Of a DNA stretch of 34,283 nucleotides, positions 1 to 34,283 are shown piece after piece. The stretch is from a virus: positions 1-34,283 of the IMG/VR virus record IMGVR_UViG_3300010151_000063; one strand, 5' to 3'. A model generated the notes under the pieces. That model saw only the letters and a list, made by a program, of their open reading frames with translations. It was not told where the DNA came from and did not search any database. Position numbers and translations under genes: made by a program. How positions within the stretch are numbered: the first letter of the stretch is position 1; each line of letters opens with the position of its first letter.

Positions 1-111
1 AAAGGCGGACAATGGGCGAAAAGTCCGGCCATGCACAATGTATGCAGCGTTTACATTGACCCCGTTTGTCAAGGGAAGGTCAATCAAAACAACCTGGAAT
101 AATGACGCCCA

Positions 112-340
112 TGTCATTATTGAATGCCGTTCACTTAGTGAATGCTGTTCACATAGTGAATGCACTTCACGGAATGAAGGCCGTTCACCTAGTGAATGCC
201 GTTCACAGAACACCTAGCGTTCACGGAATGAACGTCGTTCACACAATGAATGCCGTTCACACAATGAACGTCGTTCACGTAGTGACTAGGGGTCACACAA
301 TGAATGCTAGTCACTTAGTGACCTCTATTGACACTTCAGG
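112..340. repeat. Iteron-like array: 13 palindromic 13-bp sites every 18 bp
   Basis: Thirteen related 13-bp sites start at 112, 130, 148, 166, 184, 202, 220, 238, 256, 274, 292, 310 and 328, an exact 18-bp period. The best copies are perfect dyads, for example TTCACTTAGTGAA (130-142) and GTCACTTAGTGAC (310-322). The copies at 112, 202 and 328 are degenerate. The linker is 5 bp and is often TGCCG or CGTCG. Several variant copies change bases but keep much of the dyad, which suggests binding by a dimeric protein. Possible roles are replication-initiator iterons, a partition centromere or a multi-operator control region. A TTGAC...GTCAA inverted pair at 56-72 may be a related outlying site. The binding protein is not identified. 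Confidence 0.85.
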
Positions 341-484
341 TCCGGTATTGACATGGCAAGACCCCCCCTGTCACGCGCACGCCCACGCAGGAACCACCCC
401 CCCCAAGGGCCCACATGCCGACCGAAGGGAGGTAGAGTCCCTCCAGACCCCTAACCAAAAATCGAATTTCCAAAACTCCTCCCT

Positions 485-550
485 GGTCAGAACAGGTCAC
501 AGATAGTCAGGCTAGGAAACATAGCTTAGCATCTAGGTCACCCACGGTCA
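485..550. repeat. GGTCA half-sites on a 10-bp period
   Basis: GGTCA occurs at 485-489 and 495-499, with AGTCA at 505-509; a second pair of GGTCA lies at 536-540 and 546-550. Spacing within each group is exactly 10 bp, about one helical turn, so the half-sites face the same side of the DNA. The 5-mer is related to the GTCAC/GTGAC arms of the 18-bp array upstream, so the same protein may bind both. The copies are short and the assignment is an inference. Confidence 0.4.
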
Positions 551-735
551 ACCCTTTGCTTTGGGTTAGTTTTTTCTACCGTTAGGAATGCTCTTTTTGA
601 TAGTAGCGGTAGAACGGTAGAAAAACGGTAGAACGATTATTCTACTTTCTAACTCTATTATAGTTGTTTTCTACCGTTTCTACCGATAAAATAAGACATC
701 AATAAATAATAACCAAACTCTTTCACACACACCCC

Positions 736-759
736 ACACACACCTGTGTGTTTTTTTTT
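736..759 (+). terminator. Weak hairpin followed by T9, possible terminator
   Basis: ACACAC (736-741) can pair with GTGTGT (746-751) around a four-base loop, and the stem runs directly into nine T residues (751-759). This is the layout of a rho-independent terminator on the + strand, but the stem is short and only half G-C. It may equally be a simple CA/TG tract inside the AT-rich origin-like segment. Confidence 0.3.
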
Positions 760-835
760 CTACGAGCACAAAACATAACAAAGTGCGGTAGAAAGGCCTT
801 TTGGGCCATAGCCCAGGGGGCAAGGGGCATAATCG

Positions 836-864
836 TTCTACCGATAGAAATCCTATCGGTAGAA
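836..864. repeat. Perfect 12-bp inverted repeat, TTCTACCGATAG arms
   Basis: TTCTACCGATAG (836-847) and its exact reverse complement (853-864) are separated by five bases. It has no T-tract after it and both arms match the site repeated elsewhere in the cluster. It is therefore more likely a pair of opposed protein-binding sites than a terminator. Confidence 0.6.
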
Positions 865-891
865 AACTCTCGTAGCGGTAGAAAACTCTCG
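857..891. repeat. Perfect 16-bp direct repeat, 19-bp offset
   Basis: CGGTAGAAAACTCTCG occurs at 857-872 and again at 876-891 with no mismatch. It extends the CGGTAGAA core by eight bases, so this part of the cluster has a recently duplicated or constrained longer unit. The first copy overlaps the right arm of the 836-864 inverted repeat. Confidence 0.65.
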
Positions 892-1133
892 ATAACCAAG
901 GGTCCAGCGTTGGCCCATTTTGCGTTTTCTACCGATAGCGAAGACGACTTCTACCGATAGCGGTAGAGGACGAAGTCCGACAAGCTCTGGCAGTCCTAGC
1001 CACAACTGTACCCCAGGTGAAGGCTGCGGCGGCCCCCAGTCCGTTGGGGTCCCAGCAGAAAAGTTGAGGAAGTTGTTTGACGGGGTAGGACAATTCCGAT
1101 ACCATGTCCCCACACCCTAGTTGGAGATAGTCC

Positions 1134-1352
1134 ATGCTTCCAGAGACACCCCTGCTCTACACCTTCGAGTCCGCTGGCCAGATCTTGGGCCTCAGTGCTC
1201 GCACCGTTCGCCGCCTCGTGGAAAGGAAGAAGCTCCGAGTCATCGTCTTGGGGATTGGGTCACGTACAACCTCGAAACGCATCCCCCGCACGTCCATCGT
1301 AGACCTCCTGAGCGCCTCCGAGCCTGATACAACAGACGCCTCTGACAACTAG
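1134..1352 (+). CDS. Small helix-turn-helix DNA-binding protein (excisionase/MerR-like)
   Basis: A 72-aa protein. Residues about 12-36 (SAGQILGLSARTVRRLVERK) match the helix-turn-helix of excisionase-type and MerR-type DNA-binding domains, followed by a basic strand or wing segment and an acidic tail rich in D and S. GGAG at 1123-1126 lies seven bases before this ATG and supports the start. It is the first gene after the repeat-rich region and precedes the primase-helicase by 40 bases. It is therefore a good candidate to bind one of the upstream repeat families, as a replication accessory factor or early-gene regulator. No integrase is visible in the window, so an excisionase role in the strict sense is not supported. 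The fold assignment is fairly sure; the role is inferred. Confidence 0.75.
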   Translation: MLPETPLLYTFESAGQILGLSARTVRRLVERKKLRVIVLGIGSRTTSKRIPRTSIVDLLSASEPDTTDASDN

Positions 1353-1392
1353 GTCCCCAGCCTAGAACACCATCCCCCCACAGAGGCGCATA

Positions 1393-3924
1393 ATGCAGGT
1401 TCCCCCTGACCCAGGATCTCCAGAAGAGGTCCTGGCCTACCTCACTACGCTCTACCCTGAGCGTAACGCCGTCCTTGAACTCCGAGCCCTCGGGGTACCT
1501 CAAGGCAGAAGAACAACTACCTTCTCGGGGTTCTTCGATGACTTCTCAGCCCTAGCCCGGGACGCTGTCCACTTAGACCAGCAAGGGGCTACGGGCATCT
1601 ACGTCACGTTGAACCCTGTCAACCCAGCCTTGCTGGCGCGCTGCTCCAACAAGGTCCGAATGGCCGAGAAGGGAGGAGGGACGCAAGACAAGGACATCGT
1701 TGAGCGGAAGTTCCTGTTCGTTGACATCGACGCAGACAGGCCCTCGGGTATCTCGGCCACCCACGAGGAGAAGGGGTCTGCCGCAGCCGTACTCAAGGAT
1801 GTCGTCCTCTGGGCAGAAGAGCAAGGTTTGCCCTACCCTACGGTCGCAGACTCGGGCAATGGCTTCCACCTTCTCTGGCGGCTTAAGGCAGAGGCCGAGA
1901 CAGAAGGCCATGAGAATCCCAAGAAGGACAGACAGAAACTCATCCAGTCCTTCCTACATTATCTGGACTTCCGCTTTGCCCAGCGCGGGGTTCTTATCGA
2001 TCCCTCGGTGGTTAATCCGTCACGGATCATTCGGTTGTACGGGACTCATGCCCGAAAGGGGGAGGACACGGAGAGTCGGCCTCACCGGAGAGCCCGCATC
2101 CTCCGAGCAGGAGACACCCGGCCAATCTCCTGGTCGAACCTACACGCGCTCCACAAGATGTCGCCCAGAGCGTCGGGGCTCAAGCGGGATGAGGCCAAGT
2201 CTACGCAGTTGGACATGTGGCTCCATCGCCACCAAGTTCCTGCCCATGGGCCTATCCCTTGGGCCAACCTTGGCCGCAAGTGGGTCTTCTCCGAGTGTCC
2301 CTGGGACAAGAGTCACACCGATAGCAGTGCCTACATCGTTCAGCTCCATACCGGGGGTATCGCAGCCGGGTGCCACCATGAGGACTGCCCAGGCAATGAG
2401 CGTGATAGCAAGAACCGGGCAATGGGTTGGCGGAAGCTACAGAAACGCTTTGGCAAGCTTGGGAGCAATCCCACTGCGGCAACCACTGCCGCAGCCCCTT
2501 CCACAACCTTGTCCCCGGGCCTCACGGACTTGGGCAATGCGAAGCGGCTCGTCCGCCACTACGGGGAAGACCTCCGATTCGTCGGGGACTGGAACAAGTG
2601 GGTCTACTGGACGGGCCTTCAGTGGAAGCAGGATGACGACCTGCCATATCATCTGGCCACTAACCTCTCGACCTTCATCTTCGCGGAGTCTAACGCCGCC
2701 AAGGCAGATGACCCCGACAAGGCCACCCTCCTCAAGAAGTTCGCGCTTAGAGCTGAGTCCAAGGCTGCCATGCAGGCCTCGGTGGGGCTTGCCAAGGTTG
2801 ACCCTAAGCTTCGAGCGGAGGGGGTCTTCTTCGACAGGAACCATCACCTACTCTCGACCCCAACGACAGCCATAGACCTCCGGTCTGGGGTTCTGCTAGA
2901 CCACGACCGTTCCCACGGTATCACCTGCCTTACGAACGTCTCTTACCAAGAGGAGGCAGAGTGTCCCCAGTGGGAAGAGTTCGTACACTGGATGATGAGT
3001 GGTAACGAAGCTCTGATAGACTACATGCAACGGCTCGTGGGCTACTTCGCTACAGGTGAGGTTCAGGAGCAAGTCCTTGTCTTCTTCGTCGGCGACGGGG
3101 CAAATGGCAAGACCACCTTCATCAATGTGCTGCTGAAGTGTCTAGGTGCAAACTATGCTTCACCAGTCCCAGCTACAGTCTTGGTCCGGTCTAATGTAGA
3201 CCAGCACCCAACGCATGTCGCGGACCTACGGGGGAAACGGCTTGGAGTTGTCTCGGAGTTGGACCGGTCGAGCGTCCTGAACGAGGGACTCGTCAAGCAG
3301 TTGACGGGGTCGGACCAGATCAAGGCCCGGTTCATGCGGAAGGACTTCTTCAACTTCGACCCGACCCACAAGCTCTGTGTCTTGACGAACCACAAGCCTC
3401 TCATCCGAGGCACGGACCATGGGGTCTGGCGACGTATCCACCTCGTGCCTTTCGAGCAGACGATCTCGGAAGACAAGATGGACTTCCGGCTTGAGCAGAA
3501 GCTCCTCGATGAGGGGCCTGGGATCTTGAACTGGATCATCGAAGGCGCAAAGCAATGGTACGAGCAAGGCTTGTGTCCCCCCGAGGAAGTACGGGCCGCT
3601 GTGGAGAAGTACCGGAAGGAGTCGGATTGGCTGGGGGAGTTTCTCGAAGAGAGGACCGCGCCTCAAGACCAGGGACGGCTACCTGTGATGAGTCTGTACG
3701 CAGCCTACCAGGAGTGGGCCGAGGACCGAGGTGAGAAAGTCTACGGGGCAAGGTCCTTCTCGAAGGCAGTCCGCGAGCGGGGCTACGAGAAGATTGTCGC
3801 CAAAGAGAAGGTGGGCAGTACCTGGCGTAGCCTCAAGTGTTGGCGTGGCTTGCGTCTCGTGTCCGTCTTCGACGGGGCAGACCGTAGCCCGAAAGTACGG
3901 ATAGATCCAAATAATTGGCATTAG
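1393..3924 (+). CDS. Primase-helicase: AEP-type primase fused to SF3 (D5-like) helicase
   Basis: An 843-aa replication protein. The N-terminal domain has the archaeo-eukaryotic primase signature: FVDIDAD with metal ligands D111 and D113, then DSGNGFH (153-159) with H159, then a PSRIIRLYGTHARKG segment. A Cys/His cluster (C302, H308, C327, C332) probably binds zinc. A D5_N-like segment (about 385-540) leads into the SF3 helicase: Walker A GDGANGKTT (567-575), a Walker B-like GVVSELD (618-624), sensor asparagine in CVLTN (662-666) and the arginine region WRR (679-681). The protein would prime and unwind DNA at a phage-encoded origin, as P4-type and plasmid primase-helicases do. AGAGG at 1382-1386 supports the ATG. 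It follows the helix-turn-helix gene and the repeat-rich region, which suggests a self-contained replication module. All key motifs are intact. Confidence 0.93.
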   Translation: MQVPPDPGSPEEVLAYLTTLYPERNAVLELRALGVPQGRRTTTFSGFFDDFSALARDAVHLDQQGATGIYVTLNPVNPALLARCSNKVRMAEKGGGTQDKDIVERKFLFVDIDADRPSGISATHEEKGSAAAVLKDVVLWAEEQGLPYPTVADSGNGFHLLWRLKAEAETEGHENPKKDRQKLIQSFLHYLDFRFAQRGVLIDPSVVNPSRIIRLYGTHARKGEDTESRPHRRARILRAGDTRPISWSNLHALHKMSPRASGLKRDEAKSTQLDMWLHRHQVPAHGPIPWANLGRKWVFSECPWDKSHTDSSAYIVQLHTGGIAAGCHHEDCPGNERDSKNRAMGWRKLQKRFGKLGSNPTAATTAAAPSTTLSPGLTDLGNAKRLVRHYGEDLRFVGDWNKWVYWTGLQWKQDDDLPYHLATNLSTFIFAESNAAKADDPDKATLLKKFALRAESKAAMQASVGLAKVDPKLRAEGVFFDRNHHLLSTPTTAIDLRSGVLLDHDRSHGITCLTNVSYQEEAECPQWEEFVHWMMSGNEALIDYMQRLVGYFATGEVQEQVLVFFVGDGANGKTTFINVLLKCLGANYASPVPATVLVRSNVDQHPTHVADLRGKRLGVVSELDRSSVLNEGLVKQLTGSDQIKARFMRKDFFNFDPTHKLCVLTNHKPLIRGTDHGVWRRIHLVPFEQTISEDKMDFRLEQKLLDEGPGILNWIIEGAKQWYEQGLCPPEEVRAAVEKYRKESDWLGEFLEERTAPQDQGRLPVMSLYAAYQEWAEDRGEKVYGARSFSKAVRERGYEKIVAKEKVGSTWRSLKCWRGLRLVSVFDGADRSPKVRIDPNNWH

Positions 3925-3936
3925 GGGTGGGACAAC

Positions 3937-4746
3937 ATGGGTAGGAAATCAAGGCGGATCCCAGCCAAAGGTAATCCGGTGCTTCGCCCCGGGTCTTGCT
4001 GTGACCCAGTACCCTTACAGCCCTCGGGCTTACTACACGTACTACTCCATGCGCCCTCGGAAATTGAGGAGCTACGGTTCGGGAGGACCTCACGCTGGGA
4101 TGGGTTCTACCTCGCTGCGGTGTGCCATCGACGGAAGTATTACCCTTGGATGCAGCTTTCCCAAGGCAGACCGAAGAAGGCGATCTGGGATTGGATCGAA
4201 CGGTCCCCCGCTGTCGCGGAGTGGGTCCTCTCGGACGAGTCTTTCCGAGCCCCGAGGGATTGGCCCGACTCGGTCCTTGCCGCCTTTGGGCAAGTACCCA
4301 TCCCCGAGCCTGTGGATTTCGCCAACATAGATTGGGGAAAACATAGGTGGCTACTTGCAGACCATAATATAGCGGTACTTCAGGCCTATACCTTTGGGGT
4401 GGACATCCCTACCCTCAAACAGATGCTCCAGACTTCCGACAAACAGGTCCATGCCCAACTTGCCCAAGGGGTTCGGACACTGTTGGAGTACCCCACGTTC
4501 AAGCTCTGGTGTACCCCTATTGACTGGAAGTACATGGTCATCCCCGAGGGTCTGGGTAGTGATATCTTTGAGCAAACAATCATGGCCTCTACTCTACGGA
4601 AGAACCCCTTTGCCGCACCAGCTTGGGCCTCGGAGGTGGTAGTGACCACGTTGGCCTATGGGGCTTATGCTAGGAGTGATGTTCCGAAGAAGCTCCTTCT
4701 GGCCCGGGAGTTTCGGACTCCCCCATTTCTTGTGGCTCCCCCCTGA
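3937..4746 (+). CDS. Unknown protein with possible sigma-region-4-like helix-turn-helix
   Basis: A 269-aa protein that I do not recognise as a whole. The first 45 residues are basic and Pro-rich. The middle has several Trp residues. Residues about 142-184 (containing AVLQAYTFGVDIPTLKQMLQ and then TSDKQVHAQL) resemble the spacing of a sigma-70 region 4 or similar helix-turn-helix, but the match is by eye and weak. It lies 12 bases after the primase-helicase and 18 bases before the small-terminase candidate, so it could belong to either the replication or packaging block. The upstream Shine-Dalgarno is poor (GGGGTGGG run), so the start is not certain. A transcription or packaging DNA-binding role is possible. 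Confidence 0.6.
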   Translation: MGRKSRRIPAKGNPVLRPGSCCDPVPLQPSGLLHVLLHAPSEIEELRFGRTSRWDGFYLAAVCHRRKYYPWMQLSQGRPKKAIWDWIERSPAVAEWVLSDESFRAPRDWPDSVLAAFGQVPIPEPVDFANIDWGKHRWLLADHNIAVLQAYTFGVDIPTLKQMLQTSDKQVHAQLAQGVRTLLEYPTFKLWCTPIDWKYMVIPEGLGSDIFEQTIMASTLRKNPFAAPAWASEVVVTTLAYGAYARSDVPKKLLLAREFRTPPFLVAPP

Positions 4747-4764
4747 ATACAGTAGAGTGTCCCC

Positions 4765-5190
4765 ATGGCAAAGAAATCTTCCTCGAAGTCGGTCGGTCGT
4801 CCACGGAACCCCCCAGCCGGGGAGTGGACCCAGTGGTTGAATCTTGTTCCACAGGACAAACGCGAGGGCGTGGCTAAGGAGCTAGAGAAGCACAAGGTCA
4901 CCGATTACGAGGGGTTGATTGCATTCTCGCAAGCCATGATGATCAACCTACTCCGTGGGACGATTGCCCCCGAGATATCGCGGGAGATCAAGAGCTGGAC
5001 CCAGTTGATCTTCACCATGGTCTCCACCCAGCAAGGGGACGCCGGTTCGCCAGACAAGGCGATTGAGCAGGTTCTGTCGGCCCTAGCTACCGTGGCCAAG
5101 TCGGCCCCTAAGCTTCAGGCAACCTACACCGTGGTTGAGGCAGTGCCTATCGAACCTGAACGAATCTTGCTCAAAGCGAATGAGAAGTGA
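4765..5190 (+). CDS. Putative terminase small subunit
   Basis: A 141-aa protein whose stop codon overlaps the start of the large terminase gene by four bases (GTGA). It has a basic N-terminus with an AT-hook-like GRPRNPP, then mostly helical sequence (about residues 20-118) without membrane segments or cysteines. Length, helical content, an N-terminal DNA-binding patch and position directly before terL fit a small terminase subunit, which recognises the packaging site and recruits the large subunit. There is no diagnostic motif, so the call rests mainly on position. The alternative is an unrelated small DNA-binding protein. Confidence 0.5.
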   Translation: MAKKSSSKSVGRPRNPPAGEWTQWLNLVPQDKREGVAKELEKHKVTDYEGLIAFSQAMMINLLRGTIAPEISREIKSWTQLIFTMVSTQQGDAGSPDKAIEQVLSALATVAKSAPKLQATYTVVEAVPIEPERILLKANEK

Positions 5191-6893
5191 GCGACACCCC
5201 CCAACAAGGGATCGAGGCGCTACGCGACCCCGCCATTTCCCTACGGGCCTATGGACAACTCATTGATCAGGCCTCGGGGGATGCACGCCTTTATGACCCC
5301 CATGCAATCACCCATAAGCTCCAAGAGACCATCGTTGGGTATGTCTCGGAGCCTCCGAGAACGGAGTTCGGTCAGGTCAAATGGCTCAACTTACTCGGCT
5401 ACCGGCAGGGTGGCAAGAGTCTGACGGCAGAGTTATGCGGCTACGTCAAGACGGCTTACAGTCCCGGCTATGATGCCGTCTGCATTGCTGATAATCGAGA
5501 GCGCGCCGAGTATCTGCACCAAAGGGTGCACTACTGCCACAAACGGTGGCCCGAGATTATTCGTACTGGTACCATTTCCACCCGTGAGGTACGGCAGCTA
5601 ACCTTCGAGAATGAGGTTGGCGGGAAGATGCGCGTCCTCACGGGTGATGGTGATGCCGTTGGTATCGGGCAGTCTCCCGACTTTTTCCATGGCAGCGAGC
5701 TTGCATACTGGCGTAGTGCGGCAGAGCAATACTCATTGATCTACCCTTCCATGATCAACCGGGACCACGCCCTGATGATTCTGGAATGCACGCCATGTCC
5801 CATGGATGCCCCGTCCGCCGAGTGGTGGATGGACAAGTGCCGTGATGCACAGAGAGGGCATGGCCGAGACCTCTACGCCTTCTTCCCCTTCTGGGACGGC
5901 AAGCTCAACCAACGCCCCTGGCCCACGGGGGCCCAGATGCACAAGGAAGAGCTACAGTTGATGGAGCTATACGGGGGCAAGGGACTAACGAAAGAGAACC
6001 TTGCTTTCCGCCGTCTGATGATGGATACCGACCCCAAGATTCGTCGGAACCCAGACCTGTTCAAGGTCTACTACCCCTTCGATGATGTGACCTGTTGGTT
6101 GGCGTCAGCCGGGGGTGTCATTCATCCGAGCTTGCTCAAGCGTCACCATGCCCGGAAGCTCATTCCATGGCAACCACCCTACATGGAGTACGAGCCCCCG
6201 GAAGCAGGGGCCACCTACGTCATTGGCGTAGACCCGGCTGGCTATGCAGCACGGGACCACGCGGCTTTTCAAGTGCTGAAGTGTTACGATCGGGAATGGA
6301 CACAGGTGGCGGTTTATGCGGCTATCACCGATCCTATTCCGTTTACGCGGAAGCTCCTACAGGTGGCCGAACGGTACAACCACGCTCTGGTAGGGGTCGA
6401 GTCCAACGGGGTCGGAGCTGCGGTGATCGCGCTGCTTCAGGACGCCGGGCTCAAGAATCTGTACCACGAGAAAGCCTACAAGCCCGGGATTGCGGCTACG
6501 TCGAAGTCTATAAACGAGATGCTCTCCTGGCTACAGGATGCACTCAAGGACGAGCTGATTCTCCACGACGCAGACACGGTGGCCCAGTTGACGAGCTACC
6601 GTCACGATAAGAGCACGGAGAGGACGGCCACCTCCGAGGCCTTGCGCCGAGATGGCGCAGGACGCGGACGCAGGGAGCGACACCACTGGGACAAAATCTC
6701 GGCCCTCCAGATTGCCGTAACCCTCGCCAGGCGGGCCCCCACACGACATAAGCGAGAGACTCTGGATAATGTGATACCGCTTTTCCATGAGATGCCTTAC
6801 GATAGGCAACGAAAGTACCTAGATCAAGTTGAGAAGAGTAAGAAGAACGATCGGCGTCGTCGCCGAGCGTCTTACCCCCGTCGGAGGAAATGA
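5187..6893 (+). CDS. terL: Terminase large subunit (packaging ATPase and nuclease)
   Basis: A 568-aa DNA-packaging motor protein. The ATPase domain shows a Walker A-like GYRQGGKS (71-78) and a Walker B region FFHGSELAYW (167-175) with the catalytic glutamate at E171. The C-terminal RNase H-like nuclease shows the three expected acidic positions: D349 in YVIGVDPAG, E405 in VGVESNG and D502 in HHWDKISALQ. The C-terminus is very basic (RRRRRASYPRRRK). It would cut concatemeric DNA and pump it through the portal. The start is a GTG at 5187 that overlaps the previous stop, so translation is probably coupled. The end overlaps the next gene. Confidence 0.93.
   Translation: MSDTPQQGIEALRDPAISLRAYGQLIDQASGDARLYDPHAITHKLQETIVGYVSEPPRTEFGQVKWLNLLGYRQGGKSLTAELCGYVKTAYSPGYDAVCIADNRERAEYLHQRVHYCHKRWPEIIRTGTISTREVRQLTFENEVGGKMRVLTGDGDAVGIGQSPDFFHGSELAYWRSAAEQYSLIYPSMINRDHALMILECTPCPMDAPSAEWWMDKCRDAQRGHGRDLYAFFPFWDGKLNQRPWPTGAQMHKEELQLMELYGGKGLTKENLAFRRLMMDTDPKIRRNPDLFKVYYPFDDVTCWLASAGGVIHPSLLKRHHARKLIPWQPPYMEYEPPEAGATYVIGVDPAGYAARDHAAFQVLKCYDREWTQVAVYAAITDPIPFTRKLLQVAERYNHALVGVESNGVGAAVIALLQDAGLKNLYHEKAYKPGIAATSKSINEMLSWLQDALKDELILHDADTVAQLTSYRHDKSTERTATSEALRRDGAGRGRRERHHWDKISALQIAVTLARRAPTRHKRETLDNVIPLFHEMPYDRQRKYLDQVEKSKKNDRRRRRASYPRRRK
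6883..6887 (+). promoter_or_regulatory. Shine-Dalgarno GGAGG deciding the start of the next gene
   Basis: GGAGG at 6883-6887 precedes two adjacent ATG codons at 6890 and 6893. The spacing to 6890 is two bases, which is too short. The spacing to 6893 is five bases, so 6893 is the preferred start. It lies inside the end of the large terminase gene. Confidence 0.6.
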
Positions 6894-8827
6894 TGGCCAA
6901 GGAAATCGCTTACGAAAAGTATGGGGCCAAGAAGCATACTATGCTGCCCGCCACGAAACGGAAGCAGGCGAAGGCCAGGAAGGCGGAAGAGAAAGGGACA
7001 AAGGCCAAGAAGGAGGACAAGTCAAAGCAACGGGAAACGAGGGTCTCATCGAAGGCTAAGGCCACGCAGGGCAGCAGTGGGGACTCCCAGTCTTCGGATA
7101 AACCCGCAAGTATGGCTACTGGTACACCACGTACTGCGTCCAAGCAGGAGTATCGGGATGCACAGCGCGGCTGGCATGTTCGTCAGGGGGCGGAGGATGA
7201 TCGAGGTTGGCGAGACCTCACGAAGGAGGAGAAGGCCGAAAAGCAGGCGGACTGGGCTAAGCGAAGAGCTGATCTTGATACAGACTATCCAAGCTCTGCG
7301 TTGCCCGACACCTGGACTGGTACACGCGGACATAGCGATGCCCCAACACCAGGCGACTCCGATGTACTGACGGACCCCAATGACGGTCGGTATCAGTACC
7401 AAATCCTAGCTAACGATAAAATCAAGATCGTTGCCGCCCCAGATGACACGGACTTCAAAGGGATGATTCTCGATGACCCGACCTCTAAGGCGTATAAGGC
7501 CATCATGGGGGTCTTCAAATCGGGTGAGAGTCCTAGTGCCGGTACGGGTGGCGCAGACCCTACAGATAGGGTTGATTCGAGCGGGTCTGGGCCAGGAACG
7601 TCCGAGCCAGCCGACGATCTTTCCTTCTCGTCCCGTGACGTAGCTGACCGAACCTGGGACCAGTATTATGGTGACTCTTTGGAGACCACGCCCCCCGATG
7701 GTCCTTATCAGGATTGGTCCCACCTAGACCCCAAAGGCCAAGTCGAAATGGAGCCTCTTACAACTACGAGCGATCCTACAGTGATCGAGGCCGGGGAGGG
7801 GGAAGAGCCTCCCCCTCAGTCAGACCCTGAACCCCAGTATTTGTCTGGCGATGAGGGCGCAGCCGCCCACAAAAAGTGGGCAGAGTCGCACCCCAGCTCT
7901 GAGCAGGTGGTGCCGGAAGATCAACCGGTGGCTGCGCCTGAGTCTGCGCCTGATGTAGTGTCCAGCGACACCTCGGCCTTGGATGATCTTGCAGATATTC
8001 GCCCCGAGGGTCTGGGAAGTCGCGCCCTCGATGATGAAGCAATGCCTGCTTCCGCTACAGATGCCGCTCGTATGGCTCAGGCGCGTGAACTCCCCCGTAG
8101 ACTAGGTGAGTCGCCGCCCGAGGATTTTGATGTGGGCCAGTACGAGCATAACCTTCCCCCTCAGTCTGCGGCTGGAGCTGCCGGTCAACCTAAATACGCA
8201 GGGACAACGTCAGATCAAGAAGACAACCTTCGTCGATTGCGTGAGATGTATAAGACTGAAGGGGTTGAGACGGCACCGAATCTAGGCGAGTCACCGCCTG
8301 CGGTCGATGATACTATGGACCAGCACGAGTACAACCTTCCCCCTCAGTCAGAGCAGCCAGACCCCATGGGGCGCAACCAGGCTGTGGATCTGGCTTGGGA
8401 GAAGGACCTGGCAAACCGAAAGTCGGCACTAGACAGGCACCGGGGTGATCTCTTCGACGAAACAGGTACCCCCAGAGCAGGCCAGTTCCCGGCAGGCCAT
8501 GAGTTCCGAAAGCCTGGTGATCTACTAGGGGCCGATCAACCAAAATCGGTGTTGGATGAATATCGTGGGGACTTCTTTGATGCGTCAGGCGCACCTCGGG
8601 CGGGACAGTTCCCCTCAGAGCATGAGTTCTACTCTGGGGACGACCCCATGGGGACCAAGGCCGCAGTGGATTTGGCTTGGGATAAGGACGAGTTGTTACG
8701 GTTGGTGCGAGGCAAGTCAGATGAACAGAGGGCCATGGTCTCGGGGATCCTGAAGGGGAAGCACGGGGCAGAGCTTGCTGCTGCCATAAAGCGTATACGC
8801 TCTATCATTTCGCGGGGAGAGAGTTGA
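6893..8827 (+). CDS. Low-complexity protein with internal duplications between terL and portal
   Basis: A 644-aa protein without a recognised domain. The first 70 residues are strongly basic (many K, R, A). The middle is acidic and rich in D, E, S, P and G, with one more ordered stretch near nt 7378-7500 (DGRYQYQILANDKIKIV). The C-terminal third is built from duplicated blocks. LGESPP...NLPPQS occurs at about 8102-8169 and 8282-8349. A block ending GTPRAGQFP or GAPRAGQFP occurs at about 8420-8508 and 8543-8629. DPMG...AVDLAW is at 8361-8408 and 8641-8688. The final 50 residues are helical and basic. Position suggests a minor virion or assembly protein, but no function can be assigned. Predicted disorder and charge could fit an internal head protein. 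Confidence 0.75.
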   Translation: MAKEIAYEKYGAKKHTMLPATKRKQAKARKAEEKGTKAKKEDKSKQRETRVSSKAKATQGSSGDSQSSDKPASMATGTPRTASKQEYRDAQRGWHVRQGAEDDRGWRDLTKEEKAEKQADWAKRRADLDTDYPSSALPDTWTGTRGHSDAPTPGDSDVLTDPNDGRYQYQILANDKIKIVAAPDDTDFKGMILDDPTSKAYKAIMGVFKSGESPSAGTGGADPTDRVDSSGSGPGTSEPADDLSFSSRDVADRTWDQYYGDSLETTPPDGPYQDWSHLDPKGQVEMEPLTTTSDPTVIEAGEGEEPPPQSDPEPQYLSGDEGAAAHKKWAESHPSSEQVVPEDQPVAAPESAPDVVSSDTSALDDLADIRPEGLGSRALDDEAMPASATDAARMAQARELPRRLGESPPEDFDVGQYEHNLPPQSAAGAAGQPKYAGTTSDQEDNLRRLREMYKTEGVETAPNLGESPPAVDDTMDQHEYNLPPQSEQPDPMGRNQAVDLAWEKDLANRKSALDRHRGDLFDETGTPRAGQFPAGHEFRKPGDLLGADQPKSVLDEYRGDFFDASGAPRAGQFPSEHEFYSGDDPMGTKAAVDLAWDKDELLRLVRGKSDEQRAMVSGILKGKHGAELAAAIKRIRSIISRGES

Positions 8828-8850
8828 TTTTCCCCCTCTAGGAGAGACCC

Positions 8851-10692
8851 ATGGCGTTGAATGGCGAGCAGATCGCAGGCATCATCAAGTCCCACCGCAG
8901 ACAGCGGGAGAAGGACCTGAAGGACTGGGACAAGTACCGGGCTTGGTACTTGTCCGAGTATTGGAGTGCGAACGAGGACATTCCGCATGGGGCAGCCCCG
9001 GAGGACCGAGGCCGTGAGGCAGAGACGAATCTGGAGACGAACTATCCCTACGCCTACATCGATACGATGATCTCCAACATCTGTCCGACCAATCCCCAGG
9101 TCACCGTCACGGCCCGCCAAGAGAAGTTCCGTCCCGCAGGTAAGTTCCGCGAGGCTGTCATCAATGACTGTTTCCGTAGGAACAAGCTACATAAAAGATT
9201 ATGGGCCTGTGCTACCGATGGTAGCCTCTGCGGGCGGGGGTTTATGAAGACGGTCTGGAATTTTGATCGTAACACTCCCGAGACATTCGTTATTGACCCA
9301 CGGCATGTGTTCTTCGATAAGGCTGCTACCCGTTGGCGGGATATCCGCTACCTCATTGAGGTCACGGTGTTGACCGAGGATGAGTTCAAGAATCGCGCAA
9401 AACGGAAGCGTGACGGCAGTGGAGCCCACTACCGCCCATCCGTGGCGAAGCTCGCGCAGGCGTCGGGGTACCCCCAGTGGCTTGAAGATCGAAGCCGTGA
9501 TGAGGGGACTGTGGATAAGGCTACGAAGGCCTACTATCGGTGGATTACAGTCTATGAGGTCTACGATTTCGTGGGCGACCGGTACTTCCACGTACTCGAT
9601 GAGGTGGATGAGCCCCTGTTTGAGTCGGACCTACCCTTCAAGTATGTACGAAATCCCTTCAGTATCCTGACGTTCAACGACAACAAGACCGACCTCGGAG
9701 GTCTGTCGGACGTTCGCCTCATTGAAGGGGCCCAGGCACGGCTTAACGAGATTGACACCCTGGAGCTGTGGCACGCCTACACCTCCATCCCTGTGCTGCT
9801 TTTGAATACTGCTCTGGTAGATGACCCCGAGTCGTTCATGTCCATGATTCAGGATGCGAACCAGCCGGGACAGATTGCCCATTTGCAGGCGAAGAACAAT
9901 GCCCCCCTACGGGATATCATTGGTCAAACGCCACTCCCCCAGTTGGATCCTAGCTTCGGGAAGATGAGGGATCGGTCTACCCAGATCATTGAGTTCATCT
10001 TGGGCATCCCACAGTACAGCCGAGGTGTCGTCGGTGTTGCCGATGTGGCCACCGAGGTTGCTTTGGCGGATACCGCGACTCGTACCCGTAATGGCAAACG
10101 CATCAAGCAGATGACCGATGTTTGCTCCGAGACGGGGAAGAAGATCGTGGGCCTCTACGAGGAGTTCCTCCCAGAAGACTCCGAGTTGGCCATTCGTCTG
10201 ACCGACAGTCGGGAGGTCTTGGTTGTTTCTCGTCGTACAATGGCCCTGGCAAAGGATCGACCCGTTGGTGAGGAGCCACTCGACTACGATTATGACGCCG
10301 TGGCTTACTCCCCAACGGAGAATCATCGGATCGTTCAGCTCAAGAACCTGGAGAAGTATCTGCCAATTCTGATGCAGTCCCAAGCCGTGAACCAAGAGAA
10401 GCTGATGATGAAGCTTCTGGAACTGCTCCAGCTAGGCGACATCCTCAAGACCGAGGAGCCGCCCAAACCGGGCCAGGAGGGCCTAGGGGACGTGCCCCCG
10501 GAGATGGCGGCTATGATGGGAGGAGGTGGAATTGCTCCCCCCGGGATGCCGGGGATGGACAATATCGCCACAGGGGCCTTGCCCGAGGGGACTGATGTTC
10601 CGATCTCCCCCACCTCTATGGGTGGCCCAGGTGGTCCTGGGGTACCCATGTCCGCTAGGGGGCCTAGACCCCAAGTACCAATAGGAAAATAA
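8851..10692 (+). CDS. Portal protein
   Basis: A 613-aa protein with the layout of P22-type portals. It has an N-terminal helical segment, then YIDTMISNICPTNPQVTV (69-86), a DGSLCGRGFMKTVWN segment (123-137) and the DPRHVFFDKAATRWRDIRYL segment (149-168). A long helical stem and crown region follows. The last 70 residues are rich in Gly, Pro and Met and are probably flexible. As the dodecameric portal it would form the DNA channel at one capsid vertex, contacting the terminase during packaging and the adaptor afterwards. GGAGAG upstream (8840-8845) supports the ATG. It is downstream of terL with one gene between, a common order. Confidence 0.88.
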   Translation: MALNGEQIAGIIKSHRRQREKDLKDWDKYRAWYLSEYWSANEDIPHGAAPEDRGREAETNLETNYPYAYIDTMISNICPTNPQVTVTARQEKFRPAGKFREAVINDCFRRNKLHKRLWACATDGSLCGRGFMKTVWNFDRNTPETFVIDPRHVFFDKAATRWRDIRYLIEVTVLTEDEFKNRAKRKRDGSGAHYRPSVAKLAQASGYPQWLEDRSRDEGTVDKATKAYYRWITVYEVYDFVGDRYFHVLDEVDEPLFESDLPFKYVRNPFSILTFNDNKTDLGGLSDVRLIEGAQARLNEIDTLELWHAYTSIPVLLLNTALVDDPESFMSMIQDANQPGQIAHLQAKNNAPLRDIIGQTPLPQLDPSFGKMRDRSTQIIEFILGIPQYSRGVVGVADVATEVALADTATRTRNGKRIKQMTDVCSETGKKIVGLYEEFLPEDSELAIRLTDSREVLVVSRRTMALAKDRPVGEEPLDYDYDAVAYSPTENHRIVQLKNLEKYLPILMQSQAVNQEKLMMKLLELLQLGDILKTEEPPKPGQEGLGDVPPEMAAMMGGGGIAPPGMPGMDNIATGALPEGTDVPISPTSMGGPGGPGVPMSARGPRPQVPIGK

Positions 10693-10693
10693 A

Positions 10694-11974
10694 ATGGCTA
10701 GAATCACCGATACCGCAGTTGCTGGGCTTGAGAAAGACCCTGCCGATTGGCGTGCCAAAGAGGATACAACCCCTGGCCCAATGCCGAAGCGGCCTAGCAG
10801 GTCGTCCCCCAAGAAGGCAAAGAAGGCAAAGAAGGCAAGCCCAGAACCGGACCCACAGCCCACAATCGAAGATCTTCGCAACTCGGCTGTAGACAAGGCG
10901 TTGGGTGGTCGGGAGATGGATGTCGAGGAGCTAGAGTCTCGGCAGATGGAGCGGTTCCGTGCCTCGGAAGGCGAGGGTGGTGGTGTCTACGCTCCAGGGG
11001 GTGGGCGTCGTGCGACAGGCGCGGTGTTTGAGGCTCTCGGGTTGCCGAGCGTAGGTCCAGGCGTGACCCCGACGCGAGACATGGATGATGTTCGTCGTCG
11101 TCACGGGGCGATGGAAAGCATCGACGTTCCTGCGGGTGGTGGTCCATCCGAGTACACAACTCGGCATCCCTCGGACCCTCCCTCTCCTTACAAGCACACG
11201 TTAGCAGAGGAGGGTTCGTATCATCCCAAGGACCGAACTTGGATGGAGCGCGGCATTGAAGATCGCGGCCCGGAAACCCTCAAGATGTTGGAGGAGAAAG
11301 GAGATGCCTCCGCAAGAATGGGGGCTATTGGGGATAAGGGCCGCGCCACTAAAGGTGTGCGGGAGGCCCAAAAGTGGGTTGATCATCATGTTCAGGAACT
11401 AGATAACCCCCGTATGTGGAACTACCTAAATACCCCGGATGATTGGCGGCAAGCGCTAACTTGGACACCGGATGATGTGTTTAACGTTTATGGTGCGGTG
11501 GAGAAGGAGCTGGCCAAAGAGGTTGGTGGCCTTGAAGCAGCAAAAGCCAATCTCAAGCAGGCTTCCGAGGTAGCGAAGAAGAAGCTGGCAGAGCTGAAGA
11601 ACCTCCCCAAGATGGCTGACTTCCATCCGAAGGACGCAATCCGGGCGCTTCAGAACGTGGACATCAAGGCAGCGGCCAGGGGATTGGTGGACGACCCCTT
11701 TACCCTTATTGCTTTGGCCAACGTCCCAGGCATGATGTTTGTTTCTGGACTTCCTGATACGACAGAGAACTACCGGACCTTGGCGCGAATGGGCTCTGAC
11801 ACTCGGGCTCCTGGCCCACTGAAGATTAGAGATCTCAATCTCGCAGCCCGAGAAGAGCTTTCCAACAACCCCGAGTTGGTCTTGGAACTCTACGAGAGTG
11901 GGCACATTTCAGAAGAGCTTCGGAACTTCCTGGATGTTGGGCCTCGGTTTCAGTACGCACCCTTGGAGGAGTAG
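10694..11974 (+). CDS. Unknown virion-block protein carrying a DLRNSAVDKAL motif
   Basis: A 426-aa protein of unknown function starting two bases after the portal stop. The N-terminus has a Lys-rich segment (KKAKKAKKA) and then, at residues 60-70, DLRNSAVDKAL. This motif is closely related to one in the small protein at 13150 and to one at the end of the scaffold. Residues about 80-230 are polar and Gly/Pro-rich. Residues about 270-310 are helical with coiled-coil character (EKELAKEVGGLEAAKANLKQ). A hydrophobic stretch (LIALANVPGMMFVSGL) follows near residue 340. The gene is in the packaging/head cluster. An internal or assembly-associated head protein is possible but not shown. Confidence 0.75.
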   Translation: MARITDTAVAGLEKDPADWRAKEDTTPGPMPKRPSRSSPKKAKKAKKASPEPDPQPTIEDLRNSAVDKALGGREMDVEELESRQMERFRASEGEGGGVYAPGGGRRATGAVFEALGLPSVGPGVTPTRDMDDVRRRHGAMESIDVPAGGGPSEYTTRHPSDPPSPYKHTLAEEGSYHPKDRTWMERGIEDRGPETLKMLEEKGDASARMGAIGDKGRATKGVREAQKWVDHHVQELDNPRMWNYLNTPDDWRQALTWTPDDVFNVYGAVEKELAKEVGGLEAAKANLKQASEVAKKKLAELKNLPKMADFHPKDAIRALQNVDIKAAARGLVDDPFTLIALANVPGMMFVSGLPDTTENYRTLARMGSDTRAPGPLKIRDLNLAAREELSNNPELVLELYESGHISEELRNFLDVGPRFQYAPLEE

Positions 11975-12697
11975 ATGGCCAGTTGGTTTGACAACCTACG
12001 GGGGAAGGCTGTTGATGCCGGGATGGGTGAGGCCAAGACAGCCAAGGCCCAAACCAGCCCGGATAAGCCAGGGCCAGATGCCGAGCGCGTTGCTGCGAAC
12101 CGACGCAGACTGGATAATTTGCGTCAGATTCACGATGATTTGTCTAGTCATAAAAAGTCTCCTACCCCCAAGGCCGAGTCGCCCCAAGAGCAGCAGTTGC
12201 GTCGGATGCTTGAACGGTCGCATGAGAACCCAGAGACACCTGAAGAGGCTGCTGCGTGGAAAAAGGCAGATGAGAGCCCCTTCGCGTGGGGAGCGGGGGA
12301 CCATATCGATATCGCGAGCACGTCGGGGCTGGCTGACAGCTTACCCTCTTACTCAAATCCCACGCCAGAAGAGATAGCGACAGCGCCTGATGATACCTCG
12401 CTCGGGTGGCTGGCCAACAGCAACGCTTATGAATACAAAGGGGTTGAAGCCTTTTCTAAGTTCTCGCCTGGCCAGTTGCGTGCGGCGGCAAAAGATGCTG
12501 CGGCAGTAGACTACGACACCGACCGGGACGAAATCAAAGTAGCTTCGAGGGGTACCCTGACGAACGAGGAATGGGGAGGCTGGGAGCGAGTGACCTTTGT
12601 TCCTAGAGAACCAGGAGAGGATGGTCGCGCTTACCTCATATCACCGGATGGCGTTGCATGGCGCGACCCATGGGGACCAATAAAACGGGAGGAGTAG
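11975..12697 (+). CDS. Hypothetical protein in head gene cluster
   Basis: A 240-aa protein with no recognised domain. GGAGGAG at 11965-11971 lies three bases before the ATG and overlaps the end of the previous gene. The sequence is polar and mostly hydrophilic. Its last third has a more ordered stretch ending in AYLISPDGVAWRDPWG, which may form a small beta unit. There are no cysteines, signal peptide or membrane segments. It is directly followed by the zinc ribbon gene with no gap. The context implies co-translation with head genes, but nothing in the sequence indicates a function. Confidence 0.7.
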   Translation: MASWFDNLRGKAVDAGMGEAKTAKAQTSPDKPGPDAERVAANRRRLDNLRQIHDDLSSHKKSPTPKAESPQEQQLRRMLERSHENPETPEEAAAWKKADESPFAWGAGDHIDIASTSGLADSLPSYSNPTPEEIATAPDDTSLGWLANSNAYEYKGVEAFSKFSPGQLRAAAKDAAAVDYDTDRDEIKVASRGTLTNEEWGGWERVTFVPREPGEDGRAYLISPDGVAWRDPWGPIKREE

Positions 12698-13099
12698 ATG
12701 CCAGTCTATGATGTCGCTTGTGATTCGGCCCAGAGCTGTGGCTATTTCGAGGATGTGATCATCCCCTTAGCCCACCTCGACGATGCCATCTGTCCGACGT
12801 GTGAGGGCCCTATCCGTCGCCTACCCCGACCTGTGCGTACTGTGGGGCCTATGCCGAGCAAACCGCTAACCATCAAACAGATTGATCGGAGCTTCGAGAG
12901 CCCCGCAGAGTTGCGTCAGTATCAGAAAGAGAACCCGGATGCCCAAATCCTTTCCCCTGACTCGAAACAGTGGAAAGCCAAGGTAGCTAGGGTCCGCGCC
13001 GATGCTCAACAGCAGGCGAAGAAAGCTGGTTATCGTGATCTTGAGGATATGCAGGCCCGGAAGTGGAACAAGACGCCGGATGGCCGGGCCATAAAATGA
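12698..13099 (+). CDS. FmdB-type zinc ribbon protein
   Basis: A 133-aa protein beginning MPVYDVACD, with cysteines at 8, 14, 32 and 35 arranged as a zinc ribbon (CxxxxxC then CPTC). This is the pattern of the FmdB-type putative regulatory zinc ribbon family, known both in bacteria and in phage genomes. The remainder is helical and basic (DARVRADAQQQ-like region and a KK-rich helix), which could contact nucleic acid or another protein. It is the last gene before the first promoter-like gap at 13100-13149. In phages the family has no established role; regulation or a structural role are both possible. Confidence 0.75.
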   Translation: MPVYDVACDSAQSCGYFEDVIIPLAHLDDAICPTCEGPIRRLPRPVRTVGPMPSKPLTIKQIDRSFESPAELRQYQKENPDAQILSPDSKQWKAKVARVRADAQQQAKKAGYRDLEDMQARKWNKTPDGRAIK

Positions 13100-13113
13100 T
13101 TTTGCTCTAGTTC

Positions 13114-13149
13114 TTGACGTAAAATTTTTCACCCAGTACGGATAGTGCA
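13114..13149 (+). promoter_or_regulatory. Promoter-like element, copy 1 (TTGACGTAAAA...AGTAC)
   Basis: TTGACGTAAAA (13114-13124) is followed at an 11-bp... 10-base interval by AGTAC (13135-13139) and then TA at 13143-13144. The same elements with the same spacing occur at 32601-32636, the only other sizeable gap among the structural genes. TTGACG fits a sigma-70 -35 box; TAC at 17 bp downstream is an atypical -10. If transcription starts about seven bases after that -10, the mRNA would begin close to the ATG at 13150 and have almost no leader. It probably drives the scaffold-capsid operon. The alternative is a non-sigma-70 binding site. Confidence 0.6.
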
Positions 13150-13542
13150 ATGCCTAAAGACGACCCTAGTGCTTATAGCCCCCAGGACGTAGCCCAAGAA
13201 CTCTTGGCGTTAGACTCTGCCGAGGCGATCGTGACACGCCTTGATGAGCTGGGCTGGGAGCTTGCTCCTTCTGGTCAAGCAGCGGAGGAAGGCATTGGAG
13301 ACGAAGGCCCCTTTGATGAGGTTATGGGTGGCGAAGGGGACGCTTCAGATTTTGAAGGCGCGGAAGAAGAGATGGAAGAGGACGCGGGTGGCTCCGACGT
13401 TCCGATGCCAGTGGGGCCCAAACCTCCGTACCTCACAGTTCTACGCATGAGTGCTGTGGATAAGGCCTTCGATAAACACGGGAAGAAGGGCAAGAAAAAG
13501 AGCAAGAAGGGTATGGACGAGGACGGCCTATATGCCTCCTGA
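13150..13542 (+). CDS. Small acidic-then-basic protein upstream of the scaffold
   Basis: A 130-aa protein. The first half is acidic and helical at its start (SPQDVAQELLALDSAEAIVT), followed by a Gly/Asp/Glu-rich region. Residues 98-107 read LRMSAVDKAF, then a run of Gly and Lys (KHGKKGKKKSKKG) and a short tail. The motif is shared with the protein at 10694 and with the scaffold C-terminus. The gene starts just after a promoter-like element, has only a weak Shine-Dalgarno (GGA), and ends 11 bases inside the scaffold gene. The inference is a partner of scaffold or capsid, perhaps a second assembly factor. No family is recognised. Confidence 0.75.
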   Translation: MPKDDPSAYSPQDVAQELLALDSAEAIVTRLDELGWELAPSGQAAEEGIGDEGPFDEVMGGEGDASDFEGAEEEMEEDAGGSDVPMPVGPKPPYLTVLRMSAVDKAFDKHGKKGKKKSKKGMDEDGLYAS

Positions 13543-14425
13543 TGAAGTAAGCACTGCTCCGGTAGCGGTTGAAGCTGCCCCTGCTCCTGAAGCCACTCCT
13601 GCCCCTACTACTACCTCTTCTGGGGCCAACTCTAGTTCGGATGGTCCGGTCTCGGGGGCGACCTCTCCTGCCCCCGAGGCCACACCGTCCGTAGTCGAGG
13701 GCGAAATCACACCCTCGCCCTATGACTCTTACAACTGGAATGAGTGGGACGGAAAGTATACTTCCTGGCCCGACGAGTTCCAGGGATGGGGAGAGAGGCT
13801 TCATGCGACCCTGGACAACGAGCGAGAGCAGATCCAGAGCCAGCAGGAGCTGTATAGTAATCTCCTAAGTGGCGCTGGGGATTCTCGTGCCGATGAGCTG
13901 TCTACGCAGATCGAGACACACCTGGAGAACATCCAATCGCTGGAACAGAAGATTGCCTCGGGGGAGGCAGCACTTCTAGCGGAACAACAGCGTTACAAGG
14001 TCTATCAGGATACCGTAGCCTCCGTGTTGGAGCAGGAAGCCGAACGTCATTATGACCGGTTTATCCGACAACATAGTGATGTTTTTACGAATGCGGACCT
14101 GAACACTAAGTTCGATACTCTTCTCGCCGAAGACTGGGAACCCGAAGATGCAGTGGGGGCTGTCCGCCTTTCGGACACAGCCTTCAAGCTCGTTCGCGCA
14201 GCAGTCAAAGAGGGGACTCCGGTACATCGTGCCCTGGAGTTGGCCGAGGCGAAACAGGCTCTGTCTGAGCCCCGACCCAGACCAGGGGCGAGGCTTACCT
14301 CGGGCGCTCGCCCCGGGGCTCGTCCACACCAGACGAATCGGATTGAGAACCGGAAGCCGCGAACCTTTGCAGAGATGCGGGAGTTTGCCATCGATAAGGC
14401 TTTTGCTACCCAGAAAAGGAAGTAA
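13532..14425 (+). CDS. Scaffolding protein
   Basis: A 297-aa protein placed directly before the major capsid gene. The ATG at 13532 is preferred over an upstream in-frame start at 13451 because the extra 27 residues would lie wholly inside the previous gene and are an arginine-rich out-of-frame reading of it. The N-terminal 60 residues are rich in Pro, Ala, Thr and Ser. Residues about 85-175 are helical with strong coiled-coil character and many Gln and Glu. The C-terminus is basic and ends with MREFAIDKAF (282-291) and QKRK. A coiled-coil body with a basic C-terminal coat-binding helix is the known P22-type scaffold layout. It would guide procapsid assembly and leave or be degraded. No protease domain is seen here. 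Confidence 0.75.
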   Translation: MPPDEVSTAPVAVEAAPAPEATPAPTTTSSGANSSSDGPVSGATSPAPEATPSVVEGEITPSPYDSYNWNEWDGKYTSWPDEFQGWGERLHATLDNEREQIQSQQELYSNLLSGAGDSRADELSTQIETHLENIQSLEQKIASGEAALLAEQQRYKVYQDTVASVLEQEAERHYDRFIRQHSDVFTNADLNTKFDTLLAEDWEPEDAVGAVRLSDTAFKLVRAAVKEGTPVHRALELAEAKQALSEPRPRPGARLTSGARPGARPHQTNRIENRKPRTFAEMREFAIDKAFATQKRK

Positions 14426-14428
14426 CTC

Positions 14429-15541
14429 ATGGCTATTAGCCCAGAAGTATTTGCGACCGCACTACAGGAGCAAATGAAGGGTCTCTCCGAGACTTTCATG
14501 CTCTGGCATCCCCTCCTTGAGGCGATTGTTACTCGCGGCAACATTGACAGCTCTACCCTCCAGGGCCCGTTCCGAGACTTCGTCTTGGTCCAAGGCGGTC
14601 CTGGTTCGGTGGACACCATCTATGGTGGCTCCGAGGTTCTCTCGGGAGGTCGTACCCAGCAGGGAATCCGTGGCAACACGTTCGCTGGCCGTATGATCTA
14701 CAACTTCGATGTCCCGCTTAAAGACCTGGCCTATGCCAACGGTAAGCAGGACCTCGCTCGCATTCTTCAGAGCTATCCTGAGAATGCCATTGGCGACTTT
14801 CACGAGCGCATCAGTGCTCAGTTGGCAACCGGCACCGGAGCCCAGGTCGGCGCGTACCCCACCCTCTTTGGTGGGACCAGCGTAGGCGTGGGCACCTCAT
14901 CTGTGTCCTTCAACCCTGAAGGTACGGCTCGTAGTGGTTTGTTCTTGGCTGAACCCATTGCCGCCCAGACCTCTACCGTGCACAACGTGATCTCGTCCTC
15001 TGGGGCGGGTGGTTGTGTTGGTTGGCATAACCAGTATGCTCGTATCGGCAGTGGCTTTGCCACGGACGGTCGCTTCCAGCTACGTGCGGCGTACTTCGAT
15101 GCCTCGACGCAGGGTAAGACCCTGGGTCCGGTGGACGTGATGTTTGCTGATCGTCTGACCTACATGCACCTCTTGGATGACCTTGATGACTACGTTCGCG
15201 TGGACTCGGTGACCGAGGGTGACCATGTTCCGAAGAACATCCGGCAGGGCATCAAGTTCATGTCTGGTACCATGTACCTGGAGTCGAGCATCGACATTGG
15301 CGCTACGTCGCTTGCAGGCACGCCCGCTGCTGATGGCCTTGTCTACGGTTTGAATACTGGCTCGTTCTACGCCTACAATGTGGGGCATGGCGGCGAGGAG
15401 ACCAAGGGTAACTTCGAGGTCCGTGGACCATTCCGGCTCCCCGAGCAGGACATGATGCGTACCGAAATCGTGCTCCATCAGGGGCTGTATTGTAACCAAC
15501 GTCGCACCAACTTCATCGTTACCGGTGGCGCGATTCCGTAG
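14429..15541 (+). CDS. Major capsid protein
   Basis: A 370-aa protein immediately after the scaffold (three-base gap) and before a cement-like protein. The size and the mixed alpha/beta composition fit an HK97-fold coat protein without a long delta domain. The N-terminus is helical (SPEVFATALQEQMKG) and the central part includes the long-helix-like segment YANGKQDLARILQSYPENAI. The C-terminal half carries a Gly-rich beta region ending in TNFIVTGGAIP. It would form the icosahedral shell. The gene is AAGGAAG-led (upstream at 14416-14422). Identification depends on gene order and general features rather than one diagnostic motif. Confidence 0.8.
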   Translation: MAISPEVFATALQEQMKGLSETFMLWHPLLEAIVTRGNIDSSTLQGPFRDFVLVQGGPGSVDTIYGGSEVLSGGRTQQGIRGNTFAGRMIYNFDVPLKDLAYANGKQDLARILQSYPENAIGDFHERISAQLATGTGAQVGAYPTLFGGTSVGVGTSSVSFNPEGTARSGLFLAEPIAAQTSTVHNVISSSGAGGCVGWHNQYARIGSGFATDGRFQLRAAYFDASTQGKTLGPVDVMFADRLTYMHLLDDLDDYVRVDSVTEGDHVPKNIRQGIKFMSGTMYLESSIDIGATSLAGTPAADGLVYGLNTGSFYAYNVGHGGEETKGNFEVRGPFRLPEQDMMRTEIVLHQGLYCNQRRTNFIVTGGAIP

Positions 15542-15550
15542 GGAGATATC

Positions 15551-16042
15551 ATGTCTGGATTTGGCGATAGCCTTACTACCGTAGGAACCGTTCAGCTTCA
15601 CCCGCTGGGCACCATCGTGGTCGAGCCCGCTACCCAGGGAGGCACTCGTGCCGACCAGGGCGAGAAGACTTGGATTTATGTCCACAATACTGCGGCTGCT
15701 CCTGTAGCCTGGGCGCAGGGTGAGATCATCATGCGTACCAGTGGGGCGACTACGTACCAGGGTGATCGGACTCCGATTGCGGCACAAGCTTCGTCTCGCA
15801 TCATCGGGGTGGCCCAACATGCTGTGGCCGCAGGCTCATATGGGTTCATCCTCCGAAAGGGTTTGGGTGAAGTCCTGGCGGATACTGGTGGTCTGACAGT
15901 AGATGTCGGAATTATCGACGGGAATGCCGTGGCAGGCCGTGCAGACGTTGCAGCGGCAATCACCAATGCCACCTTCGGTTTCTCCACAGAGACCGTGCTT
16001 GCGACAGCTCTCGCAACGTGTTGGCTCGACTGTCAGGGCTAA
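15551..16042 (+). CDS. Putative capsid cement/decoration protein
   Basis: A 163-aa beta-rich protein following the capsid gene by nine bases, with GGGAG at 15541-15545. Short strands alternate with Gly-rich turns, and the block GVAQHAVAAGSYGFILRKG resembles capsid cement proteins of the DUF2190 kind, in which a repeated G-V-A ... A-G-x-x-G pattern is common. It probably binds the outside of the shell to stabilise it. The protein from 32721 has a comparable N-terminal domain. The family call is by eye and should be treated as likely rather than certain. Confidence 0.6.
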   Translation: MSGFGDSLTTVGTVQLHPLGTIVVEPATQGGTRADQGEKTWIYVHNTAAAPVAWAQGEIIMRTSGATTYQGDRTPIAAQASSRIIGVAQHAVAAGSYGFILRKGLGEVLADTGGLTVDVGIIDGNAVAGRADVAAAITNATFGFSTETVLATALATCWLDCQG

Positions 16043-16062
16043 CCCTCTAAGGGAGTAGTCCT

Positions 16063-17769
16063 GTGAATTTGAAGGGTATTAGGGATGCAATCTTCGCACA
16101 GGCGGACTGGGCACCGACCCAGTCGCCTGAAGCGATTGTGCGCGTCAACCGGTACATTAACCGGGCGTACAACCAGATATCGCTCGAAGCACCATTTTTG
16201 TTCTTCGAGTCGATACTGAAGTTCGCGACCCAACCGGATGTGGTTCCGACGTTGGTGACGGACACCTTACAGATTTGTCCGGCCAATGACACGCTTCCGA
16301 CAGCGGCCCGCAACCCTTGGGTGCTCTATGCAACTCTCCCTGTGGGAACTGCGAGCGCCATTCAGTGGCAGACTGACCGTAGTTGGGATGGTCGGATGCT
16401 GGAGATCACCGTTACGGATGCTGCCGGTGTGAGCACAACGGTACGAAATCGTATTCGTTCGGTTTGGCAAGGGGATCTTGGTGCGGCAGACCATTTCTTC
16501 ATCACGGTGGAGACGCCCTGGGACTACGCTACGTATGGGTATGGGGAGTTCGCGGACTGGCGGGTCTACACGGACACTTACTACCTCCCCGACGATGTGA
16601 TCACAGTCAAGTCTACACGGGTCTTCCAGGGAGGCCAGAACTGGCCTCTGAATACGATCAGTCAGGATGAGGCCGAGGACTATTCCCTCACGGATAAACG
16701 CTCTGTAGTGGTCCACGGAATCCCTCGTGCGATGTTCCGTAGGCCCCATCGGCAGATGCCTGCGCCCACGGTAGCTCCGATTGCGACGTTCGACCTAGAA
16801 GCGACCGTGATGAAGTGGTATGGACCAGAGCCTCCGGGACAGTTCCAATATGCCTTCACGTACTGCTGGGGCAAGCGGGACATGCAACTACGGAATCCCA
16901 ATGGAGCCTATTGGGCTGGCTATGCGGCGAATGTTCAGAATACTGATACCCCTGGGTACAGCGCGACAACGGACGCTTCGCACCGGATGCGGGAGCCCTT
17001 GTGGGAGTCAGCCCCGTCGCCTCTTTCGGAAATCAAGACGGTTGTAATCACGGTGGGGGATGCCACATATACCTCCCCTGGCGTGAAGCTGACTTTTCCC
17101 AATATCGACTACATGCAGGGGTTCTTTACGACGGGGACACGCCACACAACGGGGGCCTTCGATAGACGCAATGTGCCTCAATCAGGCTGGTATATCCGTA
17201 TCTATCGACGCAGGCTGACGGCGGATTTCACTAATTACTCGGTGCTAGGGACGGTAGTGAACACTCAACGGGTGCATGGAGCAGTGCCCCTACAGAACAT
17301 CGAGTCCCCCGATGCCTATTACCTCCTTACCGAGCTGAACATCGATGAGTTGAATGACGGGGTTTGGGCTGATCGGGGAGAGGTCATACCAGATTACTCC
17401 CGGCGTATGAGGGACATCCATGGTTACCAGGGCATTGGGCTGTATCCGAGCCCTGATAATCGGTACGAGCTTGATCTACGTTGTATCCGTCGTCCCCAAG
17501 AACTCAAAGATGATCAGGATGCTCCGTTAATTCACGCGGAAGCCATCGAGGTCTTGATCACCCGTGCAATTATTTTTCTCCGAGAAGCAGAGGGAGCATC
17601 CGATCTTGCGGCGGCTGCCTGGTCGCAGTATGAACGAGCTATGGCGAATCTGACCAAACGGTATGGTAGCTTGCTACCTGCATCCCGAACTTGGGTGCGG
17701 CGACTAGCTGCAATTCGCCCTGGTCGATACCAGCAGCACGGCTGGCGTCGGTGGTACAAGCTTCCATAG
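16063..17769 (+). CDS. Head-tail adaptor protein with large central insertion
   Basis: A 568-aa protein starting with GTG at 16063 after GGGAG (16051-16055). The first 45 residues (IRDAIFAQADWAPTQSPEAI, then NRYINRAYNQIS) are typical of podovirus adaptor proteins such as P22 gp4. The last 100 residues have the matching helices (EAIEVLITRAIIFLREAEGA, then AWSQYERAMANLTKRYG) and a basic end. Between them are about 400 residues rich in beta-strand and aromatics, including a possible fibronectin-like segment near residues 300-390. P22 gp4 is only about 166 aa, so this version carries a large inserted domain. It would sit under the portal and connect it to the tail. Confidence 0.72.
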   Translation: MNLKGIRDAIFAQADWAPTQSPEAIVRVNRYINRAYNQISLEAPFLFFESILKFATQPDVVPTLVTDTLQICPANDTLPTAARNPWVLYATLPVGTASAIQWQTDRSWDGRMLEITVTDAAGVSTTVRNRIRSVWQGDLGAADHFFITVETPWDYATYGYGEFADWRVYTDTYYLPDDVITVKSTRVFQGGQNWPLNTISQDEAEDYSLTDKRSVVVHGIPRAMFRRPHRQMPAPTVAPIATFDLEATVMKWYGPEPPGQFQYAFTYCWGKRDMQLRNPNGAYWAGYAANVQNTDTPGYSATTDASHRMREPLWESAPSPLSEIKTVVITVGDATYTSPGVKLTFPNIDYMQGFFTTGTRHTTGAFDRRNVPQSGWYIRIYRRRLTADFTNYSVLGTVVNTQRVHGAVPLQNIESPDAYYLLTELNIDELNDGVWADRGEVIPDYSRRMRDIHGYQGIGLYPSPDNRYELDLRCIRRPQELKDDQDAPLIHAEAIEVLITRAIIFLREAEGASDLAAAAWSQYERAMANLTKRYGSLLPASRTWVRRLAAIRPGRYQQHGWRRWYKLP

Positions 17770-17778
17770 GAGAGTGTA

Positions 17779-18033
17779 ATGGAGAAGGACACGAAGTTCC
17801 CAGTCAAGCTGATCGGCGGCGGGGTTTATTCATCGATTAGTCAGGATGGCTCATACGTGGAAGGCACCTGTCTTTCCGTGAAAGAGGTAAACGGTAAGCG
17901 CAAGGGCGTCATTATGTTCCTGGGGTACAAGCCGGCGACCTACGAGGAGGGTACCGATCAGACGAACGCCCTCAAGCTTATAGGGCGTCCCGCTTCGCCT
18001 AAGATCGGTCGGCCCCGCAAGCCCGGGAAGTAG
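17779..18033 (+). CDS. Small basic protein with AT-hook-like tail
   Basis: An 84-aa protein with a beta-rich first part (FPVKLIGGGVYSSISQDGSY) and a C-terminal KIGRPRKPGK, which matches the core of an AT-hook. The start at 17779 has AGGAGAG at 17768-17774. It lies between adaptor and nozzle genes with gaps of nine and three bases, so it is co-expressed with tail genes. No family is recognised. It could be a minor structural or DNA-contacting protein. Confidence 0.65.
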   Translation: MEKDTKFPVKLIGGGVYSSISQDGSYVEGTCLSVKEVNGKRKGVIMFLGYKPATYEEGTDQTNALKLIGRPASPKIGRPRKPGK

Positions 18034-18036
18034 GCC

Positions 18037-20358
18037 ATGGCTGACCCGCGACGACGGGTCCGTGTAGGACCACATCATTTGCGTATCGCGTCTGGGAAGA
18101 TGTTTATCCCAGATGATGTGGCGAGCCATATCGAGAATATGTACCTTACTACCGAAGGAACACTACGGTCGGTTGTAGGGCCAGCCCCTTATGTGCCAGA
18201 TACACCCGCAACCGGGGGCGGGGCACCTCCGTCTGGGGGCACTCCCAGTACCCAATTTGGTCTGACCTATGGCAATGTGATGAAGGGCATTACCCATGCC
18301 CTTATCAATGGGGGGCAGATGGAAATCTTGCTCCTTCACACGCTGGACCAGATCTGGACTTTTCGGGGCTGGCAACACAAGGGTGTAGGAACAACGGCTT
18401 GGTATCCGCTGATGGCTCCCCCAGGTACCTCACCCGTCCCGGGGACCACGGCAGCAATGCCCAATGATCAACGACCTCGGTATCCAACCCAGTTCGTAAC
18501 GACACCCACGGGGGTTGTGATTATCCCGCAGGACTCCCGGGCCCATTTTTATGATGGGGAGATTGCTCTGCCTCTAGGGTACGGCATGACTCCTGGCCCT
18601 CCGGTAGGTATCGGACCAGACAGCCAGCAGCTCTCTACAGCTTGGAGCTATGGGTGGCGTTATACCGATGCCCCCGAGGGCTGGGTCAACAACACAGCCT
18701 ACGCCCATGATGGACTGATTGGTTTCGATACCCAGATGAGCCCGACGTTCAAGTATGGGCGTATTGGTACCACTATCCAGTCGGGGACGAACACCGAGTG
18801 GTCGAAGGTACTTGACCCTGATGCTGGGAGCGGCACCCTCGATATTTTCAAAGACAGTGGGGCGGGCTGGTTGGAACCAGGCTCTTGGCGATGCTGTGTG
18901 CAGTTCGTAGATCGTTGGGGCAACCTGTCCCCGCTCTCGGGACCAAGCAACGATGTCCGTCTTGAAAGACAAGCCTCCCTTTGGATTGAGAGCGATGGGG
19001 GGGCCCCACCTACCTATTCAGTAGGACCTACTTTGTTGGAGCGCGTGCGGAAGCAGCTTGGGTGGACGGGCGTACCTCTAGGGCCAACAGGGACGTTGGG
19101 GCGGATCTTGTACCGGACGAAGGACACCATTAACAGTGGTACTGCCAAGTTTTTTGAGCTTCCACTGAACTCGACCACATCTGCTGATGTGTTTGCTACG
19201 CTTCCAGACAATGTCACGACCTTCTACCCCGACAACATCCCTGACTTCTGGTTGTCCCAGAACCCCCTGCGCCCCATACCTGTGCGGAACTTCAAGGTGG
19301 GGGCCTTGGCCTTCGGTCGGCTTTGGACGGGCAACTTTGAGGGGGCCCCCGGCCTAATCTATCCTTCCATGATTGGGCGCTGGGGCACGTTCTTGGAGGA
19401 TGAGGGTATCTACCCAGACCCCTCGGGTGGGGCCATAACGGGGTTCCTTACTGTGCCCAATGGGCTTCTAGCTTACACCGAGGTTTCAACGTACCGCATT
19501 GAGCCCTATTACGATGGTGAGGGCTTTCGATCGATGTCGCTCTCACAGACGGTTGGTTGTGATGCGCCTAGTTCGGCTCAGAATCTGCCCGATGGGCGGT
19601 CGATTTGGAAGGCACGGGACGGGTTCTACACGTATGACGGGACCACTATCAAGTACATAAGTGAGGAGCTAGAAGAGTTCTGGAAGAGCCATAACCAAGC
19701 TCGGGCGTGCCAAGCTACCTCTGCGGTTGATGGTCGGGCCCAGATCTATCGGTGTTGGGTCTCGGTGAATGGCGAACGGGAGAACTCTCGTTGCTATGAG
19801 TACGACGGTATGGGCTGGCGTATTCGCACAGACGTGTCTGTTGCTGCCGCGTGTACCACCCAGGATCACCGAGGCTATACACTCGCGGCGGGTAAGCACG
19901 GCACCACACACGGCGTGTGGTTGCTCGACCATGAGGTCAAGAGCTACGACCCGGCTGTGACTCAAAACCGGGAAGCAATCATCAAGACGGCTTGGATGTC
20001 GGCGGTAGCGAGTCAAAAACGCCGTACTATGTACCAACTTCGTCTTTGGTTGGTGGAGCATAGTTCTTCTGACATTACGGTGGAGATCCAGCGGGACTGG
20101 CGTGAGACCATTACAGAGACACACACTGTTCCCCAGAATCCTACGGATGATCCTCCCCCTTTCTGGAATACAGCTGTACTTGATGCGACGGACACGACGT
20201 GGCTTCGACGTAGACCCTATTGGCGTCGGGTGCAGATCTACGTCCCTTCTGCCGAGGTCTTTCGGATGATCATTCGAGGCACGGGCCGCTGGGAGTTCAT
20301 TGGCTTTGAGGCCGAAGAGGTACAGCACCAGACCGGTGGGTCGAGGATGCCGCCATGA
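18037..20358 (+). CDS. Tail hub/nozzle protein (P22 gp10-like)
   Basis: A 773-aa protein. The N-terminal 60 residues include SHIENMYLTTEGTLRSVVGP, the pattern seen in gp10-like packaged-DNA stabilisation or nozzle proteins of podoviruses. The rest is rich in beta-strand with repeated Trp/Tyr/Gly turns, such as YRTKDTINSGTAKFFELP, PVRNFKVGALAFGRLWTGN and DGFYTYDGTTIKYISEELEE. This suggests a beta-propeller body followed by a C-terminal beta-sandwich. It would close the tail channel and hold DNA in the mature head. The gene follows the adaptor block and overlaps the next gene by four bases (ATGA). Confidence 0.75.
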   Translation: MADPRRRVRVGPHHLRIASGKMFIPDDVASHIENMYLTTEGTLRSVVGPAPYVPDTPATGGGAPPSGGTPSTQFGLTYGNVMKGITHALINGGQMEILLLHTLDQIWTFRGWQHKGVGTTAWYPLMAPPGTSPVPGTTAAMPNDQRPRYPTQFVTTPTGVVIIPQDSRAHFYDGEIALPLGYGMTPGPPVGIGPDSQQLSTAWSYGWRYTDAPEGWVNNTAYAHDGLIGFDTQMSPTFKYGRIGTTIQSGTNTEWSKVLDPDAGSGTLDIFKDSGAGWLEPGSWRCCVQFVDRWGNLSPLSGPSNDVRLERQASLWIESDGGAPPTYSVGPTLLERVRKQLGWTGVPLGPTGTLGRILYRTKDTINSGTAKFFELPLNSTTSADVFATLPDNVTTFYPDNIPDFWLSQNPLRPIPVRNFKVGALAFGRLWTGNFEGAPGLIYPSMIGRWGTFLEDEGIYPDPSGGAITGFLTVPNGLLAYTEVSTYRIEPYYDGEGFRSMSLSQTVGCDAPSSAQNLPDGRSIWKARDGFYTYDGTTIKYISEELEEFWKSHNQARACQATSAVDGRAQIYRCWVSVNGERENSRCYEYDGMGWRIRTDVSVAAACTTQDHRGYTLAAGKHGTTHGVWLLDHEVKSYDPAVTQNREAIIKTAWMSAVASQKRRTMYQLRLWLVEHSSSDITVEIQRDWRETITETHTVPQNPTDDPPPFWNTAVLDATDTTWLRRRPYWRRVQIYVPSAEVFRMIIRGTGRWEFIGFEAEEVQHQTGGSRMPP

Positions 20359-21020
20359 GTTGGAAGTTTCCGAAACATCGACCTCGCTCGTCCGAGGTAC
20401 TCTCCTCAGAGGACATGAACGAGAACTTCCTCGCTCCCTTCGATGAGTTGAGTGGAGAACTGAACGAACACAATTTCCTAGACGGGTTCGCCTCGGCCCA
20501 AGGGACACGCCTGCATACAGACGCAGGCCTTACAACGACTACTACGTGGACTCTGGGGAACCCCACCCTGCCGGCAGCAGTAGGGTCCAATGTCCCTTTG
20601 GATTTTACGGACCAGTGGGCCCCAGTCTTGTCGGGCCCAGGCCTAGCCCTGCCCTTAGAGGTGACCTTCACATCAGTGGGGGGAACTCTCTGGATTTTGG
20701 CCAGCTTCCAGGCCCTACTTACCATGCCCGGGGGCATGGGGTACAACTTTGCTTTGGAGCTAGACGGGTCCGTCCTGTATGAGTCGTTGTTTGGGGGGGG
20801 AGACCTGGGTAACGACCTGCTTCTGTCAGCAACACCTTACACCTCAAATGGCCCGGCAGTAGAGGGGAAATACATCCCCGTTGTGTTAGAAGCACAGGTT
20901 GTCGTCCCCCCGGGCAACCACACGGTAAAGGTAGTTGCGCGGACGTTACGGCAGCTAACGGGTCAACCCCAGGTTGGGTTAAGCCACCGGGAACTCACTG
21001 TAATTCAGTTGTTGAGGTAG
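20355..21020 (+). CDS. Beta-sandwich virion protein, first of three tandem related genes
   Basis: A 221-aa protein. The N-terminal 45 residues are polar and helical (SSEVLSSEDMNENFLAPFDE), followed by a beta-rich body. The second half contains YNFALELDGSVLYESLFGGG, then GNHTVKVVARTL, and ends in RELTVIQLLR. The next two genes encode proteins of similar length and the same order of parts. The start overlaps the nozzle gene by four bases. The inference is a small appendage or head-fibre/tail-fibre subunit with a jelly-roll-like receptor-binding or decoration domain. No catalytic motif is seen. Confidence 0.65.
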   Translation: MSWKFPKHRPRSSEVLSSEDMNENFLAPFDELSGELNEHNFLDGFASAQGTRLHTDAGLTTTTTWTLGNPTLPAAVGSNVPLDFTDQWAPVLSGPGLALPLEVTFTSVGGTLWILASFQALLTMPGGMGYNFALELDGSVLYESLFGGGDLGNDLLLSATPYTSNGPAVEGKYIPVVLEAQVVVPPGNHTVKVVARTLRQLTGQPQVGLSHRELTVIQLLR

Positions 21021-21022
21021 TT

Positions 21023-21778
21023 GTGGCCGAGATCAATTATACCCCCATCGCCCCGGGAGACGCGACAACAGCGGCCTCATTGAACACGCCCTTTCAGGCG
21101 GGTGTAGCCGGGGTCAATGCACTAGAGCCCTATGCCCTTCGCCCCGGCGCATTGCGGGCAGACCATCTTCCTTCTGTGGCAAACATCCTGGGTACGACCG
21201 TAGTGGGAGAAGATTTCTTGGCCCATGGTAACTATACAAAACAATGGGATTCGTTAGCGCCGAATAACGATCTCACTGACTGGGACATTGTGGCTGACTC
21301 TACCGGAAAACAACTCTCCCTCACTTGGACGCCCTTTAGGTTGGGCATGGATGTGGCCGTACATAGGTACGCGGCAATCTTGGTTTTGGTCAATGTGCAT
21401 TATCTTTCTTCCACCGAGAATGTTATCCCTACCCAAGGCATTTCGGATGCAGTCATCAGTGTGCAGTTTAGGCAACCGGGGGCAGGAGCCACTTGGTGGA
21501 CACTCAATCGGGCCACACGCCTTTGCTCCCAACGGGCACATCGACCCACCCTACCTGACCCCGTAAATGAGCGTACATACCAGGATATTCCCATCCGGGC
21601 GTTAATTACTAAGGATGATTTGGTCCAATTTGGGGGCGGCGGTACTCACGCGATCGATGGGGTACGTGTTGTTGTAGCGGGGAACGATATTATCAATGCC
21701 CCGCCAGTGCCTCTTGTCATGCTCCGCGAGGGGCGACTTACGGTTCTGCGCATACGGTCGGGGGGATTACCAACCTAA
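21023..21778 (+). CDS. Beta-sandwich virion protein, second of three
   Basis: A 251-aa protein starting with GTG at 21023, two bases after the previous stop; GAGGTAG precedes it. N-terminus YTPIAPGDATTAASLN leads to ALRPGALRADHLP, then a beta-rich body (AAILVLVNVHYL, ISVQFRQPGAGATWW) ending in GRLTVLRIRSGG. Its layout matches the flanking genes: an N-terminal anchor-like part, a PGAL turn, and a C-terminal beta domain closing with a hydrophobic strand. It overlaps the next ATG by one base. It is probably a structural appendage protein. Confidence 0.65.
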   Translation: MAEINYTPIAPGDATTAASLNTPFQAGVAGVNALEPYALRPGALRADHLPSVANILGTTVVGEDFLAHGNYTKQWDSLAPNNDLTDWDIVADSTGKQLSLTWTPFRLGMDVAVHRYAAILVLVNVHYLSSTENVIPTQGISDAVISVQFRQPGAGATWWTLNRATRLCSQRAHRPTLPDPVNERTYQDIPIRALITKDDLVQFGGGGTHAIDGVRVVVAGNDIINAPPVPLVMLREGRLTVLRIRSGGLPT

Positions 21779-22494
21779 TGGCAACTATCACTATTCCTAA
21801 CTTCGTTGCCGGACAAACGACTGATGCAGATACTGTGGCATCGGATTTCTATGATGCTGCGAACGCAACTGGGTCCTTTGAGGTAATCAACGGTAACCTA
21901 GATTTAACCAACCTACCCACCGGAGACCTTACTCGGGAGATGATCCAACCTGGGGCACTCACAGGGGCAGGTGGTACAAGTGGTACAGCAAACCTAGACT
22001 ATTTTCGTTCTCTCTTTGAGAGTCCCCCCACGACCGCTGTTGGGGAGGAGACTATAGGTCCCGACCAAGACGCTGTTGATGACAATAAGGGTAGGTACCT
22101 AGCAATCCCCGGCGCATCCAAATCGTTCTACTTACCCTACGTGGCCGACGCGATCTTCACTTGGACCATAATGTGGGGGAATGATGCAAATAGCCCGACT
22201 GGTTTTTCTGGTACACTTCTTCGCTTGTTTGTGGATGGTGTTCCTGTGAATGAGCAGGTTCGTACCGTTGCAACAACTCACTTTACAGAAGCACCCATGA
22301 CAACCCACGCGGCCTTCATGCTACAGCGGGGGCGATATTGGTCGGGACACCACGCCGTAACGGGCCTCACTCCGGGGCATCACAGCGTGAGTATCCGCAT
22401 TTTTGGTGCTGCTGGTACACAAGGTGGTCCCAAGCAGTCTCGGGTGTGGGCACGCTCGATGCGCTACTTCTACTTCATGCAACCCCCGGAGTAA
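21778..22494 (+). CDS. Beta-sandwich virion protein, third of three
   Basis: A 238-aa protein with N-terminus MATITIPNFVAGQTTDADTV, a style common at the start of phage appendage proteins. It continues with GDLTREMIQPGALTG and a beta-rich body (RLFVDGVPVNEQV, GHHSVSIRIFG) ending RSMRYFYFM. The segments DGVPVNEQV and GHHSVSIRI align by eye with DGSVLYES and GNHTVKVVA of the first protein, suggesting a shared fold. It starts on the last base of the previous stop (TAATG), so the three genes are translated as a coupled set. Confidence 0.65.
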   Translation: MATITIPNFVAGQTTDADTVASDFYDAANATGSFEVINGNLDLTNLPTGDLTREMIQPGALTGAGGTSGTANLDYFRSLFESPPTTAVGEETIGPDQDAVDDNKGRYLAIPGASKSFYLPYVADAIFTWTIMWGNDANSPTGFSGTLLRLFVDGVPVNEQVRTVATTHFTEAPMTTHAAFMLQRGRYWSGHHAVTGLTPGHHSVSIRIFGAAGTQGGPKQSRVWARSMRYFYFMQPPE

Positions 22495-22498
22495 TACA

Positions 22499-22981
22499 AT
22501 GGCACCGACCATAGCCGATCTCCTGGCTGCCAGGCAGCAGCAACAAACCGGCACATCGAAGAAGAAGACTTACACCGTGGCTGAACTGATAGAAGCGCGG
22601 AATCGTCGAGATAACCAGAAGCAGAAGATCATGTCCTCCAAGGCGACCGAGCTACAGGAGCAATTAGACTCTCCCCCCGAGGGGACAGGGGATGAAGCTG
22701 TCGAAGAGAGCCCAGTAGGATCAACGCCAGCTCTAGCATCAGTCCCCACGCCCGAGCCCAAACCCGAGCCCGATGAGGAGTCCATCGTTCCCGAAAAGGA
22801 AAGCCTCCTACAGAGCGGCACCCGGCTGGCCTCTAAGGCACTGACCCCTCAAGGCACACTACCCCTGGGGGCTCTCGCGAATGTTCCAAATATACCTCTA
22901 GTCCTGTATCGTGAATTTGAAGAGGCAAAACAACGGAAGCTTGAGACAGATCCCGATCTCCAACAGTTCAAGGAGGAGTAG
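22499..22981 (+). CDS. Hypothetical protein, probable internal virion component
   Basis: A 160-aa protein. The ATG at 22499 is chosen over an in-frame start at 22403 because GGAG at 22488-22491 sits seven bases before it and the extra residues would overlap the previous gene. The N-terminus has two similar helices, PTIADLLAARQ and YTVAELIEAR. The middle is acidic and Pro-rich. The C-terminal part is helical (ALANVPNIPLVLYREFEEAK). It opens a set of four genes (to 32604) whose products look like internal or ejection proteins. No family is recognised. Confidence 0.6.
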   Translation: MAPTIADLLAARQQQQTGTSKKKTYTVAELIEARNRRDNQKQKIMSSKATELQEQLDSPPEGTGDEAVEESPVGSTPALASVPTPEPKPEPDEESIVPEKESLLQSGTRLASKALTPQGTLPLGALANVPNIPLVLYREFEEAKQRKLETDPDLQQFKEE

Positions 22982-22983
22982 TC

Positions 22984-23475
22984 ATGGGCATGATGAAAAA
23001 GGTAGAAAGCGGTAAGAAGAGTCCTTCGGACTATAGCAACCCGAAGCGGAGGATGAAAGCACAGAACATCCTCGACACAAAGATGATGGAGGAGAACCCT
23101 GCGGGGTTCGGGAAGTCCGAGGCCGAGATTCAGAGCGATATTGACAGGACCACCCAGGTTGCCAACTCCAAGCTTCAGGGTGCCCAGGCTCCCATGAACC
23201 GTATGGTACTGGGGGCCCAGGGGTTTCAGGTAGGTGATGTCAATCAGGCTACCCGGGAGATGGCCGAGGTTATTCCCGAGGTTGTGTCTCAAGGTTCGGC
23301 CCAAGCTCTTGCTACGAACCAGGCCTTGGTTCGGGCGGGAGTAGCTCGGACTCTTGGTCAGATGGATACAGCCGCAGCCCGGAAGATCGCGCAGAACCAG
23401 TATTGGGGGGGCAAAGGCATCGATATTGGTATGCAGATGGGCGAGTACGCAGCGAAGCCCCTTGGACTGGTCTAG
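22984..23475 (+). CDS. Hypothetical helical protein, probable internal virion component
   Basis: A 163-aa protein with GGAGGAG (22972-22978) five bases before its ATG. The N-terminus is basic and Met/Lys-rich. The rest is Ala/Gln-rich and mostly helical (VANSKLQGAQAPMNRMV, then QGSAQALATNQALVRAGVAR), and the last 25 residues are Gly-rich. No cysteines or enzymatic motifs are seen. In P22-like phages small Ala/Gln-rich helical proteins in this position can be ejection proteins (gp7-type). The resemblance is general, not family-specific. Confidence 0.55.
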   Translation: MGMMKKVESGKKSPSDYSNPKRRMKAQNILDTKMMEENPAGFGKSEAEIQSDIDRTTQVANSKLQGAQAPMNRMVLGAQGFQVGDVNQATREMAEVIPEVVSQGSAQALATNQALVRAGVARTLGQMDTAAARKIAQNQYWGGKGIDIGMQMGEYAAKPLGLV

Positions 23476-23488
23476 TAGGAGGTAGGAA

Positions 23489-25312
23489 ATGGCAGAGGCA
23501 ACGGGGCTTACCCAGCAAGATCAGAATGCACTCTATGAGAGCCGGAAACGTCTGGCTAGATCTCGTGCGGCCAGAGGAGTCACGGCCATACAGGCTCTTC
23601 TAGGGGAGGACGACCCCCAGAACTATCGTATAACAAACGAACTACGTCGTCAGGCTCGCACAGGAGCGAAGTTCACGCCGAATCAAGCGGCAGAGCTGCG
23701 CCTCAAGGTGGCCAAGCTGGTGAACGACCACAAGAAGGCCGTCCTCACAGCCAAGGGGAAGGAGGGGGAGGCGGCTTATAAGAAGCTCGAATCCATCATG
23801 GGGCTTGTAAAGACCTACACCACGGCCATTGCTAGTCTTCAGGGGAAGAAGGTCGCCCAAATGCCTGGTGTTACAGAGGGGGAACGCGACCAACTTCTGT
23901 CCCAGTATGAACGGTCAGTAGGCAAAACGGGCACGGAAGGGCCCACTCCACCCGATGGCTTGGCTCATGCGGCCATGCTGCTAGGGGAGGGTAAGGGAAC
24001 CTTCGGGGACATGATGGTGCCTGGTGCTACTGGTGGTCCTGGTGATGATCGGGCATTTGCCGAGGCACTTAGGTTGGAATTGTTGCTCCATAAGCCCCTT
24101 GACCGGATGGCTCTCTTTCGTCAGCTCGATGCGATATCAAATGGGCGGTTGACTCCTATGATAGAAAATGTCGCTCACGCCGAGGGACAAGATCTAACAC
24201 ATCTGCTCCAGCAGACTGAACACGCAATTTCCAAGGCCAACGTCGTGCTACAGGAGGGCGCAGAGGCATTCTACCAGCGCACCAAGAGTGATATTCATCA
24301 GATCGGAATCCCTAGCCTAGACAAACTCATAGGGTATCTCGATGGTGCCAACCTTGATCCCGAGCAGGCTGCGGGGCTTGCAGATCAGATCGCCCAAGAG
24401 GTCGGAGGCAGTGGGGACGAAGATGGTGAAGGTCAGTTCGCTAAGGTCCTCAATGACCTTGATGATGATGCCCAGCAGCACCATGCTGCCGTAATCTCCG
24501 GTCGAGAAGACCTGTATGCCACGAAAGAGTTCCAGAAGTTCAAGGAGATGCACGGCATCGGGGATGACCGTATGGGCCTTCGTCTGCTGAATAAGGTCTA
24601 TCGGGCGGAACGTAAGACTCGACGAAAGCACGACCGTCAGATTCTGCATGACAAAGCCAAAGGCTTACAGGGCTTTCGGGAACCTGTACCTGAAGAGGAC
24701 ACGGCTGCGGCAAAGATGACGACACCTGCGGTAACCGCAGACACAGACCCTAATGCCCCAGAGCCCGTCTCTATCGAAGCTGCCGTCACCGGGGGGTACC
24801 AATTTGGGCAACTGGGGGAGGAAGTCTTCCTCCTCAAAGAAGGGGAGATCCCCGTGCCTGTACGGGGGGAGATCTCTGCCGAGCAGCTTGACGCACTAGT
24901 GGTATTACCAAAGGTAGCCACTCCCCTAGAGTCCGCACCAGACCTAACCAAGCCTTGGGGTGTTGAGACTGTTACCGAAACCCCTACGACCGCCCCAGCG
25001 GCAGTCGCGGAGCCAGCGCCTGCTCAAGAACCTGCGGCTGCGCCTACGCCCGCGCCTCCTCTCCCTGAGCCCGAGGCTCCCGCCGAGGGTGGCGAAGAGC
25101 TGAGCATTGGTTCGGAAGACAGTGCAGGGATTGGTCCTGCTGCTCCCGAGCTGGTTGATGCTGTAAACAAGCGGGCAGGGTCACTTGTGCAAGAAGAGAC
25201 AAATGAGCGGCGCATGACAGGTCTTGGGGCCGCACCTGATGAGCGTTTAGAGAAAAGACCAAGAAAGCTATTCAAGGATTTGTTCAATACTAAGAAGAAG
25301 GATCAACCCTGA
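23489..25312 (+). CDS. Putative internal virion/ejection protein
   Basis: A 607-aa protein with AGGAGG (23476-23481) before its ATG. Residues 1-380 are mainly helical and charged (RLARSRAARGVTAIQALLGE, later DKLIGYLDGANLDPEQAAGL). A more beta-like acidic stretch follows (GGYQFGQLGEEVFLLKEGEI). A long Pro/Ala/Glu linker (nt about 24975-25095) precedes a basic C-terminal tail (KRPRKLFKDLF and KKK). It overlaps the ATG of the 2430-aa gene by one base. Size, helical make-up and position before the giant protein fit an internal or ejection protein that leaves the head with DNA. No catalytic motif is seen. Confidence 0.6.
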   Translation: MAEATGLTQQDQNALYESRKRLARSRAARGVTAIQALLGEDDPQNYRITNELRRQARTGAKFTPNQAAELRLKVAKLVNDHKKAVLTAKGKEGEAAYKKLESIMGLVKTYTTAIASLQGKKVAQMPGVTEGERDQLLSQYERSVGKTGTEGPTPPDGLAHAAMLLGEGKGTFGDMMVPGATGGPGDDRAFAEALRLELLLHKPLDRMALFRQLDAISNGRLTPMIENVAHAEGQDLTHLLQQTEHAISKANVVLQEGAEAFYQRTKSDIHQIGIPSLDKLIGYLDGANLDPEQAAGLADQIAQEVGGSGDEDGEGQFAKVLNDLDDDAQQHHAAVISGREDLYATKEFQKFKEMHGIGDDRMGLRLLNKVYRAERKTRRKHDRQILHDKAKGLQGFREPVPEEDTAAAKMTTPAVTADTDPNAPEPVSIEAAVTGGYQFGQLGEEVFLLKEGEIPVPVRGEISAEQLDALVVLPKVATPLESAPDLTKPWGVETVTETPTTAPAAVAEPAPAQEPAAAPTPAPPLPEPEAPAEGGEELSIGSEDSAGIGPAAPELVDAVNKRAGSLVQEETNERRMTGLGAAPDERLEKRPRKLFKDLFNTKKKDQP

Positions 25313-28300
25313 TGGCTTCCTATCCGGTTGCATCTGCCACTTGGACCAAGGATCAGAAGCCCCAAGCCCTGCTTCTTGAGGACTCCAAGAAGCGACTCTC
25401 GCTTATAGAGGAGGCTCTTAAAGAGGAGGCTCTTCCTAAAAAGACGGCCCCGGTGGCTCCGACCCAGCCTGTAGCTAAGGCTCCAACTAAGGCTCCAACT
25501 AAGGCTGCCCCTATAGCGCCCTTAGTGGCCCCTGTGGCTGCGCCCGTGGCTGCTCCTGTGCCCAGTACGGATATGGCTGCTGCGCAGTCTCGTGCGCGTG
25601 TTCAGGCGACCCTGGTGAAGGAGCGTGCCGGGGAGCTAGAGCGGTACCGGGGACAAATCCGTAAGGGTATCGGGGAGAAAGGCCTAGAGAATCTCCTAAC
25701 GACAGCCTTTGCAACTCCCGAGGACAAGGCGATTGCCAACCTGATGGAGCGCCACGATGCGGTGCGGTCCTTGATTGGCATCGAAGCAGGGCTTCGTACA
25801 GGGAAAGAGTATAAATCTATAGAAGCTTTCCAGAAGAACTACCTCAAAGATCTGGAAGATCTACAGAAGAGCAAAGCAGCAGCACCCGAGGAACTGAAGG
25901 CGGCAGCCCGGGGGAAGGTTATCGGTGAAGTCCGAGGACAATCTAGGGACGAGACTTTCGATGTGCCCCTTCTTGATATCGAGTCTCCAGGGACTGAGGG
26001 CGCTGTTAAGCAGTTCAGTGAGGCCTACATGGGCACCGGGCAGGCGACAACGCTTAGTGCGGCCCACGCTCTACGACAGACGGGGGCCGACAAGATTGTC
26101 CAAGCCGTAGCTGCTATGCCTGAAGAAGCCATGAAAACTGCGCGTACTCAATCTCGGACGGTGGAAGCCTTCGGGCGAGGGGGCCCGTCTAAGCGTAAGG
26201 ACGTGTATGTCTTCCTCGATCGGGTGGCAGATGGACGAATTGGTATAGACCGTGCTCGGTATAAGGACATCTTCCGTACCTACCACTTCGATATACTAAG
26301 GAAGGAAAAAGGTAAAGGGTACTTCTCTCTCTCCCAGGAGGAGTGGGACGAGATCAATACAGAGGCTACCCAGCGAGCCAATCACGATATCCAGAAGATA
26401 CTCCAGACTGGATACGGCACGCTGCTCGTGGATACGAGTCCTGGTGGCGCGAAGGAGCGTCTTTCCAAGTGGCCCCAGTGGATGCGCCCTTGGGTAGGGA
26501 CGCTCGTTGTTCCAGAACAACATCTGGTCGAAGGGATGGGCCCGGTCGAGGTCAATCGCGGTCGGGGGTGGATGGGTATCCTTGAAGGGATGTTCGGCCA
26601 AGCGTTGGGGTCTTGGATGACGATGCCTGATAATCCCGATGTAGACCAGAGCTGGGGCTCGGATGCGGCGATGGATCGGCAGCTTTGGTACAACGCTGAA
26701 GTGGATCTACCCATGCGGATAGGGAAGTGGGGCGCGGCCAAGGTCGGCAGTCTCCTGGGGAATGAGGAACTTGCGGACAACGAGCTTCTTCAACGAGGCC
26801 TCGGTATTACGGCTTACGCCCCAATGCTCTTTTGGGATCCAAGCCCCTTGGAGGTCGGTCTGGGGGGCGCGTCACTTGCAGTCAAGATGGCTGCGGGTGG
26901 TCTTAAGGCCACTCTGGGAGGGGCAAAGCTTGCCTCTTCCGCAGCAAATGCAACAGAGGTTGCGGCTAAGGCTCTGGATGAAATCTTGGAGGCCGAGAAG
27001 TCTGGGCAGGTACTGACGGAGACTCGGCTTGCAGGCATTCTCAATGATCTCAAGAAGGTAGCCCCTGATGCTGCGCATAATGCTGAGCTGGAGTTCGTCA
27101 ATGAGATCACGAAACTTGCAGTAGAGAAGGGCATTTCTTGGAAGAAAGACACTACCGTGGCCTCGGCTGCGGCAGCTGAACAGTTCAGGCAGCGCGGGCC
27201 TAAGTATGCCCAACAGGTCATTGAGCGACAGAAGGAACTCAATGACCTCATTACTAAGGGGCAAGCAGAACTAGCCGCCCTCGTCCAGAAACATGCGGAC
27301 ATTATCCAGAAGGCCGAAGCCCAGGGGCAGACAGACCTGACGAAGCTCAAGGCTGAGCACATCCTCAAAGAGGACAAGGCAAAGGCCAGGTACAACAAGG
27401 TAGTCTCGGGGGCAGTCTCTAAGCAACAGATGGCTCTGGAAGACTCGCTCATACAGCTAATCAAGCAGGAGAACTCCCAAGAGGTTGCAGCACGCATCCT
27501 CCAAGCGGCCCAGGAGGAGGCGGTCTACCAAGCCCGTGGCGTCCGCATTGGGGCCAAGATTGGGAAGCTTGAGCCAGCGACTGAGGCCTTGTCCAAAGCT
27601 CTAGGCAAGACCTGGGCGATACGTGTACGTGAGATAGATCGCATTGAGAATGCCTTGGCGCGGGCTATTGTCACGGCCACAGGCCGGAAGATTACCAAAG
27701 ATGCAGAGGCTGCGGGGCGCGTGTTTGGTGATTGGGTAGCCAAGCCCAAGGCCAAGATCTTACGTCAGGACAGCCCCGAGTTCTGGAAACTGTTGGGACG
27801 ACGGAAGCCTACGGATGGACAGCTTGCCTCTGCTACGGGAGGCCTAGATAAGAACCTCGATCGGATCCGTACTCGGGCGCTGTTGGCTAAGTACGACGGG
27901 GTCATGCTGACAGAACCTGGCGTAGAACCTATCATTCTGACACCAGAGATGTTCCTCAAGAAGGGTGTACGTCAAGACGTACCCCCCATTCCTACACCCT
28001 CGGTGCAAGCCGCAGGCGCGGCCCCGCCCCCTCCGGGTAAGGCACCTCCTCCTCCTGGGAAGACACCACCCCCCCCTTCCGGTAAGGCTCCTCCTGATTG
28101 GCGTACTGTTCCTCCGACACGAGTGGCTACCGCACAGGAAGTTGATACTTACGTTCAAGAACAATTCCATCGCGCCCTAAAGGGTGAGCCCCCGGTGAAG
28201 GGGCGTGTTGCTCAACAATTTGTAGCGAACAATGCTTCTCGGCTAAACGACGCCTGGGAGAAACTGCGTACAACACAAGGAGGACCACCAAACCCCAACC

Positions 28301-31300
28301 TTGTGCCCAAGAACTTGGGGCCAGGAACACGTCAGCGACCCAAGGGGAGCTACAGCGATCCGAGGAAGATGCGTGCCGTAGGGAAAGTCGAAAAGGGACC
28401 TGACTATGACTGGGTCCACTCCAGGTCTAATGGGTATCTCGGAGGGTTGAGTAAGTCCGAGGCGTCAAAACTAATTGATGGTCAACGTGGTATTGACGTG
28501 ATGGCTTTTTTGGAGCAGTCCCCTGGGGTCGGGAAATTGAAGGGGTATAAGGAGATTGCTGGGCGATTAAAGCAGGTTCTGCCCTCGGACCTACGGATTT
28601 ACTCCTTCAATGTGGGGGACTGGACGGGCATGTCCTCGATGCAGGAGAACAAGGCTTTAGGTCTTTACTGGACAGACTGGTCGGAACACCCGGGCTTCAT
28701 CCACCTACGCGGAGATGTTTCTGTTTCGGGCCTAACACCTAGGACCATCCTACATGAATGCCTACATGCGGCTACCTCACGCCAACTGTTCACCGGGGAG
28801 GAATACTTACGGCAGGGCATAAAGAACCCTCTGTCCGAGGCTTGGTCAGAGATGGATAATCTCTGGAAGCTAGTCCGAAAGAATGTCCCCGACCCTGCGA
28901 AACCGAATTGGGTAAAAGATCCACATGAGTTTCTTGCTGAAGGTTTGAGCGACCCTTATTTCCAAAAGATCCTACAGGGGATCAAGCTTGGGGGAGGACA
29001 GACGGGCCTCACCAAGTTCGTAGAGATTGTACGGAAGGCACTTGGGATTGGGGAGAAGGAGAAGACCGCCCTCTCGGAGCTGATCCGTCTGACTGATAAG
29101 ACCATGCAGTTGGAGGTCCCCACGCAGGCCCAACAGGTGAAAGAGGGGATCTGGTTTCAGGCAGCGGACAAGATGTCTGCTACGGGCGTGCGTGTCCCTA
29201 AAGCTGCGGACAATACACTGCTTCAAGCTGCGGTCTCTCTGGATCCAGCGAAGATTATCAACGTCGCCCGAGGGAAGATCAATGACCTTGCTGCTGGTGC
29301 GACCAAGGGGGGTGTGATTGATGCTGGAAACGCGGGGAACATCGCTAATCTTGTGGTTCGACTGAACTATCTGAACAAGAAAATCAGTGTTCCCATTGAT
29401 GAGTTGCTCGACTTGACCGGTCGGGCGCGCTTGGCCGAAGGTAAGAAGCCAACCAAGAAGACGGAAGCTGCCGCACAGAAGGCAGCAGCAAAGGCCGAGA
29501 CCGCAGGTTTGACGCGAGCCGTGGCGGTTGAGGACGCCGGGACTACGCTTAATAACCTACGCTCTTCTCAGCGAAAGGCTCTGATCAAGAAGATAGCCGC
29601 CCTCCAGGCTCAACGCAAAACGCTCCTAGGTAGCGCAACAAAGGGGGTGGAGGCTAATGTCCTCAAGGCTCTCAAAGATCAGGCTAAGGCAGAGGGGGCA
29701 ATTCAGACAGCAGTAGCCCACCAAGAGCTTGCCGTGGAGATGGCCCAGACCCTCAAGATGGTCCTTGATCGACAAACCGTTGCGTACCGCCTTGCAGCGG
29801 AGGGACTCCAGCAGGGGATGCGCTCGGGATCTGCCGAGCTTGTCCAGCACGCGGGCAGTATGGGAGCCCTACTCCCCCGCCTATGGGAGGAGAGAGGCTT
29901 CCGTTACTCGGGCTGGACCGCCCGGGATTGGTTGGCTACGGCGCATCAGTACGTGGGTCAGCTTGGGCACTCGCTAGACTCCACCCGACAAGCCCTAGGT
30001 GGGGCCTTCCCCAAGCTAATACGGGAAGCGGCCAAGTCCATGATGCTGCGGCAGGATTGGTCTACGGGTGCAATAGGCCGACTCCACCAGAAGAATCAGG
30101 GGGATATTGCCGGGTATACCGAAGATCTGAAGCGCCTTCTTGCCGGCGACGAGGTAAACGTCGGTGGGGGCGGCACATTCCGTCGAACGGAACGAAGCAT
30201 CTACGCTCACATGGCGGGGTCCGAGAAGCCCTTTGCTGCTGCTCTCCGCTATATCCGGGGGGACTCCGCGAATATCTTGGGTAAGCCCATGCCGACGAGC
30301 GCACCCGCTCCAGGCACGCCCCCTGCTCCAGGTGCTACACCCGCTCCAAAGGGGAAGCCTGCTCCAAAGGACCAGACCCCCACTCAGATGAACAAGGCTT
30401 TCGAGGGCATCCTCGATGCTGCTCTCCCACCAGGGAGGACAGGTGATGCCAGGCAACAGGCTAAACGCAAGAGTATGCGCCAGGAGCTTGCGAGGTTTTT
30501 AGGTGTTGGTGTGGAGAATCCACCCGATGTCACCTTGGATGATCTCTATACGTGGCTTAGGCAGCAACACGGTAAGATCTACCCGGGTGAGTCTGAGGAT
30601 GTCGGACGAGCCTGGACACTGTTGGCCCGCAGCATCTTCCACGGGGCCCATATGGATGAGTTGTTACGTGAACTCAAGAAGATTCAAGGCCCCTCCTTTA
30701 CTCCAGAGCAGGCTGCACAGGTCAACTGGTTCCTCAAAGCGGGGGACGTGTCTGACCTCAAGGGCGTGACACCCTTTGAGCATACGGAACTATGGGACAA
30801 CTTCCTCCGATGGGGCCTGAATCCAGGTCGGGACCGGATCACATTGGGTATGCGTGAGACTAAGGCTGTTGGAACAGCCTTGGTGCGGGTCTCGGAAGAT
30901 CCTCTCTTGGCCAACCACCTGCCCGAGGGGCTGGTAGAGGCGATCAATGCAGCCGCAGGCAAAATCCTGAAGGAGCCTTTCCGTACACCGCAGGACCGTT
31001 CCTTCGCCAACGCGCCGATGGAGTGGACACAGGACATGATGTGGCACTTTGCCTCCATATGGAGGACATCTGCGGTAGCCGGCTATCTCGTACTTAAGCC
31101 CGGGCGAATGGTTAGTGTCTTCGCGGGTGACTATGGGCAGCTTTGGACGGAAACAGGCCCCCTTCGCTCCACGTTGCTGTCGGTACAGAGTGGACTAGGG
31201 TACATCCCGGGGTTTGGTGAGGTTACACAGAAGTGGATGGCAAAACAGTCACGTCGTATCGGTCGGCCCGTGCATGGGCCCCTGTCCTCTGCTATCTTTC

Positions 31301-32604
31301 ACCCGTACTTGGACAAGATCTTAGAGCAATCGGACGAGGTCTTTGAACTGAACGGGGTTCAGACCACGGGGGCGAAGGTCTACCGAGAACTTATCGATGA
31401 CCAAGTCTTTGATACGATCCTCACAGGGGACCTCCTCCAGGCGATGCGGCGGGCCCCGAATAGCCGAGTGGCCTCCTTCCTTGCCGGGACGGGCCGAGGC
31501 TATCGGCAGTACCTGGATACCCTGCGCGACTACTATACCTATGCCGTGGGTCGCCAACGTGCCGTCACCTACCTGGATGCGCGAGCCCGGGGGCTGCCCC
31601 GAGGCGAGGCCCGAGACTTGATGCTGGCTGCTCACTACGACTGGAAATTTACAGGTACTCACTGGGAAATGGGCATCATCAATACGATTGTTCCCTTCTA
31701 TGCGTACTACCGTAATGCCATCAAGCAGTTCAGTAATGCGGTTACCGAGCCGTTTACCCTGACCACCCCTGAGCTGGTCAAACGGTCACTAACGGGCAGG
31801 CTCAAGTTCCAGCGTACCCGCCAGCAAGTTCTGATTGCGAAGGCCATGCCTGATTGGTATTTCTGGGATGACCCCGAGGAGATCATCGATCAGAGAGAAC
31901 GCCAAGCCATGGGAGCAAAGAACACCTTTGCCTGGTGGGCGGGGGCCCAGCCTGTTGCTGGAGTTAAGGAACTCCCGGCTGATATCCAGGCAGCGTACAA
32001 GGAGAGCACTGGACGTGATGTCACACACGAGATGCTGATGTATCCGCTCATCACAGCTCTCGACACGTTCTTTCTGAGTGGACTAGTTACCCAGTTGGCT
32101 TACGGGCAGATGCTGGCTATGATGGGAGAGGAGACAGCCCTGGAAGATGGGGCTGTGGGGCGGGTGATCGATGAGTTTACCGACCTCTTCGGCCCCTTCT
32201 CGGGGGCCATCCTCAAAGCTGGGGTCGACCACACTCTCAGTGGGGACTACGCCCCAATCAATGAGACCCAGTACGCCTTTCTCAAGAATATCCCGCTCTC
32301 ACACACGTACATTCGCTGGGATGAGGGGGACCGTCCGCGAGCTGCCTCTTGGGCAAAGCACATGTTAGAGGGGATGCCCATTTTATCCACGGAGGTCTTG
32401 CCCATCTGGCGTGCCGTAAACAACCCTGCTTGGGATGTCAGTCGGAAGGAGGGGGCGCGGAGGATGATTCATAACCTTACGCGAGTGGCCAAGCCCATCC
32501 CGTATAATCCAGGGCAACAGTCTGACTACGAGGATAAGCGTCGTGTCCAGAAGGCCCGAGAGCGGGAGCGTGACCTGAAGCGGCGCGCACATGAGGAGCC
32601 TTGA
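25312..32604 (+). CDS. Giant (2430-aa) virion protein with zinc metallopeptidase domain
   Basis: The largest gene. The N-terminal 90 residues are rich in Ala, Pro and Lys. An Ala/Gly-rich region lies at about 500-560, and long coiled-coil-like helices follow at about 560-800. A Pro-rich segment (about 904-935, PPPPGK repeats) precedes a metallopeptidase domain (about 1085-1260) with HECLHA at 1148-1153 and a probable third ligand in HEFLAEGLSDP (E1206 or E1210). This HExxH plus downstream AEG/SDP layout is known from metallopeptidase domains of large phage polyvalent proteins. A second Pro/Ala-rich linker is near 1664-1690. The C-terminal half is helical with aromatic-rich segments (NTIVPFYAYYRNAIKQFSNA), hydrophobic in places, and a basic end. 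The inference is an ejected internal protein able to cleave a host or phage protein or the cell wall barrier. Confidence 0.8.
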   Translation: MASYPVASATWTKDQKPQALLLEDSKKRLSLIEEALKEEALPKKTAPVAPTQPVAKAPTKAPTKAAPIAPLVAPVAAPVAAPVPSTDMAAAQSRARVQATLVKERAGELERYRGQIRKGIGEKGLENLLTTAFATPEDKAIANLMERHDAVRSLIGIEAGLRTGKEYKSIEAFQKNYLKDLEDLQKSKAAAPEELKAAARGKVIGEVRGQSRDETFDVPLLDIESPGTEGAVKQFSEAYMGTGQATTLSAAHALRQTGADKIVQAVAAMPEEAMKTARTQSRTVEAFGRGGPSKRKDVYVFLDRVADGRIGIDRARYKDIFRTYHFDILRKEKGKGYFSLSQEEWDEINTEATQRANHDIQKILQTGYGTLLVDTSPGGAKERLSKWPQWMRPWVGTLVVPEQHLVEGMGPVEVNRGRGWMGILEGMFGQALGSWMTMPDNPDVDQSWGSDAAMDRQLWYNAEVDLPMRIGKWGAAKVGSLLGNEELADNELLQRGLGITAYAPMLFWDPSPLEVGLGGASLAVKMAAGGLKATLGGAKLASSAANATEVAAKALDEILEAEKSGQVLTETRLAGILNDLKKVAPDAAHNAELEFVNEITKLAVEKGISWKKDTTVASAAAAEQFRQRGPKYAQQVIERQKELNDLITKGQAELAALVQKHADIIQKAEAQGQTDLTKLKAEHILKEDKAKARYNKVVSGAVSKQQMALEDSLIQLIKQENSQEVAARILQAAQEEAVYQARGVRIGAKIGKLEPATEALSKALGKTWAIRVREIDRIENALARAIVTATGRKITKDAEAAGRVFGDWVAKPKAKILRQDSPEFWKLLGRRKPTDGQLASATGGLDKNLDRIRTRALLAKYDGVMLTEPGVEPIILTPEMFLKKGVRQDVPPIPTPSVQAAGAAPPPPGKAPPPPGKTPPPPSGKAPPDWRTVPPTRVATAQEVDTYVQEQFHRALKGEPPVKGRVAQQFVANNASRLNDAWEKLRTTQGGPPNPNLVPKNLGPGTRQRPKGSYSDPRKMRAVGKVEKGPDYDWVHSRSNGYLGGLSKSEASKLIDGQRGIDVMAFLEQSPGVGKLKGYKEIAGRLKQVLPSDLRIYSFNVGDWTGMSSMQENKALGLYWTDWSEHPGFIHLRGDVSVSGLTPRTILHECLHAATSRQLFTGEEYLRQGIKNPLSEAWSEMDNLWKLVRKNVPDPAKPNWVKDPHEFLAEGLSDPYFQKILQGIKLGGGQTGLTKFVEIVRKALGIGEKEKTALSELIRLTDKTMQLEVPTQAQQVKEGIWFQAADKMSATGVRVPKAADNTLLQAAVSLDPAKIINVARGKINDLAAGATKGGVIDAGNAGNIANLVVRLNYLNKKISVPIDELLDLTGRARLAEGKKPTKKTEAAAQKAAAKAETAGLTRAVAVEDAGTTLNNLRSSQRKALIKKIAALQAQRKTLLGSATKGVEANVLKALKDQAKAEGAIQTAVAHQELAVEMAQTLKMVLDRQTVAYRLAAEGLQQGMRSGSAELVQHAGSMGALLPRLWEERGFRYSGWTARDWLATAHQYVGQLGHSLDSTRQALGGAFPKLIREAAKSMMLRQDWSTGAIGRLHQKNQGDIAGYTEDLKRLLAGDEVNVGGGGTFRRTERSIYAHMAGSEKPFAAALRYIRGDSANILGKPMPTSAPAPGTPPAPGATPAPKGKPAPKDQTPTQMNKAFEGILDAALPPGRTGDARQQAKRKSMRQELARFLGVGVENPPDVTLDDLYTWLRQQHGKIYPGESEDVGRAWTLLARSIFHGAHMDELLRELKKIQGPSFTPEQAAQVNWFLKAGDVSDLKGVTPFEHTELWDNFLRWGLNPGRDRITLGMRETKAVGTALVRVSEDPLLANHLPEGLVEAINAAAGKILKEPFRTPQDRSFANAPMEWTQDMMWHFASIWRTSAVAGYLVLKPGRMVSVFAGDYGQLWTETGPLRSTLLSVQSGLGYIPGFGEVTQKWMAKQSRRIGRPVHGPLSSAIFHPYLDKILEQSDEVFELNGVQTTGAKVYRELIDDQVFDTILTGDLLQAMRRAPNSRVASFLAGTGRGYRQYLDTLRDYYTYAVGRQRAVTYLDARARGLPRGEARDLMLAAHYDWKFTGTHWEMGIINTIVPFYAYYRNAIKQFSNAVTEPFTLTTPELVKRSLTGRLKFQRTRQQVLIAKAMPDWYFWDDPEEIIDQRERQAMGAKNTFAWWAGAQPVAGVKELPADIQAAYKESTGRDVTHEMLMYPLITALDTFFLSGLVTQLAYGQMLAMMGEETALEDGAVGRVIDEFTDLFGPFSGAILKAGVDHTLSGDYAPINETQYAFLKNIPLSHTYIRWDEGDRPRAASWAKHMLEGMPILSTEVLPIWRAVNNPAWDVSRKEGARRMIHNLTRVAKPIPYNPGQQSDYEDKRRVQKARERERDLKRRAHEEP

Positions 32605-32636
32605 CGTAAAAGTTCCTGTGTAGTACCTCTATTACA
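32601..32636 (+). promoter_or_regulatory. Promoter-like element, copy 2 (TTGACGTAAAA...AGTAC)
   Basis: TTGACGTAAAA (32601-32611) and AGTAC (32622-32626), then TA at 32630-32631, repeat the element found at 13114 with identical spacing; the bases in between differ. The element overlaps the last codon and stop of the giant gene. A transcript started just downstream would have a leader of about 85 bases before the next ATG at 32721, which has its own GAGGA Shine-Dalgarno (32712-32716). It likely gives extra transcription of the beta-rich virion genes downstream. Confidence 0.6.
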
Positions 32637-32720
32637 GCCGACTCGGGCCCCGAAGAGGGTGTCCGTGGGAGCGAAGAGTTCACCCCTTGCGTCGAAGACG
32701 CGCATCATGTCGAGGAAATC

Positions 32721-33518
32721 ATGCCTTCAATCAAGAATAAATGGATCAAGCCTAGCGTTGACTTCAACTATGCCGCTGGCGTCCTGGTACAGGCATCGGA
32801 GGATATTGCCCGGAATCAGATGGTAGTCGTTACGAGCGTCACGGGTGGTGATGCCACTAATGGTGGGATGCTTGTCGTCTCGATCGCAGATGTGACCAAT
32901 GCTACCCGTGCCCAGGGGCAAGTCTTTATCTCCAAGAATGCAATTCCCAGTGGTTCGCGGGGCGTGGTCCTACCTTGGCGAACAGTGTCCATGGATACTT
33001 CGACAGCTCTGGTTGTTGGTCAGGATGTGTTCTGTGGGTCCACGGGGAACCTTGTCCTTCAGCCCCCAGCAGGGGCCATTGTCTTTGGGAAGGTGGGGAC
33101 TGTCGCGGTGATTGGCGCTGCTGGGGTGGGGCGAGTTCTCTTTGCCCCCAATGCGGGTTCGTCCCGAGATCAGGCCGCCTCCTATGCTGGGAATATGGGG
33201 GGTGGTGTTCAGATCTGGGAGTTCACTGTGGCCAATACTGGGCTCTCGGGTGTGCCGCGACTCGCCCTGTTGCCACTACGCATCATTGATGTGTGGGCTG
33301 TTGCCACGGATGCTGCTCCTGCCGGGGCGGTGGACCTCGTAGTTACGGCAGGAACGGTATGTAGAGTTAGTCTTGCGGGCGCGGCTACAGGGGATAGCGT
33401 TCGCGCTTCGGCAATCTTGAATACCGATATGGCCTTCACAAATACCATCACTACCGCATCGGGTGTAGGTGGAAATATGGCCTGTAAGCTCTACGTTATG
33501 ACCATCTCCAACACATAG
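32721..33518 (+). CDS. Beta-rich virion protein, cement-like N-terminus
   Basis: A 265-aa protein rich in Val, Gly, Ala and Thr. Residues about 10-145 have alternating short strands and Gly turns (ISKNAIPSGSRGVVLPWR, GQDVFCGSTGNLVLQPPAG) that resemble the cement-like protein at 15551. Residues about 155-265 form a second beta domain (PLRIIDVWAVATDAAPAGAV). It is the first gene after the second promoter-like element. It is probably a capsid decoration or appendage protein. The relation to the earlier gene is by pattern only. Confidence 0.6.
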   Translation: MPSIKNKWIKPSVDFNYAAGVLVQASEDIARNQMVVVTSVTGGDATNGGMLVVSIADVTNATRAQGQVFISKNAIPSGSRGVVLPWRTVSMDTSTALVVGQDVFCGSTGNLVLQPPAGAIVFGKVGTVAVIGAAGVGRVLFAPNAGSSRDQAASYAGNMGGGVQIWEFTVANTGLSGVPRLALLPLRIIDVWAVATDAAPAGAVDLVVTAGTVCRVSLAGAATGDSVRASAILNTDMAFTNTITTASGVGGNMACKLYVMTISNT

Positions 33519-33541
33519 CCCTTCGCCACTAGGAGGGCACT

Positions 33542-33979
33542 ATGAGACTGTCTGTAAAGCCTGCCGTATCACCAACGGCACTCAAAATCAACAGCGTCAC
33601 CACGGCTACTCCGTTGCCTGCTGTCAGCTATGGGGCAACGGGTGACTCCGAGTCTATCCTCGTTCAGAGCCACAAGTGGGCTTGCTATGCTATCTTTCTG
33701 GATACGAACGATGTTGCATCGCTCCAGTTGGATGTCCTCGTTCAGGAGAGCCCTGATGGTACCAACTGGGCTCCGCTCCAGACGGAAGCCGTGGCGGCAG
33801 GGGTAGCAACCCTCTCTGACTATGAGCAGCAGAAGGACATTACCGGGGTAGTTACGGGCCTTCTGTTTACCGTCCACGCTCCAGTGCGGGGAGGGCAGTA
33901 CCAGCGGATCCGATTGAAGGTGGATGCTGGTGCCACAGAGGCTAGGGTTCAATACTCGCTCTCGGGAGGGCCGGTCTGA
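33542..33979 (+). CDS. Small beta-rich virion protein
   Basis: A 145-aa protein with AGGAGG (33531-33536) five bases before its ATG. The sequence alternates strands and turns (KWACYAIFLDTNDVASLQLD, VLVQESPDGTNWAPLQTE, RIRLKVDAGATEARVQYSLS). The VQESPDGTNWAPL pattern is frequent in beta-sandwich structural proteins of phages. No catalytic motif is seen. It is co-transcribed with the gene before it and overlaps the next gene by one base. Confidence 0.6.
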   Translation: MRLSVKPAVSPTALKINSVTTATPLPAVSYGATGDSESILVQSHKWACYAIFLDTNDVASLQLDVLVQESPDGTNWAPLQTEAVAAGVATLSDYEQQKDITGVVTGLLFTVHAPVRGGQYQRIRLKVDAGATEARVQYSLSGGPV

Positions 33980-34224
33980 TGACCTACTACTACACAGCAC
34001 CAGCGACAGACAATCCCGCAGTACCGGAGCACGAGGAGACGATGCCGGATCCAGATGGAGGGCCAGATATCACCGTCACGGTCCCAGCAGTGCCCGCATC
34101 CGTTTCGTGCGCTCCGACGTTCCCTGGAGCGAGGTACGCGCTAGACCGTGCGGCGATGACATTTACTGTGACGGCACCAACACCTATTGACCCCATCCCT
34201 GACGGATGGGTGGAGGTAGTATAA
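33979..34224 (+). CDS. Small hypothetical protein
   Basis: An 81-aa Pro/Thr-rich protein whose ATG overlaps the previous stop (TGATG). It starts MTYYYTAPATDNPAVPEHEE, is rich in Pro, and contains a predicted strand ALDRAAMTFTVTAP. No domain is recognised. Tight coupling with its neighbours suggests a minor structural or chaperone role in the same virion module. Confidence 0.55.
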   Translation: MTYYYTAPATDNPAVPEHEETMPDPDGGPDITVTVPAVPASVSCAPTFPGARYALDRAAMTFTVTAPTPIDPIPDGWVEVV

Positions 34225-34283
34225 TGGCACTCGTACAAGCATGGTCAGCGGACTCGGTGGGGAATACTACCGGGTACGTTGCT
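34224..34283 (+). CDS. Start of a further gene, cut by the window edge
   Basis: An open frame begins at the ATG at 34224, overlapping the previous stop by one base (TAATG), with GGAGG at 34212-34216 seven bases before it. Only 20 residues are present, MALVQAWSADSVGNTTGYVA, with no stop before the window ends. Coupling and the Shine-Dalgarno make it a likely real gene of the same operon. Function cannot be judged. Confidence 0.55.
   Translation, partial: MALVQAWSADSVGNTTGYVA

Follow-up and report, generated by a model that had tools for sequence, protein, structure and literature searches.

Close to the left end of a phage contig, short inverted half-sites recur at an exact pitch ahead of genes for replication and packaging, which raises the question of what these sites do and which protein would bind them. 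The window, by which we mean the whole stretch of DNA analyzed here, comprises 34,283 nt (IMGVR_UViG_3300010151_000063, positions 1 to 34,283). A sequence-only reading had described thirteen tightly packed 13-bp dyads at an 18-bp period, suggested the products of two neighboring genes as binders, and named iteron origins and partition centromeres as analogues. Here, we examine the array in the window, in sister phages and in other phages, and weigh what it may be for.

The phased array in the window

The array holds about eleven evenly spaced dyad sites in an 18-bp repeat, and the spacing does not drift. In its phased core (121–322; like the other repeat features below, without strand) TGAA and TTCA alternate every 9 bp, and 22 of the 23 slots of this 9-bp grid are occupied by the alternating half-sites or variants of them. 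Four of the filled slots, near the right end of the array, are TGAC/GTCA variants; the sole empty slot, at 211, reads CACC. Within 95–345, a single 18-bp phase takes 18 of the 19 exact TTCA/TGAA half-sites. The grid score is 16.4 (17 of 18 half-sites, 121–277), whereas 2,000 first-order shuffles of bases 1–1130 reach at most 2.0 and 200 of the whole window at most 2.4. The array is far beyond chance, real and exact, and the 18-bp period without drift that had been read from the sequence is borne out.

The number of units needs revision. TTCAC opens nine consecutive 18-bp units from 130 and GTCAC opens the following two, with TTCACTTAGTGAA present at 130 and GTCACTTAGTGAC at 310. Ten units (130, 148, 166, 184, 220, 238, 256, 274, 292 and 310) carry both half-sites, and these are what remains of the thirteen dyads first counted. 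The left-edge unit (112–129, TGTCATTATTGAA) has the right half-site only, a degenerate unit (202–219, TTCACAGAACACC) has lost its right half-site and reads CACC there, and the unit at 328 (TTGACACTTCAGG) is not an array copy, its sequence being the first that the window has in common with a sister phage, which lacks such an array.

An open reading frame (66–506) runs through the array. A coding hexapeptide repeat was rejected from its pattern of variation across codon positions, given that third positions vary least in this frame, not most. A decaying minisatellite, grown by tandem duplication and without function, would also produce a uniform 18-bp unit, as slippage yields tandem repeats. However, identity between the window units is 84% in the half-site core against 52% in the other columns, the spacing is free of drift, unrelated phages have this half-site at this pitch too, and the half-site persists in a sister phage in another layout. 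We therefore regard a minisatellite as highly improbable.

Which dyad is the site

Because the half-sites alternate at equal spacing, two 13-bp dyads, TTCA-N5-TGAA and TGAA-N5-TTCA, interleave within each 18-bp repeat, and in the window both are patterned. The best copy of the second dyad, TGAACGTCGTTCA (229–241), is a palindrome except for its central base and has a second copy at 265–277; the inverted half-sites TGAA..TTCA occur as TGAAYNNNRTTCA at 121, 139, 193, 229, 247 and 265. The real unit of spacing is 9 bp, and the 5-bp stretches first taken for linkers are the centers of the second dyad, TGAA-N5-TTCA.

Other phages help to choose between the two. In eight non-coding arrays from other phages, Y..R flanks are present in 47 of 49 TGAA-N5-TTCA dyads against 15 of 43 TTCA-N5-TGAA dyads, a count made on arrays that came from a grid pattern without a Y/R requirement. 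Our scans differed in this respect, one having required Y and R, and only the scan without that requirement bears on which dyad is conserved. Given this difference, TGAAY-N3-RTTCA is the likely site, with the remaining five bases as spacer. The repeat center chosen at first is thus probably off, although a tightly packed array of dimer sites remains a reasonable description, the same architecture being found in unrelated phages.

Alignment of the units gave no clear compensation of substitutions across either dyad, and the changes are too few to decide: the outer pair of one dyad (dyad A) has one double change (G..C) against three single changes. At the right end the four TGAC/GTCA variants are neighbors two by two (283 with 292, 310 with 319), a pairing that hints at compensation but is suggestive only.

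Comparison with sister phages

Three related contigs were available. One of them, L004, is the same phage as the window and begins 4 bp further left; the left ends of the two contigs (window 1–5, L004 start) are no more than 4 bp apart, a short way left of the array. The second, L005, is 99.6% identical to the window over 329–6898 and 96–99.9% identical across much of the remainder up to 26853. Window bases 1–328 have no match to L005 as a block, apart from a short left flank (60–94) at 83%, and the shared sequence starts at 329 (329–345), the junction at which the array stops. Given that the left flank is recognizable in L005, the array sits in a replaceable block of approximately 234 bp (95–328), the equivalent block between the flanks of L005 being approximately 243 bp.

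L005 carries five TGAAY-N4-RTTCA sites, two of them overlapping: three lie within the equivalent block and the overlapping pair lies just left of its left flank. No N4 site occurs elsewhere in the 31-kb L005 record, for an expectation of 0.05 per 20 kb. There is no TGAAY-N3-RTTCA site in L005 and no TGAAYN4RTTCA site in the window, in which the dyads are N3. The L005 half-sites are unphased, the best phase taking 3 of 17. Scrambled spacing in a related genome had been named beforehand as evidence against the array, and L005 does show it, yet the half-site is retained. These sisters, then, have the half-site in common but not its phasing; the N4 sites, in which a kept half-site has another spacing, are as would be expected for diverging operators. 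The third relative, L006, whose primase is 93% identical, has a single TGAACACTGTTCA in the corresponding intergenic region. In both L005 and L006 the gene on the left side of this region runs leftward, but the two left genes have no similarity to each other, and the structure model of the L005 gene (pLDDT 49) is too poor for use.

Neighboring genes and a candidate origin

To the right of the array, all on the plus strand, lie genes for a small HTH_17 protein of 72 aa (1134–1352), a D5-type DNA primase/helicase of 843 aa (1393–3924), a candidate small terminase subunit of 141 aa (4765–5190), named from its position before the large subunit and without a family match, and the terminase large subunit (5187–6893). 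The sequence-only reading had proposed the 1134 and 1393 products for binding tests. Both are poor candidates: L005, with its unphased sites, encodes an identical HTH_17 protein and a 99.4% identical primase. Because these copies are so nearly unchanged while the sites differ, neither protein explains the array, and a binder specific for the phased array is unlikely to be either. A binder that reads single half-sites whatever their spacing may still be the HTH_17 protein or the primase.

Between the array and these genes, twelve CGGTAGAA/TTCTACCG repeats (574–956) recur in L005 and L006 with number, order and orientation unchanged, in L006 within DNA that is 79% identical, and they were found nowhere else in the sequences checked. 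The CGGTAGAA repeats travel with the primase and the 1134 gene, whereas the phased 18-bp array does not. They are likely to be the replication origin, separate from the array. A hairpin, CACACACACCTGTGTG, followed by a T run and resembling a terminator, lies at 735–763 within the CGGTAGAA region.

This neighborhood bears on whether the array itself consists of replication iterons, to which an initiator would bind and so open an origin beside the primase operon. The layout is iteron-like, the array lies approximately 1.1 kb upstream of the primase gene, and in L038 and L049, two other phages with arrays, the winged-helix gene has a primase gene after it on the same side. However, it is the twelve CGGTAGAA repeats that are conserved in L005 and L006, not the 18-bp array, and the array is absent from L005 despite the 99.4% identical primase. 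With a better origin candidate adjoining, iterons lose ground as an analogue and we consider them unlikely. In L084, a more distant relative, about four direct 9-bp repeats of AGTGAAYSA stand upstream of the primase gene (3529–3561); their half-site and pitch are those of the window array, but their orientation is direct.

Similar arrays in other phages

Alternating-grid scans, followed by an open-reading-frame check, found non-coding arrays in about fourteen other contigs: L003, L038, L039/L048 (one phage), L040, L044, L046, L049, L054, L099, L108, L111, L116, L120 and L122. Some of these arrays are short, and that of L120 amounts to one full site. TGAAY-N3-RTTCA sites were searched for in unrelated phages and there mostly fall in one or a few clusters per genome, with a reversed-pattern control of zero in most records; four terminase relatives of the window phage have none of these sites. 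On a 10-bp half-site grid (20-bp repeat) a single contig came up, compared with 20 on the 9-bp grid. The 20 include coding repeats, and the grid scans covered TTCA/TGAA half-sites, for which the 9-bp grid may not be specific. Most loose-pattern matches in bacterial genomes lie within long open frames and resemble coding repeats. A search for similar DNA in annotated phages and plasmids gave no match, and nothing relevant on comparable phage arrays was found in the open-licence literature.

N4 spacing is also present in L131 and L163. The last 570 bp of L131 (13213–13781; IMGVR_UViG_3300017971_000891) contain two TGAAY-N4-RTTCA arrays with periods of 20 bp and 18 bp. L163 has pairs of TGAAC-N4-GTTCA 18 bp apart that recur between small genes (eight sites in the locus, for example at 6928, 6946, 7661 and 7679); these pairs match a Gram-positive LexA-type box as well.

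Terminase genes are close to more than half of the other arrays. The large terminase near the array is confirmed by family in six (L038, L048, L049, L046, L111 and L120), and in L116, L122 and L108 it is assigned from position and the resemblance of an adjacent gene only. Such adjacency would suit a packaging signal recognized by the small terminase subunit. Against this, the terminase genes of the window are more than 4 kb from the array, beyond the primase, several phages carry two or three separate site clusters, and the terminase region is common to the window and L005 (329–6898, 99.6%) while their sites are arranged differently. A packaging signal is, in our judgment, very unlikely.

A winged-helix candidate binder

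In four of the other phages a small winged-helix gene stands beside the array. The array occupies the divergent space between this gene and the terminase genes in L038, L039/L048 and L049, and in L108 the winged-helix gene is more distant and has a site cluster on either side. The L038 and L049 proteins are homologous and 45% identical, with L048 at 31% and L108 at 22%, and the recognition-helix residues S-x-L-x-Y-L are common to all four. The L038 protein is modeled as a long N-terminal helix plus a winged helix (pLDDT 89.5); by sequence it matches the HTH_11, ArsR and MarR families, and its structure matches, of which none falls below E 0.001, are to winged-helix regulators at large. Matches of the L049 protein to CzrA/HlyU are weak. 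Genes beside the L003 and L111 arrays were added by eye, their homology not being established, and a profile built with them matches them by construction.

The reach of this candidate is limited. Homologues of the L038 protein were found in its own contig only, in a search of the viral collection that reaches close relatives only, and none were found in annotated phages. The window, L005 and L006 have no winged-helix gene of this family. Nor was a winged-helix neighbor seen for the N3 arrays of L040, L044, L046, L054, L099 and L122, for some of them because the flank is short. A forward test failed, with no winged-helix homologue encoded by any of the 16 contigs found to have TGAAY-N4-RTTCA pairs at 18 bp; hence, the link can hold for no more than a part of the N3 arrays. 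An ArsR/SmtB-type protein (PF01022) was not found in G000, G002, G003 or G004, which are fragments that lack the region left of the array.

Likeness to known systems

A published SmtB/ArsR-type site, TGAACA-GA-TGTTCA, has a similar core (PMC8790569). ArsR/SmtB operators are 12-2-12 imperfect inverted repeats that share a TGAAC..GTTCA core and recognition by a winged-helix dimer, and the inverted TGAA..TTCA half-sites of the window (the six TGAAYNNNRTTCA positions) resemble them. The 12-2-12 (N4) geometry, however, is that of L005 and not of the window, whose N3 sites are one base shorter, and these operators usually have one or two sites per promoter against eleven phased ones here.

Omega of pSM19035 is a ribbon-helix-helix protein that binds 7-bp repeats. 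In its parS system, short half-sites are arrayed over promoters and repeat number tunes affinity (PMC5016525), but the window half-sites alternate strictly each 9 bp. In TubRC, a type III partition system, a small winged-helix protein coats a repeat array and represses its own operon (PMC5016525); tubC consists of direct repeats, in contrast to the alternation every 9 bp in the window. ORF80/Stf76 of Sulfolobus plasmids and plasmid-viruses is a small winged-helix protein that binds TTAA-N7-TTAA palindromes upstream of its own gene (PMC4027180), at two sites 60 bp apart instead of a packed array.

The array could be imagined as the partition centromere of a plasmid-like persisting phage, coated by a small protein in the style of TubRC, ParG/parH or Omega/parS. 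A ParA-type ATPase (PF13614), a tubulin/TubZ-type GTPase (PF00091), as in TubRC partition, and an integrase were each found in none of 20 records, many of them fragments, in a search that covered these two types of partition gene. The missing matches weaken integrative lysogeny and both partition types searched, and with them the centromere analogy of the sequence-only reading; we consider a centromere quite unlikely.

Discussion

The findings to be accounted for are a phased array, recurring in other phages, and the exchange of this array, in a sister phage, for copies of the same half-site at other spacings. We give slightly less than an even chance to a reading as a multi-site operator, in which dimers of a regulator made by the phage, from a gene to the left of the window, would coat the array. 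The operator would lie in the intergenic control region between a leftward module, which lies off the window contig, and the rightward origin-primase-terminase module. Its regulator would be phage-encoded, and the likeliest candidate is a small winged-helix protein with a gene immediately to the left of base 1. Dimers would occupy successive TGAAY-N3-RTTCA sites 18 bp apart, and contacts between neighboring dimers would account for the exact pitch. With approximately 200 bp coated in this way, the divergent promoters would be repressed or switched. On the other side, simple repression would not need eleven sites, and L005 manages with unphased ones.

A broader proposal is rather unlikely but deserves to be stated: unrelated phages may share a control element not described before, made up of TGAAY-N3-RTTCA arrays with a pitch of exactly 18 bp that often stand where replication and packaging modules meet. 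A family of small winged-helix proteins from phages would bind the arrays, polymerize along the DNA and govern switching between these two modules.

The window and L005, nearly identical over long stretches yet different here, are a natural experiment in operator change. If a phage protein does coat such arrays, an 18-bp pitch kept across very different base compositions would point to a common geometry of protein packing, and control regions of this kind could be located in uncultured phages from their sequence, with the array as the marker.
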